DNA from: a virus
IMG/VR virus record: IMGVR_UViG_3300030737_000007
Coordinates: 1 to 64,000 of that record
DNA: 64,000 nt
Reading direction: 5' to 3' (one strand)
The translations under genes and the position numbers were made by a program. Of the stretch, positions 1 to 64,000 are shown piece after piece. Position 1 is the first letter of the stretch, and the number at the start of each line of letters is the position of its first letter. The notes under the pieces were generated by a model. The model was given only the letters and a program-made list of their open reading frames with translations. It had not been told where the DNA came from and searched no databases.

Positions 1-1787
1 CCCACATTGGTCGTAGTGTCGATAGTGGAGTTACCTACCGTCGTGCCTGAAGTAGCAATAGGCACGACGCCGTTGGTAAGGCCAGACAGACCGCCACCCG
101 TGCAGCCGACATTCGTCACCACCGCAGTAGAGCCTGTATAGCAGAGTGTGCTGGTGCTGGGGGTGAGGTAGTTGAGTTCTAAACCTGTTGCAACGAAGGT
201 AGCTACCGTAACCGGGGCGGTATCGATCACGGTGCCCACATTCACCGCAATCGAAGAACTGACACCGCTACCTTCCGTGATCTGCTCCGTGATGGAGGCA
301 GATGTTTGGCTAACGTTTAGTGGATTTCCATTCGCGTCAACGTTAGCCCCGATGCTGAATATTCCGCTCGTATTTCCATGAAGACAGCTAGCCATGCTGT
401 TTACAGAGAAGACCGGCTCCGTGATGATGCACAGGCTGTTGTTAGGAAGGGTATAGCCGGAATTGTTGATCGAAAGCGCCTGCGACACGGCCACTGTTCC
501 AGGGTTTACGTTTCCGAAACCCAACACACTCAAAAACTGTGTTCCAGAAAAATCATCCACGTCAAAGATAGATGAGGTTTGTCCCGTAAACTCTCCGCTC
601 ACCACGAACGATGTTTGGTCGTTACCGTCTGTAGGATTCACGTACAGAGGGAGCGCAGAGGTGAGCACGCCTGAGTTGGTGATCCCGTTGTCGAGGGGTG
701 AATCGCCCAACGTCGTTGTGGATGCAGCCTGCGGAAGAAATCCTGTCGTCAGCGGCCCCACCGTCCCGCCACCTGCAACCCAGTTCCCTTCGTCATTGCA
801 GAACAGTCCGCTGGGTGTGCCATGAGGCGCGCAGTTGACGAGCTGCGTTCCCGCAGTATTCGACAGGCTGTTGAGGATTGGGCTGTTTCCGGTGATTACT
901 AGCCCGCCGCCTACCGTAAGCTTTCCGCTTACTTGTACCTGAGCCTCGAAAAGCGTATTGCTGCCGAATACCTGAGTCTGGGCCAGGCCGGGGTTGATCG
1001 CGTTGTTGAAACCAATCTGCGTGCCGGTGCTCACTGCCATAAGCTGGGGCCCAGTAGGGCTCTCGGCCAGCGAAAACACATTGCCCTCGATTGTGGACCC
1101 CATGACGTGCGAATTGGCCCCGTACCCATTCGTTCCGCGACGAAAGCTGAGCTGATTCAAGACGAGCGACGTTGGGGTTATCGAGTCCCAACAGATAGCC
1201 TCAACGATCGGAGCCGTCCAGCCGCATCCCGTCGAAGGCCAGCCGGTCGTAGATGACACAGGGATGGTTAGTGATGTGGAGGTAATGGCCGCCGTAGTCA
1301 CAAGATTTGTGACCGAGAAGGTCGGGTTGTTCTGGTCAAGATTTGCGCATGTCGGACCGGCACAATACGGTGGCAGGGCGCAGGACCCCCCTACCATGCA
1401 AGACACGCCGTTGATATCAATGACGCCCCCGCTACTGCCAGCAGAGTTGTTGCAGACATTCGGAACCACCAAACTGCCTCCGCCCGGCTTGGAGATGGTT
1501 TCCGTTACGCATTCGTTCAGAGGAATGTAGTACCCGTAGTTGCCGCTTATATCGGTAGTCACTAAAGACGACGCGATCGGAGAGGAAAGAAGCGGGTCGG
1601 AATAGATCGTGGCCGCCGCCCCTGTTGAAGTTAGAGTCACCGATACACGCGCGCCGGGCACGATTTGCGCGACGACGCCGTCATTCCCCCGCGCGATGAC
1701 TTGGGCGGTGCGATGGTATCCCGTCGTTGCTTGTCCGAATAATGGAAACGGCAAAAACAGCAAAAGTAATGTAAAGAGTAGCTTCAT
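1..1787 (-). CDS. Exported fibre-like protein, C-terminus outside window
   Basis: The frame is open from its ATG at 1787 to the left edge (about 595 residues visible). A Sec signal peptide (MKLLFTLLLLFLPFPLFGQA) is followed by a low-complexity Thr/Ser/Gly/Asn-rich body typical of beta-rich fibres. Residues ~20-100 closely match the start of the next gene upstream (both have YHR/FHR..Q-IARGN-GVVAQ and ATIYSDPLL), so the two are paralogues. The start overlaps the upstream stop as TAATG. Likely a surface or tail fibre. A signal peptide is unusual for a virion protein, so a secreted host-type protein is the alternative. Confidence 0.6.
   Translation of the reverse strand, partial: MKLLFTLLLLFLPFPLFGQATTGYHRTAQVIARGNDGVVAQIVPGARVSVTLTSTGAAATIYSDPLLSSPIASSLVTTDISGNYGYYIPLNECVTETISKPGGGSLVVPNVCNNSAGSSGGVIDINGVSCMVGGSCALPPYCAGPTCANLDQNNPTFSVTNLVTTAAITSTSLTIPVSSTTGWPSTGCGWTAPIVEAICWDSITPTSLVLNQLSFRRGTNGYGANSHVMGSTIEGNVFSLAESPTGPQLMAVSTGTQIGFNNAINPGLAQTQVFGSNTLFEAQVQVSGKLTVGGGLVITGNSPILNSLSNTAGTQLVNCAPHGTPSGLFCNDEGNWVAGGGTVGPLTTGFLPQAASTTTLGDSPLDNGITNSGVLTSALPLYVNPTDGNDQTSFVVSGEFTGQTSSIFDVDDFSGTQFLSVLGFGNVNPGTVAVSQALSINNSGYTLPNNSLCIITEPVFSVNSMASCLHGNTSGIFSIGANVDANGNPLNVSQTSASITEQITEGSGVSSSIAVNVGTVIDTAPVTVATFVATGLELNYLTPSTSTLCYTGSTAVVTNVGCTGGGLSGLTNGVVPIATSGTTVGNSTIDTTTNV
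1733..1747 (+). repeat. Dispersed 15 bp site (variant)
   Basis: GTCCGAATAATGGAA, inside the signal-peptide codons of the left-edge gene. Confidence 0.5.
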
Positions 1788-3157
1788 TAATTGCCCCTCG
1801 CCGACCACATGATGTAGATGGTGTTGGCCAGATTGGCCCCGCCACCGCCAACCAAAACGTTGGAGGCTGCGTGTGCTGTGAACCCTGTCGTGGCTATACT
1901 GTTATCCAGCACATTCACGCTGATGCTGTTGTTGCCCGAGCAAGCGCTTTGCGGGCATCCGTAAGCTGTCAGAATCGGAATGAGATTACTGGTGGTGGTA
2001 AACGGGAAGGGAAAGGTTACCGACTGGCTTGTTTGATTCGCTCCGGTAGGGATCGGACCCGCGCGGCCCCACTCCTCAATCGTCCCGTCTGCGCCAATTT
2101 CGTAGCATCCGTTTGCGTTACAGGTCCGCGAACTACCCGGTAAGCTGCAGTTCGAGCCGAGGGTGCAAGTCGTAGAGTTGTTGATCGTGAAGGAGGAATT
2201 CGCCAGAGACGAGTTCGGTATGGCAGAGGCCGTAACCGAAAGAATAGGCGCGGAAGTGGGGTTCGCCACGGACGGCGTAAGCCACGACGGCCATGAACCC
2301 GTGAGGAAGTCTGTGAGGGTTCCGGAACCTGTCGTGCAGACTCCATTGGTGGAGGTGCAGACAGGCGATCCTTGGATGTTCATAGGTACGCTAGCCGTGA
2401 TCACCACATCGGACATTGAGAGCGGGGTAACTCCGTCCGTGTTGTCGATGATGCTGAACAGCGACCCGGTGCCCGAGACCTGAAGGCTCCACGAGGTCGA
2501 ACCGGTATTGACGAGGTTCAGGCCCGTCTCAGAATGGCTGCTCTGGATAGTCTGGTCTTGGCCGAAGGTGTTCGCGTTGGATAGCAAGGGGAGGACCGAA
2601 CCGCTCGTTCCAATAGCCGTGGTGGCCGCCGCAGTAAACGCAACCCCGTTGGTCTTGAGGCAAGTGATCGCTCCACTCGCAACGAGCGTGCAATCCCCCG
2701 ATAGATTTTCGGGAGCGTACACAGATCCGGTCTGCCCCACGAGAATCTGACCAGCAGCAGGTGCCACGATGGTTCCAGTACCACCGTTCAAAGTTCCCAC
2801 CGGAAGGGCTAACCCAGCGTTACCGCAGATGTTGGCAACCGTGAGGGTACCGGAACTCGGGTAAGAGATGGTTTCCGTTACGCAGGTGTTGAGTGGCAGA
2901 TAGTAGTCGTAGTTACCTTGGTTATCGGTAGTCAGGATCGAACCCGGGATGGTCAGGGTCAGAAGAGGGTCGGAGTAAATTGTCGCGGCGATACCGGTTG
3001 CGGTGCTAGCGACGAAAATAGAGGATCCGGGTACGACTTGCGCTACAACTCCGGAGTTACCTCGCGCGATAATCTGATTGACGCGATGGAACCCGGCAGT
3101 CACTTGTGCGTGACACAAGGACGGGAGCAGCGCGAAAAGTAGGAGTAGCTTCTTCAT
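1787..3157 (-). CDS. Exported tail-fibre-like protein with gp53-like C-terminus
   Basis: 456 aa. A clear signal peptide (MKKLLLLFALLPSLCHAQ) precedes a repeat-rich body. The last ~100 residues (from about 345) resemble the C-terminal domain of phage gp53-type fibres: a conserved 'GADGTIEEWG' followed by a VTFPFPF beta segment and a final aromatic strand. That domain usually lies at the receptor-binding tip. Its N-terminal ~80 residues are shared with the downstream gene at 1-1787. Translationally coupled on both sides. Fibre role inferred from the C-terminal domain and context. Confidence 0.6.
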   Translation of the reverse strand: MKKLLLLFALLPSLCHAQVTAGFHRVNQIIARGNSGVVAQVVPGSSIFVASTATGIAATIYSDPLLTLTIPGSILTTDNQGNYDYYLPLNTCVTETISYPSSGTLTVANICGNAGLALPVGTLNGGTGTIVAPAAGQILVGQTGSVYAPENLSGDCTLVASGAITCLKTNGVAFTAAATTAIGTSGSVLPLLSNANTFGQDQTIQSSHSETGLNLVNTGSTSWSLQVSGTGSLFSIIDNTDGVTPLSMSDVVITASVPMNIQGSPVCTSTNGVCTTGSGTLTDFLTGSWPSWLTPSVANPTSAPILSVTASAIPNSSLANSSFTINNSTTCTLGSNCSLPGSSRTCNANGCYEIGADGTIEEWGRAGPIPTGANQTSQSVTFPFPFTTTSNLIPILTAYGCPQSACSGNNSISVNVLDNSIATTGFTAHAASNVLVGGGGANLANTIYIMWSARGN

Positions 3158-3429
3158 TGTTTTCCATTATCTGGACTGGTCGATTTGTCCACGCTCGCCG
3201 CGAGCTTGTTCGTTCCGTAGGGCATTAAACAAAACGTCCCCTGCCCCATAAGAATGGCGGCGGGGACCCAGAGGTCACTAATTTGTGGGTGCAGAACGCT
3301 CCAGTGCGCGAGCAGGAACCAGAGAGATGCGGTGTCCCAGCCCATGCAGAAGACAATACAGATGAGGGACGCAAACCGCCCGAAGCTGGCGTTTGAGGAG
3401 CTGCTGAGTACATCTCTAAAGAAACTCAT
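3154..3429 (-). CDS. Small membrane protein, possible holin
   Basis: 91 aa with two hydrophobic segments (about residues 17-42 and 52-70) separated by a short hydrophilic turn, then a polar tail. This matches the layout of small phage holins, but I recognise no specific family. The stop overlaps the next start by 4 bp and the start overlaps the upstream stop, so it belongs to the structural operon. An endolysin lies far upstream at 31 kb, so the holin role is an inference from topology. Confidence 0.45.
   Translation of the reverse strand: MSFFRDVLSSSSNASFGRFASLICIVFCMGWDTASLWFLLAHWSVLHPQISDLWVPAAILMGQGTFCLMPYGTNKLAASVDKSTSPDNGKQ
3162..3176 (-). repeat. Dispersed 15 bp site
   Basis: TTCCATTATCTGGAC at the junction of the 3154 and 1787 genes. 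Confidence 0.8.
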
Positions 3430-4136
3430 CGTGTTCCCTTCTGGACCATCTCGGTCTGGCGGAGCGAGTTTAATTTATCTTCGATCCATAAATTTTTCTG
3501 AGTCTGAGAAAGATTTTCCGAGGAGTCCACAAGCTGCTGCAAGAAGAGCTGCATGGTCGTCATGTAGCGAGGGTCGTTGGTGTACTCGTAGCCTTTGGCG
3601 TCAAATCCAGAGTTGTAAATGAAACTCAAGTAATCCGGAATAGGCTCCCAGGTTTGGTCAACAGAGGTGAACAAGGAAGCAGAATTCTGGTACTCAACCA
3701 CGATGTTGTACACTTGGTCGGGCGCGGGAAAGATGCGGAAGGTGATATTGCCTTCGCCGTCGTCGAACTGCGCCGAGATGCGAGCAGGCTGGTTAGTCTG
3801 AGCGTCTGCCCCAAAGATCAACCCTACCTGGAGCTCGTGGGTAAGATAACCATTTACGGGTTCGTACGCGACGGCCTTCTCGATCCACCCAAAAGTAGGC
3901 AAGTTGACTACGTAATCTGTCTGTCCGATGATGGTTACAAACGTGGGGTCCGTGAAAGTAGCCGCGGTGCGATTCCACCTCCAGGCGAACGGAGGCGACA
4001 GGATGAGTTGCTTCACCCAGTCGGCGTTGGAAAACGCGGGATCGTTCGCTGTGTTCTTTTGAAACAACAGCGGCTGTAGGCGCAGAAACTGCGACGTACG
4101 ATTGATCGTCCGCTGTAACTCAATAGTGGAGGCCAC
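3426..4136 (-). CDS. Head-tail connector-like structural protein
   Basis: 236 aa, soluble, no signal peptide. The sequence (N-terminal 'STIELQRTINRTSQFLRLQPL', internal 'FRIFPAPDQVYNIVVEYQNSA', C-terminal helix 'YMTTMQLFLQQLV') resembles head-tail adaptor proteins of podophage-like virions in length and composition. Position among virion genes supports a structural role. No catalytic motif is visible. Family assignment is tentative. Confidence 0.4.
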   Translation of the reverse strand: MASTIELQRTINRTSQFLRLQPLLFQKNTANDPAFSNADWVKQLILSPPFAWRWNRTAATFTDPTFVTIIGQTDYVVNLPTFGWIEKAVAYEPVNGYLTHELQVGLIFGADAQTNQPARISAQFDDGEGNITFRIFPAPDQVYNIVVEYQNSASLFTSVDQTWEPIPDYLSFIYNSGFDAKGYEYTNDPRYMTTMQLFLQQLVDSSENLSQTQKNLWIEDKLNSLRQTEMVQKGTR

Positions 4137-4137
4137 G

Positions 4138-4536
4138 TTACCTCGGAGGGATGATTGACTTGGGGAGGTTTTTTAGCAGGACCGCCGTCAGCTTTTGGGT
4201 CTGGTTCTCCAGCATGTTTTGGAAGAACGGGCGCGTCGTGTCGGAAAGGAAGGGTTCAGCGTGGTCGTGAAAAGGATCAACCAGGATGTGGCAAAGTTCG
4301 TGGGTGAGAATCAAGACCAAGTGGTCGATGTCACCCTTTTTGAAATCTTCCTCGCACATCTGGTACGTGGTGAGGTGCGCCTGCATATAGGTAGAGTCGA
4401 TACAGATGTCTGCGGCGCAACTACCTTTAGCGGCTGGGACATGTTCTATGGTGATGATCCACCCCGGAAGGTTGAGGTAATCAGCCATCCGCGTTACGAA
4501 GCTGGCGACCCAGCTCCCGTACGTCACCTTCTTCAT
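4138..4536 (-). CDS. HExxH zinc metallopeptidase-like protein
   Basis: 132 aa. Contains 'LILTHELCHILVDPFHDHAE' at about residues 76-95: an HExxH zinc motif (HELCH) with further His/Asp/Glu residues downstream that could supply the third ligand. This identifies a minimal zincin-type hydrolase or its inactive relative. Substrate unknown; in this place it may process virion or host envelope proteins. Followed by the 3426-4136 gene in the same operon. Confidence 0.6.
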   Translation of the reverse strand: MKKVTYGSWVASFVTRMADYLNLPGWIITIEHVPAAKGSCAADICIDSTYMQAHLTTYQMCEEDFKKGDIDHLVLILTHELCHILVDPFHDHAEPFLSDTTRPFFQNMLENQTQKLTAVLLKNLPKSIIPPR

Positions 4537-4550
4537 TTTGGCTCCGAGGA

Positions 4551-5138
4551 TTACTCGATGTCGTGGAGGTAGGACAGCTCGATCGCGGCCAGAGGATCCA
4601 TCACAGTACGGAAGCCCGATGCAGAATCTTTATTGAAGCTCTTCTTCTTGCGCCACTGGTAGAAGTCTGGGTCCGACTGCTTGAAGATTCGCTGGCAGAC
4701 AGTGCAGATACCGGTGGTCTGGCCTACGTCGCCGCGGTGCCAGATAATGGACGTGCGGCCCGCGATGTCTTTGGACTCGCTCAGCGGACTGCAACCGGCT
4801 ATGTGCTCGCAGTTGTCCTGGGCGAACTTGTTGTTGGCCTTGGTGCGCTTTTCCTGCTCGCGCTGCTGGTCCTTGAACTGCTTGTCGTTGGCTTCATTCG
4901 CCAGGTCGCGCGCAGATTTGAGGGCTTCTTTCGGTTCAGCCAGCTTGAGGATCGCATCGGTCTGAGCGGCGCTTGCGGCTGCGGCCTGCTTCTGAACCTC
5001 GATCAACTGCTGTTGCATACTGGCTACGAGCGTCAAAAGTTGCTCGGTAGACATTGCGGGCTGGACTGCTTCGACGGCCTTCGGGGTTTCGGGTGCTACA
5101 GATGCTGCGGAAGTTTCTTTGATGGTGGCATTCGCCAT
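4551..5138 (-). CDS. Coiled-coil protein with C-terminal CxxC
   Basis: 195 aa, not recognised. N-terminal Ala/Glu/Pro-rich segment, then a Gln/Ala-rich coiled coil (about residues 30-100), then a Cys/His region (C..HIAGC, 'ICTVCQRIF') that could bind zinc. A degenerate copy of the dispersed 15 bp site lies inside the coding sequence at 4738-4752. Probably a minor virion or assembly protein. Confidence 0.5.
   Translation of the reverse strand: MANATIKETSAASVAPETPKAVEAVQPAMSTEQLLTLVASMQQQLIEVQKQAAAASAAQTDAILKLAEPKEALKSARDLANEANDKQFKDQQREQEKRTKANNKFAQDNCEHIAGCSPLSESKDIAGRTSIIWHRGDVGQTTGICTVCQRIFKQSDPDFYQWRKKKSFNKDSASGFRTVMDPLAAIELSYLHDIE
4738..4752 (+). repeat. Dispersed 15 bp site (variant)
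   Basis: TGCCAGATAATGGAC, inside a leftward gene, opposite to its transcription. Confidence 0.6.
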
Positions 5139-5171
5139 AACGGGCTCCTAGTCCAATCCGGACTGACGGGG

Positions 5172-5846
5172 TTATATGATTTTGGTGCTGTTGCGGTGGT
5201 TATGAAGGTGCTTGTACCACAAAGAGCTTTCCCCGCCAGAGGGAGGACCAAACTCTTTGTTGCACTGCTGCTCGGTAAGGATGTTGTTTTCGATGAACCG
5301 GATTAGTACCGAGCGCCAACCCATTTCAGTGGTTCGGATCAGCACGTCGCGGGCCTCGTCGAACTCATACGAAGAGAACTCAGGCATCATGCCAAGGGTC
5401 ACGTAGCCTAGGTATTTGAAGGGATTGCCGCCCCATTCAGGCTTGTTGACGCCGTTCGTCACATACAACGCCAGATCAGTGACAATTCCACCCTGCGTGA
5501 CGTACAAACTCGGACAGATGTGATGGAGTTTCTGAAGGAACAGAGAAGCATCCATCGCCCGACCCCGACGATCTTTACGCATTTCTTCTTGATCAGGATG
5601 GCGCTGACGTTGGGTTCCGTGAGAGTTGAAGTTCATTTCCTTCAACCTGGATACATGCTCGGCGATACTGAGGCGGGGGGCTTCGAGGCACTTGAAACAC
5701 TGCGCGCCGTGGCCTGTCTTGCGAGAGGAATCTTTGGGGTAGAACTTGAAAGTCAACAGTCGCGCGCAAGACTGGCACTCGATTCCACGGATCTCGTTGT
5801 CTACGCCCGCCTCGTAGTCGATGATGTCAAACTCGTCTACGATCAT
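5172..5846 (-). CDS. Hypothetical protein with two CxxC pairs
   Basis: 224 aa, not recognised. Residues ~20-55 contain two CxxC pairs ('CQSC', 'CFKC'), a plausible zinc ribbon. The rest is mixed alpha/beta without known motif. Overlaps the upstream gene by 4 bp, so it is in the structural operon. Confidence 0.5.
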   Translation of the reverse strand: MIVDEFDIIDYEAGVDNEIRGIECQSCARLLTFKFYPKDSSRKTGHGAQCFKCLEAPRLSIAEHVSRLKEMNFNSHGTQRQRHPDQEEMRKDRRGRAMDASLFLQKLHHICPSLYVTQGGIVTDLALYVTNGVNKPEWGGNPFKYLGYVTLGMMPEFSSYEFDEARDVLIRTTEMGWRSVLIRFIENNILTEQQCNKEFGPPSGGESSLWYKHLHNHRNSTKII

Positions 5847-6097
5847 TCAGGCATCCAGATCTTGCTCTCTGGCGCGGCTTCTTCTTGGGGAAGAGCCTCA
5901 CTCAGCTTGGCGTCGATCGACTTGATGAAGTCGAGGACAATCTCACCGTCTTCCCCAGGCTCCGCGTTGACACCAGAAGCGCGCTCGATGATCAGAGACC
6001 CGTCTTCCTTCTTCAGGACAGCGACGATTACGTGGCCGACTACGGATTCAAAAACCAGCGGCTCGGCAAGTCCGTCTACGCGCACGGATACAGACAT
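5843..6097 (-). CDS. Hypothetical small acidic protein
   Basis: 84 aa, acidic, beta-strand-rich N-terminal half ('VSVRVDGLAEPLVFE') and helical C-terminal half. Its stop overlaps the next start by 4 bp. The 110 bp upstream gap holds a perfect copy of the dispersed site (6126-6140). Function unknown. Confidence 0.5.
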   Translation of the reverse strand: MSVSVRVDGLAEPLVFESVVGHVIVAVLKKEDGSLIIERASGVNAEPGEDGEIVLDFIKSIDAKLSEALPQEEAAPESKIWMPE

Positions 6098-6125
6098 GTG
6101 GCTCCTTGGCCCATTGCTCGGGCGA

Positions 6126-6140
6126 TTCCAGATAATGGAA
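6126..6140 (+). repeat. Dispersed 15 bp site
   Basis: Perfect TTCCAGATAATGGAA in an intergenic gap. Confidence 0.85.
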
Positions 6141-6209
6141 AGTGTGCCGGTTTTGGTCTATGGGAGACCGGCGGACCCGTTCAGATGCGACCGAAGTCGC
6201 TGAACATCT

Positions 6210-6890
6210 TTATACGCGATCCAGAACAAACTCCTGCACCGAAATCGTGCTGGAAGCGGCGTTTCCGAGCGTCACTGTGGCCGACAACGAGAGGAGGGCG
6301 GCAGTCACGCTGGCAACTGAGGTAAAGGCGGTCGGGGCGGTCCACTGTTTGGTGGCACCATACGCGATATTCGCGGTATACCAACCCGTGAAGATCTGGG
6401 AAGTGGGGTCCCACTGCGCCGTGGCTTCGATATAGAAGTTGAACGCTCCGCCAGCCGCCATGGCGAGACCAGCACCCGTGGTGCCGATTACGTTATTCGA
6501 GGCGGGGGTTGTGGACGTGCCCTGACGGAGGTTGAAGGTTACCGTCTGACCCGCATTCGCGCCCGCGTTGCCGATACCAGCGATACGGATTTTCATCAAG
6601 TGGGCGTTCCACGAGTTGACGCTGAACTGGTCGTTCGACTCTCCGCTGGGGAGGCCGTACACCATCGCCGAGCGTTCAGTGACCGCCTGGTTGGCGTTGG
6701 TATCCAACCCGCCAGTTGCGCCGTAGACCTGACCGCCCGTGGGGACGACGAGAAAGTAGGGGGTTGTGCCGGTGTCAGTGTTAACCACCAGTTGGGTTTC
6801 GGTAGTGGCTACGGCGACAGTTTGCACAGGAAAACTATTCCTGACGGTTCCGCTTAGACCAATTCCCGCGACGCTGCTTGTATTCGACAT
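6210..6890 (-). CDS. Virion surface/decoration-like protein
   Basis: 226 aa, very rich in Thr, Ala, Gly and Ser, low in charge, as in beta-sandwich decoration or fibre subunits. The C-terminal ~70 residues ('QWDPTSQIFTGWY' ... 'SSTISVQEFVLDRV') are recognisably related to those of the gene at 29284-29919 ('VWDSVTKILAY' ... 'TTSIVVTEFVINRL'), so the phage has a divergent pair. Decoration role is inference from composition and context. Confidence 0.5.
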   Translation of the reverse strand: MSNTSSVAGIGLSGTVRNSFPVQTVAVATTETQLVVNTDTGTTPYFLVVPTGGQVYGATGGLDTNANQAVTERSAMVYGLPSGESNDQFSVNSWNAHLMKIRIAGIGNAGANAGQTVTFNLRQGTSTTPASNNVIGTTGAGLAMAAGGAFNFYIEATAQWDPTSQIFTGWYTANIAYGATKQWTAPTAFTSVASVTAALLSLSATVTLGNAASSTISVQEFVLDRV

Positions 6891-6951
6891 TTGTTTATTC
6901 CTTTGAAGTTATTTTTGGGTTTGCTCTAAGCCCCTGACGCAGGCTAAGGAT

Positions 6952-7578
6952 TTATGAAACGGTGTCTGCACGATTTCCAGGTTGAACTCGGGCGGGTTTG
7001 AAGATAGGTTCGGCCCCGAGTTTGCCGTTGCTTAGGTACATAGCAACCGCCCCGCCTGGGTCAACCAAAATGCTTTTATGATCCTGATATAACGTCGAGC
7101 CTAGTTCGTGAATCACGGACGAATGGGCGACGATCAGAGGGGGTACTCCGCACTCCATGAACACGTCAACCGCTTCAAAGAAGCAGGGCTGAATTCGCGT
7201 TTTGAACTCGTTGAGTGACTCGCCGCCGGGGATCTGGGTGTCGGGGTCGTCCAAGTAGACTTGAAGATCCGCTTCCGACTCGGGAGTACGCTTCTGGCCA
7301 GAGAAGTCACCTACGTTCAGGGCGCGCAGGGATTCCGATTTGTGAATTGGAATTTGCTTCTCGCGCGCGATAATCCCAGCGGTCTCGGTAGCCCGAACCT
7401 TGTCGGAACTGAAAATGTGGGAGATGTCGATCGTGCTGAAGAGGTTAGCGATTATTTCAGCATCGCGGATACCTTCAGGAGCTAGAGGAGGGTTCAGGTT
7501 ACCTCTGAAACATCCAGATTGGTTGAGCGTTGTCGAACCGTGCCTGACGATGTAGGCCACGATGGTCTTGTCGGACAT
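6952..7578 (-). CDS. Histidine phosphatase (phosphoglycerate-mutase-like)
   Basis: 208 aa. N-terminal 'AYIVRHGSTTLNQ' carries the catalytic RHG motif of the histidine phosphatase superfamily; 'SSDKVRATETA' (about residue 58) supplies the second phosphate-pocket Arg, 'GESLNEFKTRI' the acidic region and 'LIVAHSSVIHEL' the second catalytic His. The complete active-site set indicates a working enzyme. Substrate cannot be told; small-phosphate or sugar-phosphate metabolism near the two sugar enzymes is possible. A likely auxiliary gene in a structural block. Confidence 0.8.
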   Translation of the reverse strand: MSDKTIVAYIVRHGSTTLNQSGCFRGNLNPPLAPEGIRDAEIIANLFSTIDISHIFSSDKVRATETAGIIAREKQIPIHKSESLRALNVGDFSGQKRTPESEADLQVYLDDPDTQIPGGESLNEFKTRIQPCFFEAVDVFMECGVPPLIVAHSSVIHELGSTLYQDHKSILVDPGGAVAMYLSNGKLGAEPIFKPARVQPGNRADTVS

Positions 7579-7589
7579 GGTGTTTCCCT

Positions 7590-7892
7590 TTAGCAGGATA
7601 GACCGATGTCACCCACGTAAAGGGTCTCAGTCGTAATACTCGCAATCAGCGCCCCGCCACCGGACACGGGCGATTCAAACTCAATTCCCTCCAGCTCGAT
7701 CTTCAGTTCCAGGAGGAACGGGGCGAACTCGGGGTGTTTCACCATCTCGGATTTTCGGTTCGCGAGAAGTTCCACGGCGAAGCGTCTGTAGTCGCGGGTG
7801 GCCGACTCGTTGCGGGCCAGGTCGCGGAGGACTCCGTCGGGAAGGTGCTGAAGATGATCCCAGCGGTCGTCCCATATATCTTTGTGTGCCAT
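7590..7892 (-). CDS. Hypothetical protein
   Basis: 100 aa from the chosen ATG at 7892 (MAHKDIWDDRWDHLQ). Longer in-frame starts at 7904 or 7931 exist, but the latter would run into tRNA-Thr. Helical, acidic and aromatic-rich N-terminus, beta-rich C-terminus. Not recognised. Confidence 0.4.
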   Translation of the reverse strand: MAHKDIWDDRWDHLQHLPDGVLRDLARNESATRDYRRFAVELLANRKSEMVKHPEFAPFLLELKIELEGIEFESPVSGGGALIASITTETLYVGDIGLSC

Positions 7893-7922
7893 GTCGTATT
7901 CCATTTCTCGGAAAAATTGTTT

Positions 7923-7997
7923 TGGAGCCAAGATTCAGACTTGAACTGAAAACCTAACCATTACGAGTGGTTTGCTCTACCGTTGAGCTATCTTGGC
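7923..7997 (-). tRNA. tRNA-Thr (CGU)
   Basis: Full cloverleaf on the minus strand: acceptor GCCAAGA/TCTTGGC, U8-A9, D arm GCTC..GAGC, anticodon stem AACCA/TGGTT around loop CTCGTAA (anticodon CGU, codon ACG), T arm TTCAG-TTCAAGT-CTGAA. A discriminator U and encoded CCA follow. No long variable arm. Confidence 0.9.
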
Positions 7998-8466
7998 GGA
8001 AGGGTCGGACGAATTTCCGTCGTCCTTCCTACTGGCGTTGTAGACCTAACGCGTTCGGGTCGCCCATTACTCCGGGTCCAGAGCATAGCTTGTTTTGTCT
8101 ACGGCTGGTGAATTTCTGGAGCAGCGGTTGGGACGTATGCTACGTTCGGGATAACCCGGTAGACATTGGGTCTGATTCCAACCGCCGCATGGTTTGGAGC
8201 GCCCTCTCGCGCGTGTCACACCACTGGTTACGACAAGGTGTCGAAGATCAGGCCGTCGCCCAATACCAATCTCCTAAAACGCAGGCCGCTGTTCCTAATC
8301 GGTTTTGGACAGACTTGCCCGGCGAGTTTCGTACAGCGGGGATACGGTTGGAGATCGTCCGCCCGTGCCCGCTGTTCTAATACCCACCAGCCTGAACAAT
8401 CTCCTCGCGCGCCGGGGGCTAACCAGCGGGCGGCTTGACCCCGAGGAGGAACAACGACCAGCCAAA

Positions 8467-8481
8467 TTCCATTTTCTGGAA
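8467..8481 (-). repeat. Dispersed 15 bp site (variant)
   Basis: TTCCATTTTCTGGAA next to tRNA-Leu. Confidence 0.6.
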
Positions 8482-8493
8482 TAAACTAATTGC

Positions 8494-8588
8494 CGCAGGG
8501 TGCGGATTTAGACCTCGCACGGCTTCCTAGGAGCCGACCCGCCGGTGTTGAAACCCGCGGTGCCTTTACTGATTCGTGCCAACCCTGC
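8494..8588 (-). tRNA. tRNA-Leu candidate (CAA), atypical T loop
   Basis: Minus strand: acceptor GCAGGGT/ACCCTGC, a loop containing TTCAACA (anticodon CAA, codon UUG), a long variable arm with stem CGGCT/AGCCG as in tRNA-Leu, then a T arm whose loop reads GUCUAAA instead of the usual UUCRANY, with one stem mismatch. CCA is not encoded. Size and variable arm support Leu; the T loop makes it doubtful whether it is functional. Confidence 0.5.
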
Positions 8589-8671
8589 CGCAATCAAACC
8601 CGGACTGGAGAAAGGAGGGTAAATCCAGCCCGGTAAACGGCACACCGAAGCGCGCCATTTAATCTCTATGA

Positions 8672-9535
8672 CTACTCGTCATCATCTGTACTATACCACT
8701 TATACTTCCCGGTGGCAAGCAGTTCACGAAACTTTTTGAAGCGGGAGATTGGGATGGCGACCATAGTAGTTTTTCCAACGGTGCCGACCAAAAACCCGCA
8801 TATCGCCCGCTGGCTCAGACAGACAATCGCCGACCCACTCGACCCGCCGTTAGTTCCCGGCAGTTGGAGCAGCATAGCGTTCGTCCAGTTGATGTTGTTG
8901 TCGTCATCCTGGATGGAGCGATCAACCTGAGCCCGGGACACCCGACCGAAGAAAGTCTGTTTGCCGAGACCCAAGGGGCTGGCCACGTTTACTACTTGTT
9001 CGGTGTCGTCTGTGGTATCGGTACCGATTGCCACTACGGGGAATTGTTTATCTGTGGTAACTTTGAAGATGCAGAAGTCGTCGCCCTTGGTCTGCATACC
9101 GCAGCCCTCGACCTTGGCTTCGAGGAAGTCCTTCACGTTCGGCTTATCCGAGCTGATAAAGAACAAACTCTTGTCCACTACGGCGCGGTGAGTTTCTTTG
9201 TCGTCGTTCGCGGCGCAGTGAGAGGCGGTGGCAAACTCGTAAACTCCCTTGTCGTGGGAAATTGCGGTCGCCGTGCAGAGCATCTTCATGGTGCCCATTG
9301 CGTCTTGGGAGAACAGGAGGACGGTGGCGGGGTACAGAGTCTTGGAGATGAAATCAGCTTCGGACTGGCGCACAACAGAGACCGTGACCGAGGGATTCAA
9401 GGATGGATTGAGGCTCGTAAACCAACCCGTGTCCGCCGTTGCCGATTTACAGCCGTTTTGCTCGGTGCAAGGTGTTTGGGCGCGAAGCGTTCCGCAGGTT
9501 AAAACCATTACCGCAACAGCCAAGAGCTTCTGCAT
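8672..9535 (-). CDS. Secreted trypsin-like serine protease
   Basis: 287 aa from ATG 9535, chosen because it opens a Sec signal peptide (MQKLLAVAVMVLTCGTLRAQ) just after GGGGAG. Catalytic triad of the chymotrypsin fold: His in 'FATASHCAAND', Asp in 'GDDFCIFKV', Ser in 'GTNGGSSGSAIVC' (GxSGS). Paired Cys suggest disulfides in an extracytoplasmic protein. Proteases of this kind are common bacterial secreted enzymes but unusual in a phage structural region; it may act in the periplasm during infection or lysogeny. A start at 9601 would bury the signal peptide. Confidence 0.8.
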   Translation of the reverse strand: MQKLLAVAVMVLTCGTLRAQTPCTEQNGCKSATADTGWFTSLNPSLNPSVTVSVVRQSEADFISKTLYPATVLLFSQDAMGTMKMLCTATAISHDKGVYEFATASHCAANDDKETHRAVVDKSLFFISSDKPNVKDFLEAKVEGCGMQTKGDDFCIFKVTTDKQFPVVAIGTDTTDDTEQVVNVASPLGLGKQTFFGRVSRAQVDRSIQDDDNNINWTNAMLLQLPGTNGGSSGSAIVCLSQRAICGFLVGTVGKTTMVAIPISRFKKFRELLATGKYKWYSTDDDE

Positions 9536-9543
9536 ACTCCCCC

Positions 9544-9888
9544 TTATTTGCTTGGTGTCGCCTTCGGAACTGCTACGAGACCTGCTGTTTTGTCGTCCCA
9601 CTGGTAGCCGGGGTGCTCAGCGACGATCGCGGCGACCGTAGTCTGGTACTCGGTCTGAAGTTTCTTCTGTTCAGTCTGAAGCTGCGCTAGCTGGGTCTGA
9701 AGCAGAGAGAACTTGAGCTGGATGTTCTCCAGTGTCAGCTTCTCGACATCAGTCGGCTGCAGGGCCGGAACGACCGCCAACTGCGGGGCTGGCTTAGCGG
9801 GAGGAGCAGGTTTGGTTTGCGCGAAGGCGGGCACGGTGAGTGCGGTCGCCAAGATGAGTCCGAAGATGCTGCTTGTTCTCTTCATCAT
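9544..9888 (-). CDS. Exported coiled-coil protein
   Basis: 114 aa. Signal peptide (MMKRTSSIFGLILATALTVPAFAQ), Pro/Lys/Ala linker, then a Leu/Gln-rich coiled coil (about residues 48-90). Located directly before the secreted protease in transcription order, so both probably act outside the cytoplasm. A spanin-like lysis role is conceivable but there is no lipobox or membrane anchor after cleavage. Confidence 0.55.
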   Translation of the reverse strand: MMKRTSSIFGLILATALTVPAFAQTKPAPPAKPAPQLAVVPALQPTDVEKLTLENIQLKFSLLQTQLAQLQTEQKKLQTEYQTTVAAIVAEHPGYQWDDKTAGLVAVPKATPSK

Positions 9889-9895
9889 TGAGTTT

Positions 9896-10042
9896 TTACC
9901 CTTTTACTTTTTTGAGGTTCTTGTTCTTACGTTTTGCTGCGGGGCTTGCGTTCCGAGTTGCGTTTGCGAGGATGGCTCCTGCCGACTTTTTCGAGACACC
10001 CTCGGATTTGGAAATCTTATTTTGAACTTCTTTGAATCCCAT
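9896..10042 (-). CDS. Small basic phage protein
   Basis: 48 aa (MGFKEVQNKISKSEGVSKKS...), strongly basic C-terminus. Excellent Shine-Dalgarno GGGAGGAG upstream. Resembles short 'K..I.KKEGVS...AGAILA..TRKASPAAKRKN' proteins found in many phage genomes, function unknown. Overlaps the 3' end of the 10017-10193 gene in another frame. Confidence 0.6.
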   Translation of the reverse strand: MGFKEVQNKISKSEGVSKKSAGAILANATRNASPAAKRKNKNLKKVKG

Positions 10043-10193
10043 ATTGCGCTCCTCCCATAAAGGGCCAGAAGAGTATACAAAACAAAGTGGTGTTGGCCCG
10101 CTTATCTGTAATGCCCTGCTCCTTGAAAGCCTTCAGGACGAAGTAAGACTTAACACATCCGGTGAAGACCCATGCGGCGACTACAGTGTCCAT
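10017..10193 (-). CDS. Small membrane protein
   Basis: 58 aa (MDTVVAAWVFTGCVKSYFVL...), with a hydrophobic N-terminal segment and a second one at residues ~37-46. GGAGG lies 4 bases before the ATG, and the dispersed site (10199-10213) lies just upstream of it. Not recognised. Confidence 0.5.
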   Translation of the reverse strand: MDTVVAAWVFTGCVKSYFVLKAFKEQGITDKRANTTLFCILFWPFMGGAQYGIQRSSK

Positions 10194-10198
10194 ACTCC

Positions 10199-10213
10199 CT
10201 CCAGATAATGGAA
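10199..10213 (+). repeat. Dispersed 15 bp site
   Basis: CTCCAGATAATGGAA, between tRNA-Asn and the 10193 start. Confidence 0.8.
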
Positions 10214-10215
10214 AT

Positions 10216-10291
10216 TGGCTGGGGAACTTGGGGTCGAACCAAGAACCGTTCGGTTAACAGCCGAATGCACTGCCAATTGTGCTATTCCCCA
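10216..10291 (-). tRNA. tRNA-Asn (GUU)
   Basis: Minus-strand cloverleaf: acceptor TGGGGAA/TTCCCCA, U8-A9, D arm GCAC..GTGC, anticodon stem TTCGG/CCGAA around CTGTTAA (anticodon GUU), T arm CTTGG-TTCGACC-CCAAG, discriminator G and encoded CCA. All invariant positions are present. Confidence 0.93.
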
Positions 10292-10528
10292 TCGCGTCCG
10301 AGCCTGCGGTGACTTACCCTTGCGGTGCGCCGCAGGCCTCAGAGTCAAATTTGATCCCTCGGACCGCTTCCCCGGAAGTGTGCAGGCTTTCCGCTGGAAG
10401 GAGGGAACCGTTTCGTATCCAAACCCTTGCACGGGTGTAAGGACATAGGAAGCTCGGCGTCTCATGAGAAGGTACTTGTGGGTTTCCCGACGTGTGCCGT
10501 GTGTGTCAATTTCGTTCAACTATGGAAC
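10292..10528 (-). other. Structured leader upstream of tRNA-Asn
   Basis: About 240 bp transcribed from the promoter at 10529-10557 before tRNA-Asn. Contains hairpins such as GCCTGCGG/CCGCAGGC and TTCC-AGC-GGAA but no canonical second tRNA that I can fold. The open frame across it has no codon-like character. Confidence 0.4.
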
Positions 10529-10557
10529 TATTCTATCATAGTCAGAAAAATGTGTCA
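10529..10557 (-). promoter_or_regulatory. Sigma70-like promoter for tRNA-Asn and downstream genes
   Basis: Minus strand TTGACA (10552-10557), 17 bp spacer, TAGAAT (10529-10534). A perfect dispersed 15 bp site (10561-10575) lies 3 bp upstream of the -35 box. Confidence 0.75.
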
Positions 10558-10560
10558 AAT

Positions 10561-10575
10561 TTCCATTATCTGGAA
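10561..10575 (-). repeat. Dispersed 15 bp site
   Basis: Perfect, just upstream of the -35 of the tRNA-Asn promoter. Confidence 0.85.
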
Positions 10576-11391
10576 TTAGGCACTAAGGTCTTCGGCAAGG
10601 AACTCGTTCACCAGTTTTCGCATCTCGCGCGCGATCCCTTGGTTCTTGTGGTAACGGGTGAACAGGTTGCTGTTCCGGATCGCGGGGTCTTGTCCGGGCC
10701 AAATCCGATTCATCCCTGCGGGGTTGTCAGTCGGGTTTCGGGTGAGTACGGGGTGCCAGACATGGAATACCGCGGACGGCAGAGTCTTATGCGGGGAGTA
10801 CAGCGTGTCCATCGCCAACATGGCCGCCTGGTCTTCGCCGCCCCAGCCTTTGAATCTCGGGTCCCAGCCGCCGACCGTGTAGTACGCTTCCCGGGGAAAG
10901 ATCTGAGCCATCGCTCCGTACCAGTGGCCAACGCGAGAAGCTGGAAGTCCTTGGCTGAGTCCGGTGTTGCTGAAGTCTTCAAGAGGCGGCGGACAGGACG
11001 GTAGCCTGGGGTTTGCTGGGTCTGAGGCCGTAACACTGTTAGAAGCCGCCTCGGTTAGGCGATACAACTGGCGGTACGGGACAAACCACAGCTTAGCTTG
11101 GTGTGATCGCGCCAGTCGGATTTCTTCGGCGGCGTGCAGCATAGACTCTTTGGCAAGGAAGATGTCCGCATCAAGTACCGCAAAGATATCTCCATTGGCC
11201 CGACTGGCTGCATCGTTGACTGCGGCAGACTTTGAGAACGGTACTGAACTCGGGTCGTCGCCCAATACAATCTCAGCTTCGGGCAGGGCGGCTTCCCAAT
11301 ACTTCTTGAGCCATTCCCAGTTACGGGCTCGGACACCGTTAGGATCGTCGAGGCGAAGCGGGACTAAAATGCTGATGCCCTCACCGGCCAT
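10576..11391 (-). CDS. Glycosyltransferase family 2-like
   Basis: 271 aa. N-terminal 'ISILVPLRLDD' Rossmann strand, 'VLDADIF' (DxD metal/UDP-sugar motif, about residue 74) and C-terminal 'GGWDPRFKGWGGEDQAAML', typical of the galactosyltransferase 7 C-terminal region in GT-A enzymes. Overlaps the upstream pyruvyltransferase gene by 11 bp. Likely sugar transfer to a cell-surface glycan or virion protein, for example superinfection exclusion; target unknown. Confidence 0.75.
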   Translation of the reverse strand: MAGEGISILVPLRLDDPNGVRARNWEWLKKYWEAALPEAEIVLGDDPSSVPFSKSAAVNDAASRANGDIFAVLDADIFLAKESMLHAAEEIRLARSHQAKLWFVPYRQLYRLTEAASNSVTASDPANPRLPSCPPPLEDFSNTGLSQGLPASRVGHWYGAMAQIFPREAYYTVGGWDPRFKGWGGEDQAAMLAMDTLYSPHKTLPSAVFHVWHPVLTRNPTDNPAGMNRIWPGQDPAIRNSNLFTRYHKNQGIAREMRKLVNEFLAEDLSA

Positions 11392-12124
11392 ATAAACTAC
11401 TCAATTCCCGGTAGGCGTCAAAAACTTCGAAGCGGCGTTCATTTACCCAGTTGCGGGATGGCTCTTGCATCTTACCCAGTTCAAGTGGGAGGTGAATCGA
11501 GGCCGCGTAGTCGTGGTACTTGAACAACCCACCCTCAACTTCCAGGGCGTCGCAGGGTTCGAGTTGCCGCGGAATGCCGCCAATCGCATCTGCGGAAATA
11601 ATCCCGTGGAGGGAGGAGGTAACCAGCGCGCGGCAAGAGGCGATATCGCGCAGGACGGACAACGGTTCGGCGCGGGGGCTGATCACCTTGCACGAGACCT
11701 TGTCAGTCTGGAATTTCTCGACCAGGAACTTATCCTTCCAATGCGGGAGGATGCCCAGGTCATACTTCTTTTCTTGCGGCTCGATCAGCTCATTGGCCAG
11801 CAGGCCGGGGTCGCCGAGAGCGAAGGTACCGGTGAATCGAGAGGCGGTCAGCGGGCCGCGGAGAGCTAAAATCTTGGCGGCGGACGGGTCGAACTTGAGT
11901 GGGTAGGATTCGCGGAGGATGCCGGAACCAACCACGTATCCGGACCAACCGGCGGGCAGGTATTCTAAAAGGGACCCGACTGATACGACTTCGGATTCTC
12001 CGTTCGGGGCGTGCTGACAATCCAGGTAGGCGAAACGCTTGAGGAGCAGAGGAGCGAGCCGGTCACCGAAGTTCGGGATGCCCGTCCACCAATGCGCCTT
12101 CACGGGCCGAACTTCCGATGTCAT
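11381..12124 (-). CDS. Polysaccharide pyruvyl transferase family protein
   Basis: 247 aa from ATG 12124. 'HWWTGIPNFGDRLAPLLL' at the N-terminus (the NxGD motif of the family), 'VSVGSLLEYLP', 'ALRGPLTASRF', 'ALGDPGLLANEL' and 'ALVTSSLHGIISADA' (SSLHG) follow the family's order. These enzymes add ketal-linked pyruvate to envelope sugars. Works in an operon with the glycosyltransferase. An in-frame extension to 12496 is rejected because it runs over two other genes. Confidence 0.8.
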   Translation of the reverse strand: MTSEVRPVKAHWWTGIPNFGDRLAPLLLKRFAYLDCQHAPNGESEVVSVGSLLEYLPAGWSGYVVGSGILRESYPLKFDPSAAKILALRGPLTASRFTGTFALGDPGLLANELIEPQEKKYDLGILPHWKDKFLVEKFQTDKVSCKVISPRAEPLSVLRDIASCRALVTSSLHGIISADAIGGIPRQLEPCDALEVEGGLFKYHDYAASIHLPLELGKMQEPSRNWVNERRFEVFDAYRELSSLYGR

Positions 12125-12147
12125 CCCGCCCCACCCCCTTGACCCGA

Positions 12148-12273
12148 TTAGCTTACGGCGGCGTTTACCGCTCTGTTTATGATGAGTTGCATCGCCGGAA
12201 ACTGGCGTATAGAAAAGTATTCGGGCGGGGCTAAGAAGCGTTTCGTGCCGTCGGCGAGGAGGAGGCGTTCCAT
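12148..12273 (-). CDS. Small ORF starting inside the dispersed site
   Basis: 41 aa (MERLLLADGTKRFLAPPEYF...). The ATG is the one within the site at 12268-12282, as for several rightward genes. No good Shine-Dalgarno is visible, and the upstream gene ends at 12282, so translation would depend on coupling. Fills the gap between two real genes. Confidence 0.35.
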   Translation of the reverse strand: MERLLLADGTKRFLAPPEYFSIRQFPAMQLIINRAVNAAVS

Positions 12274-12282
12274 TATCTGGAC
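12268..12282 (-). repeat. Dispersed 15 bp site
   Basis: TTCCATTATCTGGAC, containing the ATG of the 41-aa ORF. Confidence 0.8.
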
Positions 12283-12656
12283 TAGTTGATCGCGATGGTG
12301 TTAGGCGCGCCGCCTTGGAGAGTCCCAGTGCCGCTTGTCCAGGTAATTTCACCCCAGGGTTGAGCAGGAGGAAACCAAGGAGGAGTACTGGGGTAGTAGT
12401 AGGGATATTTGTCGATCCAAGGTACGCCGCGCCCACAATGAGGACAACGACCGCAGTGCGGGCAATCAGCGCTCTGATGTCCTTGGTATGGGGCACCAGA
12501 CTGCGTTTGTGCGACAGAGGCGGTACCTTGGCTGAGGTTACTAGCCGCCTGCTGCTTGGCAGCGTACTGTTCGAGCGTGTCTTTCGAAATAGCTTTACCC
12601 ACCGGCTCGTCGGTTGAGTGCATGTACTTTGAATATCCGTCGGGCGGGTACGCCAT
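12282..12656 (-). CDS. Hypothetical protein with CPHCGR zinc knuckles
   Basis: 124 aa. Two tandem CPHCGR units at about residues 65-75 form a compact zinc-binding site, followed by a Pro/Tyr/Trp-rich C-terminus. AGGAG lies upstream of the ATG. Not recognised; possible minor virion protein. Confidence 0.5.
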   Translation of the reverse strand: MAYPPDGYSKYMHSTDEPVGKAISKDTLEQYAAKQQAASNLSQGTASVAQTQSGAPYQGHQSADCPHCGRCPHCGRGVPWIDKYPYYYPSTPPWFPPAQPWGEITWTSGTGTLQGGAPNTIAIN

Positions 12657-12676
12657 TTTAGATTGCTCCTAAAATT

Positions 12677-13363
12677 TTACTGCGGGGATGCTTCGCGCTG
12701 GCGGCGGTTCTTTTGGGCTTCGCTTAGCTTGGCACGGTGTTCGGGCGACAGTTGACGACCTAACTTAGCTTGCCTCATTTTCTCAAGAGTCTCGGGAGAG
12801 AATTCTCGACCGAGCATCCGTTGCCTAATCTTTTCGCACGTTTCTTCGGAGTGCGGGCCTAGCTTTACGCCGCGCGTCCGAGCGCCTATTTTCTCTTTCG
12901 TTTCCTCGGTGTGCGTTCTTCCGAAGAAAGGATTCTTTTCTCCGACCAGCAACCCCGTCAGCGTTTCACTAATCTTCTGCCTTGTTTCGGGAGCAACTGC
13001 TCGACCGTAAGAAGGACTATCTGCTCCCTTGCGAGGATTCAGCCGATTGGGGTTCAAGTCACCGTAGGAGAAGCCTTCTCCGCCGTGGGTGCTGTTGTAT
13101 CCAAACTTGCGATCAGAGGATCGTAATTCTTTGATCCATTTCCGTTCCGCGTCGTCCAAATCATCTACGTTGTCTACTACTTCAAGGGTAGACAGAACGA
13201 AAGCTCCGGGGCCGTACTTGCGAATAGCGTGGCTAAAGTAGATGTTTTTGCCTTCTTCGGCCAGCTTGACGTGGGAACGCCAGCGGACGTGAGGCTCTTG
13301 AACGGTCTTTCCTACGTAGACTTTTCCGTTCACAGTGTTCGTAATGCAATAGATTACTGCCAT
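12677..13363 (-). CDS. GIY-YIG homing endonuclease (SegB-like)
   Basis: 228 aa. 'VIYCITNTVNGKVYVGKTVQEPHVRWRSH' gives the GIY-YIG core (Y..I...GKVYVGKT..., catalytic Arg in RWRSH); the catalytic Glu is probably in the following segment. The C-terminal half has four NUMOD3-like DNA-binding repeats ('SPETRQKISETLTG', 'HTEETKEKIG', 'HSEETCEKIR', 'SPETLEKMRQAKLG'). ATG 13363 chosen after AAGGTGAG. Sits just downstream of the MCP gene, where homing genes often insert. Confidence 0.85.
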   Translation of the reverse strand: MAVIYCITNTVNGKVYVGKTVQEPHVRWRSHVKLAEEGKNIYFSHAIRKYGPGAFVLSTLEVVDNVDDLDDAERKWIKELRSSDRKFGYNSTHGGEGFSYGDLNPNRLNPRKGADSPSYGRAVAPETRQKISETLTGLLVGEKNPFFGRTHTEETKEKIGARTRGVKLGPHSEETCEKIRQRMLGREFSPETLEKMRQAKLGRQLSPEHRAKLSEAQKNRRQREASPQ

Positions 13364-13449
13364 TTTTCTCACCTTCCCGTGAGTTTTGGTTGAGGAGGCC
13401 GTGGGGAAGCACAGCCCCCTCTTCCAAACTTTTGTAAATCTAATCCCTA

Positions 13450-13486
13450 TAGTTATTAGACGTTCAAATCAACGAAAAATCACAAC
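13450..13486 (+). repeat. 37 bp repeat, copy 1
   Basis: Begins TAGTTATTAGACGTTCAAAT and ends TCACAAC. The same start and end recur at 32765-32801 in the same orientation. Lies between the MCP stop and the GIY-YIG gene. Confidence 0.7.
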
Positions 13487-13502
13487 AGGTTTTAGATTTA
13501 TT

Positions 13503-16399
13503 TCACAACACTAGCTGGAGGAAGTCTGAGACTGCAACCGGCGTAGCGTCATGGTAGAACCAGGCGAATCTGTTACCTTTTCCATTATGTGGAAACGGGC
13601 AAGTCGTTTCTGTTCCGCTTGCCTCATACGGTTGTTATTCCCGTATGTCCAGACTATTGCATACCTTTGCGGGTCTTCTTCGCTTAGTCGTTCACGGTCC
13701 CGTGTGTAGGGTTCCGCCTCGTTGGCATCACAGCGTCCGAGTCAATCAGAAGAAGTTTTACCTGCGCCGATGATTTAACGCAGGGTGTTGGTATACCTTC
13801 ACGGCTGTTATCTGCTGTATTACCAGCAAGATGAGTCATTTCTGCTCACCTCTTATGGTTCCAATTCCCATAAGGTCGGACTATCGCATCACCCCGAGGG
13901 GTGTTCTATCGCTTAGTCTCTCACGGCCCCTTTCGGGTTCCGCCCTGTCAGCCATCTCAGCTTCCAAGTCAATCAGATAGAATTTTCTAACTACGGCTCT
14001 CACCGTAGCGACGCAAGTATGTCTACGTTGTAGCTGACCCACGAACTAAGCTACGTTTACCAACACAGTCGGAGGCTGGGTCTGCACACCACCGATTTGA
14101 CGCGCAGGATCCGAAACCGAACCCTGTTCTGGAGCAGACTGGATGAAGAGCTTCACGTTTGTTACTCACCGTTGCCGATGGGGCGGGTCATTTCTGCTCG
14201 CCTCTGTACGTCACCGCACAGGTCGGACTATGTCATCACCCTCTTGCGAGGGGCAAGGTATATAGTCTCTACACGTTCCCGGATGTTCTCGGGCTTCGCT
14301 CGGCGTTTTCTCCAAAGGAGACGTTCACCGAATTAGCCTTGTGTTCGAAAGCAATTACTCGCTTAAGCTACCATTTTCAAATAGTTCTTCGATCCGTCTT
14401 CAGGATTCTTGCCGAGGAACACGGAGAAAATCGCGTCATCGCCAAAAATGTAAGTGTTGTAGAATGTGTTACCTGAGATGGTAACAGTAGGTGCCGTGGT
14501 CGTCTGCTTGAACTTAACCCCGCCGAACTTGATGACATCTTCGTTCTTCGGGAGCTCGAACAGCATAGCGCGCATGGAATCGTCACGCTTGATAATGTCG
14601 GTCAGACCATTAAAGCTCGTGTCGTTCAATACGTCGCGCACGACGTTGGGGTGGATGATTCCGCCGAACGAGTTGTCCATGAGAGGACGAGCGTTGACGG
14701 ATGCCAGCGACTGGGCCGCAGAGCGAATGTTGTTCGCAGTGAGGTAGGAGCCGTTGGCGAGCTGGATGTTCACCAGGGAATCGACCGCAACAGCCGAGTC
14801 AGCGGTAAGCTGGACAAGGGAGTTGAGGGTGAGGGCCAGGCGATAGTTCAGTTCGTTTGCAAGGTTCTGCAACAGACCTGGGTCATCGATGGCCACGTCG
14901 AGTGCCAAGTCCGAGGAATTGATAAAATCAGCGTACTGGCCGATTGTAGCAACGATCTTCGAGCTGGACTCGCTGATGGGGGAGCCCACGGTCCCTTCCG
15001 CCGCCTGGTTCAAATTGGCTGCGAGGAGAGCGTAGGTGTAGACAGTTGTGTTTTGGAGATGCCCTTTCGGGTCACCGGGCTTTCGCCCCTCTTATGTCAC
15101 CATAAGGTCGCTCTGTACGTCGCCGCACAGCTCGGACTCTATCTTCATTTCCAGATAATGGAAATGTCCGGCGTATTAGCCTCTACGGGTTCTGGTTGCC
15201 CAGTCTTCCCTCGGTATTGTCTCAAAGAGAGTTCCACCGATATAGCCGGATTTTACTTCAGCACATTAATACTGAATCTGGTTTCCCTGCCGAAGAGGCA
15301 GAGGGCGCTGCTTGGTCATGCTCAAAAAGGGCGTTTGGGCCTTGAGATTGGGCACGGCCTCGCGTTCATCATTGTGTTTAGGCCGCCAGCATCTCTGATG
15401 GGGCGCTCTGCATATCGCTATGCAGTTCAGACTGTATCTTCAGTTTCTTCAAAGCAATTAGGCGAAGATAAAGTTCTTCCCGTTTGGGCGGGCAATGAAC
15501 CTTGTGGCCTAATCCAACGTATTCCATTCCAGCTAGGGCCTCGTCTCTCTTGACTACGAGATACGGAAGCGTGTGGAGGAGAAACTGCTCAATGTGGAGT
15601 TTGTTGAACAAAGACCACTGGAAACAATTCCTTTTTCCTTTACTTCGAACGTCGCCGCCGTACAGTTTCTTGCAAGAATCAAGCACGGTCTTGTCGTTGT
15701 TCGAGATGGTCACGATCAGATGGTAGCAGATAACACCCCGAGAGAGGGTTTTGTTCACTCGGATGCAACCTTCGCCATCAAAGAAACCAGCCATGTAGGA
15801 GGGTTCTGCTTTGAGGTAACTGCTGTTCGTCTCAGTCGTTACGGACCCGTGTTGCTTCATTTCCTTGAGTTTTTGGAGGTATCCATGTTTCTGGTCCTCG
15901 GACAGATTTTCTCTGTTCTCAATAAACTCAATCAGAACGTCAGCTTGTTCCCTTTTGTATCTCAAGTAGGGCAGAATAGCTTTAAGGAAAGCAACGGTAG
16001 AAGGGAAGGATTGCAGGTACCAAATGTACCAATCCTCGCCTGCCTTGTTGTTTACATTGCGGGTAAAGCTGCCCCCGAAATGTAGCACAGACCACTGCAT
16101 CAAAGCTCTTGATTTATTGCTCAAGTATACTTTGGGTTCGAAGTAGGTCTTGCTTCCTCGTTTGTGGGTGGCGATCCGGATGCAACCTTCTGCATCGAAA
16201 ATCCCAGCCATGTAGCTTTTGGTTTTCTCTTTCACGGTTTCCTCGGTATTGTCTATATCCTTATGCTACCACACCTAGTAGTAAAAGTCAACAGAGTTTC
16301 ACCGATTTAGAACAGTTTTACTTCACCAAGAATTTAGTGAATGGCCACCAAGTTCGGTAGCGCGCCAGATGTAACGATTGATGCAGGAGAGTAACTCAT
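13503..16399 (-). CDS. Major capsid protein (N4-gp56-like), six exons, five group I introns
   Basis: Joining exons 16399-16340, 15382-15268, 15042-14365, 14164-14048, 13822-13782 and 13595-13503 gives 1,104 bp, 368 codons with one terminal stop, a normal MCP size. Exon 1 ends 'GALPNLVAI'; exon 2 reads 'NLKAQTPFLSMTKQRPLPL', exon 3 'YTYALLAANLNQAAEGTVG' through 'DGSKNYLKMVA', exon 4 'VKLFIQSAPEQGSVSDPARQ', matching the order in N4-gp56-type capsid proteins. Each joint follows a T and each intron ends in G. Boundaries may be off by several bases; intron 2 has an alternative pair (ATT|CAT). Exon 5 (about 14 codons) is the least certain. Lies after the scaffold-like gene. Confidence 0.75.
13580..13594 (-). 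repeat. Dispersed 15 bp site (variant)
   Basis: TTCCATTATGTGGAA in MCP exon 6, right after intron 5. Confidence 0.65.
13596..13781 (-). ncRNA. Group I intron 5 of MCP gene
   Basis: About 186 nt, no ORF. Elements: CTGATTGACTCGGACGC, AACGACTAAGCGAAGAAG, GCAATAGTCTGGAC and GGCAAGCGGAACAGAAACGAC, each with a counterpart in intron 4. Confidence 0.7.
13823..14047 (-). ncRNA. Group I intron 4 of MCP gene
   Basis: About 225 nt, no ORF. Elements: GAGAGACTAAGCGATAG, a CACCCCTCGGGGTG hairpin, GCGATAGTCCGACC (P7 pairing GACTA/TAGTC) and GAGGTGAGCAGAAATGAC. Sister of intron 5 rather than of introns 1-3. Confidence 0.75.
14165..14364 (-). ncRNA. Group I intron 3 of MCP gene
   Basis: About 200 nt, no ORF. 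Elements: TTCGGTGAACGTCTCC, AGAGACTATATACC, GACATAGTCCGACCTG (P7 pairing GACTAT/ATAGTC), GTACAGAGGCGAGCAG. Related to introns 1 and 2. Confidence 0.8.
15043..15267 (-). ncRNA. Group I intron 2 of MCP gene
   Basis: About 225 nt, no ORF. Core elements in order: ATCGGTGGAACTC, GAGACAATACCGAGG, then AAGATAGAGTCCGAGCTG and GTACAGAGCGACC. Strongly similar to intron 1. The dispersed 15 bp site (15149-15163) sits in a loop between these elements. Confidence 0.8.
15149..15163 (+). repeat. Dispersed 15 bp site inside intron 2
   Basis: Perfect copy in the intron, opposite to transcription. Confidence 0.85.
15378..16235 (-). CDS. LAGLIDADG homing endonuclease inside MCP intron 1
   Basis: 285 aa, single-chain enzyme with two LAGLIDADG motifs: 'YMAGIFDAEGCIRI' (about residue 9) and 'YMAGFFDGEGCIRV' (about residue 148). 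Each is followed by a DNA-binding alpha/beta half. The acidic residue of each motif (D/E) is present, so it is probably active. The C-terminal codons overlap the P7-P9 part of the intron and the stop overlaps the start of exon 2. It would cleave intronless MCP genes and spread the intron. Confidence 0.9.
   Translation of the reverse strand: MKEKTKSYMAGIFDAEGCIRIATHKRGSKTYFEPKVYLSNKSRALMQWSVLHFGGSFTRNVNNKAGEDWYIWYLQSFPSTVAFLKAILPYLRYKREQADVLIEFIENRENLSEDQKHGYLQKLKEMKQHGSVTTETNSSYLKAEPSYMAGFFDGEGCIRVNKTLSRGVICYHLIVTISNNDKTVLDSCKKLYGGDVRSKGKRNCFQWSLFNKLHIEQFLLHTLPYLVVKRDEALAGMEYVGLGHKVHCPPKREELYLRLIALKKLKIQSELHSDMQSAPSEMLAA
15383..16339 (-). ncRNA. Group I intron 1 of MCP gene (with LAGLIDADG ORF)
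   Basis: 5' core AATCGGTGAAACTC ... GACAATACCGAGG (P3-P4-P6 type) near 16310-16245. The 3' core AAGATACAGTCTGAACTGC (P7-P9 part) is found near 15430, inside the end of the LAGLIDADG gene. A pairing ATTCAC/GTGAA at the 5' junction resembles the one in intron 2 (ATTCAG/CTGAA). About 957 nt. Confidence 0.75.
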
Positions 16400-16420
16400 G
16401 TTGGGTTGTCTTTCGTGGTA

Positions 16421-17530
16421 TTACTGTGAGCGCCGATTCAGGGCCCGGATCCGACGGGTGCCCGCCAACAAGTTGGCGATTTCCGTATCGGACAGGGATT
16501 CTAAATCCTCGACTGAGGGCGGCCTTGGGGCTTCCGGAGGCGGGACGGGTGATACGTCACTTCTCTGGATGCCTAGACCCGCTCTCGGGCGCGTCTCCGT
16601 TCGAACAATCCGTTCATCGGGGCGCGGCGCAGGTGCCGGTTCGTTGGGTTGAACCGCTACCGGCGGAGTTGGTTTGGGGGCCTTCGGGGCCTTGGCGAGT
16701 AAGTCATCGCTCGCTAGGTCCTGGAAGGCTTCCTCAAGATTTTCGACTGTCCAGACGCCGCCGGTGTAAAGTTCACCGATGTCTGCGCCCGGTTTGCCGA
16801 GTTTGTATTTTGCCAGCCACTGGATCAGCAGGGTCTCGTTCTTGCCTACTGGGTAGTAGGTGTCTGCGTTGCGGGCCAGGAATTCTTTTGCGACGGCTTC
16901 GGTTCCGAGATTCGCGTCCGCGTTCGCGCCTTTTTGGGCAAGCTGGACTAGTGTGGCCATCGAAACGCCGTACTGCTTTTGGAACAAAGTGTCGAACGCG
17001 AGGCCGGGGTCCGACTCCAACTGGGCCTTGATCTCGAAGATCTCGTCCGCAGTCAGGTTGCGAACCTGGGGCATGGCCGCCGCAGGGGCCGGGGCCGTCT
17101 TGGGTACTCCGCCCAACTTGACCTGCCGGTTGAGTTCGCGGATCTTCTGGGTCGCCTTCAGCTTGGCCGAGAGGACGTTGGTCATGAGCTCGTTCTTGTT
17201 CTTGCCCTTGAATACCTCGGCGTTCGCGCCGTTGCCCGGGTCGAGGGACGCCTTCCACCAGCCTTTGTCTTTCTCCAGCGTGATGGTAGCCCCGTCGCCG
17301 ATATCGATTACTTCGGGTCCTTCGGGTTCTAGCTCTACGATCGGCTCGGTGGGCTGGCGGATTACGCCGCCTTCCGCGATGACGACTTCCGGGTTGAGAC
17401 TCGGGTGGGCGTCGAGGTGCATCGGCTCGTCCGGGTCGATCATGTCTTCAGGACGGGTTGCAAAATCTACGAGGGGCGCGCCGAAGTTATCGGCTTCGAG
17501 CCAAGGGTCTACAACTGGGGTATTGGGCAT
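16421..17530 (-). CDS. Scaffold-like protein
   Basis: 369 aa, acidic N-terminal third (D/E/P-rich), Lys-rich helical middle (about residues 100-150), helical segment to ~260, then a Pro-rich linker and a basic C-terminus ('RRIRALNRRSQ'). Acidic, helical, low-complexity composition and position between portal and MCP are those of capsid scaffolding proteins. GTP/ATP or protease motifs are absent. Confidence 0.6.
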   Translation of the reverse strand: MPNTPVVDPWLEADNFGAPLVDFATRPEDMIDPDEPMHLDAHPSLNPEVVIAEGGVIRQPTEPIVELEPEGPEVIDIGDGATITLEKDKGWWKASLDPGNGANAEVFKGKNKNELMTNVLSAKLKATQKIRELNRQVKLGGVPKTAPAPAAAMPQVRNLTADEIFEIKAQLESDPGLAFDTLFQKQYGVSMATLVQLAQKGANADANLGTEAVAKEFLARNADTYYPVGKNETLLIQWLAKYKLGKPGADIGELYTGGVWTVENLEEAFQDLASDDLLAKAPKAPKPTPPVAVQPNEPAPAPRPDERIVRTETRPRAGLGIQRSDVSPVPPPEAPRPPSVEDLESLSDTEIANLLAGTRRIRALNRRSQ

Positions 17531-17629
17531 GTACGGTGTCCTTTGCTGAAATCCTCAGCTACGGGTGATTTGTGTTGCGATTTTGAGAACGATCATTGCG
17601 GTTTTGAGAACAGATTCTCAATTTGAGAA

Positions 17630-17658
17630 TTCCATTATCTGGAAATCTGTGGTACAAT
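17630..17658 (+). promoter_or_regulatory. Promoter of rightward gene 17676, with composite operator
   Basis: TGTGGTACAATT carries the -10 TACAAT (17653-17658); a weak -35 TTCCAT (17630-17635), 17 bp upstream, is the first part of a perfect dispersed site (17630-17644). The second palindrome TTCTCAATTTGAGAA (17615-17629) abuts it, and two more half-sites TTTTGAGAAC lie at 17581 and 17602. Confidence 0.65.
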
Positions 17659-17675
17659 TAAAGCTCGGAGGAAAC

Positions 17676-17906
17676 ATGAAACTTCAACGAGTAGAACCGG
17701 CAGTTGTCAGCGAGTATGTAAAACTGTCTTCGGTAAACTTTGGGCTATTTGCAGAGGATCGTGCGGGCGAAATTTACGCCTACGTGGGTACCTGCTGGAC
17801 CAATTCGCAAGGCATTCCGATGAATAGCTTCGACCATTGGGTTCGAGTACTTCCAGAAGGAACTCAATTTATAATTACTTCCCAGAAAATCGGCGGAGGA
17901 TGCTAG
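17676..17906 (+). CDS. Hypothetical protein, lone rightward gene
   Basis: 76 aa (MKLQRVEPAVVSEYVKLSSV...), good GGAGG 6 bases before the ATG. No known motif. It runs against the surrounding structural genes and has its own promoter with operator sites, as in 'moron' genes expressed from a prophage. Its TAG overlaps the opposing gene's stop within CTAG. Confidence 0.6.
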   Translation: MKLQRVEPAVVSEYVKLSSVNFGLFAEDRAGEIYAYVGTCWTNSQGIPMNSFDHWVRVLPEGTQFIITSQKIGGGC

Positions 17907-18250
17907 CCCTGCTGCTCCATCGCCTTCGCCACGTCCAGATGTTCCCGCGCCCCGAACAGAAACTCCTTGACTTCATCTGAGGGGTTAGCGGCGGCGTCGA
18001 TCGCCTTGGCTATGTCCTGCTTGAAGTGGGCCACGAGCGTATCCAGGGCGGCGGCGGCTGCGTGCGCGGTCGGAACTGTGGTGTCGCCCGGGGCTAATGC
18101 GATGAGGTCGTCTTTGGCGGCGTCCCGGTAGTCTTCCAGTGTTTGGATCACCGTCTCCCATGCGGGGGTGTTTACGACGACCCGGAGCTGGCGGCCTTTG
18201 TCGTAGAGTGCGAGGTCTATTTCCAGCGCGTCGATTTCGGTGTCGGTCAC
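17903..18250 (-). CDS. Hypothetical structural-operon protein
   Basis: 115 aa, helical, acidic; 'TPAWETVIQTLEDYRDAAKDDLIAL' is reminiscent of small head-associated proteins found between portal and scaffold genes. Overlaps the upstream gene by 4 bp. Function not known. Confidence 0.5.
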   Translation of the reverse strand: MTDTEIDALEIDLALYDKGRQLRVVVNTPAWETVIQTLEDYRDAAKDDLIALAPGDTTVPTAHAAAAALDTLVAHFKQDIAKAIDAAANPSDEVKEFLFGAREHLDVAKAMEQQG

Positions 18251-18441
18251 TTGCGGGCCTCGAACTGGGCGTCGTAGTCTACGTAGCCGGGCTGGGCTGG
18301 AACGCGGATCGGGCCGAGATTGCCTGCGCGACCTTTGAGGCGGGCGGCGTCGTTGATCAGCTTGCGGAGGTCTTCGTCGGACAGGGTGTCGTACTCGCTG
18401 GGGCCTTGTTGGGAAAGTCTATCTGGGTTGGGGGTGTTCAT
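18247..18441 (-). CDS. Hypothetical small protein
   Basis: 64 aa from ATG 18441, preceded by GGAGA at 5 bases. Polar, 'SEYDTLSDEDLRKLINDAARL' helix followed by a Tyr/Pro-rich tail. Lies between portal and the 115 aa gene. Confidence 0.5.
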   Translation of the reverse strand: MNTPNPDRLSQQGPSEYDTLSDEDLRKLINDAARLKGRAGNLGPIRVPAQPGYVDYDAQFEARK

Positions 18442-18475
18442 TCTGTCTCCTTCAATCAATCCGATTGAACGGGTT

Positions 18476-18490
18476 TTCCATTATCTGGAC
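18476..18490 (-). repeat. Dispersed 15 bp site
   Basis: TTCCATTATCTGGAC between portal stop and the next gene. Confidence 0.8.
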
Positions 18491-20559
18491 TAAACGTCTG
18501 AGCCAAATCCGGTTTGGGCGGAGGGTTCTCCTGTTAATTCAAGGGGTTCCACAGATTTCTTAAAGCCTTCCCTTAATACATCCCGGGCTGCTCTTGCGAT
18601 ATTGCTGCTGTCGTCCCTTTGCTCAGCCGCGGCATCTTTCTGCGCCTGAAGCTGTGCTTGGGCCTGCGCCTTTTGTTGAATCTGCCCACCCTGCGATTGC
18701 TGTTGTTGCCGCTGAAGATCTTGCGGGGTCATGTCCACGATCACGTCGTTCAGGTTCTTGAAGTCGGCGGCCTCAAACCACATGTGGACCACCTCCATCA
18801 CGTTGACCTTCTTGCCTTCGATCGAGAGCGAGGAGATGACTTCGGGGTTGGACAGGAACTGAGATAGCATCGGGAGCGCTTGGGCCATGTTGCGGCGCGT
18901 CTGCATCTTGGACCCAGCGAGGATGGAGAACTTCACTCGGGCGTTCAGGATGTCGATCACGTCGCCGCCGGACTGCACGTACTCGTGCTTCAGCTCTTCC
19001 GACATGATGAAGTTCAACTGCGACTCGGGTAGCATCTCCCGGTTCATTTGCTGCATGTCGTAGAGCAGCGGCACGATGACCTGGTCGGCCAGATTGTCGA
19101 TGAACTCCGAGATGCCCGATGACGCGCCCTGCGCAAGAGCCTGAGCTCCGGCAGAACTGCGCGCGAGATTGGAGTGGCCCGAGGAACCTGCGTTGCCGCC
19201 CATGATCGGGTTGTTGCCCGAGACGGTGTCGGCGCGGCCCTGCGACATCGCCATAAGTTCCCCGGCTTCGGGGATGGCGGGCAGGCGCTGAAGCGGCTCA
19301 AGGTCGCCCTTGGTATCCACCTCGATGATCTTGCCGGGGCAGATGCGGATTGACTGAGTTGGGATGCTCTTGCCGCGGACGCGGACGAGCGGGGTGTTCA
19401 GGTTCAACGAGGCGTTGTCCAGCAGCAGGTTGGTGATGCCGGTCATCAGGCGCTGCTCGGAGCCGATCGTGCGCCCGAGGCCGAGCGACCAGTACCCGCC
19501 GGGGATATTCCACCAGCCGATAGAGTAGAACGGGATCTTGCCGTAGACGTTCTTGCCGTTGTAGATGACCAGTTTCTTCTGGAGCACCACGATGTACGTG
19601 CCGTTGTCCCACCGCTCCAGTACCTCTAGGGGTTTCTGGAAGGGGTCGGCGGTCGTGGTATCCCAGCGGGCTTCTGCACGGGCTTCCCAGAGCGGGTTGC
19701 GCCCGCCGATTTCCCCGATAGCCGGATCAGCCGTCTCTGCGGGCGGCATGAACAGCATCATGAGGTTTTCGCGGGACGGGATATCGTATCCCTCGCGGTC
19801 CCGCAGCTTGTCGAGGTCTTCCCACGTCATGTAGCGGCGGCGGACGACGTACTTGGCCTTGCGGATGTCCGGAACACGTAGCCCGGGGTCTACCAGGACT
19901 TCGCGGAGGTCTACGATGTGCTCGAACGTGGGCCGGTCGATTACTTCTTCGATGATCTCTTCTTCGAGTTCACCATCGGAGATGCGGGTGTCAGGCGCGC
20001 CGGGGATTCCGGACGGAATTACGACGGAGGGGTTCTTCCGCTTGACTATTTTGCGCTCTTGGGTGAACTTTTCCCAGCCCCATTGGAACATGGAGGTGCC
20101 AAACAGCAGGCAATTGAAGATTCCGAGCTTCAGTTCGGCCCGGAAATCCATGTCGTCGAGCTGGTAAGCAAGCAAAGCGGAGGTCGCGCGCGCCAGTTGG
20201 GCGGTCGTTCCGGGCCGTTCCTGCACCATAAACGGCGGGTTTTCGTAAAATAACCCGGACATTACCTGCGGAACTATGCCATTTACAGCCGTTGCGACCG
20301 TGAAAAAGCTGATCGAAGCGGCCTCAGATTGGGTTCCGGGCCAGTATCTGGGCTGAAAAGGGGACTGGTAGAGGGTCTGTGCGGCTACCCAGCCGAGGCA
20401 AAATTGCCTACTCAACTCAGCTTTCTCAGCGCGTTCCGCGTCTTGAAGACATAATTTGAGGGCTGGATTTTCTTCCCACACGCCCTCGGACAAAAAGCCC
20501 CGTGCTTCGGCAGGTGTTACCTGCTCATAAACGTTATATGGGGCTTCCGGCAAGTTCAT
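18490..20559 (-). CDS. Portal protein
   Basis: 689 aa. Long portal of podophage-like type: N-terminal 'ARGFLSEGVWEENP', a core with 'FEHIVDLREVLVDPG', 'YWSLGLGRTIGSEQRLMTGITNLLLDNASLN' (central alpha-helix and stem region), 'SQGRADTVSGNNPIMGGNAG', and a Gln/Ala-rich C-terminus (residues ~610-650). It would form the dodecameric DNA channel at the capsid vertex. Gene order terminase-portal-scaffold-MCP supports this. The dispersed site 18476-18490 marks its 3' end. Confidence 0.8.
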   Translation of the reverse strand: MNLPEAPYNVYEQVTPAEARGFLSEGVWEENPALKLCLQDAERAEKAELSRQFCLGWVAAQTLYQSPFQPRYWPGTQSEAASISFFTVATAVNGIVPQVMSGLFYENPPFMVQERPGTTAQLARATSALLAYQLDDMDFRAELKLGIFNCLLFGTSMFQWGWEKFTQERKIVKRKNPSVVIPSGIPGAPDTRISDGELEEEIIEEVIDRPTFEHIVDLREVLVDPGLRVPDIRKAKYVVRRRYMTWEDLDKLRDREGYDIPSRENLMMLFMPPAETADPAIGEIGGRNPLWEARAEARWDTTTADPFQKPLEVLERWDNGTYIVVLQKKLVIYNGKNVYGKIPFYSIGWWNIPGGYWSLGLGRTIGSEQRLMTGITNLLLDNASLNLNTPLVRVRGKSIPTQSIRICPGKIIEVDTKGDLEPLQRLPAIPEAGELMAMSQGRADTVSGNNPIMGGNAGSSGHSNLARSSAGAQALAQGASSGISEFIDNLADQVIVPLLYDMQQMNREMLPESQLNFIMSEELKHEYVQSGGDVIDILNARVKFSILAGSKMQTRRNMAQALPMLSQFLSNPEVISSLSIEGKKVNVMEVVHMWFEAADFKNLNDVIVDMTPQDLQRQQQQSQGGQIQQKAQAQAQLQAQKDAAAEQRDDSSNIARAARDVLREGFKKSVEPLELTGEPSAQTGFGSDV

Positions 20560-21481
20560 TTTTGTTCCTCGGGGCGAATTTGGACGGTCTTAGAGCCGTT
20601 CCAACGCTCTTTAATCGGTTGCGAACCGTAGCAGATGTGCAGCCGAGAGCCTGTCCAACTTCCTTCGTGGACATTCCGGACTGATAAAGTTCGAGCATCC
20701 TGTTGGTGTTTAGGCGCTCTTGAGGTAGATTATTGGAGGGTCGGAGAGCGATGGAGAGGCCGTCTAGCCTTCCTTTGACGCACCCCATTGAGCATCCCAG
20801 AGTATCCGCAACTTCCTGAAGCGTAAGTCCGCTTTGGTAAAGGCGCACCAAGCGGACGCTATCTACGTCCGAGCGGTATAATGGGTTTGATTCGCCGCCA
20901 ATAGACCGTTTGTTGACCAAACATTCGGGGCGAATTTTATACCCGTGCCTGTGCCGACCCTGCCCGACTAGAACACCAGCCTTCTTCATGCGCAGGGTTA
21001 CCAACTCGGTCGAGCAATTGAACTTGGCGGCGATCTCTTTGCGCGTCAGCATCTCATCAACGTAGAGATGTCGAATCTCTTCGGTCGAAATATCAGCCCG
21101 ATAGTGGCTATGTCGAGTAGGATCCGCGGCCAGCGTAGCTTTGAGAGTCTTGGCCCGAGCCTTCCGCATGTGCGGACTGATGCCGGTCCACCCGTCTCCT
21201 CCCCAAGTGCAGACATACCCGTGCTTGGAGATGTGCGCGCCGAAGAGGAGAATCCAGATGCGTTCCTGGTAGTCAGCCTCGGCTTTCGTCTCAACGGTGA
21301 GAAACGGCTCGCAGGTAAAGTTCTCGACGCCGTATTTCCGCATAGCCTTGTAGAGGGGCTGTTGTTCGCCCTTCCGTAGGTCTTTGAGGTGGTTTCTCCA
21401 CCGATGCGGGACGCCGCATTTGGTCTGGCCAACGTAGAGTTTGTCGTTGACGTGGTTCTGAATCAGATATATGGTGTACAT
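20534..21481 (-). CDS. GIY-YIG homing endonuclease with HTH repeats
   Basis: 315 aa. N-terminal GIY-YIG domain ('YTIYLIQNHVNDKLYVGQT', Arg in 'HRWRNHL', Glu near 'VENFTCEPF'). Residues ~135-310 hold at least three helix-turn-helix units ('TRKEIAAKFNCSTELV', 'TLQEVADTLGCSMGCV', 'STKEVGQALGCTSATV') for DNA recognition. Stands alone between terminase and portal, overlapping the portal start by 26 bp, with its own promoter. Its homing target may be the junction it occupies. Confidence 0.88.
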   Translation of the reverse strand: MYTIYLIQNHVNDKLYVGQTKCGVPHRWRNHLKDLRKGEQQPLYKAMRKYGVENFTCEPFLTVETKAEADYQERIWILLFGAHISKHGYVCTWGGDGWTGISPHMRKARAKTLKATLAADPTRHSHYRADISTEEIRHLYVDEMLTRKEIAAKFNCSTELVTLRMKKAGVLVGQGRHRHGYKIRPECLVNKRSIGGESNPLYRSDVDSVRLVRLYQSGLTLQEVADTLGCSMGCVKGRLDGLSIALRPSNNLPQERLNTNRMLELYQSGMSTKEVGQALGCTSATVRNRLKSVGTALRPSKFAPRNKNELAGSPI

Positions 21482-21492
21482 TGGATGAGACT

Positions 21493-21521
21493 ATTATAGC
21501 ATAATAATGAGCCGTAAACAA
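21493..21521 (-). promoter_or_regulatory. Promoter of the GIY-YIG gene at 20534-21481
   Basis: Minus strand TTGTTT (21516-21521), 17 bp, perfect TATAAT (21493-21498), 11 bases before the ATG. Confidence 0.6.
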
Positions 21522-21568
21522 CCCTTTAAGGGCTTTTAGGTGTCATTTATGACTCATTATCACCGGTC

Positions 21569-21910
21569 TCAATAAGTTTGCTTGTCTGCCGTGGGCGACA
21601 TCGCACCGCTGGAAAGATCCACGCTGCCCGGGATCGATACCGCGGTGCTCTTCATACCACCTTCGCCGCCGTTCACGCTGACCTTGAAGTTCTCAGAGAT
21701 CACGCGGGAGCGATCGGACGGAACCGGCATACCCGGGCCGCCATCTTCAGTGTGGCGGGGGCCATCCTGGTTGGTGTTCTGGGGGACGAGCTTGCCTGCG
21801 CCCGAGGACATGCCAGCCGCGCCCGAAGGCCCGACAGCGGGGAAGTCAGTTGCTTTGCAATCGCGCGGATTTTCGAGGTTGCCGCTGAGTTTGATGAGAG
21901 AGTCAGACAT
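21569..21910 (-). CDS. Hypothetical Gly/Ser-rich protein
   Basis: 113 aa, Gly/Ser/Pro-rich and polar; no motif recognised. Between the terminase-side genes and portal; possibly a minor head protein. Confidence 0.45.
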   Translation of the reverse strand: MSDSLIKLSGNLENPRDCKATDFPAVGPSGAAGMSSGAGKLVPQNTNQDGPRHTEDGGPGMPVPSDRSRVISENFKVSVNGGEGGMKSTAVSIPGSVDLSSGAMSPTADKQTY

Positions 21911-21913
21911 AGG

Positions 21914-22228
21914 TTATCCTTTGGATAGGCCCGCGAGCGAGCCGGTAGAGATAGATGAAGGGGACCCGGAACCAAAACTCAGTTGCGGAAAACTTGGGCC
22001 CGGCGGAGGGGCTACGTAGCCGTTGGGCCGGTCGATTCGTACGTGGGGTTGGAAGCTGATCCCGAAGAGTTCGTACATACCCGTGGCGGGGGCGTCAGAC
22101 TGGCGGGGCATGTCGGAGATGAATTTCTGTCCGGACGGGGGCCGCCACTGGGAGGGAGTCGAGGCGTCGGCCTTGTGCTCGGATAAGACGGTGCCGTCGT
22201 CGTCTACGATCTTGACTTCTATGCGCAT
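21914..22228 (-). CDS. Hypothetical protein
   Basis: 104 aa from ATG 22228 (MRIEVKIVDDDGTVLSEHKAD). Beta-rich N-terminus, Pro/Gly/Ser-rich C-terminus. Divergent from the rightward gene at 22247: only 18 bp separate the two starts, and the rightward promoter's -35 and -10 lie around this start. No Shine-Dalgarno is visible. Confidence 0.5.
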   Translation of the reverse strand: MRIEVKIVDDDGTVLSEHKADASTPSQWRPPSGQKFISDMPRQSDAPATGMYELFGISFQPHVRIDRPNGYVAPPPGPSFPQLSFGSGSPSSISTGSLAGLSKG

Positions 22229-22240
22229 GTGTGGTAGAAT
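22212..22240 (+). promoter_or_regulatory. Promoter of rightward island 22.2-23.4 kb
   Basis: TTGACT (22212-22217), 17 bp, TAGAAT (22235-22240) within TGTGGTAGAATT. A degenerate dispersed site (22241-22255) directly follows and covers the predicted transcription start. Confidence 0.75.
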
Positions 22241-22246
22241 TTCCAG

Positions 22247-22420
22247 ATGATGAACGAAGACGATTTTAAGAAGACGTACATCGCCACATTTCTCGCGGCG
22301 TACGCTGCTAAACAATACGACTTCAACTGCCAGACGGGGTGGGAGAAAGATTTTCCGCCAATCGAAGATTCTCAGACTCTCGCCCAGGATGCGTGGAATA
22401 AGCTACAGGAGCGATCATGA
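22247..22420 (+). CDS. Hypothetical protein, probably leaderless mRNA
   Basis: 57 aa (MMNEDDFKKTYIATFLAAYA...). The ATG lies 6 bases after the -10 hexamer, so the transcript should begin at or next to the start codon; there is no Shine-Dalgarno. Stop overlaps the next start. First gene of a five-gene rightward island. Not recognised. Confidence 0.55.
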   Translation: MMNEDDFKKTYIATFLAAYAAKQYDFNCQTGWEKDFPPIEDSQTLAQDAWNKLQERS

Positions 22421-22686
22421 ATATTAGATGCCGTCTTTTCGGTTGCTGGATAAGCGACGAGCCTGAAGACCACGGGTGTTGTGGCCGATGCGGGATTTGG
22501 GTATATGACGCCGACTTCCGCCAAGCTGGGGTACCTTTGGTCGAATGGTGGCGATCAGTTCGCTCGAAATGGAAGCGCCGTTCAAACTATCGGCACCATC
22601 TCTGTGGTGTTTGTAACAAGCCAATGTACCTGACCGAAGAGAGCTGTTGCTCGTCCGAGTGCTATGACAAATGGTTCCCGTTCTAG
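22417..22686 (+). CDS. Cys-rich zinc-finger-like protein
   Basis: 89 aa with two clusters: 'CRLFGC...HGCCGRCG' and 'HLCGVCNKPMYLTEESCCSSEC'. The second looks like a zinc ribbon (CxxC...C). ATGA overlap with the preceding gene. Function unknown. Confidence 0.55.
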   Translation: MNIRCRLFGCWISDEPEDHGCCGRCGIWVYDADFRQAGVPLVEWWRSVRSKWKRRSNYRHHLCGVCNKPMYLTEESCCSSECYDKWFPF

Positions 22687-22690
22687 GAGA

Positions 22691-22705
22691 TTCCAGATAA
22701 TGGAA
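22691..22705 (+). repeat. Dispersed 15 bp site over start codon
   Basis: Perfect; contains the ATG of the 136-aa gene. Confidence 0.85.
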
Positions 22706-23110
22706 ACAGAGAACAGCAAGAACGAACGATGTTGGCGTTGCGGCGGGAGCGGATTCCGTTCGTTTACGGAAACTATGAGCAGCCCGGGCCATCCGTGTCC
22801 AGCCTGTAACAAGAAAACTCTCATGGAACGGTTGGCTGAGATTGCCCCCAAGCGCGAGGAAAAGGTATGGGGCGAACAGAAACTAACAGCGTTTCGCTAC
22901 GAACCCATTCTTCTTCACGCCCAACTCTTCGCCAACTGGGTGGCGGAAGACTTACCCAAGAACCAAGGAGAGTTACGAGACTTACTATGGGTTTTCGGCA
23001 CGCAATTATCGGGAGATATGGAGAAGCGAATGAACCATGCAATGAACTTGGCGAATGATATGGTGAATCTCCGAGTTCCTGCGATAATCTTTGAGGGAGA
23101 AAAGAAATGA
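22700..23110 (+). CDS. Zinc-knuckle protein whose start lies in the dispersed site
   Basis: 136 aa (METENSKNERCWRCGGSGF...). CxxC...CxxC (CWRCGGSG ... CPACNKK) is a DnaJ-type zinc knuckle; the rest is helical. The ATG is inside a perfect site (22691-22705), with AGGAG exactly 10 bases upstream of the ATG. Not assigned to a family. Confidence 0.55.
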   Translation: METENSKNERCWRCGGSGFRSFTETMSSPGHPCPACNKKTLMERLAEIAPKREEKVWGEQKLTAFRYEPILLHAQLFANWVAEDLPKNQGELRDLLWVFGTQLSGDMEKRMNHAMNLANDMVNLRVPAIIFEGEKK

Positions 23111-23262
23111 AGGACGAACGAGATTTTGATTTCCGCATTGACATGCGAACGGCTAGAAAGTTGAAGGCTGCGCTGCACAAAGGCACGTTCGATAAGCTAA
23201 CAAAGGCTGAGGCGAACGCCCTCGAAGATTTAGTATGCGAACTGCTAATGCAAGTCGAATAG
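23107..23262 (+). CDS. Hypothetical small protein
   Basis: 51 aa (MKDERDFDFRIDMRTARKLK...), helical, charged. ATGA overlap with the upstream gene indicates coupling. Confidence 0.45.
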   Translation: MKDERDFDFRIDMRTARKLKAALHKGTFDKLTKAEANALEDLVCELLMQVE

Positions 23263-23271
23263 GAGACGGAA

Positions 23272-23418
23272 ATGAAGAAACTACGCAGCAAGTGCTGTCA
23301 ACGGAGCATGTGGGACGATGAACGGTACTGTCCACGCTGCGGTTGGGAATGTTACGTAGAATACATTCCAGATTCCTTAGCCACGGACAAAACTTCAGCC
23401 AAAAATCCCACTCCCTAA
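23272..23418 (+). CDS. Cys-rich small protein
   Basis: 48 aa with 'KCCQRSMWDDERYCPRCGWEC', a short zinc ribbon. Shine-Dalgarno GGAGACGGAA. Its 3' end overlaps the convergent terminase gene by 24 bp. Confidence 0.45.
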   Translation: MKKLRSKCCQRSMWDDERYCPRCGWECYVEYIPDSLATDKTSAKNPTP

Positions 23419-25449
23419 GATGTTGTCCATCCCGCTGGGGGCCGAATACGCGAAGTCCTCTTGCGGGGAGAAATCATCCGGAGGTGGTTGGTAGGGGTCA
23501 AACACTACCGTGTTTCCCTCGGCGTCCGTCCGAAGCAGAATGCCAGAGCGTGGGTCAAAAGAACCCTCTTCGAAAACTTCGTTCCACCCCATGCGGTCGA
23601 TGAAGCTGAACATCTCGGTGTTGTTCTCGATGATAGCCTGCGTTGCGCGCGGGGCGTACCGGGTTTGGTAGCCTAAATTGTCCGGTATGTCATCGTGGTG
23701 ATGGTCATACATGCACTTCTCGAACTCGTTGTAGACAATCTCGATCTTGTTGTTCGGGGCCGGGTTGGCCTCCATGCAGTAGTTCGCGAACTTTAGGCGG
23801 CCTTCGGTGATCCACGGGTGGAGCGACCCCATGCGTAACTTCTTGGCGTCCTTCTGCTGCTCGGGGGTGAACCAGTCGATCCCGGCGCAGATGCCGATGA
23901 CGTACGGGTCTTGTGTCCGGAACGCCGCGGACATGATGGAGTCCTTGAGGTAGGTCGCGCCCTGAGCATTCTCGATCGCTACTACGAACGGGTGCTCTTC
24001 CTGGATCATCCGGATAATGGAAGCCACGATCTGGTGGGGCAGCAGCCGATCGCGGAAGATCTTGCGGACGTAGCCGGTGGTCTGCTTCTGGCCGTTGCGC
24101 CGCCCGTCGGGGTCTACCTGCTCTTCTTCGCCCCAGACAATCGAGGTGCCGACTGTGAAGTCGCTGCCCTTCTTCTGGCTGGAGGCCAAGTCCCATACCT
24201 GGGAGCAAGGCCCGACGCGGGGCAGGCTGGTGAACGGAACGGTGGCCTTGAGCAGCATGGCCCGGTCGAAACCGATCTGCGAGGCATTGCGGGGGTTCTG
24301 GTTGCGCTGGCCCTCGAAGGACTTCTCATCCTTGGCGAGATCCACCATGCACCAGTTGAAGCTCATTTTGTGGGGCATCAGGAGGATGCACCCGTCTGGG
24401 CCCGCTTCGTGGTACGTGACCGGCTTGCCTTCGCGCTCCAGAGCCTCTGCTACTTCGGGCTTGATCTGGATGGCCTTGCCGATAAGAATGTTCGAATTCG
24501 TGGACTTGTTTTCCATGAACTCCCAGCCAACACCCTTGGTAATCTGGATGTCGCCCAGGTTCTTGGAGAGCAGGACGCCGTAGTGGTCCTCGTCGGCGTA
24601 CCGGGTGCCGATGTAGTCGATGTAGTAGCCGCCCAACGCCAGCAGCTTCTCGGCCAGGAACAGCGCGCGCGAAATCTTCTCGCACAGCAGGGCGGTCTCA
24701 GAGTTGGTGTCGGACACCGCGTCGTCGGCCTTGATCAGTTCGTAACGCCAGCCAGCCTTGTTCTTGCCTACCGAGGAGGCGTAGACCGTGGGTTCCTTGC
24801 GGCCCGTCTTCTTGGCGGCGTACACCGGGCAGGTGAAGGTGTTCATCGCCCCGGCTTTGCCTTCTTCTACGCAGAACTCCGGCCAGAAGAGATTCATCAG
24901 CGACGGCTCTTCTTTGATGTAGAAGTGGCCCTTGATCTCTCCGACGAAGCCTTCTGCCAGGCTCTTCTCGGCGGTCAGGTAGAGGATGCGGATGGCGGGG
25001 AAGCAGAGGATCCACTGAACAGTGTCGATGTGGTCGAATGTGCTTTTTGCGCCGCCGCGGGGCCATAGCAACAACCGAGTCTTGACTTCAGACTGTTGGT
25101 TGAGGGGCTTGGACGGGTCTTTCTGGGTAAAGAGTTTGGGGAAGGCCCCGTAGTACTCTTCGTCGAAGATGTTTTCCTCGAAGGGGAGGAGGCCATTGTC
25201 TGAGATCGGGTTCGTGCCCCAGGTGAAGTACCGGGCCATCCACATCAAGTCGGTCTGGCAGCGACGGCGAACTTCTATACCAAGCCGCGACGCCCGGATG
25301 TGCTCAATCCCAAGGGAGGCTACGTTGATCAGATCTTCCCGCACTGAGAGCAGGTAGGTGTAGAGTTCTTCGTTCGGGATTTTGCTGTCGCCGCCGTGCT
25401 CTTGGCATAGGAGGTCGAAGCGATCTTGATTGTCGGGGACTTCGGGCAT
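23395..25449 (-). CDS. Terminase large subunit
   Basis: 684 aa. ATPase: Walker A-like 'LLLWPRGGAKSTFDH' (about residues 127-141) and an acidic Walker B region 'YELIKADDAVSD'. Nuclease: RNase H-like 'VWDLASSQKKGSDFTVGTS' with the first Asp, 'PFVVAIENAQGATYLKD' (Glu) and a C-terminal Asp-rich 'YDHHHDDIPD'. Packages DNA through the portal. A one-mismatch copy of the dispersed site lies inside at 24008-24022. First large head gene in the leftward operon. Confidence 0.88.
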   Translation of the reverse strand: MPEVPDNQDRFDLLCQEHGGDSKIPNEELYTYLLSVREDLINVASLGIEHIRASRLGIEVRRRCQTDLMWMARYFTWGTNPISDNGLLPFEENIFDEEYYGAFPKLFTQKDPSKPLNQQSEVKTRLLLWPRGGAKSTFDHIDTVQWILCFPAIRILYLTAEKSLAEGFVGEIKGHFYIKEEPSLMNLFWPEFCVEEGKAGAMNTFTCPVYAAKKTGRKEPTVYASSVGKNKAGWRYELIKADDAVSDTNSETALLCEKISRALFLAEKLLALGGYYIDYIGTRYADEDHYGVLLSKNLGDIQITKGVGWEFMENKSTNSNILIGKAIQIKPEVAEALEREGKPVTYHEAGPDGCILLMPHKMSFNWCMVDLAKDEKSFEGQRNQNPRNASQIGFDRAMLLKATVPFTSLPRVGPCSQVWDLASSQKKGSDFTVGTSIVWGEEEQVDPDGRRNGQKQTTGYVRKIFRDRLLPHQIVASIIRMIQEEHPFVVAIENAQGATYLKDSIMSAAFRTQDPYVIGICAGIDWFTPEQQKDAKKLRMGSLHPWITEGRLKFANYCMEANPAPNNKIEIVYNEFEKCMYDHHHDDIPDNLGYQTRYAPRATQAIIENNTEMFSFIDRMGWNEVFEEGSFDPRSGILLRTDAEGNTVVFDPYQPPPDDFSPQEDFAYSAPSGMDNILGSGIFG
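24008..24022 (+). repeat. Dispersed 15 bp site (variant)
   Basis: ATCCGGATAATGGAA inside the terminase gene. Confidence 0.65.
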
Positions 25450-25452
25450 TGT

Positions 25453-25638
25453 TTAGCAGAATCCGTCGGCTTCGATTGGCTCCCGGGTATTCTTTTTGAA
25501 CCACTCTACGAGGACGCCTGCGGGGGTTCGTGCAGCAGTCAGAGAATACCGGCGGAAGGTACAGGAGGTTTCAGTCTCTTCGGGGCGGTAGTCGAGGATG
25601 CCTAGCATACTTTCGATATCGCGCTTTGAAATTTTCAC
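25453..25638 (-). CDS. Hypothetical small protein before terminase
   Basis: 61 aa from GTG 25638 (KISKRDIESMLGILDYRPEE...), with AAAGGA upstream. Ends 3 bp before the terminase start, so it is coupled. Too small and unlike typical small terminases for that call. Confidence 0.45.
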   Translation of the reverse strand: MKISKRDIESMLGILDYRPEETETSCTFRRYSLTAARTPAGVLVEWFKKNTREPIEADGFC

Positions 25639-25646
25639 GGGGTCCT

Positions 25647-25675
25647 TTCCATTATCTGGACAAGTGTGGTACAAT
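25647..25675 (+). promoter_or_regulatory. Promoter of rightward island 25.7-26.3 kb
   Basis: TTCCAT (25647-25652, first part of a dispersed site), 17 bp, TACAAT (25670-25675) within TGTGGTACAATT, as at 17.6 kb. Confidence 0.6.
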
Positions 25676-25681
25676 TACGGG

Positions 25682-25873
25682 ATGAGCGAATACGGGATGA
25701 GCGAAAAAGATACTAGTTGCGCGACCTGTGGCGGGAAAAAGACGGACCATCCGTACGGAGAAAGTCGAGGAGTTTGCAAGTTATACAAGAGCAAGGAACC
25801 TTCCCTCCGCTCCGATCCACCGATCGTTGTGGAGATCACGCACTACTCGGGCGGGACGGGCGATCCGCAGTGA
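25682..25873 (+). CDS. Cys-containing small protein, probably leaderless
   Basis: 63 aa (MSEYGMSEKDTSCATCGGKK...). Single CxxC...C knuckle. The ATG is 6 bases after the -10 box. A 15 bp tandem duplication (TACGGGATGAGCGAA) makes two nested starts. GTGA overlap to the next gene. Confidence 0.5.
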   Translation: MSEYGMSEKDTSCATCGGKKTDHPYGESRGVCKLYKSKEPSLRSDPPIVVEITHYSGGTGDPQ

Positions 25874-26160
25874 GTGTCTACGTAGACGACATGCAAGCGG
25901 GCTATGGGCGGATGATCATGTGCCACATGAGCGCCGATACCACTGAAGAGCTGTTGGCAATGGTGGACGCGATCGGAGTCCGCAGAAAGTGGATTCAGTA
26001 TCCCGGGACGTACAAGGAACACTTCGACGTGTGCCTAGCTAAGCGATCTAAGGCAGTTGAACTGGGTGCGGTCGAGGTGACTTCCCGAGAACTGGTCAAA
26101 CGGCAGATAGCGAAACGCCAACACGGAGATTACGGTACCAAAGTGGAGGCAAAAACATGA
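25870..26160 (+). CDS. DUF4031-like protein
   Basis: 96 aa from GTG 25870. 'VSVYVDDMQAGYGRMIMCHM' followed by 'TTEELLAMVDAIGVRRKWIQ' and 'HFDVCLAKRSKAVELGAVEV' is the full pattern of DUF4031, a small protein seen in phages and actinobacteria; function unknown. Overlaps both neighbours by 4 bp. Confidence 0.7.
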   Translation: MSVYVDDMQAGYGRMIMCHMSADTTEELLAMVDAIGVRRKWIQYPGTYKEHFDVCLAKRSKAVELGAVEVTSRELVKRQIAKRQHGDYGTKVEAKT

Positions 26161-26279
26161 GCGGAATACGTCGAGACAAGTGCAAGAAGTGCCGTAAGCT
26201 ATTTTGCCACTACGGACTCTGCAAACTCAAGAAGTGCAGGCGTTGTCGGAAACCTAGTATTCAGGCTCATTCGAAATGA
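26157..26279 (+). CDS. Cys-rich basic peptide
   Basis: 40 aa (MSGIRRDKCKKCRKLFCHYG...), CxxC, CxxxxxC and a final CRRC: a compact zinc-binding basic peptide that could bind nucleic acid. Convergent overlap with the 26254-26520 gene. Confidence 0.45.
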   Translation: MSGIRRDKCKKCRKLFCHYGLCKLKKCRRCRKPSIQAHSK

Positions 26280-26520
26280 CCATGATGTTCTCGACGATCC
26301 AGCACTTGGCCTGCGGGTACTCGATCCAAGCGACGGGAGAGTGTTCTGACCGCGCCTCACCGTTGAACTTAGCCAGGCCGATGCCTTCTATGATCAGCTC
26401 GGCTACTTTGACTTCGTTGGTCGGGTCACCGTCGTCTACGCTCCACACATTGGGGAAGTCGTTTCGGTGGTTGAAGTAGAGCCGGAGGTATGTGTGGGTT
26501 TTGTTGAACTCAAGCGGCAT
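26254..26520 (-). CDS. Hypothetical protein
   Basis: 88 aa, beta-rich ('THTYLRLYFNHRNDFPNVWSVDDGD'), not recognised. Part of the leftward operon. Confidence 0.45.
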   Translation of the reverse strand: MPLEFNKTHTYLRLYFNHRNDFPNVWSVDDGDPTNEVKVAELIIEGIGLAKFNGEARSEHSPVAWIEYPQAKCWIVENIMVISNEPEY

Positions 26521-26692
26521 GATTTTCCGTCTGGAGATCCTTGAGGATCAGGTCGGCGTAAGCGACTTCGTTGTCCCGTTCCGCGGCCAGAGTGTGGTGT
26601 CCGGCTTCGTGTAGGTTGCGGGCAGCGATGGCTGATATCCGCCGGGTGCTCGATACGTAAAACTGGATCCGTTCAAGAATCTCTGGGTTCAT
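26510..26692 (-). CDS. Hypothetical helical protein
   Basis: 60 aa, all-helical, acidic. Overlaps both neighbours. No motif. Confidence 0.4.
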   Translation of the reverse strand: MNPEILERIQFYVSSTRRISAIAARNLHEAGHHTLAAERDNEVAYADLILKDLQTENHAA

Positions 26693-27003
26693 TTGTTGAG
26701 GACCTGCTTGGGGTTCAGAGCTTCGGTTTCAGTTTGAGTCGTGCCGAGGTGCTTGATGCCCCACTTGACCAGAGAGTACGGCCACATTAAGAAGGTAGGA
26801 CCGGAGCGTGGATCGAGTTGATCGTCGGGAACAGGAACGTGGATATCAACTACACTCGACTCAAACTTTCCTACGGGTGCGGCGGAAAAGGTGACGCTGC
26901 CGTTGTCCCACCGGGTCAACGTGAACGACATAGGCGGATCGAACCCGTCTGAGTGTATTGAAACCGAATGTTTCTCTGAAGACCGTTGCCATTTATCACT
27001 CAT
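26689..27003 (-). CDS. Hypothetical protein
   Basis: 104 aa from ATG 27003 (MSDKWQRSSEKHSVSIH...). Beta-rich, one aromatic segment 'FLMWPYSLVKWGIKHLG' near the C-terminus. Not recognised. Confidence 0.4.
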   Translation of the reverse strand: MSDKWQRSSEKHSVSIHSDGFDPPMSFTLTRWDNGSVTFSAAPVGKFESSVVDIHVPVPDDQLDPRSGPTFLMWPYSLVKWGIKHLGTTQTETEALNPKQVLNK

Positions 27004-27004
27004 A

Positions 27005-27721
27005 TTAGTGGGCCAGCAAAGCTCCTGCGATAGTGGCTGATGGTAAGAAGAAGGGCTCGACCACATAGTAGGCCCGCACAAACGGGTTCTTCGAGGGGTT
27101 GAGGTACCGGTACGTAGCCTTGGTTTCTACTTTGTCGGCGGTGTCCAGCATGTGGTTGCCCGTGGCGACCGTGGTGCCGAGCTCGCTGGTGACTACCTGC
27201 ACGTTGCCCAGCGTTTGGCTGATCGCGGGGTTGGTGATCAGGGTGTCGAAGTCAGTGATGGACTTCTGGAGGGCAGTCTGCGCCGGTACAAACCCTTTGA
27301 TCACGGTATCGGTGTCGAGTACTGCAACATCCAATCCGTTTAGCGATCGCGTGGTTCCCGCCGTCACCGTCTGAAGACTCTGGCTTACCGTTCCCTCAGT
27401 CTGTGTCAGCCCGTCTAATGCGGTGTTGACGTGACCGGGGATCGTGCCGAGACTGTCCATCGTGGCTCCGACTTTTTTTCCTATCGCCTGCTCTTGAATC
27501 TGGGTTGTGACTATGGCGTCACCTACCTTGGTGGTAGTCTTACCCAAATTTGCCAGCAGGCCGCAGGGGCCGGGAGCGCACGGTTGGTTGACCGTGGTTA
27601 GAGCCGTGTTCACCTCGCCCACGATCCCGAATCCCTTGTAGAGCAGGACACACAACATAACCCCGGCCACGATATACGTAACCAAGGCTAAGTCGCGGAG
27701 GATGGAGCGAACCTTTTCCAT
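27005..27721 (-). CDS. Membrane-anchored coiled-coil protein
   Basis: 238 aa. One N-terminal membrane segment (residues ~12-32), a long Thr/Val/Leu-rich helical region and a second hydrophobic stretch near the C-terminus. Layout resembles envelope-associated or tail proteins (MCE/MotB-like spacing), but no family is clear. The ATG is inside a perfect dispersed site (27716-27730), without a visible Shine-Dalgarno. Confidence 0.5.
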   Translation of the reverse strand: MEKVRSILRDLALVTYIVAGVMLCVLLYKGFGIVGEVNTALTTVNQPCAPGPCGLLANLGKTTTKVGDAIVTTQIQEQAIGKKVGATMDSLGTIPGHVNTALDGLTQTEGTVSQSLQTVTAGTTRSLNGLDVAVLDTDTVIKGFVPAQTALQKSITDFDTLITNPAISQTLGNVQVVTSELGTTVATGNHMLDTADKVETKATYRYLNPSKNPFVRAYYVVEPFFLPSATIAGALLAH

Positions 27722-27730
27722 TATCTGGAA
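27716..27730 (-). repeat. Dispersed 15 bp site over start codon
   Basis: Perfect; contains the ATG of the 238-aa membrane gene. Confidence 0.85.
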
Positions 27731-28255
27731 TTAAGCAGCAGGAGCAGGAGTCGGAGCGGTAACCGGGAAGGAGGCAACTAGGTTGTTGAGGGTATTGACC
27801 GCCAACGTCAACGCAGCCACACTCTTCGGATCAGTGATGTTGGCCGCAGCTTCGAGTTGACTTACATCTGAAGCGACACCAGCCAGCAGGCTCTTACCCG
27901 TGGGGGTAGGACCGACCGTCTTGACCAAGGTATTCACAGCCAGAAGTTCCTGCTGCGCCTTGGAGACGATGTTGCCAACGAGGGTGGCCGCCGGGCCATT
28001 ACCGTCGATCGTGAATACCGTTTCGAGCGAGATGCCGACGATGTTTACGCCGACGCTCAGAACGTTATAGAAGGCGGGCTCTTTGCCCCACCAGGATTCC
28101 AAGACTTTCTCTACCTTGGAGATGTCGCTTTCAAGTGCGGTGATAAAGCTCATTGAGGTGTCCTTGGGTGTAACTGTGGGTGCTGCTACCTGGGGAAGAG
28201 GCTGAGATACGGGAGTAACTGAAACGGTAGGTTTGGACCTGGAGAACCAGCCCAT
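27731..28255 (-). CDS. Hypothetical helical protein
   Basis: 174 aa: Pro/Val-rich N-terminus, then hydrophobic helical repeats ('VGNIVSKAQQELLAVNTLVKT') and an Ala/Pro tail. Start overlaps the upstream stop. Possibly paired with the membrane protein that follows. Confidence 0.45.
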   Translation of the reverse strand: MGWFSRSKPTVSVTPVSQPLPQVAAPTVTPKDTSMSFITALESDISKVEKVLESWWGKEPAFYNVLSVGVNIVGISLETVFTIDGNGPAATLVGNIVSKAQQELLAVNTLVKTVGPTPTGKSLLAGVASDVSQLEAAANITDPKSVAALTLAVNTLNNLVASFPVTAPTPAPAA

Positions 28256-28569
28256 TACATTCCTGCCGGTGCGCCGCCAGCAGCCGGGGGAGGAGCGGCA
28301 GCTTGCGCGGCGGCTGGATCCGGGGCGGCGGGAGCAGGAGGCTGGTCACCCATCGAATCGCTCATGTGCTGATTAAGGCTTTGCATGTCGGGGATCACGT
28401 GTTCTTCCGGCTCTTGCATCTGGCCGTCTGCGTCCGGCTTGTGGTGGTGGGTTGCTACAAACCCGCCCGAATGCCCGCGGCGTACGTGGATCGAATGGGG
28501 CTTGCCGCCAGACTTTGACTTGTGGCCGCCGCTGAGGGCTGACTTCGCTCGTGAGTGTTCTTTTGCCAT
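28255..28569 (-). CDS. Basic His-rich phage protein
   Basis: 104 aa: basic Lys/Ser/Gly N-terminus, 'PHSIHVRRGHSGGFVATHHHKPD' and a Pro/Ala-rich tail. This 'IHVRR...GG..A.HHHK.D' pattern occurs in small proteins of other phages of unknown role. Probably a virion-associated protein. Confidence 0.5.
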   Translation of the reverse strand: MAKEHSRAKSALSGGHKSKSGGKPHSIHVRRGHSGGFVATHHHKPDADGQMQEPEEHVIPDMQSLNQHMSDSMGDQPPAPAAPDPAAAQAAAPPPAAGGAPAGM

Positions 28570-28573
28570 AATG

Positions 28574-28669
28574 TTATTTCCTGACCACTAGTTTTTTGGA
28601 CCCCGAAACCGGGACCTTGACTTTAACTTTTACCTTGACGACGACGCCTTTTTTCTTCTGATCAGGCAT
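28574..28669 (-). CDS. 31-aa basic peptide
   Basis: MPDQKKKGVVVKVKVKVKVP... alternates Val and Lys, giving an amphipathic beta strand. Starts by TAATG overlap with the upstream gene. Short, so coding status is only likely. Confidence 0.4.
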   Translation of the reverse strand: MPDQKKKGVVVKVKVKVKVPVSGSKKLVVRK

Positions 28670-29004
28670 TAGACCGTCCACCAGAGGAACAAGCGCGTTC
28701 CCGTCGCAGTAAGTCCAGTAACGGCGAAGTCCCGCCAGGTCAGGTAGTCACCTGAATCCGGGTTGTCTACGTATAGGATGGTGTTCGCCGCGGACGAACC
28801 GGGCACAACCATCGGGGGGAACAGCGTAGAGCTATCAGACGGAGCCGTGATCGTAACGGTGCCCGCGGTCGAAGCCCCACCGGGCCCGACGGCCAGCGTC
28901 AGCTTTTGGACACGGATGCCTTGGAGTCGTTCACCTGACGTAGTACGATACGAAGTAATATCCGTATCAATAATTAGGGGTAAACTGTTGAGAGAATTGG
29001 CCAT
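28669..29004 (-). CDS. Hypothetical beta-rich virion-like protein
   Basis: 111 aa, Thr/Ser/Gly/Pro-rich, ends 'GTRLFLWWTV'. Composition is that of small capsid or tail proteins. No motif. Confidence 0.45.
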   Translation of the reverse strand: MANSLNSLPLIIDTDITSYRTTSGERLQGIRVQKLTLAVGPGGASTAGTVTITAPSDSSTLFPPMVVPGSSAANTILYVDNPDSGDYLTWRDFAVTGLTATGTRLFLWWTV

Positions 29005-29232
29005 TTAGTTCTCCGGAAAGTATTTGCCGAGCACTCCGGACAACCGGTTGGCTACAGCCTTGTAATGAATTTTGATTCTCGGGTCGTCCGTAATCCGCTC
29101 GACCTCCCTGCAATCCTCTGCGTACTCCTCCAGTTCAAACCGGATAGCTTCGAGGGTCAGGTACTGGCCGATCGCCAGGATAATCAGGAACGCGAGCCCA
29201 ACGCCGAACACGGCAACTAGCAGGAATTCCAT
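29005..29232 (-). CDS. Small membrane-anchored protein
   Basis: 75 aa. N-terminal transmembrane helix (residues ~4-24), then a charged helical cytoplasmic or periplasmic tail. Near the lysis gene; could be a holin or spanin-type partner, not provable. Confidence 0.45.
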   Translation of the reverse strand: MEFLLVAVFGVGLAFLIILAIGQYLTLEAIRFELEEYAEDCREVERITDDPRIKIHYKAVANRLSGVLGKYFPEN

Positions 29233-29283
29233 TGGGACTCCTCGGGGGTGTTTCCACCCCCTAAGGTTCTGATTCTAAATGGA

Positions 29284-29919
29284 TTAGAGCCGGTTAATGA
29301 CGAATTCCGTGACCACGATCGAGGTCGTAGCAGCGGAAGCGATCGTGAACGAGGGGATGAAGTTCAGATCCGTCAGCCCAACCGCCGTAGCGTTCGCCGT
29401 GGTGCCCGCTGCCACCGAGGCTCCGTTGAGGTAGGCCGTGGAGGTCGTGTAGGCGAGGATCTTCGTAACCGAATCCCAAACGAACTGCGCCTTCAGCCAG
29501 TAGTTGATCGATTGCGAGGCCGTCAGACCAGCGGTACCGGTACCCGTAACAAGCAGGGTGCAGCCAGTGCCGAGCGTGCCGAGAGTATAGCCACCCGCTG
29601 TGCCCGCGCCAGAGCCCGCCGAAAACGAGGAGTTCTTAGCGTTATACAGGCTAACCTGGAAATTGGTGGTGGCCGTCGAGGTTACCTTGAGGGCGAGCGA
29701 GACTTCGAACGGGTGTCCGTCGAACACGCTGCCCGCGATGTCGGCGGGAATGCCAACGAAAAGACCCGTGGGCAAAGAGCTGGTGGACAACGGGAACTCG
29801 GGGGAAGGGAGCCCCGGATAAACTCCGGAAGCGGAAGGAGCGAGGAGCGGGGTATTGGAAGTGACCGCAACCGTCTGCGGGAAATTCTGGATACCGAACG
29901 AGGAGTCTTGACGTGCCAT
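29284..29919 (-). CDS. Virion surface/decoration-like protein (paralogue)
   Basis: 211 aa from ATG 29919 (MARQDSSFGIQNFPQTVAV) after AAAGGAAA. Ser/Thr/Ala/Gly-rich; the C-terminal half matches the gene at 6210-6890 in layout ('VWDSVTKILAY', 'TTSIVVTEFVINRL'). A longer frame to 29994 is ignored because it lacks a ribosome site. Confidence 0.5.
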   Translation of the reverse strand: MARQDSSFGIQNFPQTVAVTSNTPLLAPSASGVYPGLPSPEFPLSTSSLPTGLFVGIPADIAGSVFDGHPFEVSLALKVTSTATTNFQVSLYNAKNSSFSAGSGAGTAGGYTLGTLGTGCTLLVTGTGTAGLTASQSINYWLKAQFVWDSVTKILAYTTSTAYLNGASVAAGTTANATAVGLTDLNFIPSFTIASAATTSIVVTEFVINRL

Positions 29920-29987
29920 GATTTGTTGTTTCCTTTGAGGGGTGAGTTGTGTTGCGTCAGGGGCGTAAACCGACCCCACAAATACTG

Positions 29988-30332
29988 CTACCACAGACCG
30001 TTGAACGCGCCTTTAGCAGCTAAATCTTTCATCCGGTTCTGAAAAAGACGACCGTGTTCCCGACCTGTCTTGACCTTATCCCATTGTTCGACGTGGACAA
30101 GTTCGTGGATTACAGTCATGATCGTGACGGACCGGTATCGACGAAGAGCCCAGTCTAGTTCTATCAGGAACTTGCGTTTTCCTTTTGGGACAGTTCCCAG
30201 AACCGATCGGGTCCGCGCCATTATGTGCGAACTCGGAAATCCTTTTCGAACCCACTTGATCTTCACGTTCTTAAGCCTGCCGCGGAAATACCGACTGTTG
30301 GCTAGGTGATAAATCTGTTCGAGCTGCGTCAC
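29988..30332 (-). CDS. SprT-like zinc metallopeptidase, copy 2
   Basis: 114 aa from GTG 30332 (GTGA overlap with the upstream copy). 'VTIMTVIHELVHVEQWDKVKTGREHGRLFQNRM' holds HExxH and a downstream His, as in SprT/Spartan folds; 'NSRYFRGRLKNVKIKW' matches the family's N-terminal 'N..yF.g.L....i.w'. Duplicate of the neighbour at ~30% visible similarity. Confidence 0.75.
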   Translation of the reverse strand: MTQLEQIYHLANSRYFRGRLKNVKIKWVRKGFPSSHIMARTRSVLGTVPKGKRKFLIELDWALRRYRSVTIMTVIHELVHVEQWDKVKTGREHGRLFQNRMKDLAAKGAFNGLW

Positions 30333-30661
30333 CAAAGATCCTTGAGCGCCCCCAGGTTGGCGAGCCGTTTCATTTCGTCCTGGAATATCTTTCCATGCCC
30401 ACACCGTACCCGGGCCGGAGCGTTCCGGAGTTTACAGTGCGCCATCTCGTGAACCAAAAGCAAGAGAGAGTAGTTGTCCAGTTTCAGACGTTTGATCAGA
30501 GGGTGAATATGGATTCGGTAGGTTCCGTCTTCGTACGAGATAAACTCCGCGGCGTGCCCAGACGAAACATCAGCGTACCCTACGAATATATCGGGCAACG
30601 AGTTTCCGAAGTACTTTCGGTTGAAAACCCTGTATTGCTGCTTAAGCTCCCGGTTGGTCAC
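30329..30661 (-). CDS. SprT-like zinc metallopeptidase, copy 1
   Basis: 110 aa. 'YRVFNRKYFGNSLPDIFVGY' N-terminus and 'LLLLVHEMAHCKLRNAPARVRCGHGKIFQDEM' with HEMAH zinc motif and GHG ligand. SprT-like phage proteins may act on DNA-protein adducts or on the envelope; here they follow the endolysin. Confidence 0.75.
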   Translation of the reverse strand: MTNRELKQQYRVFNRKYFGNSLPDIFVGYADVSSGHAAEFISYEDGTYRIHIHPLIKRLKLDNYSLLLLVHEMAHCKLRNAPARVRCGHGKIFQDEMKRLANLGALKDLW

Positions 30662-31109
30662 TGTTCCAAAGCCCCACCTCGAATTGTCTTCGTCTAGTAA
30701 GGCCGTCCAGAACTACCAACTCCCCGTTGACCCGGGCTTTATTGTACTCCAGGATCTTGAGGGGAACTTCTACATACCCGCCTTGGTTGAGTCCAGTTTC
30801 GGAAATAACGTGCTGGAGGGTACCGGCACCCAGGTTGAAGGTAAAGCTGGAGAGTGCGTCGAACTTATTCTGCGTCAGCGGCACTCGGACAAACTCGTTG
30901 ATGTACCGCTCGGATACGTGGACAAGGTCTGCTGCGAAGAGCGAGAGAGCCTGCTGGATCGTAATCGGCTTTTCCGTACCGTTTAGCGGACCGAGGTGAA
31001 GGAGATGACCCACCCCCACCGTTGCGTTTCCGGAAGCGTCGTTGTATGGAACCAGTTTGCAGCTCTCGAAGGAGAAGATACGGGCCGCGGTCTGGGAGGA
31101 GGTTGTCAT
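30642..31109 (-). CDS. Endolysin, GH24 (T4-lysozyme-like)
   Basis: 155 aa. 'FSFESCKLVPYNDASGNATVGVGHLLH' carries the catalytic Glu, Asp and Thr of GH24 muramidases at normal spacing, with 'LTQNKFDALSSFTFNLGAG' and 'LDGLTRRRQFEVGLW' confirming the fold. No signal peptide, so release needs a holin. First gene of the leftward arm after the non-coding region at 31.1-31.6 kb. Confidence 0.9.
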   Translation of the reverse strand: MTTSSQTAARIFSFESCKLVPYNDASGNATVGVGHLLHLGPLNGTEKPITIQQALSLFAADLVHVSERYINEFVRVPLTQNKFDALSSFTFNLGAGTLQHVISETGLNQGGYVEVPLKILEYNKARVNGELVVLDGLTRRRQFEVGLWNSDQPGA

Positions 31110-31484
31110 GGGTGGTACGACTGGGGTCCGTTTACAATTTGGAAACCGGAAATAAAATGACTTTGGTAATTTAAATAAATTACTTTAGTATTTATGAAAG
31201 GAAAAGACCCTCGGGGTGACCAGGTCACGTAGCGGTACCGGCGGCGGCCAAGGGGGTAAGGCCCGCCCCAGCCGAAACTGATTTTAGGGTCCCCTACTCT
31301 AGCCAGCCAGCGACTCGATCTAACTCACTCAGTCTAAACGAGTTAGCACGCTGTAACATGACTGGCTTTCGACTCTGATACACTGTTGCGAGTCGGGCAT
31401 CTAGTGTATTCAGCGACTCACCAAAGGGAAATTGACACAATCGCGTCACAATACCGCGTCAAGTGATTGATTCTAAAGGCTGTT

Positions 31485-31504
31485 GACTAATCGTAGGATT
31501 AGTC
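31485..31504. repeat. Perfect inverted repeat
   Basis: GACTAATC-GTAG-GATTAGTC, 8 bp arms with a 4 bp loop and no T-run: operator-like rather than terminator. Confidence 0.6.
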
Positions 31505-31517
31505 TCGATGTCGTGTT

Positions 31518-31532
31518 GTCCATTATTCGGAT
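31518..31532 (-). repeat. Dispersed 15 bp site (variant)
   Basis: GTCCATTATTCGGAT in the 31.1-31.6 kb non-coding region. Confidence 0.55.
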
Positions 31533-31595
31533 ATTTTCGCGGTAAAAACACACTGAAAAGTTCCACGTAACCTATTCGTCGGGCGTGTTCAGCAA

Positions 31596-31784
31596 TTAGG
31601 CGTGTTCGCGGTACGTGAACGGCTGGAGCAGCGTGTCGCCAGTGTAGAACGGAGAGAACGGGAACATCTCCGCTAGTTTATGCCTTGCTTCGCTTACACA
31701 CGAGTCGCATACTTCTATTGTCTTTCCCCGTTCGATCTCTACCAGCTTATAGGCTATGTCATGCTTAGGGCATTGGGCGAGCAT
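31596..31784 (-). CDS. Hypothetical protein with Cys pairs
   Basis: 62 aa from ATG 31784 (MLAQCPKHDIAYKLVEIERG) after AAAGGA. 'CPKH' and 'CDSC' form a possible zinc site. Not recognised. Confidence 0.45.
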   Translation of the reverse strand: MLAQCPKHDIAYKLVEIERGKTIEVCDSCVSEARHKLAEMFPFSPFYTGDTLLQPFTYREHA

Positions 31785-31802
31785 TGTATCCTTTGGGCGC
31801 GA

Positions 31803-31817
31803 GTCCATTATCCGGAC
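31803..31817 (-). repeat. Dispersed 15 bp site
   Basis: GTCCATTATCCGGAC upstream of the 62-aa gene. Confidence 0.7.
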
Positions 31818-31976
31818 AAGGTTTCAGTAATCAGGTCGGTTTCAGCATTCGGTGAACCAAGGCAGACGGGTGAAACTAACTCCCATCGCTCAACTTGAAT
31901 GCTCTATCTCTACCCTTGGACTGTCTTACACTCTCTACAGTCTTATTACATCCGTTGCGGGCAAGCTGTTTCGTAC

Positions 31977-32180
31977 TTAGCAGGCTGGTCCGTATTCTCG
32001 GAACGTTGGGCGCGCCTCAATCTTTAGTCGAAACGCCAGCGATTCACTAGGCATGTACTCTGTGACGTTGTTCGCTTGCATCCAGCGCGCGAGCTCATCT
32101 AGGCTGTTGCAGTCTTGTGCGCGTTCAGGCAGTTTGCGCGCGTCTAGCACGATAACCCTATGTCCAGACCGTCGCCGCAT
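31977..32180 (-). CDS. Hypothetical protein
   Basis: 67 aa, basic N-terminus, helical middle ('CNSLDELARWMQANNV'). No motif or clear ribosome site. Overlaps the 32144-32299 ORF. Confidence 0.3.
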   Translation of the reverse strand: MRRRSGHRVIVLDARKLPERAQDCNSLDELARWMQANNVTEYMPSESLAFRLKIEARPTFREYGPAC

Positions 32181-32299
32181 CTGTCCAGCCTATAGCGAAT
32201 CTCTTTGATCCATTCCGCATACCATTGCTCTATCGCGCGGTCAAGTTTGCATCTCTTGAGCGTTGCGCCGTGCCGGTATTTGTCCCTGTTGCGCGCCAT
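32144..32299 (-). CDS. Small basic ORF
   Basis: 51 aa (MARNRDKYRHGATLKRCKLD...), basic and helical. Starts just left of the site at 32304-32318. No good Shine-Dalgarno, so tentative. Confidence 0.3.
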   Translation of the reverse strand: MARNRDKYRHGATLKRCKLDRAIEQWYAEWIKEIRYRLDRCGDGLDIGLSC

Positions 32300-32303
32300 A
32301 GTT

Positions 32304-32318
32304 GTCCGGATAATGGAA
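32304..32318 (+). repeat. Dispersed 15 bp site
   Basis: GTCCGGATAATGGAA, next to the 32299 start. Confidence 0.7.
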
Positions 32319-32345
32319 AATCGTGCTACGTGTCGCTTGTTTACC

Positions 32346-32537
32346 CTATGCCCTTGTACCTAACACGCTGTTTGGGAGTGTTGCGCGCGGTTTACGCTTC
32401 GCCCTGGGGCGCGGCTTTATCTTGCGTATCTGCGTGAGTTGCGCGCTCGCCGTTAGCTTTTGATCCATGCTCGCATTGGGGTCCTCACAGATGCGGATCA
32501 AGACTTGCTCTAATCTTTGGGCGATAGTCTTTGGCAT
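32346..32537 (-). CDS. Hypothetical helical basic protein
   Basis: 63 aa: helix 'AQRLEQVLIRICEDPNASMDQKLTASAQLTQIRK' followed by an Arg/Lys/Pro tail. The helical part is reminiscent of small terminase or HTH-like proteins, without proof. Confidence 0.35.
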   Translation of the reverse strand: MPKTIAQRLEQVLIRICEDPNASMDQKLTASAQLTQIRKIKPRPRAKRKPRATLPNSVLGTRA

Positions 32538-32566
32538 GGGTTAGCGGTTGGGCTTGGCGTGCGGTT

Positions 32567-32581
32567 TTCCATTATCTGGAA
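32567..32581 (-). repeat. Dispersed 15 bp site
   Basis: Perfect, upstream of the 32537 start. Confidence 0.85.
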
Positions 32582-32657
32582 AGTGGTTCTAAGCGGTTCC
32601 CTAAGTCAAGTATATAATCATTACTATACTTGCTTTAGAACCATCAACATAAGGTTT

Positions 32658-32738
32658 GGGGCAGAGTGTTTCCCAGTGGTTAGGGCGCTAGCGCTTTGAG
32701 CGTTGAAAGCCATAGAGGATAGGCGCGCATTCTGCCCC
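32658..32738 (+). ncRNA. tRNA-like structured RNA candidate
   Basis: Ends pair over 12 bp (GGGGCAGAGTGT with GCGCATTCTGCCCC, one bulge). Inside, TAGCG-CTTTGAG-CGTTG would be an anticodon arm with UUG (Gln) and AGTGGTTA resembles a D loop, but there is no T arm. Either a degenerate tRNA or another small RNA. Confidence 0.25.
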
Positions 32739-32764
32739 GTCCGTAAACCGTAAAAAGGTCTACA

Positions 32765-32801
32765 TAGTTATTAGACGTTCAAATGAGACGAAAATCACAA
32801 C
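32765..32801 (+). repeat. 37 bp repeat, copy 2
   Basis: First 20 bases and last 11 are identical to 13450-13486. Lies 26 bp beyond the stop of the third GIY-YIG gene. Confidence 0.7.
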
Positions 32802-32826
32802 CCATCCGAAAAATAATTGAAAATAA

Positions 32827-33240
32827 TTACTTTTGGGCTTGACGTTTGGCCTGATACTCGTCTAACATGTACCGCCTATCCGCTGGCATTTCCCACCTGT
32901 TGAGGACGATAAACCCGAACTTGCCCATTCGATTGAGCGGCGGCTTATGCGTATGAATGAGATACGCCTCTGTCCACATCCTGGTTAGATCGTTCGGGAT
33001 CTCGATACACGACACATGCGTCACTCCGTTGTCTATAAATTCCTGCATTCGGTTGTGGTACAGCAGCCTGTGTCGCGGCTGGACCGATGTTCCAACATAT
33101 AGCAGCCGGTTTGCCGCCCAAACTGTGTATACAGCGGGCCGTTTCGGAGCGGTACGGGCCGCCGCAAACCATTCATTCTCTTTGGGCGTGCCTGTCTTAT
33201 ATGGATAATTGGGTGGGAGCTGAAAATCGTCTGAATACAT
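32827..33240 (-). CDS. GIY-YIG-type nuclease
   Basis: 137 aa. 'PAVYTVWAANRLLYVGTSVQPRHRLLYHNR' is a compact GIY-YIG core (Tyr, YVGTS, catalytic Arg); Glu in 'MWTEAYLIHTHKPPLN' is the metal ligand. No extra DNA-binding domain. Probably a free-standing homing or exclusion nuclease. Own promoter at 33247-33275 with the -10 only 6 bases before the ATG. Confidence 0.7.
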   Translation of the reverse strand: MYSDDFQLPPNYPYKTGTPKENEWFAAARTAPKRPAVYTVWAANRLLYVGTSVQPRHRLLYHNRMQEFIDNGVTHVSCIEIPNDLTRMWTEAYLIHTHKPPLNRMGKFGFIVLNRWEMPADRRYMLDEYQAKRQAQK

Positions 33241-33246
33241 GCTCCC

Positions 33247-33275
33247 ATTATATCACATGCAATTTATTTCAGAAA
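33247..33275 (-). promoter_or_regulatory. Leftward promoter of the divergent region
   Basis: Minus strand TTTCTG (33270-33275), 17 bp, perfect TATAAT (33247-33252). The ATG of the GIY-YIG gene follows after 6 bases, so the mRNA is probably leaderless. Confidence 0.6.
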
Positions 33276-33280
33276 AACAC

Positions 33281-33309
33281 TTGACAATTTATTCGGTGGG
33301 GAATAATGT
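33281..33309 (+). promoter_or_regulatory. Rightward (early?) promoter
   Basis: TTGACA (33281-33286), 17 bp, TAATGT (33304-33309). First promoter of the rightward arm; divergent from the promoter above. Confidence 0.65.
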
Positions 33310-33346
33310 GAGTTTGTTGGTTCAAAGCAAACGGAGGAAACACCCC

Positions 33347-33511
33347 ATGAAAGACGCACAACAGGCTTTCGAGGAAGCGATCGCAGCCGGTAGACTGTCA
33401 CTCAACCCAGCCGCCACCAACTATGTCGGGCATTACATGTACATGGGCCCGAACGCAGCCGGAACACTCGACACGTTCAAACATCGTCTTACCCGGCAGT
33501 ACATCGCCTAA
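33347..33511 (+). CDS. Hypothetical small protein, first gene of rightward arm
   Basis: 54 aa (MKDAQQAFEEAIAAGRLSLN...). GGAGG precedes the ATG by about 9 bases. Tyr/Met/Gly-rich C-terminal half. Not recognised. Confidence 0.5.
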   Translation: MKDAQQAFEEAIAAGRLSLNPAATNYVGHYMYMGPNAAGTLDTFKHRLTRQYIA

Positions 33512-33543
33512 CCGAAACGTCTTTACAACCTGGGAGGTAGAAA

Positions 33544-33717
33544 GTGCAAACCCTAAAGAAACTAACACTTACACACGTATTGCTCGCCGTCATTGCTGTG
33601 ATGCTCGGCCTAACCTATCACCGGCTGTTTCTCATGGATCAAGACATAGAGAACAACGTAGAGTTTTCACAACAGATTGCAACAGCGTTCGGCGCGCTTC
33701 CGAGCTCGGCGCGCTAG
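33544..33717 (+). CDS. Small single-pass membrane protein
   Basis: 57 aa from GTG (preceded by GGGAGG). One transmembrane helix ('THVLLAVIAVMLGLTYHRLFLM', residues ~9-28) and a short polar tail. Followed directly by the composite operator at 33718-33747. Confidence 0.5.
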   Translation: MQTLKKLTLTHVLLAVIAVMLGLTYHRLFLMDQDIENNVEFSQQIATAFGALPSSAR

Positions 33718-33747
33718 TTCTCAGTTTGAGAATTCCAGATAATGGAC
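33718..33747 (+). promoter_or_regulatory. Composite operator: second palindrome plus 15 bp site
   Basis: TTCTCAGTTTGAGAA (33718-33732) directly followed by TTCCAGATAATGGAC (33733-33747), the same order as at 17615-17644. Confidence 0.75.
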
Positions 33748-33786
33748 ATAACCGCGCGGCGCGTATCGTCGCAGAATGAGGAACTT

Positions 33787-33969
33787 ATGGAAGATCCAAG
33801 GGACGAAATTTACCGCGAAATGGCTCGGGAAGAGTACGGCTCCGACGAATGCGAGATAGATGATAACGCAGTGGTCAGCTACGGCGAGGATGGGGCGTTC
33901 GTCGCGGCTTGGGTTTGGGTTCGCTACCCCGAGAAAAGCGAAACAGAGGACGAAGACGAAGCCGCCTGA
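33787..33969 (+). CDS. Hypothetical acidic protein
   Basis: 60 aa from ATG 33787 (MEDPRDEIYREMAREEYG...), chosen because GAGGAA lies 5 bases upstream; an in-frame ATG at 33742 lies within the dispersed site. Very acidic C-terminus. Not recognised. Confidence 0.45.
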   Translation: MEDPRDEIYREMAREEYGSDECEIDDNAVVSYGEDGAFVAAWVWVRYPEKSETEDEDEAA

Positions 33970-34023
33970 TGAGCCGGTGAGATCCCGGCGAAACGCTCGA
34001 ACCTGGGCGTAGCGGTACGCAAC

Positions 34024-34052
34024 TTGACAACCTAACCCCTAGCCTGTAGTAT
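34024..34052 (+). promoter_or_regulatory. Sigma70-like promoter
   Basis: TTGACA (34024-34029), 17 bp, TAGTAT (34047-34052), ahead of the 32-aa membrane peptide gene. Confidence 0.7.
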
Positions 34053-34077
34053 GGTCTAAATCTGAAAGTGAGGCGCG

Positions 34078-34176
34078 ATGCCTAAGCTAACCCCAACTGA
34101 GCGCGGATACATGAAGACGGAGTTTATCGAGTTCGTTTGTCTTATGGCGCTCTTGATATTCATTCTTTGGATCTGA
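34078..34176 (+). CDS. 32-aa membrane peptide
   Basis: MPKLTPTERGYMKTEFIEFV then a hydrophobic C-terminal helix. GAGG lies 4 bases upstream, promoter at 34024-34052. Too short for database-type assignment; plausible because of promoter and ribosome site. Confidence 0.45.
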   Translation: MPKLTPTERGYMKTEFIEFVCLMALLIFILWI

Positions 34177-34182
34177 ACCGAG

Positions 34183-34262
34183 ACCCGGCGGTATCCGGGT
34201 TAGCTCCCCTACAACCTGGCCGCCAAGTGGCGGGGAGCGGGCAACGGGTTTATCCCGGCTAA
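34183..34262 (+). ncRNA. Structured leader RNA candidate
   Basis: Hairpin ACCCGG-cggtat-CCGGGT (34183-34200) then GCTCCCC...GGGGAGC (34203-34238), which shares bases with an alternative stem CCGCC-aagt-GGCGG. A third hairpin GGG-tttat-CCC follows. Similar two-hairpin layouts precede genes at 34078 and 35456. Confidence 0.35.
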
Positions 34263-34285
34263 TAGGTTGAGAAAGAGAGGGTTAC

Positions 34286-34543
34286 ATGAGAAAATATCCT
34301 GAACACGAAAAACAAGCGAAGGTGCTCGACCAGAGTCAAACAATTGGCTCGTTCCTAGATAACGGCGGTCTGGGTGATGGTGTAGTTTTAGCCAAATGGG
34401 ACGAACGTCCGGGGAGGGATAATCTGTACCCCATCCACATGGATATCAACAAAATACTCGCCGCTTATTTTGAGATCGACCTCAACAAGATCGAAAAGGA
34501 AAAGCAGCAGATGCTGAAAGATCTCCGAACGGCTGCCGCATGA
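34286..34543 (+). CDS. Hypothetical protein
   Basis: 85 aa (MRKYPEHEKQAKVLDQSQTI...). 'SQTIGSFLDNGGL' and a helical C-terminus; not recognised. Preceded by a structured leader; coupled to the next gene (ATGA). Confidence 0.45.
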   Translation: MRKYPEHEKQAKVLDQSQTIGSFLDNGGLGDGVVLAKWDERPGRDNLYPIHMDINKILAAYFEIDLNKIEKEKQQMLKDLRTAAA

Positions 34544-34716
34544 AACGCCATGATCTAATGCGCTACACCTACGGCGATATCTCTTACCTGGTAATAGTCC
34601 AGCGGGCAACGCTCGACGAGTTCGGGACTGTACTAGTCAAGCGGGATGACGACGGGCACTATTTCTTCGCCACGCCCGAACGGTTGGAGGCTGTAATTGC
34701 TGATCCCAGCGTTTAG
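34540..34716 (+). CDS. Hypothetical small protein
   Basis: 58 aa (MKRHDLMRYTYGDISYLVIV...). Beta-rich, acidic. ATGA overlap. Confidence 0.45.
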   Translation: MKRHDLMRYTYGDISYLVIVQRATLDEFGTVLVKRDDDGHYFFATPERLEAVIADPSV

Positions 34717-34897
34717 CCGCTCCCCCAGCCGTTTACCACCAAAGGCCGCGACCAGGTTTAGGGCCGCGATTCTACCCGCTGGACGCAAAACAGTAAGCCG
34801 CACGGCGCGAACGGATTGGACCTGTGTAGCCTGTATGAAGGGTAAACACGGGTGCGTAAGTCGCAAATGTAACTGTGTCCGGTGTAATCTAGCTTGA
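34697..34897 (+). CDS. Doubtful ORF ending in a Cys cluster
   Basis: 66 aa. Only the last 25 residues (CVACMKGKHGC..., then CNCVRC) look protein-like; the first half is Arg/Pro/Ala-rich as in out-of-frame GC-rich DNA, and it overlaps the previous gene. A shorter Cys-rich peptide may start at an internal codon. Confidence 0.25.
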   Translation: MLIPAFSRSPSRLPPKAATRFRAAILPAGRKTVSRTARTDWTCVACMKGKHGCVSRKCNCVRCNLA

Positions 34898-34921
34898 CGG
34901 GCACGAAACCGCAGCGTAGTA

Positions 34922-34936
34922 TTCCATTATTTGGAA
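34922..34936 (-). repeat. Dispersed 15 bp site
   Basis: TTCCATTATTTGGAA before the 34949 gene. Confidence 0.7.
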
Positions 34937-34948
34937 AGAGAGGGCCAA

Positions 34949-35167
34949 ATGACTAAGAAGGACGCCGTAGCAACAGCAGTCAAGCGAGTAGACGAGACTG
35001 GGTTTACCTTCCTCGTTTTGCGCCGAGGATATGGCTATCGAGCGCAAATCTCTTCCTACCCAGTTGCGCGAGGCTGGAAGATCGCCGAACAGATTGGTGT
35101 CGGCAACGTACAGAACTTCCGCGATGACCTACAGGAATTCAACCCGATTTGTGATGTCGTTTCTTAG
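34949..35167 (+). CDS. Hypothetical protein
   Basis: 72 aa from ATG 34949 (MTKKDAVATAVKRVDETGFT...), with GAGAGGG upstream. A dispersed site (34922-34936) immediately precedes the ribosome site. Alpha/beta, not recognised. Confidence 0.5.
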   Translation: MTKKDAVATAVKRVDETGFTFLVLRRGYGYRAQISSYPVARGWKIAEQIGVGNVQNFRDDLQEFNPICDVVS

Positions 35168-35176
35168 GAGGAACCG

Positions 35177-35365
35177 ATGCCGAGATACAAAGTAGCTTTA
35201 GAAGTCGAGATCGAAGCCGAAAGCGCAGAGGCCGCGTTTGCTTACGTCCGGTCTTACGCCACGATCACAGACGAGTACGCGGCCCAACACGGTACGCAAT
35301 CGCAGTTTGAGTTCTATGTGTTGCCGCCAGAAGAGCTGGCCGAGGGAGAATTGGTAATTCAGTAA
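35177..35365 (+). CDS. Hypothetical protein
   Basis: 62 aa (MPRYKVALEVEIEAESAEAA...). The 'V.LEV.IEA.SAEAA...V' pattern is a ferredoxin-like alpha/beta fold common in small phage proteins. GGAGG upstream. Confidence 0.5.
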   Translation: MPRYKVALEVEIEAESAEAAFAYVRSYATITDEYAAQHGTQSQFEFYVLPPEELAEGELVIQ

Positions 35366-35373
35366 CACGCCCG

Positions 35374-35424
35374 CCCGAGCGTATCGGGTAGTCCGCCACA
35401 AACCAGCCTCCACGCGGCGCGGAC
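35374..35424 (+). ncRNA. Structured leader candidate
   Basis: Hairpin CCCGA-gcgta-TCGGG (35374-35388) followed by GTCCGC...GCGGAC (35391-35424) with ACAAACCAGCC in the loop; same two-hairpin layout as 34183-34238. Confidence 0.3.
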
Positions 35425-35455
35425 GGGTAAAGCTAATGGGCGAAAGGGAGTGTTT

Positions 35456-35692
35456 ATGCAATGCAAGATATGCAACACCAGGACGGAAGCGCCTTACGCT
35501 GTAGCGACGAGAGTCAACAGCAAGGAGCTTTCCATCAAAAGGTATAACCGCACGGCGCAGCCGGTCAAAGGCTCGGTGTTACTATGTGGCGTGCGTTGCT
35601 CGGGCTCGGCGCTTGAACGGTTCCTACAGTCGGGCTCTCTTGAAATGCCAAACCAGCAAGGGAGGATTCCAGATAATGGACGAACAATTTGA
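35456..35692 (+). CDS. Small zinc-binding protein
   Basis: 78 aa from ATG 35456 (MQCKICNTRTEAPYAVATRV...). 'CKIC' and 'CGVRCSGSAL' make a zinc ribbon. The 3' end runs through the dispersed site and overlaps the next gene. Confidence 0.5.
   Translation: MQCKICNTRTEAPYAVATRVNSKELSIKRYNRTAQPVKGSVLLCGVRCSGSALERFLQSGSLEMPNQQGRIPDNGRTI
35667..35681 (+). repeat. Dispersed 15 bp site over start codon
   Basis: TTCCAGATAATGGAC with the ATG of the 64-aa gene. Confidence 0.8.
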
Positions 35693-35870
35693 CCCCGAGA
35701 AAGTAGATCGCTGGGAGCCCCAATGGGACTATGACTTCGCGGGCATGGGAATAGACCCCGATGGCGGTTTCGTAGCCGTAGAAGATTACGACAAACTCCT
35801 ACAAGTCCACATCCAGACTCTAATCGACTTCAACGCCTGCACCCTAAAGCTCGCCGCAATGAAAGGATGA
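35676..35870 (+). CDS. Hypothetical acidic protein starting in the dispersed site
   Basis: 64 aa (MDEQFDPEKVDRWEPQWDYD...). The ATG is in the site 35667-35681; GGAGG lies exactly 10 bases before the ATG. 'MGIDPDGGFVAVEDYDKLL' is shared in style with 39675 ('KTDYDKLLE'). Not recognised. Confidence 0.55.
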   Translation: MDEQFDPEKVDRWEPQWDYDFAGMGIDPDGGFVAVEDYDKLLQVHIQTLIDFNACTLKLAAMKG

Positions 35871-35871
35871 C

Positions 35872-36105
35872 ATGACCGACCTAGCCGAACGCAGCACACG
35901 CAACCGCTTCGGGACCTCCGAGGTACTGTTCACCAAGGGCAAGAACCGGAAGATAATTGTCGAGGCCCGCCCGCGGTGTGCTATCATAAAGTTCTCAGGG
36001 TTACACGCAGAGTATGAGGTTCCGTGGAGCGCGATCGCGAGCCTGGCAGTAAAGGCAGACGTGGCGGCTAAGCGGGCGGCGAAGAAAGCGAAGGTGGCGG
36101 CGTGA
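35872..36105 (+). CDS. Hypothetical protein
   Basis: 77 aa; beta-rich core ('KIIVEARPRCAIIKFSG', 'YEVPWSAIASLAV') and a Lys/Ala tail. GTGA overlap with the next gene. Confidence 0.5.
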   Translation: MTDLAERSTRNRFGTSEVLFTKGKNRKIIVEARPRCAIIKFSGLHAEYEVPWSAIASLAVKADVAAKRAAKKAKVAA

Positions 36106-36290
36106 TTGAAGTAACAACCAGCAAACAGTGGGCTTGGTGCAAAACCTGTGACGGCCTGATTGTGCGGGAGTCAGCAGATCGCATTTGGAGCCACGCCCGA
36201 TCAAACAACCATTGCCACAATTTGGTCGTAGAGCCTTTCATTTCAGCCACTGAGATAGAAATGGCTTCCTTGCTCCGAAATTCCAGATAA
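36102..36290 (+). CDS. Zinc-finger-like protein
   Basis: 62 aa from GTG 36102. 'WCKTCDGLIVRESADRIWSHARSNNHCHN' is a Cx2C...H...H finger. Its TAA stop lies inside the dispersed site at 36281-36295. Confidence 0.5.
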   Translation: MIEVTTSKQWAWCKTCDGLIVRESADRIWSHARSNNHCHNLVVEPFISATEIEMASLLRNSR

Positions 36291-36295
36291 TGGAA
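36281..36295 (+). repeat. Dispersed 15 bp site
   Basis: Perfect, between convergent stops at 36290 and 36297. Confidence 0.85.
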
Positions 36296-36296
36296 A

Positions 36297-36482
36297 TCAA
36301 CCCGCCGCAACAGCAGACTGAACCACAACACTAGGAAATATCACCAAGTTGGACTTCGGGGTCGCCTCTAACAAGGCGGCCCCTGTTGTTGCTACCCAGT
36401 CCTCGATGGCTTGCTCTATAATGGTTTCGACCGACAGTCCGGTCCGCACGGCGTAATCCTCGACAAGTTCTAGGTAGGTCAT
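36297..36482 (-). CDS. Ribbon-helix-helix-like small protein
   Basis: 61 aa from ATG 36482 (MTYLELVEDYAVRTGLSVET...). 'TGLSVETIIEQAIEDWV' resembles the second helix of RHH regulators. It is the only leftward gene in this part of the right arm, is divergent from the gene at 36638 and ends 1 bp from a perfect dispersed site. A candidate repressor or control protein; not proven. Confidence 0.45.
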   Translation of the reverse strand: MTYLELVEDYAVRTGLSVETIIEQAIEDWVATTGAALLEATPKSNLVIFPSVVVQSAVAAG

Positions 36483-36637
36483 AGTGAGCAATATAGCTCA
36501 TGCCCATCCGACATAGCAAGCATAAATCTGTGGAAATCAAATAATTCTGTAAAATTGTTTCCATTTCCGTACAACTGTGCCGCTATGCGGTGTATCATAC
36601 AGACATCCGCCCTACTAGGGCATACAGGAGATTTACA

Positions 36638-37312
36638 ATGGCGAAGCAAGCAATCCACACACCAGACCTCGCCGAGCTGCAATCGTTAGAGGGCTGGGCC
36701 CAACTAGATCCAGATGAGCGAGAGACAATCGTAACCAAGGCTGAGGACTTGGCCCGAGCACTTCACCAGGAGGGCCAATCCAAACTCAGCATCGGCTCCC
36801 ACTTGGTGGTGATCCGTGGTATACTCCACCCTAAGAAGATGTGGACTGGGTTCCTCCGGAAGAGTTTCCACATGAGCGTGGCTACGGCGTTCCGGTATAT
36901 CGCCGAGCATGAGACAGTTTCGAAGGCGCTGCCCGCCAACGTGATGAGCATTGCCATGAGCCGCGGGTATAAGATCAAGCCCCAGGCGATCGCGAAGAAC
37001 CCACCGCCCAAGACGACGGATACGAAAGAGATTGTCCATTATCTGGACAAACTGGTCCGTATCCCAAAGTCGAAGGTGATCGTGGTCGAGGCGCTGGACA
37101 CCGACCTGATGCTGAAGGAATGCCTGAACTTCTGCAAGACTCGGTTCGCGCGCGTGCCAAGTGGCCGCGCGAAGACTAACTTCACCCGGGCGCTGCTGGG
37201 TATGCTGCTCACCACTTTTGGAATGTCAGACCAGACGCTTGCTCCCGTAGCCGTCCCCGCTTTCTTTGCGGCAAAGCGGGGACGCCCGCTTGGGTCGCGT
37301 AAGGCTGCCTGA
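36638..37312 (+). CDS. Putative DNA-binding regulator
   Basis: 224 aa. CAGGAG precedes the ATG. Helical; the segment 'MSVATAFRYIAEHETVSKAL' (about residues 78-97) looks like a recognition helix-turn-helix, and the C-terminus is basic ('AAKRGRPLGSRKAA', AT-hook-like GRP). Located beside the integrase and behind a divergent intergenic region, the usual place for a phage regulator. It carries a site copy (37034-37048) in its own coding sequence. Function inferred. Confidence 0.45.
   Translation: MAKQAIHTPDLAELQSLEGWAQLDPDERETIVTKAEDLARALHQEGQSKLSIGSHLVVIRGILHPKKMWTGFLRKSFHMSVATAFRYIAEHETVSKALPANVMSIAMSRGYKIKPQAIAKNPPPKTTDTKEIVHYLDKLVRIPKSKVIVVEALDTDLMLKECLNFCKTRFARVPSGRAKTNFTRALLGMLLTTFGMSDQTLAPVAVPAFFAAKRGRPLGSRKAA
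37034..37048 (-). repeat. Dispersed 15 bp site
   Basis: GTCCATTATCTGGAC inside the putative regulator gene. Confidence 0.75.
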
Positions 37313-37341
37313 CTGAGGGGGCTGGGGTTCGCCTCAGCCCT

Positions 37342-37356
37342 TTCTCAATTTGAGAA
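37342..37356. repeat. Second palindrome
   Basis: TTCTCAATTTGAGAA upstream of the 37372 promoter. Confidence 0.8.
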
Positions 37357-37371
37357 TTGTGGAAATAAGAG

Positions 37372-37399
37372 TTGACTTTTTGCGGGGCGGTGGTATTCT
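37372..37399 (+). promoter_or_regulatory. Promoter upstream of integrase operon
   Basis: TTGACT (37372-37377), 16 bp, TATTCT (37394-37399) in GGTGGTATTCT. The second palindrome (37342-37356) lies 15 bp upstream of the -35. Confidence 0.6.
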
Positions 37400-37406
37400 A
37401 TGAGGC

Positions 37407-37628
37407 ATGGGAGCCTTTGATCTCTACGGACAGTACTACGAGAATGCCCGCGACGCTCACAACGCCGAAGATGCGCAGTGCGCAGCGATTGACGCTCAGG
37501 TTGCGGCGGAACGGGTGAACCAGTCAGAGTCGTATCTCTACAGTTTGTTGGAAGGCCAGCACTGGGAGATTGTACAACTGACTGAGCGTGTTGCCGCCTT
37601 AGAAGCGAAACTATCGGAGACCAAATGA
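37407..37628 (+). CDS. Coiled-coil protein
   Basis: 73 aa (MGAFDLYGQYYENARDAHNA...), ends in a clear heptad helix ('IVQLTERVAALEAKLSE'). The ATG lies 7 bases after the -10 box, so the mRNA may be leaderless. ATGA overlap to the next gene. Confidence 0.5.
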   Translation: MGAFDLYGQYYENARDAHNAEDAQCAAIDAQVAAERVNQSESYLYSLLEGQHWEIVQLTERVAALEAKLSETK

Positions 37629-37816
37629 GCCTATACAGCCAAGCACGGGCCTGTGGCGTCAACCCCGACGCGGATGCGGATCCAGAGGATTATGATCGGT
37701 ACGCACATCACTATGTCTGCAACGCTTGCGCCGCAACCGAAGACTTTGCCCAGTATCGCGCCAACTATGTCTGCCCGTGGTGCGGCGAGGGAGTAATGGA
37801 GCTAGACACGCTATGA
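37625..37816 (+). CDS. Zinc-ribbon protein
   Basis: 63 aa. 'YVCNACAATEDFAQYRANYVCPWCGEG' is a CxxC-14-CxxC zinc ribbon, with an acidic N-terminal half. ATGA overlap on the 3' side. Confidence 0.55.
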   Translation: MSLYSQARACGVNPDADADPEDYDRYAHHYVCNACAATEDFAQYRANYVCPWCGEGVMELDTL

Positions 37817-37995
37817 CGCCCCGACAGAAAACCATGAATGAGATTTGCGACATTCTCCACGAGCAGGTCAAGGCCGACGGCATGGGTATGGACCGAGAGA
37901 GGTTCATAAAACAGCACCGACGCTTGAACCACAAGTGGTTACTGGTTGCGCTAGAGAACTTGAAGAACCCGATCAAAGATGAGGTTTCCGGATAA
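37813..37995 (+). CDS. Hypothetical helical protein
   Basis: 60 aa (MTPRQKTMNEICDILHEQVK...). All helical and basic. The stop TAA is inside the dispersed site and overlaps the integrase ATG (TAATG). Confidence 0.5.
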   Translation: MTPRQKTMNEICDILHEQVKADGMGMDRERFIKQHRRLNHKWLLVALENLKNPIKDEVSG

Positions 37996-38000
37996 TGGAA
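37986..38000 (+). repeat. Dispersed 15 bp site over integrase start
   Basis: TTCCGGATAATGGAA with the integrase ATG. Confidence 0.8.
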
Positions 38001-39131
38001 AACGTCCTCAAGCGCGGCAACCAGTACCACTACTCAGCCACAGTCGGCAACGGCAGAAGGCTCCGGGCCTCGCTCGGCACGTCATGTCCGAAGTCGGCCA
38101 AGCGCCTAGCCCACCGTATCGGTCTAGCCATAGCCTCGGGGCCGGACAGTGAGTTGTGGCCTACCTTACGCCTCACCCTGCCCACCCAGAGTTACCGCAC
38201 CATAGCCACGGGTATGAGCGTAACCGCGCCGCCCGACTTGGCAGAGTTCGAATCCCTGTTCAAAGAGAAGCTGGACCGGCGGGAGAAGTTGGGCGAGATC
38301 ACGGCCTCGACTCACAGTCTGTACGAGGCCGCCGCCGACAGCTTTTTCAACTGGCTAATCGGCCAGAAGATCGGCCAGATCTCAGAGGTAACCCCCTCAC
38401 TGGTAGAAAAGTACCAGGTCTGGCGCAAGGAAAGAGTGTCCGAGCGGCCCCAGTCTAAAAACGGGCGCTCCCTGCTGACGGACAACACGGTGCTGGCCGC
38501 TATCTTCGAACTCGCCCAGGAGGAAAGGCTGATCCAGAAGTCTCCGTTCAAAGGCCGATTCAGAGCGTACGGTGCGCCCAAGGGTGCTGAGCCGTTTACA
38601 CCGGAGGAGATGGCAAAGCTGGAGGCTGCGACCACAGACGGCGATCGCCTCGCATTCAAGATCTTCAAGTGGACAGGTATGCGTGGGTCAGATGTTGCTG
38701 ATCTTACTTGGGCGGCGCTTGACCACATCGGCAGGACACTGCGTTGGGAGACCCGGAAGCGCGGCGTTTGGGTTACCATCCCGATATCCGAAGCTCTTGC
38801 TGATCAGTTGGGTGCGCGTTGGTACAACTCAACTGTAGTAGTGGAGGACAAGGTGCTTTCTGGCATGACGCGCCCGAAGCTATACCGCATGATCAAAGAA
38901 CTTGGCATCCGGGCTGGCGTGCCCAACTGTCATCCCCACAGATTTCGTGACACTTTAGCCGTGACATTACTTGAGCGAGGTGCTACAATTTACGACGTAG
39001 CCAAAATGCTGGGCGACTCCGTTACGACCGTAGAGAAACACTATGCACCGTTTACCGGTCGATTGCAGGAACGGGTCCGCGGGATTTTAGATTCCAGCCG
39101 GGAGTTTATGGAATTCCGGACCACGGGATAG
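37995..39131 (+). CDS. int: Tyrosine recombinase / phage integrase
   Basis: 378 aa. N-terminal SAM-like core-binding domain (residues ~75-185) and C-terminal catalytic domain: Arg I in 'FKWTGMRGSDVADLTW', 'HPHRFRDTLAVTLLERG' (HxxR) and the nucleophile Tyr in 'TTVEKHYAPFTGR'. Catalyses integration, and its presence implies a temperate life style. The ATG is in the dispersed site 37986-38000, with GAGG exactly 10 bases before it, so the site may control its translation or transcription. attP could not be located. Confidence 0.9.
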   Translation: MENVLKRGNQYHYSATVGNGRRLRASLGTSCPKSAKRLAHRIGLAIASGPDSELWPTLRLTLPTQSYRTIATGMSVTAPPDLAEFESLFKEKLDRREKLGEITASTHSLYEAAADSFFNWLIGQKIGQISEVTPSLVEKYQVWRKERVSERPQSKNGRSLLTDNTVLAAIFELAQEERLIQKSPFKGRFRAYGAPKGAEPFTPEEMAKLEAATTDGDRLAFKIFKWTGMRGSDVADLTWAALDHIGRTLRWETRKRGVWVTIPISEALADQLGARWYNSTVVVEDKVLSGMTRPKLYRMIKELGIRAGVPNCHPHRFRDTLAVTLLERGATIYDVAKMLGDSVTTVEKHYAPFTGRLQERVRGILDSSREFMEFRTTG

Positions 39132-39210
39132 TCGTACCTGCAATTTCTGTTGGAGCGCATCGACCGCCTCACCAGTAGCAAGCCCTGAGTAGCCCTTGGA
39201 GGAGAGAGAG

Positions 39211-39408
39211 ATGGCAAAGCAATACGTAGTTTCAGAGGAAGAGTTCATGTCTCTCATTGAGAGCCTAGAACTCCACGCCCTGCGTAAGAACAACTTCATC
39301 CGCGACGACATGGGCAAGCCGCCAACGTTTGAAGAGATTCATCGCACGTATCACTACGTGGTTGTTCGATGGGTTCAGGCTATGGGCTTCGGCGGAGTCA
39401 GAAGGTAG
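39211..39408 (+). CDS. Hypothetical protein, leader family A
   Basis: 65 aa (MAKQYVVSEEEFMSLIESLE...). GGAGGAGAGAGAG precedes the ATG; leader contains CTGAGTAGCCC. Not recognised. Confidence 0.5.
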   Translation: MAKQYVVSEEEFMSLIESLELHALRKNNFIRDDMGKPPTFEEIHRTYHYVVVRWVQAMGFGGVRR

Positions 39409-39450
39409 CAGGCTCTGAGTAGCCCCTTAGAAGAGAGGAAAGAGAGAGAG

Positions 39451-39651
39451 ATGAAAGATAAGCGACCGTTCGCGCCGAAGAGATTGTGGATTCTGATGCA
39501 CAGAGTATGTGGTGGCACCCAATGGGCGGCGTCGATGGACTATGCATTTCCTTGGACCACGAAAGCAGCAGCGATGAGGAAGATCAAGTCGCTCGGAGAA
39601 AAGGGAAAGAACTACAGGGCGTTCAGATTCGATTGCTCCACTACTGAGTAG
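39451..39651 (+). CDS. Hypothetical protein, leader family A
   Basis: 66 aa, basic and Trp-rich (MKDKRPFAPKRLWILMHRVC...). Leader is a near copy of the one at 39174. Confidence 0.5.
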   Translation: MKDKRPFAPKRLWILMHRVCGGTQWAASMDYAFPWTTKAAAMRKIKSLGEKGKNYRAFRFDCSTTE

Positions 39652-39674
39652 CCCCAGAAGAGAGGAAGAGAGAT

Positions 39675-39881
39675 ATGGCGTTCAAGGTTTTTCACAGGCG
39701 CAAAAGCGCGAGCCGGGCCGCTTTCACCATCCGCCAAATCATAAAGAATGTGGAGATTTGGCATCGCATGGAAGCCGGAAGATGTGTAGGAGATTTTGTG
39801 CCAAAGACCGACTATGACAAGTTGTTGGAAACATGCCGCAGTTTACTGGAAGTCAACGAAGCTTTACGCGACGCTGAGTAG
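39675..39881 (+). CDS. Hypothetical protein, leader family A
   Basis: 68 aa, basic N-terminus and helical C-terminus ('TDYDKLLETCRSLLEVNEAL'). Leader and stop share CTGAGTAGCCCC. Confidence 0.5.
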   Translation: MAFKVFHRRKSASRAAFTIRQIIKNVEIWHRMEAGRCVGDFVPKTDYDKLLETCRSLLEVNEALRDAE

Positions 39882-39911
39882 CCCTTACCCCAGCACCAGA
39901 AGGAGAGAGAG

Positions 39912-40094
39912 ATGAAATATCCGAAGCGCAAAGTCCTGTCGATGAGATTCTATCGCGTCCGATGCAAGCTTGGTTACGGCTCAGTGATGATGCAGTTGGA
40001 GTGTGGTCACGCGCAGGGCAGGAAGCAGAGCGAGGCCAAGAATGTCGTCGCAGGAGTATCCACCGTCACATGCAAGCAATGTGACCCCCTGTAG
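39912..40094 (+). CDS. Hypothetical basic protein, leader family A
   Basis: 60 aa with 'LECGHAQGRKQ' and a C-terminal CKQC: a possible zinc site. AAGGAGAGAGAG leader. Confidence 0.5.
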   Translation: MKYPKRKVLSMRFYRVRCKLGYGSVMMQLECGHAQGRKQSEAKNVVAGVSTVTCKQCDPL

Positions 40095-40133
40095 CAAAGA
40101 ACTGATGCGCTGCTGCGAAACGAGGAGATACCG

Positions 40134-40271
40134 ATGAGTCAGGAAGAAGGGATGAAACTGGCGTTCTGCTGCCGCTGTGGAATGCCGATGCTGCGCTCCG
40201 GTGACGAACCACTACACCACGTTAGGCTTCTACACGGACTTTTGTGTTGGCTGAACTATTCAAGAGACTGA
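40134..40271 (+). CDS. Small Cys-rich protein, leader family B
   Basis: 45 aa (MSQEEGMKLAFCCRCGMPML...). CCRC motif. CGAGGAG upstream. The stop is inside the next copy of the ACTGATGCGCTGCTGCG leader. Confidence 0.45.
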   Translation: MSQEEGMKLAFCCRCGMPMLRSGDEPLHHVRLLHGLLCWLNYSRD

Positions 40272-40301
40272 TGCGCTGCTGCGCTGAAATGAGGAAATGA
40301 A

Positions 40302-40499
40302 ATGAGCGAAGCGAGAGAGCCAATGATTGGAACTGGCCCATGTTATGCGCCTCGGCAGTGCTGCTTTTGCGGAGCCGTCCACGAGAAGGGTGCCGTGATG
40401 GGCTATGCGGGAGAGATTCAATGCGGAGTCTGCGGCAAGGGTGGCAACGGAGAACCTGACGAGCCGGGGATGTTTTACAAGCGCGTAGGGATGGCCTAA
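40302..40499 (+). CDS. Zinc-ribbon protein, leader family B
   Basis: 65 aa: 'CCFCGAVHEKGAVMGYAGEIQCGVCGKG' is a CxxC...CxxC ribbon. TAAATG junction to the next gene. Confidence 0.5.
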   Translation: MSEAREPMIGTGPCYAPRQCCFCGAVHEKGAVMGYAGEIQCGVCGKGGNGEPDEPGMFYKRVGMA

Positions 40500-40673
40500 A
40501 TGAGCAACCTTAGCGAAATGGATGAACCCTGCAAGTGCGGCCATCCTCGACATGTCCACGTAATTCGCATGATAAACACCAAGTGTGACTTTGGCTGCGC
40601 ACACGGCTTATGGAGCGACAAGGAATGTCCATGCGTGAAGTTCGTTTCCGTCGCACCACCTGAAGCAAAGTAG
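40500..40673 (+). CDS. Cys/His-rich protein
   Basis: 57 aa (MSNLSEMDEPCKCGHPRHVH...). 'CKCGHPRH', 'CDFGC' and 'CPCVKF' suggest a two-zinc knuckle. Confidence 0.5.
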   Translation: MSNLSEMDEPCKCGHPRHVHVIRMINTKCDFGCAHGLWSDKECPCVKFVSVAPPEAK

Positions 40674-40698
40674 TCCCACCACACCATAAGGAGCCACC

Positions 40699-40893
40699 AT
40701 GACACCGAAACAGCGCAAGATTTGGAGTGATCGGATGATTCAGAAAGAAATTCGAATGCTCAACTTCTACCGAGCTCCTCTCGCGAATAATGATCCTCCT
40801 GATGGATCATTTCTCATGGGCGCATTCTTGCAGGGATGGGATTCTGCGATGCGGGCCTCGCGGAAAAACCCCAAATCAAAGCCAACGAAGTAG
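40699..40893 (+). CDS. Hypothetical basic protein, leader family C
   Basis: 64 aa (MTPKQRKIWSDRMIQKEIRM...). Leader CACACCATAAGGAGC at 40680-40694. Not recognised. Confidence 0.45.
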   Translation: MTPKQRKIWSDRMIQKEIRMLNFYRAPLANNDPPDGSFLMGAFLQGWDSAMRASRKNPKSKPTK

Positions 40894-40913
40894 CCACACC
40901 ATAAGGAGCAGAG

Positions 40914-41636
40914 ATGGACGACAGAGATTTTGCAGACATGGAAACCGAGGACTTCGAGCGCGAACAGGACGATTTACGCGCCAAGCTCCCAGCAGATGCT
41001 AGCCTCTCAGAGCCGCAGGAGATTCTTGGAGAGTGCGATTACAGACTCGAAGGGCCGCACAAGAAAACTCCCGAGTGTAAGAACTGGAAGGCAGCCCCAA
41101 CAGCAGCAGGGAGCGAGGAGCCGACGTCTCAGCCACGGTGCAGGAATTGCGGCCAGTTCAAAGCCATGCACGAAGGATGGAGATGGTGCGTTGGCGATCC
41201 GTGGGAGGATCATAAGAAATTCTTCATCCCCGGCGACGAACCCGAGGCCACGCAGGACTCTCCGAATAAGCCCCTAGACACACAAGAACTGCCGCCGCTG
41301 GGAATGACAATCATCACCCGAGAAGATGTAAGGCGAGCGCTGGGAATCCGTGAGCGCCAGTTACGCGAAGCCCGGGCTCGGCTCTCCCAGCTTGAGAAAG
41401 AGAACCAGTGGATCAGCGTGGAGCAGGAGTTGCCTACCGAGCGCGAGCAGGTAATGATCTCCACCGCTATCGCAGGAATAATGCTGTCCTCATGGTTTTG
41501 CTGGTTTCCAGAGAAGGGTGACCCGCCTTTATGGCACAACGTTCTTCGGGAATTTGGAGAAGTTACCCACTGGCGTCCTCTTCCATCCCCTCCCAGGGAG
41601 GCACTAAGCTCCGGGTCCGAAAGGAATTCCAGATAA
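40914..41636 (+). CDS. Protein with C-terminal DUF551 domain
   Basis: 240 aa. N-terminal acidic region, a Cys/His cluster ('CRNCGQFKAMHEGWRWC', about residues 75-91), a coiled coil (135-165), then DUF551: 'NQWISVEQELPTEREQVMIS' ... 'VTHWRPLPSPP'. DUF551 is common in phage and prophage proteins; function unknown. The modular structure suggests fusion of three small domains. Its stop lies in the dispersed site. Confidence 0.65.
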   Translation: MDDRDFADMETEDFEREQDDLRAKLPADASLSEPQEILGECDYRLEGPHKKTPECKNWKAAPTAAGSEEPTSQPRCRNCGQFKAMHEGWRWCVGDPWEDHKKFFIPGDEPEATQDSPNKPLDTQELPPLGMTIITREDVRRALGIRERQLREARARLSQLEKENQWISVEQELPTEREQVMISTAIAGIMLSSWFCWFPEKGDPPLWHNVLREFGEVTHWRPLPSPPREALSSGSERNSR

Positions 41637-41641
41637 TGGAA
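41627..41641 (+). repeat. Dispersed 15 bp site over start codon
   Basis: Perfect, with stop and start (TAATG) of two genes. Confidence 0.85.
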
Positions 41642-41812
41642 ACCCATGACCTGATAAACGAAGTAGTCAACCAGGCGAACATGATCGATAAAGGTATGAC
41701 CAAGATGCGGGCCAAATACTCTTTCTCAGGCACGCCGCCGGAAGGACTGAACGAAAAGTTCGCCGCGGACGCAAAAGAGTTTATGCAGTGGCACAAAATT
41801 GGTATAAGATAA
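41636..41812 (+). CDS. Hypothetical protein starting in the dispersed site
   Basis: 58 aa (METHDLINEVVNQANMIDKG...). The ATG overlaps the previous stop (TAATG) and is in site 41627-41641; AAAGGA ends 10 bases before the ATG. Helical. Confidence 0.5.
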   Translation: METHDLINEVVNQANMIDKGMTKMRAKYSFSGTPPEGLNEKFAADAKEFMQWHKIGIR

Positions 41813-41825
41813 GAAAGAGGACAAA

Positions 41826-42032
41826 ATGAGATTGGGCGCAGAACCGAGCATAACTGTAAACGGTGTAGTTCTATCACAGGCCGAAGCCATGACGTTGCGG
41901 GTGGCGCTAGGTTCATTCGTTATTTCCCTCCTCTCGGAGGGATTGGGTGAAGATGAAACTGGTCTCGCCATTTCACAGGGATACAAACGTTGCGCCGATA
42001 GCATTCATAAACTTATGTGGAGGAAACCATGA
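41826..42032 (+). CDS. Hypothetical protein
   Basis: 68 aa (MRLGAEPSITVNGVVLSQAE...). 'ITVNGVVLSQAEAMTLRVAL' is typical of small phage proteins of unknown role. AGAGGAC upstream. Confidence 0.5.
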   Translation: MRLGAEPSITVNGVVLSQAEAMTLRVALGSFVISLLSEGLGEDETGLAISQGYKRCADSIHKLMWRKP

Positions 42033-42259
42033 ACCGTCAAGAATTCGACAACGCACTTTACATCAAACCCAGTGGCCGCGAAGACCGCGAGGCCCGAGAA
42101 AAGTCTAACACCCGCCGGTTCTGGTTTCTGTGCGTTCCGGGCGGTGCGCTGGCCGCGTTTATCGTGGCGCTGGTATCCGGCTCGGGCGGGGTATTCTTCT
42201 GGGCCTGGCTGGTGTTTACCTTTCTGATTTACGGGCTTAGTATTCCGGAGGGGAAATGA
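42029..42259 (+). CDS. Membrane protein with two transmembrane helices
   Basis: 76 aa from ATG 42029 (ATGA overlap). Charged N-terminus (residues 1-28), then helices at ~31-48 and ~52-70. Possible exclusion or antiholin-like protein; unproven. Confidence 0.5.
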   Translation: MNRQEFDNALYIKPSGREDREAREKSNTRRFWFLCVPGGALAAFIVALVSGSGGVFFWAWLVFTFLIYGLSIPEGK

Positions 42260-42870
42260 ATTCTCAAGTTGAGAAACCAGTGGTGATGTTCGATAGCCCC
42301 GAAGCTGCCACGTATCGGACGGACATAAAGGGTTGGGTCTCGCGGGGCGGCTTGTTCTATGGGGACAACCCAGGATCGGAGCGTGGCGCGCGCTGGAGCG
42401 GCTGTACACACCAGACTTGCGAATGCGGGGCCGTTCACGAAAAGAGCCGCAGCATTTGCTGGGCCTGCGTTTCCAAACAGAGGGACGAGAAGTACAACGC
42501 CCTTCCTATGGTGGAGTGGGATGAAGCCACACCTATCTGCACGTTCGACGACGACAAGTTCTTCTTTGACGAGTCCTCCCTGCTGGACTGGATGGGTGAA
42601 CTCAAGTGGGAGGCGGAGCAACGGGGCGAAGGGCTACCGTGCGTTCAGCTTGTGCTCTGTACACCTCACCGGCTCGGGTATATCGACGAGGACCAGTGGG
42701 CCGACGACTTAGCTGAGGACGGAGAACTCCCCGCCGAGGTACAGGAAAAGCTGGACGAATTAAACGAGGCCATCAAGCGCGCGCCGGTGGTATCGTGGTG
42801 GGCTGGGGCGACCCGGATCGACGTGGAGAAGCTGTGGGAGCAGGTCGCGGCTGAGGAAGTTTCCGGATAA
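42256..42870 (+). CDS. Hypothetical protein with Cys cluster
   Basis: 204 aa. 'CTHQTCECGAVHEKSRSICWAC' (about residues 50-71) binds zinc; a large acidic C-terminal domain follows. The second palindrome TTCTCAAGTTGAGAA begins 5 bases after the start. TAATG junction into the polymerase gene suggests a partnership with replication. Confidence 0.5.
   Translation: MNSQVEKPVVMFDSPEAATYRTDIKGWVSRGGLFYGDNPGSERGARWSGCTHQTCECGAVHEKSRSICWACVSKQRDEKYNALPMVEWDEATPICTFDDDKFFFDESSLLDWMGELKWEAEQRGEGLPCVQLVLCTPHRLGYIDEDQWADDLAEDGELPAEVQEKLDELNEAIKRAPVVSWWAGATRIDVEKLWEQVAAEEVSG
42261..42275. repeat. Second palindrome
   Basis: TTCTCAAGTTGAGAA at codons 2-7 of the 204-aa gene. Confidence 0.7.
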
Positions 42871-42875
42871 TGGAA
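42861..42875 (+). repeat. Dispersed 15 bp site over polymerase start
   Basis: TTCCGGATAATGGAA with the polymerase ATG. Confidence 0.8.
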
Positions 42876-45005
42876 ACGGACTTTTACCTCGACTGGGAAG
42901 TAAAATCTGTTGTGGCCCTAGATGTTCACGGGCTCGACAGGTACGCTAAGGATCCTTCGACGGCGATCCTGATGGGGGCGTACGCCGAGGGAGATCACGC
43001 ACCCAAACTCTGGCAGCCTCACCTCGAACCCAAGATGCCCGCCGAGCTGCGTGAGGCGCTTGAAGACCCGATGGTCGCTATCCACGCATGGCACAGCGCC
43101 TTTGAAAGGGTGATTTCCAAGAATGTGCTGAAGATCGACAAGCCCATCCCTGAGTGGAGATGTTCGATGTCCGCAGCGCGTTATTTGAGCTTGCCGGGAA
43201 GCCTGGACGACGCAGGCAAGATTCTGGGTCTGCGTGAAGACCAAGCCAAGATGAAGATCGGCGACAAGTTGATTCGGAAGTTTTGTATCCCGGAAGACCT
43301 TGGCGGAGAAACTACACTTTTCGGAATGAGCGAGCCCACTTTCCGATCCTGGGCGACGGACCCCGCCGAATGGGAATTATTTTGCGATTACTGCAAGCAG
43401 GATGTAGTTGCGGAGCGCGCCATCCTCAAAAAGATCCGCAAGTTCCCGTTGCCCGACTTCGAATGGGACACGTATTATCTCAACGAAATGGTCAATGCTA
43501 CTGGGTGGCCAGTGGACATGCGTCTCGTGACCGGGGCGCGTGAGATTGTCGTGCGGGAATTAGAACGCCTCGGTACCCGACTGCACGAACTCACAAAATT
43601 AGACAATTCTAACTCCGTGGAACAGTTACTACCCTGGTTAAGGGATCGTGGGTACAACTTCTCGTCGCTGAATAAAACCCTCGTCGCGCGCGCGCTCGAA
43701 GACACCCAACTGTCCGAGGACGCCCGAGAGGTTCTGATCCTGCGCGGCCAGACTTCCAAGTCATCGGTACGGAAGTACACCAACATCGCGGACATGGTGA
43801 GCTTGGACGGGCGGCTGCGGCACCAGTACACTTACTACGGCGCGGCGAGAACTGGGCGGAATGCTGCGCACGGTGTTAACGTCGGAAATCTCCCAAAACC
43901 AGTCAAGTCAGTCGAAAAGCACCTGGAGCGAGCGATCGAACTGGTGCGCGCCGGAGACTACGAGGGAGTCAAGCGAGAGTTTGACAAGCCTCTGGACGTG
44001 ATTACCTCGACCGTCCGTGCGTCCTTTCGAGCGGAGGACGGGAGTAAGTTTATCGTTTCGGATCTCACGTCAATCGAGAACGTAGCGATCATGTTCCTGT
44101 CTCGGTGCGTCTCGGGGCTAAAGGTGTTTGAGGAGAAGCGTGATCCCTACCTGGACTTCGCCGTCCACTTCTTCAAACAGAGTTACGCCGACCTCTACGC
44201 CGAGTACAAGGCGGGGGACAAGTCGAAGCGTACGCTGTGTAAACCAGCCTCCCTCGGATCTGGCTTTGGCTTGGGCGCGGGCGAAGAGTTCCTAGACGCA
44301 GACGGTAACAAACAGTGGAGCGGTCTCCTGAAATATGCCCGAGACATGGGAGTAATCATGACCCAGGAAGAGGCCACCAAAGCCATCGCTGTGTTCCGGA
44401 AAGTTTATCCCGAGGTGCCGCAGATCTGGAAGGACCTAGAGCGCGCCGCCGTCCGGGCCATACGAAACCCCGGATCATTGGTAGGCGTGGGCGTGCCTCA
44501 GTCGGACAAAGATCGTGAGTGGTATCTATCTAGAGGGCGCGCCGTAGACTTAGAGCCGTTCCTATCCTTCCGGTGCCACGGTAAGAAGATACTGGAATTG
44601 ATCCTGCCATCTGGGCGATCGCTGCATTACATTGACCCTCGCGTCGAAGAGGAACCAGCGGTTTGGGAAGGCAGATCGTACACCCGCCAGAAAATCATGT
44701 ACTACGGCAAGCAACAGAACACGTCCGCTTGGGGTTTGGTTCCCACATTCGGCGGCAAGTTGCTGGAAAACAGTGCCCAGAGCTGGGCCCGAGACATCCT
44801 CATGGAGGGCATGAAGAACGCTGCTGCGATGGGATTCGAAGTTGTCGGATCGACGTATGACGAGATCATCGCGCTGGTGCCTAATGATTCCCCCCTTGGG
44901 GTGGACCAGTTATGCGAGTGCATGACGCGGAAACCCTCGTGGATGCCCGATGGCATACCTCTTGGCGCGGCTGGTTTTGAGACACAAGAATACCGAAAAG
45001 ATTAG
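42870..45005 (+). CDS. DNA polymerase, family A
   Basis: 711 aa. N-terminal 3'-5' exonuclease: 'FYLDWEVKSVVALDVHGL' (DxE metal ligands) and 'CDYCKQDVVAERAIL' (YxxxD). Polymerase: motif A 'FIVSDLTSIENVAIM', motif B 'RTLCKPASLGSGFGLGAG', motif C 'GSTYDEIIALVP' (YDE in place of HDE). A full proofreading phage replicase. GAGGA precedes the dispersed site 42861-42875 in which the ATG lies. Confidence 0.9.
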   Translation: METDFYLDWEVKSVVALDVHGLDRYAKDPSTAILMGAYAEGDHAPKLWQPHLEPKMPAELREALEDPMVAIHAWHSAFERVISKNVLKIDKPIPEWRCSMSAARYLSLPGSLDDAGKILGLREDQAKMKIGDKLIRKFCIPEDLGGETTLFGMSEPTFRSWATDPAEWELFCDYCKQDVVAERAILKKIRKFPLPDFEWDTYYLNEMVNATGWPVDMRLVTGAREIVVRELERLGTRLHELTKLDNSNSVEQLLPWLRDRGYNFSSLNKTLVARALEDTQLSEDAREVLILRGQTSKSSVRKYTNIADMVSLDGRLRHQYTYYGAARTGRNAAHGVNVGNLPKPVKSVEKHLERAIELVRAGDYEGVKREFDKPLDVITSTVRASFRAEDGSKFIVSDLTSIENVAIMFLSRCVSGLKVFEEKRDPYLDFAVHFFKQSYADLYAEYKAGDKSKRTLCKPASLGSGFGLGAGEEFLDADGNKQWSGLLKYARDMGVIMTQEEATKAIAVFRKVYPEVPQIWKDLERAAVRAIRNPGSLVGVGVPQSDKDREWYLSRGRAVDLEPFLSFRCHGKKILELILPSGRSLHYIDPRVEEEPAVWEGRSYTRQKIMYYGKQQNTSAWGLVPTFGGKLLENSAQSWARDILMEGMKNAAAMGFEVVGSTYDEIIALVPNDSPLGVDQLCECMTRKPSWMPDGIPLGAAGFETQEYRKD

Positions 45006-45034
45006 TTGACATTTACGTCCCCGCGTGTGCTATA
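45006..45034 (+). promoter_or_regulatory. Promoter candidate after polymerase gene
   Basis: TTGACA (45006-45011), 17 bp, GCTATA or TATATT at 45029-45036. Upstream of the 88-aa gene and the hexamer repeat. Confidence 0.5.
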
Positions 45035-45122
45035 TTCAATTCAACACAAACGTACTGGAGACAGGGACTCAGCGCTTGACCGTCATCTCCCTGTATTTTT
45101 CCGGACCCAAAGGAGAAACACC

Positions 45123-45389
45123 ATGAAGCAAATTGTGAGCGTAGTAGAAGTAGACGGCGAGGGCCTAGAAGCCCTCCTTAACCAAGATGTCCTGCTGTTC
45201 GGACTCAACTATATCTATGCCGGGAAATTAGTCGGCGTGAACACAACTTTTGTCAAACTAGAAAACGCGAAGATCGTGTACGAGACCGGTTCGTTTACTG
45301 ATAAGGGATACAAAGACGCACAGCCGCTGCCCGGCGCTTCGTGGTATGTCCAGACCTCCGCCATTGAGTCTTTCGGCCTCGGAAAGTAG
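45123..45389 (+). CDS. Hypothetical protein
   Basis: 88 aa (MKQIVSVVEVDGEGLEALLN...), AAAGGAG upstream. Beta-rich; 'GKLVGVNTTFVKLENAKIVYETG' looks like an SH3-like or Sm-like barrel. It is the last gene before the hexamer repeat. Confidence 0.55.
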   Translation: MKQIVSVVEVDGEGLEALLNQDVLLFGLNYIYAGKLVGVNTTFVKLENAKIVYETGSFTDKGYKDAQPLPGASWYVQTSAIESFGLGK

Positions 45390-45395
45390 GCGGCT

Positions 45396-45623
45396 ATGGC
45401 CCGTTCAAGCAAACAAAAATACCGCTCTTTATGGTCGCGGTCGGGGTCGCGGTCGGGGTCGGGGTCGTGGTCGGGGTCGTGGTCGGGGTCGGGGTCGTGG
45501 TCGGGGTCGTGGTCGGGGTCGCGGTCGCGGTCGCGGTCGGGGTCGCGGTCGGGGTCGTGGTCGCGGTCGCGGTCGCGGTCGTGGTCGTGGTCGCGGTCGG
45601 GGTCGGGGTCGTGGTCGCTATAA
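45396..45623 (+). CDS. Possible Ser/Arg/Gly/Trp repeat protein
   Basis: 75 aa in one of three open frames over the hexamer repeat: MARSSKQKYRSLW then (S-R/G/W)n. Weak ribosome site. In the alternative frame, starting upstream and running to 45783, the repeat reads (Gly-Arg)31 and the variable base is always synonymous (CGN). Which frame, if any, is translated is unclear. Confidence 0.3.
   Translation: MARSSKQKYRSLWSRSGSRSGSGSWSGSWSGSGSWSGSWSGSRSRSRSGSRSGSWSRSRSRSWSWSRSGSGSWSL
45432..45617 (+). repeat. 31-copy hexamer tandem repeat NGGTCG
   Basis: Thirty-one uninterrupted units NGGTCG, N being C, G or T but never A; the other five bases are invariant. Purine-run GGGG words make G-quadruplexes possible. 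It lies between DNA polymerase and the clamp loader. Confidence 0.95.
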
Positions 45624-45661
45624 CTTAACTCTAACTGCCCGCCGGGAGCAATATCCCGGTT

Positions 45662-45676
45662 TTCCAGATAATGGAA
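45662..45676 (+). repeat. Dispersed 15 bp site
   Basis: Perfect, after the hexamer repeat. Confidence 0.85.
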
Positions 45677-45687
45677 AGAGGTCGCAC

Positions 45688-45783
45688 ATGACGATCGAAG
45701 AAGCCACAGAAGAACTCCTTGACTTGGTGTACGACCCGCCGATCTTCCACTCCGATCCGTACGTCCAACGAAAATCAGTATAG
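45688..45783 (+). CDS. 31-aa protein ending at an in-frame amber codon
   Basis: MTIEEATEELLDLVYDPPIF..., AGAGG 6 bases before the ATG. TAG at 45781 is followed in the same frame by TSIADILEGYEPALPPVCPEC and the next ORF, so this is probably the first half of a ~109-aa protein cut by a nonsense codon (or read through). Confidence 0.5.
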   Translation: MTIEEATEELLDLVYDPPIFHSDPYVQRKSV

Positions 45784-45822
45784 ACTTCTATAGCGGACAT
45801 CCTGGAAGGGTACGAGCCTGCT

Positions 45823-46014
45823 TTGCCGCCGGTTTGCCCCGAGTGTTCGCACAAGGACAGAGAGCATGACCGACTCGTAGATGAGAATACTGATATGGCG
45901 GGCGACATAGAGGATTTGGAACGCAAACTCGGGAGACTTCTAGAACAAAACGAGACCTTGCAAGACCGCAACATCTGTCTGAGCGCGCGATTGCGGGAGC
46001 TAGAAGGCGAATGA
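45823..46014 (+). CDS. Coiled-coil protein with CxxC, continuation after amber codon
   Basis: 63 aa from TTG 45823; the frame is open back to the TAG at 45781. 'PPVCPECSHKDREHDRL' zinc-type start, then a coiled coil ('DIEDLERKLGRLLEQNETLQ'). ATGA overlap with the next gene. No own ATG and only GGAAGGGT as ribosome site. Confidence 0.45.
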   Translation: MPPVCPECSHKDREHDRLVDENTDMAGDIEDLERKLGRLLEQNETLQDRNICLSARLRELEGE

Positions 46015-46151
46015 CTTACTGGGGCCGAGTAACCGTTGCCGTGCTGTTCTTCTTTGCCGGAGTTGCCTTCCTCGGTGTGGGCAGTGTTAGTTTTTGGTGT
46101 TTTGCTGGGGCCGCAGTCGCTGTATTCTGGCCCAGAGGGAAGTATGACTGA
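46011..46151 (+). CDS. Small membrane protein
   Basis: 46 aa, two hydrophobic helices (residues ~7-22 and ~24-40) and a short basic tail. ATGA overlap. Confidence 0.5.
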   Translation: MTYWGRVTVAVLFFFAGVAFLGVGSVSFWCFAGAAVAVFWPRGKYD

Positions 46152-46323
46152 ACTTGAAGAGATGCGGGCCCGAGTGATAAAACTTGAGGCCCGGGTAGCA
46201 AGGCTCAAAAAGCGGCTGCTCAAGAAGAAGAAATACGAAGCGGGGTATTTGCAGGCTACGTCGGCTACCCCACAGTTGAGAGATTTGATTGACCAGAAAG
46301 ATCGGGCCGTGCTCGAAGATTGA
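46144..46323 (+). CDS. Basic coiled-coil protein
   Basis: 59 aa (MTELEEMRARVIKLEARVAR...), Lys/Arg-rich heptads, then polar tail. Overlaps the membrane gene by 8 bp. Together these could be a membrane-associated pair. Confidence 0.5.
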   Translation: MTELEEMRARVIKLEARVARLKKRLLKKKKYEAGYLQATSATPQLRDLIDQKDRAVLED

Positions 46324-46338
46324 TTCCAGATAATGGAA
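46324..46338 (+). repeat. Dispersed 15 bp site
   Basis: Perfect, just before the ribosome site of 46349. Confidence 0.85.
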
Positions 46339-46348
46339 AAGGAGAGGT

Positions 46349-46546
46349 ATGGACAAGTCTCGCAGTTCTGTAAGCGTGTTTATCGGGTGGATGGCGGCTA
46401 TTATAATGGACGGGGTTGCCCCCAAAGCCAGTATTTGGGTGATTATCGGGTTTAGTTTTGCCGCCTACTCGGCAGCGGCGGTCATTGAGCACTTCCGTCA
46501 CGAAAAGGAACTGAACAAACTTCGCTGGCCCAAGGCGCTAGACTAA
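46349..46546 (+). CDS. Two-helix membrane protein
   Basis: 65 aa; hydrophobic helices at ~9-25 and ~29-46, charged C-terminus. Shine-Dalgarno GGAGAGG follows the dispersed site 46324-46338. TAATG to the next gene. Confidence 0.5.
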   Translation: MDKSRSSVSVFIGWMAAIIMDGVAPKASIWVIIGFSFAAYSAAAVIEHFRHEKELNKLRWPKALD

Positions 46547-46731
46547 TGGCTAACATCCTACAAGCAACCGAGTGGCTGAAGCAGCACAAGCGCGTCCGGC
46601 GCGCCAGCATGGGCGAGAAGGGTCACTTCGGTCTTACGCCGTCCGGGTTCGTCGTGTTCTCCGAGCCGGACTTCACCGCCACACTGCATATCAATGACCT
46701 GCTGGCGGAAGATTGGGAAGTAGATGAGTAG
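46546..46731 (+). CDS. Hypothetical protein
   Basis: 61 aa (MANILQATEWLKQHKRVRRA...). 'ATEWLKQHKRVRRASMG' followed by beta strands and 'INDLLAEDWEV': a pattern seen in small phage DUF2829-like proteins ('A..DLLA.DW.V'). Overlaps the clamp-loader start. Confidence 0.55.
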   Translation: MANILQATEWLKQHKRVRRASMGEKGHFGLTPSGFVVFSEPDFTATLHINDLLAEDWEVDE

Positions 46732-47671
46732 CTTAGCTGAAATCCTCCGCCCGCAAAAACTCGACGACCTGCTGGGAAACTCTGGGATCAAAAAAGTTGT
46801 ACAATCCTGGATCGACACGGACAACTTCCCTCGGTGTCAGCTCTACACCGGCCCGGTCGGCACGGGGAAGAGTTCTCTTGCGGCGATCGTGGCGCGCGCT
46901 TGCCAAGGGAAGGGTGACTTCGAAGGCGCGGACATCCGTTCTATCAACGCCGGGGCCGTCGGGAAGGTAGACGACATGCGGGAACTAGCCGCCGAGTCCG
47001 CCAGCCGCCCGTTCCTTGGCCGCTATAGAGTGTTCATTCTAGAAGAGTTTCAGAGGTGTACGGACGCCGCACAGGACGCGATCCTTGTGCCTATGGAGAA
47101 TAACCCTTGGACAGTGTGGCTCCTTACAAGTTCTGAACCCGCCAAGATCTTGGCTTCGATCAAGTCCAGGTGTTCGGCGGCTACGTTCGAGCTGAAGCCC
47201 CTGAACCGAGGAGAGATTGCAGACTTAGTGTTGCGCGCCGCCCCCTCGGTTGCCTCTGGGACAGGCGTAGGCGTCGGAGATTTCCTCAGCAGCAAGGGCA
47301 TCACATCTCCCCGGGAAATTCTGGGTGTTCTCGATCAGCACCTGTCCGGACTGCCCCTCGAAGAGTGTATACACGGATCCGAGCACGAGCCCCTCTACTC
47401 CGCCGTAGCCTCAGCCGTGCTGTCCGGAAACTGGACAAAGACCGCCGGGCTGCTGGCCCAGATCCCTACCGCAGACTACCGAGGTATGGTGGCTATGGTA
47501 TCGGCGTACCTGGCGGGGGCACTGCTGAAGGAGCCGGTTGGAGCGCGCGCAGACGGATTGGCGGCCTGCCTGGTCGGGCTCGGGTCGAACCAGTTTGCGG
47601 ATGGCGTAGCGTACGCGGCGGCTAAGGGTCTACTTTACAAATGTGCAAAGATTTTAGGAGGCGGCAAATGA
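46724..47671 (+). CDS. Clamp loader AAA+ subunit
   Basis: 315 aa. 'LRPQKLDDLLGNSGIKKVVQSW' N-terminus, Walker A 'LYTGPVGTGKSSLAAIV' (about residues 41-57), Walker B 'RVFILEEFQRC', sensor 1 'VWLLTSSEP' and SRC box 'SIKSRCSAATFELKPL' are the order of DnaX/RFC clamp loaders. Loads the sliding clamp at 61.1 kb for the polymerase at 42.9 kb. Confidence 0.88.
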   Translation: MSSLAEILRPQKLDDLLGNSGIKKVVQSWIDTDNFPRCQLYTGPVGTGKSSLAAIVARACQGKGDFEGADIRSINAGAVGKVDDMRELAAESASRPFLGRYRVFILEEFQRCTDAAQDAILVPMENNPWTVWLLTSSEPAKILASIKSRCSAATFELKPLNRGEIADLVLRAAPSVASGTGVGVGDFLSSKGITSPREILGVLDQHLSGLPLEECIHGSEHEPLYSAVASAVLSGNWTKTAGLLAQIPTADYRGMVAMVSAYLAGALLKEPVGARADGLAACLVGLGSNQFADGVAYAAAKGLLYKCAKILGGGK

Positions 47672-48009
47672 GCAGTGAACTCACAAACCTGTTGCAAGAA
47701 ACTTTAGAAACCCTGCGAGATAACGGCAAGACCTCCTCCGACGTGATTTGGGTCGGCAGTGGAGACGGCACAAAAGCCATTACCTGGGACCTGTTTGCCG
47801 AATTCGCCAACGTCGGATATGACTCAGGGTGCGGTGGTCATGAGATAAATGGCGGCTTGGTCGTGGTCGGAGACGACTGGTGGCTTGAACGCGGTGAGTA
47901 CGACGGTTCGGAGTGGTGGGATTTCAAAGAGCGTCCCCGCCTCCAAGAAAATCCCCTCCCGTTTAACAACGTTCTGCTGCGGGGCTATCAGGATGCTTGG
48001 ACAATTTAG
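47668..48009 (+). CDS. Hypothetical protein
   Basis: 113 aa from ATG 47668 (ATGA overlap). Helical N-terminus, then beta-rich Trp/Gly/Asp-rich domain ('WLERGEYDGSEWWDFKERP') found in several phage early proteins. Function unknown. Confidence 0.55.
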   Translation: MSSELTNLLQETLETLRDNGKTSSDVIWVGSGDGTKAITWDLFAEFANVGYDSGCGGHEINGGLVVVGDDWWLERGEYDGSEWWDFKERPRLQENPLPFNNVLLRGYQDAWTI

Positions 48010-48011
48010 CT

Positions 48012-48039
48012 TTCCATTAGCTGGAATTTGTGGTAAAAT
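48012..48039 (+). promoter_or_regulatory. Internal promoter with two operator types
   Basis: TTCCAT (48012-48017, in a one-mismatch dispersed site), 16 bp, TAAAAT (48034-48039) in TGTGGTAAAATT; the second palindrome (48044-48058) follows at the start point. Confidence 0.6.
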
Positions 48040-48067
48040 TGAATTCTCAAATTGAGAAAGAGGACGT

Positions 48068-48382
48068 ATGACTACAGAGGAGCTTTCTGAATTCTACGAT
48101 GAACACAAAGACGAATTTCTCCACTTCGAGCGCGTCGAAGACAAGATAACCAACCGCCCGGATCTTCACGCTTTTCTCCGGCTTGATAAACTATTACCCA
48201 ACGCAGACCCCGTGGGGCGAGGTGCGGACGATATTGTTAGCGGAGCCGACCATGACGTTATTTACATCGGAATAGATGTCGAGGAACTCTTGGCCGTAGC
48301 CACTGATGACCAACTTATCGAACTTTACCGCTGCGGAATCTTCTACAGCGAAGACAACGATGCCCTCATTTCATTCGTCTAA
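48068..48382 (+). CDS. Hypothetical acidic protein
   Basis: 104 aa (MTTEELSEFYDEHKDEFLHF...). Acidic throughout; could mimic DNA, but no family is recognised. AGAGGA before the ATG. First gene after the internal promoter, before the annealase. Confidence 0.5.
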   Translation: MTTEELSEFYDEHKDEFLHFERVEDKITNRPDLHAFLRLDKLLPNADPVGRGADDIVSGADHDVIYIGIDVEELLAVATDDQLIELYRCGIFYSEDNDALISFV

Positions 48383-48391
48383 AGGAGTAAC

Positions 48392-49573
48392 ATGGAATTT
48401 ACTGACCAAGAACTAGCTGCAATACGTGCCGAGCAATGTAAGGGTGCGTCCGACAACCAATTTACGCTGTTCATCAGCGAGTGCAAGAGTCGTGCGCTAC
48501 GTCCGGGTAGCCATATCCTATTTCAGCTCAGGAAGGCGAAGGAATACGATCCTGTCACCGGCGCGTACATCTCCTTCATGAAACCTTTCTACATCACCAC
48601 GATCAGCGCGCTGTTGCTGATTGCTGAACGGACAGGTAAGTATGATGGGGCCTCCGCACCCGAGTACATCTACCTCGACGACGCCGGGGAGCCGACGGTC
48701 CTCTCCGAAATCCCCCTGCCCGACAAAGAGAAGAAGTCTTTGCCCCGGGAGCCGTGGGCTGTTCGGGTCAAGGTGCGCCGTAAGGACTTCTCCGAGCCCA
48801 TCTCCAGCATTGTCCGGTTCGAATCGGTCGCCGGTACTCGCCGGGTTGAAGGCGGGGGCGTAGCGCTCACCGAGATGTGGCAGAAGAGGGGGCCCGAGCA
48901 AAACGCCAAGTGCTCCCTGGCCGCGGCGATACGCATTTGTTTCCCGGAAGAGGCTGGTCAACTGTTCATTGCAGAGGAATTGAAGAACGAACCAGAAGAT
49001 GCACCAACACCATCTCAAGCCCTTACCCCCGCACCCTCCGCCCCGATCGTCCCCAAGGTAGACCAAACGCCCGCAACCTCAACCGATGCCCCGCGACCCG
49101 GCGAAGAGAAGCCGATCCCAACACTAGTGGAGCTGATCCTGGATAAGCCCGCCGCCCCCGAACCCGAGAGGAAGAAACCAGGCCGCCCGAAGAAAGAGCC
49201 GGTTCCAGATAACGGAAACCCCGGTGAGCTTGGGATCACAGACGAGGACATCGCCCTCGCAGGCCCCTCGACCACCGAGACTCCCGAAGAGCGTGCGGCG
49301 GCCCTAGCAGACGCCCACGCATTTGTAGAAGAGGTATCGGTCGTAGCAACTGACCCGTTACCAACCAAAGAGCAGAAGGATGCCTTCGTAGCCCATGTCC
49401 GAGAAATAGTAGCGGCGGGGGTTGACAACAAGCTGTTGGGAGCGTATATTTGCGGCAGAGTAAATAAGCAAAAGTCCAGTGAGCTAACCGTAGGCGAATG
49501 GAAGTCAGCGTTTGAGATTCTGAACTCCGCCAAAGCGGCTGGGACGCTCAAGGAAGTGGTGAAGCCGGTATGA
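48392..49573 (+). CDS. RecT/Bet-type ssDNA annealing protein
   Basis: 393 aa. Residues ~1-195 have the RecT/Bet order: 'FTLFISECKSRALRPGSHILFQLRK', 'PFYITTISALLLIAERTGKYDG' and 'WQKRGPEQNAKCSLAAAIRICFP'. The C-terminal half is a Pro/Ala/Glu-rich extension, longer than usual, with a site copy at 49203-49217. Anneals ssDNA in recombination-dependent replication; the Cas4-like nuclease at 54.8 kb may be its exonuclease partner. Confidence 0.8.
   Translation: MEFTDQELAAIRAEQCKGASDNQFTLFISECKSRALRPGSHILFQLRKAKEYDPVTGAYISFMKPFYITTISALLLIAERTGKYDGASAPEYIYLDDAGEPTVLSEIPLPDKEKKSLPREPWAVRVKVRRKDFSEPISSIVRFESVAGTRRVEGGGVALTEMWQKRGPEQNAKCSLAAAIRICFPEEAGQLFIAEELKNEPEDAPTPSQALTPAPSAPIVPKVDQTPATSTDAPRPGEEKPIPTLVELILDKPAAPEPERKKPGRPKKEPVPDNGNPGELGITDEDIALAGPSTTETPEERAAALADAHAFVEEVSVVATDPLPTKEQKDAFVAHVREIVAAGVDNKLLGAYICGRVNKQKSSELTVGEWKSAFEILNSAKAAGTLKEVVKPV
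49203..49217 (+). repeat. Dispersed 15 bp site (variant)
   Basis: TTCCAGATAACGGAA inside the annealase gene. Confidence 0.65.
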
Positions 49574-50205
49574 TTGACCACCGCGAGGCGTACTACGAAC
49601 TTACCCGCAGTATGAATTCATCAAGGTGTAGTCACCCTGCTATCGCCATACAGGTTTGCCAGACCTACGTTGATTGGCAATCCCGCAGCTACGGTTATTT
49701 TGTTACCTGTGACGCCTGCCACCAAACTGGTAAAACTTGTAGCGATCCGGATTCCGCGAAATACAGCTTCTATCAGGACGAGTTTATCCGTACCCTCGGT
49801 TCCGTCTTCAAAAACCCCGAGAAGTTAGTAAAAACCGAACCCGAAGTAGACTACGTAGACATCTACCGTCAAGTCGGCGAGAACTACGTCCTTCAAACTC
49901 AGTACCTGACTTTCGAAGAAATTGCGAGGAAATACCCTATGGCAATTCTGCCCAACCCTACCCCCTACTGGATCATCGTGTCAGATGAGGGACACGCCGC
50001 GATCCCCGCCAAGCACCTCACAAAAGAAGCCGCAGACGCCGAAGCTAAGCGCCTGACCGCCGCCAAACCTGGTGCTACGTTTACCGTGTTCGAGGCTAAG
50101 TACAGCCTGAAGACACCGAAGGCCGAGGCGGTGAAGACGACGTACGAACCGAAGGCGACACATTTCTACGATCCTTATCCGTGGGTGTATCCCATCGGGC
50201 GGTAA
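49570..50205 (+). CDS. Hypothetical protein
   Basis: 211 aa. Cys-containing N-terminal part ('CDACHQTGKTC') and a C-terminal domain 'YWIIVSDEGHAAIPAKHLTKEAADAEAKRLTA' typical of DUF-type small alpha/beta modules. ATGA overlap with the annealase gene. Confidence 0.5.
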   Translation: MIDHREAYYELTRSMNSSRCSHPAIAIQVCQTYVDWQSRSYGYFVTCDACHQTGKTCSDPDSAKYSFYQDEFIRTLGSVFKNPEKLVKTEPEVDYVDIYRQVGENYVLQTQYLTFEEIARKYPMAILPNPTPYWIIVSDEGHAAIPAKHLTKEAADAEAKRLTAAKPGATFTVFEAKYSLKTPKAEAVKTTYEPKATHFYDPYPWVYPIGR

Positions 50206-50215
50206 CCGCTGTAAA

Positions 50216-50230
50216 TTCCATTATCTGGAA
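50216..50230 (-). repeat. Dispersed 15 bp site
   Basis: Perfect, upstream of ssb. Confidence 0.85.
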
Positions 50231-50238
50231 AGGGAAAC

Positions 50239-50682
50239 ATGTCAAAAGGTTTTAGTTTTGTAGTGGTCGGTGGCGGCCTTGGTCGCGACCCCGAGATCCG
50301 CTCTACCCAAGGGGGCAAGAGAGTTGCCTCGTTCAGCGTCGCGGTAGAAGAAGGGTACGGGGAGCGCCAATCCACGGCTTGGTATGACTGTATCGCATGG
50401 GAACCCCTCGCCGACTTCGTAGAGAAGCACCTCAAGAAGGGCAAGCAGGTCATCGTGTCCGGCAGCCTCCAAACCAGGTCATGGGACGACAAGTCCACGG
50501 GGGCCAAGCGCACCAAGACCGAGATCGTAGCCAAGGACATCAAGTTCGGGGATGACGGTAAGTCGGGCGGCTCTGGCCAACCAGCTAGGGCAGCCGCAGC
50601 CCCACCTGCCCGCCGTGAAACGCCCCAACCAGAGCGTCGGGAAGCGGCTGATCCGTTCGGCGACGAGGAAGAAGCCTTTTAG
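50239..50682 (+). CDS. ssb: Single-stranded DNA-binding protein
   Basis: 147 aa. OB fold: 'FVVVGGGLGRDPEIRSTQGGKRVASFSVAV', 'TAWYDCIAWEPLADFVEKHLKKGKQVIVSGSL', then a Pro/Arg linker and an acidic tip 'DPFGDEEEAF' that replaces the usual DDIPF. Binds ssDNA and recruits partners. A dispersed site (50216-50230) is 8 bases upstream of the start. Confidence 0.9.
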   Translation: MSKGFSFVVVGGGLGRDPEIRSTQGGKRVASFSVAVEEGYGERQSTAWYDCIAWEPLADFVEKHLKKGKQVIVSGSLQTRSWDDKSTGAKRTKTEIVAKDIKFGDDGKSGGSGQPARAAAAPPARRETPQPERREAADPFGDEEEAF

Positions 50683-50690
50683 GAGCTACC

Positions 50691-50927
50691 GTGAAGATTT
50701 CAGTCACCCAGCATCACATTGACTCAGGGGTTCGGGGAAGTTGTACCTCGGACCCTATTGCTTTGGCCCTCAAGGATCTAGGTTATGAGCGGCCCTGGAT
50801 CGGCGTGCATTACATCCGGTTGGACAAGGTAGACGTACACATGCCGTCCGAGGTGTACGAGTTCTTGAAGAGATTCGACAATGGTTTACCGCCGCTCGAT
50901 CCGTTCGAGTTTTCGCTGGAGTTCTGA
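50691..50927 (+). CDS. Hypothetical protein
   Basis: 78 aa from GTG (TAGGAG upstream): 'MKISVTQHHIDSGVRGSCTSDPIALAL...'. The 'I..GV...C..CP.A.A' theme is common in short phage proteins. TGATG junction to the helicase. Confidence 0.55.
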   Translation: MKISVTQHHIDSGVRGSCTSDPIALALKDLGYERPWIGVHYIRLDKVDVHMPSEVYEFLKRFDNGLPPLDPFEFSLEF

Positions 50928-51949
50928 TGCCCGCTAAGAAGCAAGCCCCCAAGCCGATCGCTCTCAACGAAGAGCAGCAGGCCGTGGTGTACGCGCGCGC
51001 TGGATTCTATCAAATTCTTGCCGGGCCGGGAGCTGGTAAGAGCCAATGTGTGACAACCCGGTTCGTCCAGTTGCTAAACGAAGGAGTCTCTCCGGACGAC
51101 ATTGCCTCCATGTCCTTCACTAGTACAGCGGCCAAGAACCTCAAGGACAGGGTCGAGGCTCAAGTAGGGAAGCTAACCACCACACGTAAAGCAGGCGCTA
51201 CCACCTTTCATGGGCTGGGACTTGCCTTCGCGGTAGAGGAGCGCGAACACTTTGGATACGAACTCGCCGAATTTCCGTTATGCCCTGAGCCTCTGGCAAA
51301 TAAGCTATCCGCTATTGCCGGAAAACGATTCGAAGCTGATCCCCGCTCACTGCGCGCCTACATCAGCCTTAGAAAACGGGAACGGGTTCGTGCTTCTGCG
51401 GCTGTCTCTAGAGCTGAGGCTCGCCTCGACGCCCCGGAGCTGAAGAACGCACTTGCCTACCGTCAGTACGAGAAGTCTTTGAAAGAGAACGGGGTGCTCG
51501 ATTTTGACTCCCTCATCCTAGAGATGGTCGAGATTCTGGAGAAGAAGCCCGAGGTCCGCAAGCGCTGGACACGCGGCTGGATTATGGTGGACGAGGCGCA
51601 GGACTGCGCGAAGATAGAATGGGATCTGATCAAGCTGATCTCGGGCAGGTCGGTTATGGCGGTTGGGGATATTTCGCAGGGTCTCTACGCGTTCAGAGGA
51701 AGTGATCCAGCGCTATTCGCCCACATGTCCGAGATGTTCCCGGGAACTAAAACGCTGTTCCTGGCCCGCAATTACAGAAGTTCACCACAGATCGTAGACT
51801 TCATCCGGCCTTACGCTACGTCGGCTGAACTGGCAGAGAAGTTCCATACGTCGAATCCTGCGGGCCCCCTGCCAGTTGTGAAGGGGTTCGCAAGTAGTGC
51901 TCAAGAAGTAGAATGGATAATCGCTCAGATAAAGGAAACAATAAAGTGA
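50927..51949 (+). CDS. UvrD/PcrA-type helicase, N-terminal part
   Basis: 340 aa. Helicase superfamily 1 motifs: I 'AGPGAGKSQ', Ia 'MSFTSTAAKNLKDRV', 'TFHGLGLAF', II 'IMVDEAQDCAKIEWDL', III 'VMAVGDISQGLYAFRGSD', IV 'FLARNYRSSPQIVDF'. It stops after 'EVEWIIAQIKETIK', just before the motif IVa region, which is encoded by the separate gene at 52701. Together the two parts make one complete helicase, so they probably associate as a split enzyme. Confidence 0.88.
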   Translation: MPAKKQAPKPIALNEEQQAVVYARAGFYQILAGPGAGKSQCVTTRFVQLLNEGVSPDDIASMSFTSTAAKNLKDRVEAQVGKLTTTRKAGATTFHGLGLAFAVEEREHFGYELAEFPLCPEPLANKLSAIAGKRFEADPRSLRAYISLRKRERVRASAAVSRAEARLDAPELKNALAYRQYEKSLKENGVLDFDSLILEMVEILEKKPEVRKRWTRGWIMVDEAQDCAKIEWDLIKLISGRSVMAVGDISQGLYAFRGSDPALFAHMSEMFPGTKTLFLARNYRSSPQIVDFIRPYATSAELAEKFHTSNPAGPLPVVKGFASSAQEVEWIIAQIKETIK

Positions 51950-52704
51950 GTAGGAGAGGACAGGCCCGAAATATCCCAATGTTGGGAAAGAAATTTGGGA
52001 AGCTGACAGTTTTAGAGCGGGCAAATGGGCTGAGAAACGGGCGTTATTGGCGTTGTGAATGCGAGTGCGGGCATAGTAAGGTGGTGTTTGGTAACGAACT
52101 GCGGCGAGGAAGTACTTGGCATTGTGGGTGCTCCAACAAAGCAGTTATCGACTTGGTGGGAAGAAGATACAACAGGTTGCTTGTCTTGGGGAGGGATCTT
52201 GAGAAAGAAAGGGAGAGCAAGAAGAGAAAGGTATGGTGGAAATGCGCTTGTGACTGTGGGAACCTTAAAACCATATGCAGTTCTGATTTGACTTGGAAGC
52301 ACATTCAAAGTTGTGGATGTTTTCTAAGAGACACCCGGGGACAGTCCACCTTGAAGCACGGTTTGGCTAGAGTGGGCGCAAAAACATTAGAGTACACAAT
52401 GTGGGCGCACGCCAAGAAGCGAGCCAGAGATCGGAATATTCCTTTTGACATCAAGCCGGAAGACATTGTCATTCCCGATAAATGTCCTATATTCGGGACA
52501 CCGCTGAGGTCCAGCAAAGGCAACGGAGGCAAGATGACTTCAAACAGTCCTTCTCTTGACAGAACCATTGGTGAGCTTGGCTATGTCAAAAGCAATATTA
52601 GCGTTATCAGCCGAAGAGCTAACACTATAAAGAATGACGCCTCTTCAGAAGAACTAAGGGCTATCGCCAATTACATCGATAAGCAGACCAAAGAGGCCGC
52701 GTGA
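51946..52704 (+). CDS. HNH-family homing endonuclease splitting the helicase
   Basis: 252 aa from GTG 51946 (the ORF also has an ATG at 51913). Two zinc-ribbon repeats ('WRCECECGHSKVVFGNELRR' and 'WKCACDCGNLKTICSSDLTW') for DNA binding, then an HNH-like domain ('DKCPIFGTPL', 'SPSLDRTIGELGYVKSNISV', 'RRANTIKNDAS'). GTGA stop/start overlaps at both ends fuse it into the helicase operon. Base composition is more A-rich than neighbours, a sign of recent arrival. Confidence 0.85.
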   Translation: MSRRGQARNIPMLGKKFGKLTVLERANGLRNGRYWRCECECGHSKVVFGNELRRGSTWHCGCSNKAVIDLVGRRYNRLLVLGRDLEKERESKKRKVWWKCACDCGNLKTICSSDLTWKHIQSCGCFLRDTRGQSTLKHGLARVGAKTLEYTMWAHAKKRARDRNIPFDIKPEDIVIPDKCPIFGTPLRSSKGNGGKMTSNSPSLDRTIGELGYVKSNISVISRRANTIKNDASSEELRAIANYIDKQTKEAA

Positions 52705-53534
52705 CAGAAAAGCAAACAATTAGCATCCTAGCCAGAACCAATCGCGCGCTACTTCCTTTTGAGCAAGCGCTGTCGGCCGCCAACATACCCTTTTATTACG
52801 TGAATAAGAGTGGATTTTTCAACCAGACGGAGATACAACTAACTCTTGCCTACCTCGGGGCCTCCCTCTTTCCCGCGAATTACCTCATCTCTGGTATGCT
52901 TCGGGGCGATCTGCACCCGACCAAATTTCTCCCGCGTACTCGAATCTCCGCGAAGCTAAAGGAGTTGAAAGCCGAAGATGAAGACGCCTCCTACTGGGCA
53001 ATCCTTACTAAGGAACCGCAGCGCCTGGTCGAGCCCCGCAATTTGGAAGCTGTCCGTAATTTCACGCAGTTTGTGCATAGCCTGTCCCGCTACCGCGACC
53101 TGTCTGCCGCCGACGCCCTTAAACAACTCTTCGGCGCTCTCCGGATAGGAGACCACTTCTCAGAGATGGAGTACGCAGACTCGGACCCACTGGAGAACCT
53201 GGCGGCTCTATCCAAGATGGCAAGCAAGTACGGTTCAATCAAAGAGTTTTTGGATTTCTGCCGGAGGGTCGCCGCAGCGTCTAAGAAAAAGACCGGCGTG
53301 GCCTTATCGACCTGTCATAGTTTCAAAGGAATGGAAGCCGATACGGTGTACCTCGTACAGTGCTCGGAGGGTATAATCCCGCACAGCAAAGCGACTGATC
53401 TAGACGGGGAGCGTAATGTGTTTTTCGTAGGCTGCTCTAGACCTCGCCGCGAACTTGTGATAAGTTATTCAGGAACCCCCAGTGTGTTCCTTGCGCCGTT
53501 TATAAAGAAGGAGAAAGCTGATGTTCAAGCCTAG
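52701..53534 (+). CDS. UvrD/PcrA-type helicase, C-terminal part
   Basis: 277 aa from GTG 52701. Begins 'TEKQTISILARTNRALLPFEQAL' (motif IVa), continues with V 'GVALSTCHSFKGMEADTVYLVQ' and VI 'ERNVFFVGCSRPRRELVIS'. Lacks all ATP-binding motifs, which are in the upstream gene. Confidence 0.85.
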   Translation: MTEKQTISILARTNRALLPFEQALSAANIPFYYVNKSGFFNQTEIQLTLAYLGASLFPANYLISGMLRGDLHPTKFLPRTRISAKLKELKAEDEDASYWAILTKEPQRLVEPRNLEAVRNFTQFVHSLSRYRDLSAADALKQLFGALRIGDHFSEMEYADSDPLENLAALSKMASKYGSIKEFLDFCRRVAAASKKKTGVALSTCHSFKGMEADTVYLVQCSEGIIPHSKATDLDGERNVFFVGCSRPRRELVISYSGTPSVFLAPFIKKEKADVQA

Positions 53535-54018
53535 AGATGTGGTGCGGTACCGGTCCTCAGACACTTGGTGCCGACACGGGATCGCGGTAATCCACGGAGG
53601 TCCAGAGTGGGGTTACGCTCAAGACACTTACTGGGGCGTTACCGACAACTACTCAGATTACGGGTGGATTCGCGAGCAAGACTTGGTAGAGTCGGTGCTT
53701 ATCGGAAACCTGGATGAGTTCGAGCCGTCCCAGTACAAGGAGTGCCGGGACTTCCGCGAAGAAGATCAGTTCTACATTCCGATCGGCGGCGGTTCGGCTC
53801 AAATTTGGTACCGAAAAGGCGCGGAGCCGCAACCCGAACTCGTCTGGAAGAGACTGGTGTACGAAGTCGAGAAGGCCGAGAGCGCGATTCAGTCCGCTAA
53901 TTGGAAACGGGAATGGGCCGTCAAAGAGTTGAATCAGCATATCGCCAAACACGGAATTCCAGATAATGGAATGGAGGACATCGGTGAGGCCCTACTTCAT
54001 CCGTCTGTTTCTGCCTAA
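53521..54018 (+). CDS. Hypothetical protein
   Basis: 165 aa (MFKPRDVVRYRSSDTWCRHG...). SH3-like N-terminal strands and a helical C-terminus. Contains a perfect dispersed site in frame (53957-53971, read as 'IPDNGM'). Confidence 0.5.
   Translation: MFKPRDVVRYRSSDTWCRHGIAVIHGGPEWGYAQDTYWGVTDNYSDYGWIREQDLVESVLIGNLDEFEPSQYKECRDFREEDQFYIPIGGGSAQIWYRKGAEPQPELVWKRLVYEVEKAESAIQSANWKREWAVKELNQHIAKHGIPDNGMEDIGEALLHPSVSA
53957..53971 (+). repeat. Dispersed 15 bp site
   Basis: Perfect, inside the 165-aa gene and upstream of GTG 53984. Confidence 0.85.
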
Positions 54019-54322
54019 CTTCGCTTTTGCGAACCCCGAAGACATCCACAAGTTCCCGCCCGACGCGCAGATTCGATTTGACCCTGAGCGCACGGGAAAC
54101 GGAACTTCCCTTTTTGAGCACCCCACCGACAGCACGCATTACAACTACTACTGCATCTCGTGTTATGCCGCCGGTGGTTATAAAGATGCCTGTTTTAAGA
54201 CTTCCGCCCGAGCAGCTAAGTACAAGCTAGACGGCCCCACTCTGGATCAGCAGCAAGAAATGAAAGAGCACGGCGAGCAACACTCCATCATCTACCAATG
54301 GGCGAAAGGAATACTCAAATGA
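53984..54322 (+). CDS. Hypothetical protein
   Basis: 112 aa from GTG 53984 (VRPYFIRLFLPNFAFANPED...), with GGAGG 6 bases upstream; an upstream ATG (53966) is inside the dispersed site. Contains 'YYCISCYAAGGYKDACF', Cys-rich. Overlaps the previous gene. Confidence 0.45.
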   Translation: MRPYFIRLFLPNFAFANPEDIHKFPPDAQIRFDPERTGNGTSLFEHPTDSTHYNYYCISCYAAGGYKDACFKTSARAAKYKLDGPTLDQQQEMKEHGEQHSIIYQWAKGILK

Positions 54323-54471
54323 AGGGTTATTGGGAACACAGAGCTAAACTACTGAAGCTGATGGGGCGTGAGCTGTCCGTGAACGAATTGGAGTTCGTGA
54401 TCTGCATGTACTTCCTCGGTAAGAAGCCGAAGGCGGTCTACGACGTACTCAGAGAGTGGGAGGGTCGGTGA
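54319..54471 (+). CDS. Hypothetical helical protein
   Basis: 50 aa (MKGYWEHRAKLLKLMGRELS...). Basic amphipathic helices. Overlaps both neighbours by 4 bp. Confidence 0.45.
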   Translation: MKGYWEHRAKLLKLMGRELSVNELEFVICMYFLGKKPKAVYDVLREWEGR

Positions 54472-54782
54472 GCGACATCAAGTGGTACTCATACGAATGG
54501 GAACGCCCGCAGCAGGATCTACCGGTAATCATGCGCCGTCGGAACTACGGAAGCGACGAAACTCTCTGGGAAATGATCATGATTTCGGAGGAACTGCCTG
54601 ATTGGTTCAACGTAAGCGGCCTCGAATGGCGGCCTACTGGAATCTTCACAGAGTTCGGCGGCACGATAACCCGAAATCACCAAGGATGGCAGCAAGCTAA
54701 CTGTGTCGGCCTTGGGTCGAGCAGTTTTATGAGTGCCTTACTGGGGTCAGCGGCTTCCCAAGGAATAGGGGAGTGGCTGTGA
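54468..54782 (+). CDS. Hypothetical protein
   Basis: 104 aa from GTG 54468. Trp/Tyr-rich N-terminus ('IKWYSYEWERPQQDLPVIMR') with similarity in style to DUF551-like folds, Ser/Gly-rich C-terminus. GTGA overlaps on both sides. Confidence 0.45.
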   Translation: MSDIKWYSYEWERPQQDLPVIMRRRNYGSDETLWEMIMISEELPDWFNVSGLEWRPTGIFTEFGGTITRNHQGWQQANCVGLGSSSFMSALLGSAASQGIGEWL

Positions 54783-55924
54783 GCTTCCTCTACAAGAACG
54801 CCTCCGGGCGCGAGATCCAGCACGGGTCAAATTCTTCCCTGTCCACATACCGGACATGCCGCCGTAAGTTCAAACTAAACCGAGTGGACGGCTGGAAACA
54901 GAAGGGCCACAAAGCCAGCCTTGAGTATGGCAAGGCTGTAGAAGACGCGATCATGTACTACCATGCCAACGGCCTCAAGAAGGGCGACTGCCTCGAAGAG
55001 TTCCAGCGGATATGGCTCAAGTGGGCCGACCAAGACCTTTCCTACACCGACCAAGAGGGTGACTTTTTCCAGCTTATGGGTATGGGTAAGGAGATGGCGC
55101 GGCTGTACGAGGCCCGACTTCCGAGCCTACCGATCCGCAACCCCAAATTTCAGTTGCAGTACTTGAAGAAAGTCTTTGAGGGCACCGAGCTCGCCGACCT
55201 GGAGTTCATGGGGTACGTGGACATGCTGTCTACCCTCGAAGACGGCAGCCGCCTGATCATCGACATCAAAACGGCGAAGTCCGGCCTCGACCTAACCCCG
55301 AACATGCTATCCATGGACCCCCAGCTCCGAGAGTACGCCTGGCTGTCCGGAATCCGGGATGTGGCGTTCCTGTGGTTCGTCAAGTCCAAAGCCGGGGTCA
55401 AGAAGGGCGACACCGTAAGCCTGCTGGACGAGGGTGGGGCCGAGATGACCGCCTTCAAATACCAGAAGGACGAAGAGACTCAAGAAGAGAAGGTGCTGCT
55501 CGGGCACCCGATCGCTGTCCAGATACTGGACGACCAACTATCCGAGATCAAGGGCAAAGGCTCTACCAAGTTACAAGAAGCCTTCGTCGAGAATTGGGTG
55601 GAATTGGGTATAATCAGGTGGGTTCCGCGCGACCAGATTGTTAAAGTCCGGCTCCAGTTTGTCCGTGCTACAATACCCGCAGAGATTATCCCAGAAGTCG
55701 GCAACCGTGTCGGGCATTTGATGGTGCAGATGAGGCAGTCGGCCCTAGACAACGACTATCCGCAGGACGGCGGCGTGCGATTCCCGAACCAGATCTGCAC
55801 ATGGTGTGAATTTCGGGGCTGCTGCCTGAAAGACCAAGGCTTGCGGGACGCCCTGCTTGTCCAGATCGCCCCCGCAGCAAACGAACCAGACTGGTTAGAT
55901 GACTTAGAAGAGGAGGCAGCGTGA
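54779..55924 (+). CDS. Cas4/RecB-like PD-(D/E)XK nuclease
   Basis: 381 aa from GTG 54779. 'NSSLSTYRTCRRKFKLNRVDG' N-terminus with a first Cys, 'EYGKAVEDAIMYY' (RecB motif I Glu/His region), 'FMGYVDMLSTLEDGSRLIIDIKTAKSG' (GxxD...DxK catalytic core, about residues 145-170) and a C-terminal 'CTWCEFRGCC' suited to an Fe-S cluster. Likely 5'-3' or end-resecting exonuclease for the annealase. Confidence 0.8.
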   Translation: MSFLYKNASGREIQHGSNSSLSTYRTCRRKFKLNRVDGWKQKGHKASLEYGKAVEDAIMYYHANGLKKGDCLEEFQRIWLKWADQDLSYTDQEGDFFQLMGMGKEMARLYEARLPSLPIRNPKFQLQYLKKVFEGTELADLEFMGYVDMLSTLEDGSRLIIDIKTAKSGLDLTPNMLSMDPQLREYAWLSGIRDVAFLWFVKSKAGVKKGDTVSLLDEGGAEMTAFKYQKDEETQEEKVLLGHPIAVQILDDQLSEIKGKGSTKLQEAFVENWVELGIIRWVPRDQIVKVRLQFVRATIPAEIIPEVGNRVGHLMVQMRQSALDNDYPQDGGVRFPNQICTWCEFRGCCLKDQGLRDALLVQIAPAANEPDWLDDLEEEAA

Positions 55925-56175
55925 AATCAGTTGATTACTTATACGACATTCTCAAGAAACATCCGGACGAAGGGTGGTATATCGGCAAGAAGCGGTACAC
56001 CATCGGAACCTCAAGGATCGATGGAAAGTGGAAAGAGGCCGTATGCCTCTGCTGGCGCGATCGGGTTGGCGTGATTAGCGAATTCTACGACACCCCCGAG
56101 GAGGCTTGGGAAGTCTTTCTCGCAGCCAATTACCCGAAGGTCTTGGAGCAGTGGAAAGAGAAGGAGGCAGCGTGA
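55921..56175 (+). CDS. Hypothetical protein
   Basis: 84 aa from GTG: 'KSVDYLYDILKKHPDEGWYI...', alpha/beta. GTGA overlaps with both neighbours. Not recognised. Confidence 0.5.
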   Translation: MKSVDYLYDILKKHPDEGWYIGKKRYTIGTSRIDGKWKEAVCLCWRDRVGVISEFYDTPEEAWEVFLAANYPKVLEQWKEKEAA

Positions 56176-56603
56176 GTCTAACCCCAAAGAAACGAGCCGA
56201 GCTGTTCAATATGTTCAAGGGGAAGTGTGCTTACTGTGGCTGCGATCTCCCCGCAAAAGGATGGCACGCCGACCACATAGAGCCTATCATCCGAGGAGGC
56301 AAGTTTGTGCCGGTCGAAAATCACGGGTACACCTCCTACAAATACGTCCAGAACGGAAAGTGCGAGAGGCCCGAGAACAACCGAGACGATAACTACTACC
56401 CCTCCTGCCGGTCATGCAATATCAACAAGAGCTCCTGCGGCTTAGAGCTGTGGCGTAAGTGCTTGGAGCGGGTGGTTGAGGGGATGCGGCGCGACCACGC
56501 TTCTTTCAGACACGCCGAGAGGTTTGGGTTGGTCAAGGAAGCGGAGACCAAGGTAGTGTTCTATTTCGAGAAATTCCAGAAAGTGGAAAGTGAGGTAGCA
56601 TGA
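56172..56603 (+). CDS. HNH endonuclease
   Basis: 143 aa from GTG 56172. 'GKCAYCGCDLPAKGWHADHIEPI' gives the first zinc Cys pair and HxDH (H-A-D-H), and 'YYPSCRSCNINKSSCGLELW' the second Cys pair plus the final Asn. A complete small HNH nuclease, possibly homing or a packaging/recombination nuclease. Confidence 0.85.
   Translation: MSLTPKKRAELFNMFKGKCAYCGCDLPAKGWHADHIEPIIRGGKFVPVENHGYTSYKYVQNGKCERPENNRDDNYYPSCRSCNINKSSCGLELWRKCLERVVEGMRRDHASFRHAERFGLVKEAETKVVFYFEKFQKVESEVA
56574..56588 (+). repeat. Dispersed 15 bp site (degenerate)
   Basis: TTCCAGAAAGTGGAA at the end of the HNH gene. Confidence 0.45.
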
Positions 56604-56794
56604 GTGAAGTATACGTATTAGTGAAGCAGGTTCCTGGTCGCCCGAACGGTGAGGTGACCTTGCATGGTGCAACAAGCGACGAGATAGTGTCTGATACTTG
56701 GTCGGCGGCGGGTCCTGATAATGTGTCTTTTCTGGTCGATACCGATTACGCGCCCGGATTTGATCCCTGCCAGTGGGAAGAGGTGGAAGAGTGA
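56600..56794 (+). CDS. Hypothetical protein
   Basis: 64 aa (MSEVYVLVKQVPGRPNGEVT...), acidic, beta-rich. ATGA overlap. Confidence 0.45.
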   Translation: MSEVYVLVKQVPGRPNGEVTLHGATSDEIVSDTWSAAGPDNVSFLVDTDYAPGFDPCQWEEVEE

Positions 56795-56991
56795 GCACAA
56801 TCCTGCGTAATGCAGTTCGGTGTAAGAAGTGTCTAGCCGTGCTAGAGTCTAAGCACCGGCATGACTTCGTCCAGTGCCCCTGCGGCGTATTCGTAGATGG
56901 CGGGCGCGACTACCTGCGCGGCGGCTGGCCCGGCGGCGAGTACGAAGACTGGGTCGAGGAGTTGCACGAGTTCGCCAATGACGAAGTTTAG
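56791..56991 (+). CDS. Zinc-ribbon protein (DUF7695-like)
   Basis: 66 aa from GTG 56791. 'AVRCKKCLAVLESKHRHDFVQCPCGVFVDGG' is a CxxC...CxC ribbon with the 'DGGRDYLR' follow-up found in a small phage family. Function unknown. Confidence 0.6.
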   Translation: MSTILRNAVRCKKCLAVLESKHRHDFVQCPCGVFVDGGRDYLRGGWPGGEYEDWVEELHEFANDEV

Positions 56992-56993
56992 CT

Positions 56994-57008
56994 TTCCATT
57001 ATCTGGAA
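56994..57008 (-). repeat. Dispersed 15 bp site
   Basis: Perfect, before the initiator-like gene. Confidence 0.85.
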
Positions 57009-57021
57009 TTTAGGGGTAGCC

Positions 57022-58149
57022 GTGCCGAAAAGAGTCGTGGATGGGGACGCTGTATGGCGCTCCAAGAAGCTGAAACTGATGCACCCGCAGTTCCGGGCCG
57101 AGTACGCCAACCTGGTCCCGCTCGCGGAGGCTAACGGAGTGTTTGAAGTGGACGCGGACAGGATCTGGTCGGATGTCTACTCATACAACCGCGACGAAAT
57201 CTCGGTCGAAACGGTCGAAGAAATCCTCGCTAACCTAGAAGAAGTCGGTCTCCTGCGTGTCTGGGAAGAGGATCGCAAGGTCTGGGGGTATTGGGAAGGT
57301 ATCCACAAGTCTGGTCGGCTGCCAAAAGCCTCGGAACTGTCGAAATATAAGAACTTACCTCCGAACCCACCGCCGGAAAAGAGTATCAGCGGAGACTCAG
57401 CGGAGACCTCGCTGACCCTCGGCCCTAGGTTTGGTATTGGTTTGGATAGGATTGGTAATGGTTTAGATGCGGAACCGCAAGACCAAAATGAAACAATTTC
57501 TGAAGACGAGGACACGGACATGAAGCTCAAGAAAGAAATTCAGGTAGTGTGCATGAGGTACGGAGCCAACGCCGGGGGGTTCAACGAGACCTGGGAACAG
57601 ATGTCCGCTTTGGAGCAGGCCCATTCTCGCGGAGCAGTTGTCCGCAGCTTTACCGAGTTCCTGGACGAGAACCAAGGGGATGACTTCCCCCGGGGGGCTG
57701 TTTCTGCGTACCTGAGGGGCGCTGCGAGGCGTTTGTCCTCTGGAACGTCCTCAGCATCGGTCGCGGCCAAGGACCCGCAGGTGAAGGCACTGGAGGCCGA
57801 ATTGATCTACTTGTCCGACGATCGGGTAACCTTTCAGGCCGGGCACAAGATCGTTCTGGAGGAATTGCTTCGGGAACATAGCCCCGAGGAGGTTATCTCA
57901 GCTTTCAAGACGTTCATTGAGAACAAAGACCTGAATGACCCTAAGGTGCTGAACTTCGCTGCCAAGAACTTCGTGGACGCTGCAAACGGTCTGATACTCT
58001 CTGCGCGCCGCCGCAACCAAGAACGGGATCGCGACTCCGCCGCCCGAGAATCAGCTAAGCTCCGCCTCCAAGAAGAAGCAGAAGCCGAGCGGGCCGCCGC
58101 GGAAGTCGCCAAGCAGGCTGAGGAAGCGTTGTTCGATCCCCTCGCGTAA
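57022..58149 (+). CDS. Replication-initiator-like protein
   Basis: 375 aa from GTG 57022. N-terminal winged helix-like 'MHPQFRAEYANLVPLAEANGVFEVDADRIW', then a Pro/Gly-rich linker (about 100-150) and a helical C-terminus ending in Arg/Glu-rich coiled coil. This resembles phage replisome-organiser proteins (DnaD/O type), and it precedes the primase-helicase. A dispersed site (56994-57008) is 13 bp upstream of the start. Confidence 0.55.
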   Translation: MPKRVVDGDAVWRSKKLKLMHPQFRAEYANLVPLAEANGVFEVDADRIWSDVYSYNRDEISVETVEEILANLEEVGLLRVWEEDRKVWGYWEGIHKSGRLPKASELSKYKNLPPNPPPEKSISGDSAETSLTLGPRFGIGLDRIGNGLDAEPQDQNETISEDEDTDMKLKKEIQVVCMRYGANAGGFNETWEQMSALEQAHSRGAVVRSFTEFLDENQGDDFPRGAVSAYLRGAARRLSSGTSSASVAAKDPQVKALEAELIYLSDDRVTFQAGHKIVLEELLREHSPEEVISAFKTFIENKDLNDPKVLNFAAKNFVDAANGLILSARRRNQERDRDSAARESAKLRLQEEAEAERAAAEVAKQAEEALFDPLA

Positions 58150-58156
58150 CACCTAT

Positions 58157-58185
58157 TTGCGTGACACCTGAAAGTGTGGTACACT
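58157..58185 (+). promoter_or_regulatory. Promoter upstream of primase operon
   Basis: TTGCGT (58157-58162), 17 bp, TACACT (58180-58185) in TGTGGTACACTC, followed by the site 58188-58202, which covers the start point. Confidence 0.65.
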
Positions 58186-58187
58186 CC

Positions 58188-58202
58188 GTCCAGATAATGG
58201 AA
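58188..58202 (+). repeat. Dispersed 15 bp site
   Basis: GTCCAGATAATGGAA just downstream of the 58157 promoter. Confidence 0.8.
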
Positions 58203-58217
58203 AACCGAAAGGCCCCG

Positions 58218-58379
58218 ATGAAAATTCAGTATGTTGAACCAATCCACGACCTGGCGACCCCGCGCAAGTGCTCGGTCTGCCTTGAACCTGCCACTAGCTT
58301 CGGGTTTACCGCCAACCATCGTGGCGCGGTCAACCCTTCCTCGAAGACACCACTCTGCCCGGCCCACTCGGAACTCTAA
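58218..58379 (+). CDS. Small Cys/His protein
   Basis: 53 aa from ATG 58218 (MKIQYVEPIHDLATPRKCSV), AAAGG 6 bases before; an in-frame ATG at 58197 lies in the dispersed site. 'CSVCLEPATSFGFTANHRGAVN' + 'CPAH' is a zinc finger. TAATG to the next gene. Confidence 0.5.
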   Translation: MKIQYVEPIHDLATPRKCSVCLEPATSFGFTANHRGAVNPSSKTPLCPAHSEL

Positions 58380-58573
58380 TGGAAAACACATGGGGTAAAA
58401 CAGCCTACTTAGGCCCGCGGGTAGATCAGAAGGTCTGGATCTACTACAAGCGGGAAGTGCTAGAAGCCGTGTACCTCGGGCACGGAAATTACTACCTTCA
58501 GTTTGCGCAGCGCGGCGTAGCGTTCGAGGGCCGCTGGATGCCCCGAGAGATACCAGCACCACCAGTGGAGTAG
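58379..58573 (+). CDS. Hypothetical protein
   Basis: 64 aa (MENTWGKTAYLGPRVDQKVW...). Beta-barrel-like; TAATG overlap. Not recognised. Confidence 0.45.
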   Translation: MENTWGKTAYLGPRVDQKVWIYYKREVLEAVYLGHGNYYLQFAQRGVAFEGRWMPREIPAPPVE

Positions 58574-58575
58574 CC

Positions 58576-58890
58576 TTGACCATCACAGAGTTCAGAGACA
58601 AGCACCAGTCCACGATGGAAGAGAGTACCTGGATAGCCGGGTGCTATCTCGAAGAAGTAGAAGGACTTAGGTTCGGGATCGACTTCGTAACCGGGGATGC
58701 TCTGGAATTGGCCGCCTCCGCGCTGACCCGGACAATGACCAACAAATTCCGGGACGAGCAGGCGAACAAAGCTATTCTGGCTGACGTGCAATCCGAAATG
58801 CTGGCGCTATCCGCGCCGAAGCCGAACAGATTTGAAGATGATGACTGGGAAGAGCGCTGGCCGCACGGAGACGAGACTGACGATGTCTGA
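58576..58890 (+). CDS. Hypothetical acidic protein
   Basis: 104 aa from TTG 58576 (TITEFRDKHQSTMEESTWIA...). Helical, ends in an acidic 'DDDWEERW'. Overlaps the primase start by 8 bp. Confidence 0.45.
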   Translation: MTITEFRDKHQSTMEESTWIAGCYLEEVEGLRFGIDFVTGDALELAASALTRTMTNKFRDEQANKAILADVQSEMLALSAPKPNRFEDDDWEERWPHGDETDDV

Positions 58891-60751
58891 TGACCTTGAT
58901 GCAATTAAGGGGAACCCCGCGGTAATTCGGGTGTACAACTCAATTCTCAAATTGAGATCTTTGGGCGGGGGAAAGTATCAGGGACTTTGCCCGCTACCAG
59001 GACATAGCGAGAAGTCCCCGTCCTTTACCGTTTACCCCGACATGCGCGCGCACTGCTTCGGATGCAACCAGGATTTCAACATATTTACGCTGTTGCAGGC
59101 CGTCGAGGGTATTGATTTCAAGCAGGCTCTGGAGAAGGTGAAGAAAGAGATTGGCGGGTGGGAAGAGGCCAAGGAGACTACCGAACGGGCTTTCAAGCCG
59201 ATCGCCCCGACCAAAGTGTTTAAGACAATACCGCTCAGTAACTTTCAGAAGCTAGAGGAGGCTTTGGAGTATAGTGTTCCTGCTCGGGAATGGCTACTCA
59301 AGGAGCGTGGCCTAATCTACGAGGCAGTAAAGCGACTCCACGTTGGGTTTGTCCAGTCCATAGGCAATTTGGCTGGACAAGACGGGGCGGACATCGCCGA
59401 TAAGGGTTGGATCGCCTTTCCGTGTATCGAGGGTGACAAGGTAATCTCAATCAAATACCGTTCCATTATTCGGAAAAAGCCGGGTGGATTCGCACGCCAG
59501 CCGGGAATGGCGACCGCTCTCTGGAACTCCGAGACGATCGATGTATTCGAACCTGTCTACCTGACGGAAGGCGAGTTCGACTCCGCCGCGCTAGAGGCTG
59601 CGGGATTCCATGCGGTCAGCGTCCCCTCTGCCGGGGTGAAACTAACCCCAGAGCAGAAGGACCAACTGATGAAGGCGGCGTACGTAGTGCTGTCCGGAGA
59701 CAACGACCCCACTGGCTCGGGGTACATGAAGAAGCTTTGGGGTGAGCTGAATGAGCGGTGCTACCTACTAACATGGCCGGACGGCTGCAAGGATGCGAAC
59801 CAGGCGCTGAAGGAGAACTGCAAGGGTGACATAGATAAGTTCCGCGAAATGGTAGACAGTCTCACGTCTAAAGCGAAATCAACCCCGGTCCCAGATGTCT
59901 ACGCTATTCAGGAAATCATGAAGAATAGCGAGGATACCAGCCTTGCCGACCGGGCTGATCGCCTGCGGTTCCCGTGGTCCAACGTGGATAAGATGACCAT
60001 CCTGTTACCCGGGTCCGTGCTGGGGCTCACCTCGACGAACACGTCTATGGGTAAGACCCCCTTCGCGATCCAAGGAACTTTATTTGGGGCTAGGAAATAT
60101 CAGGAAGTTGTGGTAAACTGGCAGTGCGAATTAAGTCCAGCGGAAATTTCAGTGATCGTAGCGGCACAGGTGCTCCACAAGAACCGTAATTTCCTGGGCA
60201 AAGAAGACTTGAAACAAGCAGCAGAGCAACTCGACGGAGTAGCCTACTACGTCGGTAATAACCCAGTCATCACGAACATCATGGAAGTGCTTGATATCAT
60301 GGAGGCCGCAATACGTCGCTTAGGGGCCACGGTCGCAGTGCTTGATAATCTGCATTTTTATACAACAGGCATCGACGACGAGAACCGAGTCCAGACCGCG
60401 GCGATCAAGAGGATTAAGCAGATAGCAGGGACGTATGGCTGTAAATGGATTGTGGTCGGACAGCCTCGTAAGGCCTCTGCGCAGTCCAAAGGTAAAAAGA
60501 CCCACATTACCGACGCCAAAGGTTCTGGGTCATTCGGCGATACATGCGACAGCTTCATGGCGATCCACCGTGAAGTCGCGAAGCGGGACGGCGATGAAGA
60601 GTTGAGCGATATTTACGAGGACAAGGTATTAGTAGAAATGCTGAAGACGCGATCAAAGGGTACAGGTAAGTCCAGCGGGTTCTTGACCTTTTTTGGAGAG
60701 TTCGCAGAGTTTGTTCAGTTGGATACGCATCACGAGGAGGAACCGGAATAA
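58883..60751 (+). CDS. Primase-helicase fusion (T7 gp4-like layout)
   Basis: 622 aa from ATG 58883. Zinc domain 'CPLPGHSEKSPSFTVYPDMR...CFGC' (residues ~30-57), TOPRIM primase ('VYLTEGEFDSAALEAAGFHAV', 'VVLSGDNDPTGSGY'), then a RecA-like DnaB-family helicase: 'LGLTSTNTSMGKTPF' (Walker A), 'VAVLDNLHFY' (Walker B), 'GSGSFGDTCDSF'. Unwinds DNA and makes primers for the family A polymerase. It contains one copy of each palindrome (58944, 59461). Confidence 0.9.
   Translation: MSDDLDAIKGNPAVIRVYNSILKLRSLGGGKYQGLCPLPGHSEKSPSFTVYPDMRAHCFGCNQDFNIFTLLQAVEGIDFKQALEKVKKEIGGWEEAKETTERAFKPIAPTKVFKTIPLSNFQKLEEALEYSVPAREWLLKERGLIYEAVKRLHVGFVQSIGNLAGQDGADIADKGWIAFPCIEGDKVISIKYRSIIRKKPGGFARQPGMATALWNSETIDVFEPVYLTEGEFDSAALEAAGFHAVSVPSAGVKLTPEQKDQLMKAAYVVLSGDNDPTGSGYMKKLWGELNERCYLLTWPDGCKDANQALKENCKGDIDKFREMVDSLTSKAKSTPVPDVYAIQEIMKNSEDTSLADRADRLRFPWSNVDKMTILLPGSVLGLTSTNTSMGKTPFAIQGTLFGARKYQEVVVNWQCELSPAEISVIVAAQVLHKNRNFLGKEDLKQAAEQLDGVAYYVGNNPVITNIMEVLDIMEAAIRRLGATVAVLDNLHFYTTGIDDENRVQTAAIKRIKQIAGTYGCKWIVVGQPRKASAQSKGKKTHITDAKGSGSFGDTCDSFMAIHREVAKRDGDEELSDIYEDKVLVEMLKTRSKGTGKSSGFLTFFGEFAEFVQLDTHHEEEPE
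58944..58958. repeat. Second palindrome
   Basis: TTCTCAAATTGAGAT near the start of the primase gene. Confidence 0.65.
59461..59475 (-). repeat. Dispersed 15 bp site (variant)
   Basis: TTCCATTATTCGGAA inside the primase gene. Confidence 0.6.
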
Positions 60752-60888
60752 TGGAAACTATCACTTACGCCCTAACCTGCAAAACAGAAGAAGACACGCA
60801 ACAAGTAGGTCTTCTTATCGACTACCTTTACGAGATGGACCGGCGCGCGGCGATTTTACTCGTCGAGAAATACGGGGTGAAGTCGTGA
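60751..60888 (+). CDS. Hypothetical small protein
   Basis: 45 aa (METITYALTCKTEEDTQQVG...). TAATG overlap with the primase; GGAGG lies 10 bases before the ATG with a degenerate dispersed site between, as in the other site-start genes. Confidence 0.5.
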   Translation: METITYALTCKTEEDTQQVGLLIDYLYEMDRRAAILLVEKYGVKS

Positions 60889-61064
60889 AAGTAGTCTTCC
60901 TCGCGGTCCCGTTCATTGTGTTTTTCTTCGCCGCTTTCTATTTCGCCAGCGTCCTCCCTTCGGCGTGGTGGTCCTTCCCTGCGTCCTTCCTCTGCGCGAT
61001 ATTTGACTTTTTCTTCTTCATCGCGGCGTTTGGCGAACTGATGTCCAGGATTACCAACCGATGA
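60885..61064 (+). CDS. Small membrane protein
   Basis: 59 aa from GTG 60885 (GTGA overlap). Two strongly hydrophobic segments with many Phe (residues ~4-24 and ~28-48). Unknown role beside replication genes; ATGA overlap into the clamp gene. Confidence 0.5.
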   Translation: MKVVFLAVPFIVFFFAAFYFASVLPSAWWSFPASFLCAIFDFFFFIAAFGELMSRITNR

Positions 61065-62137
61065 TCATCTCCTCCACAGACCTGAAGCGCGACCTCAAGA
61101 AACTCTCGGGCGTTCGCGCAGAGCAGTACGTCTTCGGCCCCCACGGAGTCTCCGCGCAGGACTCGGACGTGTGGGTCGTGGTCGCCTCCCCGCTATCCGA
61201 ACTCGGGAGTTTCAGTTTGCTCGGTAAGAAACTGACCCAGGTAGCGAACAGGATGTCCGGGCAAGTCGAGATCACCCGCACCGAGCAGTCTCTGGTCCTG
61301 AAGTCAGCCAAGGCGCGAATCGAGCTCGAAGTCAAAGACGCCCGCCCGCAGGCTTTCCCCAAGGCGAATGAGAACGGTCTCACCTTCACGGGTGACGCCG
61401 CGGTCAAGTTCAAAAAGTCGCTGGCCCTGTCCGCCGCCTCAGTAGATTCCCAGAAGTCCAAGTGGTGCGGAGACGTGGTCCACTTCGAGAGCCTGGCAAT
61501 GGGGATCGAGGACGAGTTCGCGCCCGGGTACCGACTGGTCGGAACCGACGAGAAGGTACTAACGGTAGTGTCCGAGCCGGGCGGGAGTTTCCCTCAGTTC
61601 TCGCACCTGCTCAGTCTGGCGGCCTGCGGGTTTGTCCAGATAATGGAAAACTCGATCACGTTCCGCGAAGCGGGCACATGCACCTTGATCCAGTCCCCCG
61701 GCCTTGACGTGTACGCCTCCAAACCCCTCAAGGTGTACCAGCCGATCGAGCGGATTTTAGCCGTCACGCCGGTCCTGAAATTCTATTTCAAACCCGAAGA
61801 GTGGTTGGCCGCATACCGGACAGTAGAGCCTCTGCTGGAAGAAGACGACGGCGCGCGCCCAGTGACTTTACATTTCTCGGACGGCGTGGTACAATTCTCT
61901 ACATCAGGAACAGGAACAAACGGTTTAGACGAGTCAGTTTATGAGCAAGTTGAACCCGACCCTCTATTTGATCCGCAAGAGATTACTTTGGTGGTGAACG
62001 CAGATCACTTGTCCGGGTTTTTGTCTAAGGTGACCGGCGAGGCTACACTAGCGTTCACGGCAATGAACAAGCCATTGAAGTACGAGTCGGGCGGGTTACA
62101 GACTCTGACGTTTCTTAGAAAGGGGAGTAAGAAATAA
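61061..62137 (+). CDS. Sliding clamp (DnaN-like)
   Basis: 358 aa, the usual length. 'MIISSTDLKRDLKKLSGVRA' begins the first clamp repeat; three repeated beta-alpha-beta modules with 'VEITRTEQSLVLKSAKARIELE', 'RLVGTDEKVLTVVS' and 'LTFLRKGSKK' at the end. Low identity to bacterial DnaN, supported by the clamp loader in the same genome. A perfect-core dispersed site lies in frame at 61634-61648. TAATG to the next gene. Confidence 0.75.
   Translation: MIISSTDLKRDLKKLSGVRAEQYVFGPHGVSAQDSDVWVVVASPLSELGSFSLLGKKLTQVANRMSGQVEITRTEQSLVLKSAKARIELEVKDARPQAFPKANENGLTFTGDAAVKFKKSLALSAASVDSQKSKWCGDVVHFESLAMGIEDEFAPGYRLVGTDEKVLTVVSEPGGSFPQFSHLLSLAACGFVQIMENSITFREAGTCTLIQSPGLDVYASKPLKVYQPIERILAVTPVLKFYFKPEEWLAAYRTVEPLLEEDDGARPVTLHFSDGVVQFSTSGTGTNGLDESVYEQVEPDPLFDPQEITLVVNADHLSGFLSKVTGEATLAFTAMNKPLKYESGGLQTLTFLRKGSKK
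61634..61648 (+). repeat. Dispersed 15 bp site
   Basis: GTCCAGATAATGGAA inside the clamp gene. Confidence 0.75.
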
Positions 62138-63387
62138 TGCCGATTGCCGCGCACAGCGTTTCAGAAATTTTAGGGATCGGAAGCCTTCTAACTCTTGTCG
62201 GAGGAAGTTTATTCGCGTGGGCTAAAGGGCTACCAGTTCAGGTTACTAACTTCGTGTTGAACAAGTTTACGGTTGGGGTTACGATAAGAGATACAGATCC
62301 CTTGTTTCCGAGCGTACTTTTGTTGTCGCAAAAGCAAGAAAATATGAAAAGTTGCCGTCGGCTATTGGTTGAGTCTGAGCAGTTAAATTCAGACGCGTGG
62401 ACTGCGGCTTCCCTTAGTTTGGCCAGAAATACCAAAGGAAGGATACTGTTTACAAGGGCACCCGGTAAACACGTTTTTCGCTACAAAGATCAATGGGTAT
62501 TCTTTACTAGAATCGTAGACGATAAGAAGACGGGGATCGGGCGCAATGTCGAGCAAATTTTCATGAGGACGATCGGAAGAAATAGGTCGTTGTTAGAGGC
62601 CTTGTTCGCAGAAGCTAAATCCGAAGTAGATAAAACTAGATCAAACAGTCTGAATATACGCGTCTCGAACGGGGAAGGTCAGTGGTCGTACATCGCTGGA
62701 TGCGGAAAGAGATCTCTGGATTCTGTGGTTCTTAGGGGCGAATTTCTAGAGAAAATAAAGAGAGATATAGAGGTTTTTATCGCCAATGAAGATTTTTATC
62801 GGTCCACTGGGACTCCCTACCACCGTGGATATCTGCTAGAAGGACCTCCCGGTAGCGGCAAGTCTTCCTTAGTTCAGGCACTAGCTACTCACTTCGACAA
62901 GAGCCTGTTTGTCCTGTGCCTAAATGAAATACACAGTGATGCGAAGTTACGACAATTAGTGGGCGCTGTTCCTGAAGATAGTTTTCTGCTGATCGAAGAT
63001 GTGGACGCTTCTGCTTCTACGGTTTCACGCAAAAAAGATGATAGTTCGGAAGACAACGAAGACAGGATATTCACCAGGGGGCCGTCGTTAGCTGGGTTCT
63101 TGAACGTTTTAGACGGAATTTTTGCCAAGAATAAGTTGCTCGTGTTTATGACGACGAACTACCCAGACCAACTCGACGCGGCCCTCGTCCGCCCAGGAAG
63201 AATTGACATGCGTATTCGGCTTGATAACGCCGTTCCAGAGCAGGCGGCGCGGTTGTATCAAAAATTCTTTCCGACTGCTTCCATCGGAGAAGCAAATGTT
63301 TTTGCAGAACAAACAGAAGGTAATAACGTTTCGATGGCGTCACTTCAAGAACAACTCATCAAAAAAGTTCTCGGAGGTGTAGTGTAG
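62137..63387 (+). CDS. BCS1-like AAA+ ATPase
   Basis: 416 aa. N-terminal membrane segment (residues ~8-28), a BCS1-N-like region, then AAA+: Walker A 'LLEGPPGSGKSSLVQALA' (about 233-250), Walker B 'SFLLIEDVDASAST', sensor 'VFMTTNYPDQLDAALVRPGRID' with two Arg fingers. BCS1-type ATPases move folded proteins across membranes in mitochondria; bacterial and phage homologues are rare and of unknown job. Codon use is more A/T-rich than neighbours, suggesting recent acquisition. Overlaps the next gene's GTG by 1 bp. Confidence 0.8.
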   Translation: MPIAAHSVSEILGIGSLLTLVGGSLFAWAKGLPVQVTNFVLNKFTVGVTIRDTDPLFPSVLLLSQKQENMKSCRRLLVESEQLNSDAWTAASLSLARNTKGRILFTRAPGKHVFRYKDQWVFFTRIVDDKKTGIGRNVEQIFMRTIGRNRSLLEALFAEAKSEVDKTRSNSLNIRVSNGEGQWSYIAGCGKRSLDSVVLRGEFLEKIKRDIEVFIANEDFYRSTGTPYHRGYLLEGPPGSGKSSLVQALATHFDKSLFVLCLNEIHSDAKLRQLVGAVPEDSFLLIEDVDASASTVSRKKDDSSEDNEDRIFTRGPSLAGFLNVLDGIFAKNKLLVFMTTNYPDQLDAALVRPGRIDMRIRLDNAVPEQAARLYQKFFPTASIGEANVFAEQTEGNNVSMASLQEQLIKKVLGGVV

Positions 63388-64000
63388 TGGCTATACGCGA
63401 AGAAATCGACGACCTCCTAGAGCAGATCAACTCCCACCAGATCCGGCTATCCCACAGCTACGCCCGGCTCGGGGGTATGCTCTCCGAGGTAGAGAAGTCC
63501 AAAGAGTGGGTGAACTGGGGCTTCGAGAGTTTCCCGCGCTACATGGCGTACGTGGGGGAGAAAATTGACCGGCGGAAGTCCCAGATGTACGCGGTGCTGT
63601 CCGTCGCAACCGACCTGCTGCCGTACCTGACCGAAGAGAAACTGGAAGCGATCGGGATCACCAAGGCACACGAGCTCCGGCGGTTTGTGAACACCTCGGG
63701 GCTGCGACCAGACGTGTTGCTACACGGAGGCGATGTCCAGCTAATGGAATTCGCCGCGGACCCCAAGGTAACGGCGGCCCAGCTCAGGGTGGAAGTGAAC
63801 AAACTACTCCACCAGGATGAAGACCCCCAAGGTCTCTGGTACGACCTCAAGGGCTGCTACTTCACGGTAGAAGAGAAGAAGACATGGGAGCGGGCGGTCG
63901 AGCTGGGCAAGCAGATGGCCGAGGTAGCAAGCAGTACCTCGGAACACGGACAACTCAAGGCTGCGCTGCTGCTGATGGCGCAGGAAGTAATTGGAAGCTG
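63387..64000 (+). CDS. Putative DNA-binding protein, C-terminus outside window
   Basis: At least 204 aa from GTG 63387. Helical: 'WVNWGFESFPRYMAYVGEKIDRRKSQMYAVLSV' resembles the DNA-binding region of DUF3102/ParB-like phage proteins, also seen faintly in the gene at 36638. A variant dispersed site lies at 63736-63750. Runs off the right edge. Confidence 0.5.
   Translation, partial: MAIREEIDDLLEQINSHQIRLSHSYARLGGMLSEVEKSKEWVNWGFESFPRYMAYVGEKIDRRKSQMYAVLSVATDLLPYLTEEKLEAIGITKAHELRRFVNTSGLRPDVLLHGGDVQLMEFAADPKVTAAQLRVEVNKLLHQDEDPQGLWYDLKGCYFTVEEKKTWERAVELGKQMAEVASSTSEHGQLKAALLLMAQEVIGS
63736..63750 (+). repeat. Dispersed 15 bp site (variant)
   Basis: GTCCAGCTAATGGAA in the right-edge gene. 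Confidence 0.55.

Follow-up and report, generated by a model that had tools for sequence, protein, structure and literature searches.

A capsid protein gene in seven exons

The window analysed here, a stretch of 64,000 nt, belongs to a virus record of 91,894 bases (IMG/VR IMGVR_UViG_3300030737_000007) and carries on its minus strand, at 13511-16399, a gene for the major capsid protein (MCP). No single frame spans this gene, as a preliminary description of the sequence had already noted. We mapped the exons with a custom spliced protein-to-DNA aligner, using as references the intact MCPs of three relatives (L018, L012 and L044). All three gave the identical set of seven exons, which after splicing encode a complete MCP of 327 codons that aligns without gaps. 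The intervening sequences measure, in order, 966, 228, 227, 46, 225 and 213 nt. Every junction in the spliced alignment has the form T|...G|, again in agreement with the preliminary description; the aligner rewarded T| and G|, which biases it towards such boundaries, and gave no reward for a U.G pair in the guide.

16336-16399 (minus strand): MCP exon 1, 64 nt, encoding MSYSPASIVTSGALPNLVAIH-Y (spliced alignment to L018, L012 and L044)
15271-15369 (minus strand): MCP exon 2, 99 nt (spliced alignment)
14381-15042 (minus strand): MCP exon 3, 662 nt (spliced alignment; the frame of this exon matches PHROG 1357, major head protein)
14088-14153 (minus strand): MCP exon 4, 66 nt, KLFIQSAPEQGSVSDPARQIGG; its final 8 nt are the exon strand of P1 (spliced alignment, guide scoring)
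14025-14041 (minus strand): MCP exon 5, 17 nt, WVSYN-V (spliced alignment)
13778-13799 (minus strand): MCP exon 6, 22 nt, RYTNTLR (spliced alignment)
13511-13564 (minus strand): MCP exon 7, 51 nt plus stop codon, PGSTMTLRRLQSQTSSS* (spliced alignment)

The earlier model of six segments and 368 codons has to be replaced by seven exons and 327 codons, uninterrupted relatives having 327-330. Its 3' exon boundaries and its exon number were wrong: the 46-nt intervening sequence at 14042-14087 and the exons of 17 and 22 nt had been missed. We infer that about 41 codons of the 368-codon frame, whose segments had not been given, were intron sequence.

An intact relative (P0006) matches PHROG 1357, 'major head protein', with an E value of 1.9e-17 over residues 7-296, which is most of the protein. 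Of the original assignment to N4-gp56 capsid proteins, a distant relatedness survives and is likely from the sequence match to TIGR04387 (E 1e-10), but the score of the intact relative (41.2 bits) lies below the family cut-off of 60. A Pfam search of the MCP gave no match, and none of the solved structures is related to it in sequence. The locus is the MCP gene of a tailed phage whose hosts are probably soil Acidobacteria. Three other features of the window, all outside the capsid gene, are listed here.

12677-13372 (minus strand): free-standing GIY-YIG homing endonuclease with NUMOD3, directly 3' of the capsid gene and in no intron
20534-21481 (minus strand): GIY-YIG endonuclease ORF with HTH repeats, sharing 26 nt at its 3' end with the start of the portal gene (18490-20559)
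34203-34271 (plus strand): match to an HDV-like ribozyme (Rfam RF02682, 45 bits vs a cut-off of 44), with an ATG at 34287 just downstream

Five group I introns

The five long intervening sequences are group I introns, predicted to be self-splicing.

15370-16335 (minus strand): group I intron 1, 966 nt, codon site 21.1, with a core split by its ORF (spliced alignment; Rfam RF00028, 27 bits, below cut-off)
15378-16235 (minus strand): LAGLIDADG homing endonuclease ORF within intron 1, 285 aa (PF00961, E 1.2e-11)
15043-15270 (minus strand): group I intron 2, 228 nt, site 54.1 (RF00028, 53 bits, above cut-off, match spanning 15113-15280)
14154-14380 (minus strand): group I intron 3, 227 nt, site 275.0 (RF00028, 50.9 bits, match spanning 14204-14392; model R1, 20.4 bits)
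13800-14024 (minus strand): group I intron 5, 225 nt, site 302.2, the proposed core donor for the mini-intron described below (R1, 139.6 bits, E 5e-28)
13565-13777 (minus strand): group I intron 6, 213 nt, site 310.0 (R1, 146.6 bits, E 2e-29)

The preliminary description had counted five group I introns, and as a count of those that bear a core this is exact, because the five long sequences are detected by Rfam together with R1, a covariance model that we built from 13 introns of other phages with the window excluded. In R1, 26 of 31 pairs are backed by two-sided (compensatory) changes. The Rfam search that had been suggested for this purpose succeeds in part: RF00028 passes its cut-off for two introns, matches one below the cut-off and misses two. 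Over 13550-14110 Rfam returned no match at E <= 10, despite the two introns there that score strongly with R1. A weak R1 match to the Rfam-confirmed intron 3 was also seen, and the positions of R1 matches (376 kb around the gene, 38 loci) are those at which the aligner, independently of the model, had placed the MCP introns.

A 46-nt intervening sequence with a guide and no core

The shortest intervening sequence, which we call a mini-intron, lies between exons 4 and 5.

14042-14087 (minus strand): core-less mini-intron, 46 nt, site 297.0 (spliced alignment, guide scoring; 19 more cases in relatives)
14077-14084 (minus strand): P10 strand of the mini-intron, CAGACCCA, pairing with the start of exon 5, TGGGTCAG (guide scoring)
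14069-14076 (minus strand): P1 strand of the mini-intron, GCCTCCGA, pairing with the end of exon 4, TCGGTGGT (guide scoring)
14049-14054 (minus strand): X strand of the mini-intron, GTAGCT, pairing with AGCTAC in exon 5 at 14030-14035 (read from the sequence)

P1 has a U.G pair at the 5' splice site and one U-U mismatch, and the P1 and P10 strands together fill about a third of the 46 nt. The catalytic core (P3-P8) is absent from it, R1 giving no match there. Helix X is weak in the window and has equivalents in relatives; RNA folding of this mini-intron favours a different structure. With the U.G of P1 and P10 present and the core missing, the element appears to work like a group I intron yet to be incomplete as a member of the group.

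Annotation pipelines would read the gene as ordinary splicing of five group I introns and nothing else, the 46 nt then being an artefact of assembly or alignment. This is hardly credible, since the identical 46 nt recur in the five contigs L004-L008, which come from as many other datasets, and other mini-introns are found in relatives.

Introns and mini-introns in related capsid genes

An uninterrupted MCP gene was found in about 24 IMG/VR relatives and in one contig of a Candidatus Sulfotelmatobacter genome bin. Among 66 representative genes, 25 have no introns and 41 have from one to ten. Their 126 long introns are spread over 45 sites, with a T at the exon end in every case and a terminal G in 119. 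Along the gene tree introns have come and gone repeatedly (at site 302.2, for example, there are 8 changes), so that turnover is rapid. The highest number, ten, is reached in the sister contigs L077 and L078, which come from different datasets and in which a single 329-codon capsid gene at about 4502-8349 contains eight introns of 167-201 nt and two with long inserts (635 and 766 nt); L067 has nine. At site 302.2, the introns of L022 and L067 continue for about 25 nt past the usual GTAACA..AAG end, with a hairpin before the splice site. We also considered that L018 might be a contig of spliced cDNA, which found no support, no intron-bearing gene being more than 79% identical to its exons. The closest cultured relative, Tunturiibacter phage Tunturi_3, was examined as a possible intron bearer and carries the gene, annotated as major head protein, in one uninterrupted ORF.

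The family contains 20 mini-introns of 32-59 nt in total. The main set of 18 includes that of the window, and two more come from contigs fetched afterwards. The 18 occupy codon positions 29, 32, 40, 92, 186, 268, 297 and 310, and they recur in unrelated lineages, with at least 12 changes on the tree. For each one we scored the best continuous guide across the joined exons, a procedure in which U.G is not favoured and earns less than a U-A pair. In each of the 20 a P1 guide places U.G at the 5' splice site and is adjoined by a P10, and the base facing the last exon U is G in 18/18 of the main set. P1 extends over 7-9 positions and P10 over 3-8, the two being directly adjacent as in the internal guide of a group I intron. 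The mean P1 + P10 score was 30.7, vs 14.1 when junctions were exchanged among sites and 15.8 when the mini-introns were shuffled (n = 18); the two later cases passed the same test (p <= 0.0005) and both have the U.G. Both helices are longer than in full introns, with mean scores of 17.1 for P1 and 13.6 for P10 against 13.7 and 6.5. When mini-introns at the same site were compared, exon against guide, 20 cases were compensatory, 6 one-sided and 0 broken, in comparisons that are not independent and that lean towards pairing through the trimming of helix ends to the best score. In one example, CCGAACCU/GGGCUCGG vs CCUAACCU/GGGCUAGG, the guide matches a synonymous change in the exon.

In most mini-introns the 3' half also pairs with positions of roughly +5 to +20 in the next exon, forming helix X. 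This pairing exceeds that of shuffled sequences (Fisher p 1.5e-12), and full introns lack it at their ends. In the window and in some other mini-introns of site 297 X is short (5-6 bp) and alone not significant; at this site it tracks the exon in three forms, GCUAC, GUUAC and CUUAC. Unprompted RNA folding gave exactly two hairpins for four of the six mini-introns tried, the first being P1 with the 5' splice site and the second X, whose loop contains the 3' splice site. Folded in this way, P10 would be a loop-loop contact.

Two side observations concern the short sequences themselves. The 297.1 mini-intron of L016 and the 186.0 mini-intron of L079, at unrelated sites, have the leader AGCAGCATAATTA in common, and similar leaders occur in full introns, a hint of common origin or of a functional P1 loop. 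Furthermore, two still shorter T|..G| inserts break the capsid frame, one of 10 nt at L068:6922-6931 (TTATAATTTG) and one of 14 nt at L138:1646-1659 (AAAGAATAATATTG). The guide search was not significant for either of them; they are not explained by the mini-intron model and may be sequencing errors.

Probable removal of the mini-introns

Retention of the mini-intron leads to a premature stop in 18/18 cases. Downstream of it, dN/dS is 0.03-0.15 in most measurable pairs, including 0.04 over 286 codons for L063 vs L064, both of which carry a mini-intron at codon 40; L056/L138 gave 0.32 over 16 codons only, and synonymous sites are saturated in a few pairs. In each of 12 records checked the MCP gene is single, with no second copy. 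Judged on this sequence evidence, the mini-introns are very likely removed at the RNA level. The preliminary description had the capsid protein depend on five splicing events: the dependence stands, but the number rises to six excisions, one of them of an element that is not a self-contained ribozyme.

A mini-intron might instead be a non-functional relic left by the deletion of a group I intron, and the gene would then be defective or yield a truncated capsid protein. Its ends do resemble intron ends, and an internal deletion is plausible as its origin, but we regard the relic as improbable given the recurrence in unrelated lineages, the compensated pairings, the strong purifying selection downstream and the single MCP copy; some mini-introns, moreover, lie at codons 29-40, where retention would abolish the protein. 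Even more doubtful is that the ribosome passes over the 46 nt by translational bypassing as in T4 gene 60, despite the similar length and the hairpins near the take-off point. Bypassing requires that the take-off and landing codons match. In the window these would be GGT and TCG, and they match in none of the 12 phase-0 cases, which makes this explanation unlikely; many mini-introns also split a codon, and two hallmarks of group I introns seen here, P10 and the U.G at the 5' splice site, play no part in bypassing.

A neighbouring core as the likely catalyst

A full group I intron lies downstream of every mini-intron (18/18 and both later cases), usually 16-39 nt away. The distance is 40 nt or less for 15 of the 18, counting by eye the L070 mini-intron at 268, whose contig stops inside the next intron, vs 9 of 126 full introns (p 1e-11). 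For the remaining three the next full intron is at 151-182 nt, and for the two later cases at 29 and 52 nt. In half of the cases the gene has no intron upstream of the mini-intron. The downstream intron at site 186 differs in kind: that of L079 measures 642 nt and has a CGGTGGAACTC core, that of L082 measures 204 nt and is of the R1 type, which suggests that any nearby group I core is sufficient. A tree-controlled association test at site 297 went in the right direction and was not significant, the sample being too small; the association is partly shared by descent. A search for a base-paired tether between mini-intron and downstream intron found none above swapped controls or chance.

From the arrangement of these sequences it is likely that the downstream core is used in cis. 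Group I cores could also remove the mini-introns in trans, from any free phage intron RNA, or from elsewhere in the transcript. Excised group I introns stay active ribozymes, the same pairing evidence fits such a catalyst, and the missing cis tether agrees with it. It would, however, not need a full intron downstream, which is present in 18/18 cases, mostly within 40 nt, while half of the mini-introns have no intron upstream, and we consider it unlikely.

Use of the downstream core in cis could proceed as follows. The mini-intron would be a group I splicing substrate without a ribozyme, its internal guide pairing both exons together (P1 the 5' exon, P10 the 3' exon), its 3' half tied by X to the next exon and its end formed by omega-G. 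It would first form the P1 and X stem-loops, with the loops joined through P10. P1 would then dock into the core of the adjacent downstream group I intron, where bound GTP would cut after the U of the U.G pair. Subsequently omega-G would occupy the same G site, the exons would join and a fragment of about 47 nt would be freed. Finally, the downstream intron would splice itself using its own P1. In the simplest view the downstream core would act twice, on the P1/P10 of the mini-intron and on its own guide, in whichever order. We know of no natural case in which a second P1 docks into a core that already holds its own.

Altogether, we give a probability of roughly 0.7 to the reading that the window contains five self-splicing group I introns and a core-less mini-intron cut by the core of its neighbour, the 327-aa MCP resulting after six removals. 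It also seems rather probable, with somewhat more reserve, that core-less group I introns of 32-59 nt (P1, P10, X and omega-G) form a natural class that arose repeatedly in one phage gene family and is excised by the core of the next group I intron, one ribozyme thereby serving two reactions with two guides.

Comparison with known systems

Group I introns are textbook cis ribozymes, each with its own catalyst, and a separation of substrate and catalyst has long been discussed for the path from group II to spliceosomal introns. If introns consisting only of a guide and splice sites exist as proposed here, they would represent a natural separation of this kind in a different intron class and a simple system in which it can be tested. 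The most abundant protein of the virion would require as many as ten splicing events. Genes of this type systematically defeat annotation, and anyone reading phage genomes must reckon with exons as short as 16-22 nt and with introns of some 40 nt.

Deletion derivatives of the lysin intron of Streptococcus thermophilus phages, described by Foley et al., have reportedly lost parts of the ORF and kept the ribozyme; they are likewise shortened phage group I introns, whereas the mini-introns lack the ribozyme entirely. The bypassing element of T4 gene 60 is likewise about 50 nt long and within a coding frame, but the mini-introns have group I pairing and no codon match. Full phage group I introns (T4 td; Twort; Bastillevirinae, with up to three in a single gene, PMC11878797) resemble those found here in their T|...G| junctions, the U.G of P1, P10, the P3-P8 core and, in some, a homing endonuclease ORF. 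They differ from the capsid genes of the present family, where a relative (L077) reaches ten introns in one gene, the smallest exons measure 16-17 nt and some introns lack a core. The statement in the preliminary description that several group I introns in one phage gene are known is correct and extends to the capsid gene itself: capsid genes of crAss-like (Zeta) phages are cut by several group I introns (PMC7886860). Similarly, intron-rich Jug phages have essential genes split by several group I introns, with splicing seen in metatranscriptome reads (PMC12363816). These crAss-like Zeta and Jug phages belong to a clade unrelated to the phage of the window, and the consulted sections of the two papers describe no core-less introns.

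In the literature that we searched, which includes few subscription papers, no description of core-less or non-autonomous group I introns was found. The mini-intron is apparently an undescribed kind of intron, a variant of group I splicing that probably borrows the core of a neighbour. Its closest analogue is provided by the group III introns of Euglena chloroplasts, which like the mini-introns are very short and degenerate, have kept the substrate parts and have lost the catalytic domain (PMC4424553), and which are thought to depend on trans-acting factors (PMC4424553). Group III introns derive from group II introns and reside in an organelle, whereas the mini-introns consist of group I parts (P1, P10 and omega-G) and reside in a phage. 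The core-less class, if true, would give group I its own equivalent of the group III introns.

Follow-up and report, generated by a model that had tools for sequence, protein, structure and literature searches.

The hexamer array at the centre of this analysis encodes a small viral protein, nearly all of it Ser in alternation with Gly, Arg or Trp. It lies in a 64,000-nt stretch of viral DNA (hereafter the window), which is positions 1 to 64,000 of the 91,894-base (91.9-kb) IMG/VR record IMGVR_UViG_3300030737_000007. The gene is found directly behind a second small gene, whose product is predicted to adopt the Sm/LSm fold, and searches for relatives show that this two-gene cassette is present in hundreds of mostly uncultured phages. 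The Sm fold itself is known, and the two-gene phage module is new as far as the tools used here reach. The features discussed below are collected in Table 1.

Table 1. Positions of the cassette and its parts in the window, with the evidence for each.
Feature	Position	Strand	Evidence
Family A DNA polymerase, upstream of the cassette (context only)	42870..45005	+	PHROG 17, E 1e-83
Predicted Sm-fold protein gene, 88 aa, constant upstream partner	45123..45389	+	AlphaFold model, Foldseek, VIA-align, IMG/VR relatives
6-nt gap between the stop of the Sm-like gene and the ATG of the repeat gene	45390..45395	+	Sequence
Repeat-protein gene, MARSSKQKYRSL-(X-Ser)31-L, 75 aa, basic	45396..45623	+	ORF list; frame, start and stop kept across relatives
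N-terminal segment MARSSKQKYRSL, a basic motif conserved in clade A and a candidate for docking	45396..45431	+	N-terminus type tracks Sm clade
Hexamer array, 31 perfect NGGTCG units, coding for (X-Ser)31	45432..45617	+	Sequence, Tandem Repeats Finder, pattern search

The initial annotation had described 31 perfect NGGTCG hexamers at 45432-45617 whose variable base is never A, and the sequence, Tandem Repeats Finder and a pattern count all bear this out. Translation in the frame from 45396 gives a variable base of G in 12 units, C in 10, T in 9 and A in none. Tandem Repeats Finder placed a repeat at 45433-45617 with both a period of 6 (score 244) and a period of 30 (score 272). Within the 91,894-base record, a pattern of four NGGTCG units has 28 forward matches, all inside the array; the reverse strand and the backwards control gave no match. 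Assembly error, which had also been raised, is unlikely, because the array recurs unchanged in a second IMG/VR contig (3300029910_000019, identical over 7,878 bases with the array included) and other arrays have identical copies in up to five contigs (L165-L169). Elsewhere in the window there are three short two-copy tandem repeats, at 25676-25705, 31150-31194 and 57426-57468 (15, 22 and 21 bases).

According to the ORF list, three frames are open across the array in the window. The frame with Ser at every second residue runs from an ATG at 45396 to a TAA at 45623, and its X residues are Gly (12), Arg (10) and Trp (9). Among 137 complete arrays with flanks, this frame has a start codon at most 30 codons upstream in every case (ATG in 125) and a stop codon at a median of one codon past the array. 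Relatives of the 88-aa gene in IMG/VR have a small ORF right behind them, composed of a short N-terminus (MIRSSKQRYRS or MRRSIKQKYRS, for example), a Ser-X array and a stop. The (Ser-Arg/Gly/Trp)n product with a possible ATG, which the initial annotation had mentioned as an alternative, is consequently the correct one, its ATG at 45396 being matched by starts and stops kept in relatives. The same annotation had hinted at protein-level selection for (Gly-Arg)31; selection on the protein stands, but in the Ser frame and not in the Gly-Arg frame, since Ser codons vary and the composition of X is constant. A (Gly-Arg)31 peptide is in fact the least probable of all the readings considered here. In the window its frame stays open between 45346 and 45783, but it exists only where Ser is coded by TCG; in relatives with TCT, TCA, AGC or AGT arrays it reads Gly-Leu, Gly-His/Gln, Gly-Ala or Gly-Val. 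Moreover, an in-frame stop lies at most 30 codons upstream in 131 of the 137 arrays, the median tail is 15 codons, and the start codon already noted as poor is an ATG in only 14. The PHROG matches of this frame look like low-complexity matches.

Codon usage indicates that selection acts on the protein and not on the DNA word. The Ser codon is nearly uniform inside one array (mean 97%) and differs between viruses, being TCG, TCT, TCA, AGC or AGT, and TCC in L150. Across 182 distinct arrays from loci selected by their Sm gene, X consists of 30-39% Gly, 25-37% Arg and 25-33% Trp in every Ser-codon class; this change of Ser codon while X stays at about one third each of Gly, Arg and Trp is what points to the protein. 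The peptide is about 50% Ser and about one sixth each Gly, Arg and aromatic, irrespective of the codons used. Arg is coded by CGN only in 55 arrays, by AGR only in 79 and by both in 15, with an Arg share of 32% in the CGN-only against 30% in the AGR-only arrays. Specifically, the window array uses CGG alone, which is the reason for the absence of A at its variable base, and many other arrays use AGG alone. In two viruses (L151 and L195) Tyr replaces Trp and the codons are TAC, GGC and CGC; Gly and Arg codons end in the same base as the aromatic codon. This agreement fits units that would descend from one another by duplication and few substitutions, and most arrays would be NGG because the units arose from each other and Trp has only TGG. 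The order of X is near random, with identical neighbours mildly avoided (0.88 of expected).

The same data bear on two readings in which the peptide would not matter. The coding strand is G-rich in most arrays and the hexamers are regular, as would suit a DNA or RNA element with incidental coding, such as the origin iterons or G-quadruplexes suggested in the initial annotation, or a recombination site. This has been largely refuted and is very improbable, given that the word turns into NGGAGC, NGGTCT or TAC/CGC/GGC-TCG while the peptide keeps its pattern, and that in one frame the start and the stop hold their positions. Even less probable is a translation-level device, in which NGG codons would promote peptidyl-tRNA drop-off near the start and the array would serve as a ribosome or tRNA sink, whatever its peptide. 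Most X codons are indeed NGG, and one paper (PMC12204400) reports that 5' NGG codons are suppressive via such drop-off. However, NGG follows from Trp being coded by TGG alone, from which the Gly and Arg codons depart at the first base; with Tyr (TAC) as the aromatic residue the other codons are GGC and CGC; and GGG and CGG are not rare in the window virus (26% of Gly and 25% of Arg codons).

Comparison of close relatives showed that arrays gain and lose whole hexamers, and array length is the main difference between near-identical viruses. L173 and L174 are 99.8% identical over 8.26 kb, with most differences inside one array, and L203 and L207 have very different array lengths between flanks that are 98.8-99.8% identical. 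The repeat gene is present in several tandem copies in some viruses; at 3259-6258 of L148, at least 13 repeat-gene paralogues of the Ser-X type are arranged in tandem, each with a MITKRTRWRR-like N-terminus.

Concerning the upstream partner, the AF2 model of the 88-aa protein (pLDDT 90.5) consists of an N-terminal helix and a bent sheet of five strands. Nearly all of the 50 matches listed by Foldseek against the PDB are Sm, LSm or SmAP proteins (E ~1e-3), and VIA-align superimposed the model on Sm chains with Z-scores of 9.5-10.5, at ~2 Å over ~70 residues. The upstream genes of a second group of loci (clade B, IRTVT..TGRL..LEDAAWIADTGRF) are divergent and were joined to that of the window and its relatives (clade A) by profile comparison (E 3e-11); their model (pLDDT 93.0) also has the Sm fold, and the PDB matches listed for it are nearly all Sm/LSm. 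The models thus predict an Sm/LSm fold for the partner in both clades, which is a fold assignment and not proof of RNA binding. No Sm chain was found by a profile search of PDB sequences with the 88-aa protein, and no family matched it in PHROGs, Pfam or NCBIfam; three of its BFVD fold matches are named DUF6948, a family of phage proteins. By inspection of the RNA-contact residues (Asp/Asn of Sm1, Arg-Gly of Sm2), the Sm motifs are only partly kept. Close to the position of Sm2, clade B has GRG, whereas clade A shows no Arg-Gly there, which leaves RNA binding by its Sm protein doubtful. Most of the Sm partners are acidic, against a median net charge of +10 for the repeat protein.

Relatives in IMG/VR numbered 173 for clade A and 419 for clade B, and we examined 80 and 79 of these loci, respectively. 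All 159 were picked by the Sm gene alone, and as some come from near-identical viruses the counts are not independent. The repeat gene is directly downstream of the Sm gene in 147 of them (72 of 80 in clade A and 75 of 79 in clade B). The eight clade A exceptions are three contigs ending at most 91 nt past the Sm gene, four short or collapsed arrays and one array 5' of the Sm gene, and two of the four in clade B have degenerate arrays. In the reverse direction, a DNA pattern gave 78 arrays with sufficient flank; an Sm gene lies within 600 nt upstream of 62 of them and elsewhere in the locus for nine. In some loci the repeat gene precedes the Sm gene, and others have a repeat gene but no detected Sm gene. 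The array of L211 (3808-3970) is located just 5' of the Sm-like gene, the repeat gene of L170 (4265-4306), right after an intact Sm-like gene, is reduced to MTRGLKQKYRSGS and a stop, and that of L065 (7172-7290) stands without a detected Sm gene, behind an ORF resembling the end of a family A DNA polymerase.

The two genes share a 4-nt stop/start overlap (ATGA) in 14 loci of clade A and 17 of clade B, which suggests translational coupling. Of 65 clade A loci, 54 have a repeat protein with a basic N-terminus (KQKYRS type), against 1 of 37 in clade B, where the N-terminus is mostly of the MNAAIxRxGYDW type. This association between N-terminus and Sm clade (Fisher p 1e-16, with shared descent not corrected for) suggests a docking segment matched to the Sm partner, a pattern that common descent alone could also give.

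The Sm gene is the only window gene with a conserved place beside the array: a polymerase homologue is near the cassette in only 8 loci, and the remaining window genes each recur in 9 loci at most. In the window itself, a RecT-like annealing protein (48392-49573) and a clamp loader (46724-47671) are near the cassette and form a replication region with the upstream polymerase. A 61-aa ORF at 46546-46728 barely reaches the Pfam cut-off for the Tad2-like domain of Thoeris anti-defence (25.1 vs 25.0 bits).

The distribution searches used a single query each, so that divergent members may be missed. Among 50,697 phage records each clade query had one match, both from Manatee Spring, and a DNA-level search of phage records with the region had none. 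Bacterial and archaeal genomes gave three MAG contigs, binned as a proteobacterium, Patescibacteria and Amesbacteria and too few to name a host, and plasmids gave no match. Because of this single phage record per query and the three MAG contigs, the hosts are probably uncultured. Comparison of the cassette with Pfam, NCBIfam, PHROGs and PADLOC profiles gave nothing convincing, with no PADLOC match for either protein at E 0.1. The cassette is invisible to family databases, probably because one gene is of low complexity and the other too divergent.

As for function, we consider it most likely, at slightly less than even confidence, that an oligomeric Sm-like hub and a disordered sticker tail on it assemble with nucleic acid; the disorder, the docking, the sticker-spacer assembly and the nucleic-acid binding are what we infer. 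The repeat protein would be a positively charged sticker-and-spacer tail, with Arg and Trp or Tyr as putative stickers and Gly and Ser as spacers. It may dock through its clade-specific N-terminus on a putative Sm-like ring, and the complex could bind or condense nucleic acid during infection, with array length setting the valency. In such a complex, the disordered tails that Sm, LSm and Hfq proteins carry would have their counterpart in a separate subunit. The wider proposal is more tentative, and we give it only about one chance in three: a widespread, undescribed RNP-like phage module, in which a Sm-fold ring and a separately encoded, length-variable (Ser-Gly/Arg/Trp)n sticker build a condensate or RNP compartment in infected uncultured bacteria.

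Next in rank, and unlikely, comes a host-directed accessory pair that serves, for example, anti-defence or host takeover or yields a toxic basic Arg/Trp peptide, and whose Sm-like member would carry or neutralise the other. Variation in array length and order would then be an arms-race or tuning feature. Arg/Trp-rich basic peptides can act on membranes or nucleic acids. The mostly acidic Sm partner opposite a basic repeat protein, the multi-copy paralogues of L148 and the weak Tad2-like gene 1 kb downstream in the window would all agree with such a role, but neither protein matches PADLOC, and with no constant neighbour besides the Sm gene no defence context is visible.

The leading reading, an Sm-like hub with a sticker tail, recalls eukaryotic RNP assemblies in its combination of an Sm-fold protein and a basic Trp/Arg-rich repeat protein. 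With many evolved lengths and residue orders drawn from one set of three residues, the arrays would offer a natural test of sticker-and-spacer rules. A pair that condenses nucleic acid would be a minimal phage-made organelle; otherwise the cassette is still a large uncharacterised gene pair that evolves in an unusual way.

Our literature search, with preprints and most subscription journals outside its coverage, returned no paper for DUF6948, for phage Sm-like or Hfq-like proteins in the wording used, or for phage dipeptide-repeat proteins, and no description of either protein or of the pairing. Among known systems, the serine-aspartate repeats of the MSCRAMM Sdr/Clf adhesins are also Ser dipeptide repeats and gave the only NCBIfam matches. 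However, these reach 11-13 bits against cut-offs of 1150-2500 (12.8 against 1150, for instance), and the phage protein is basic instead of acidic, with no signal peptide or anchor seen; we therefore rejected membership. Eukaryotic SR proteins and FUS-type prion-like low-complexity domains share Arg/Ser repeats, or the aromatic and Arg stickers and Gly/Ser spacers of the sticker-spacer model (PMC9748015, PMC12677899). The 75-aa ORF, in contrast, is a 12-aa head plus the array, without a Pfam match and without the RRM-plus-RS-domain layout of an SR protein; it is nearly all repeat, with strict Ser alternation and Trp, and is found in phages. Bacterial Hfq, as proposed here for the phage pair, is an Sm protein tuned by a disordered segment (PMC5606850), and foci of Hfq in starved cells are described in a further report (PMC7458820). 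The Hfq tail is in cis, acidic and without a dipeptide array, whereas the phage tail would act in trans and is basic and Trp-rich. Archaeal SmAP and eukaryotic Sm and LSm proteins (1jri, 1loj, 1h64, 4m75) resemble the phage partner in its predicted helix and five-stranded barrel (Z ~10), but sequence similarity to them is not detectable. Several Sm/LSm proteins carry disordered RG-rich tails; in the phages, unlike in these, the low-complexity part is a separate gene of Ser-X dipeptides.
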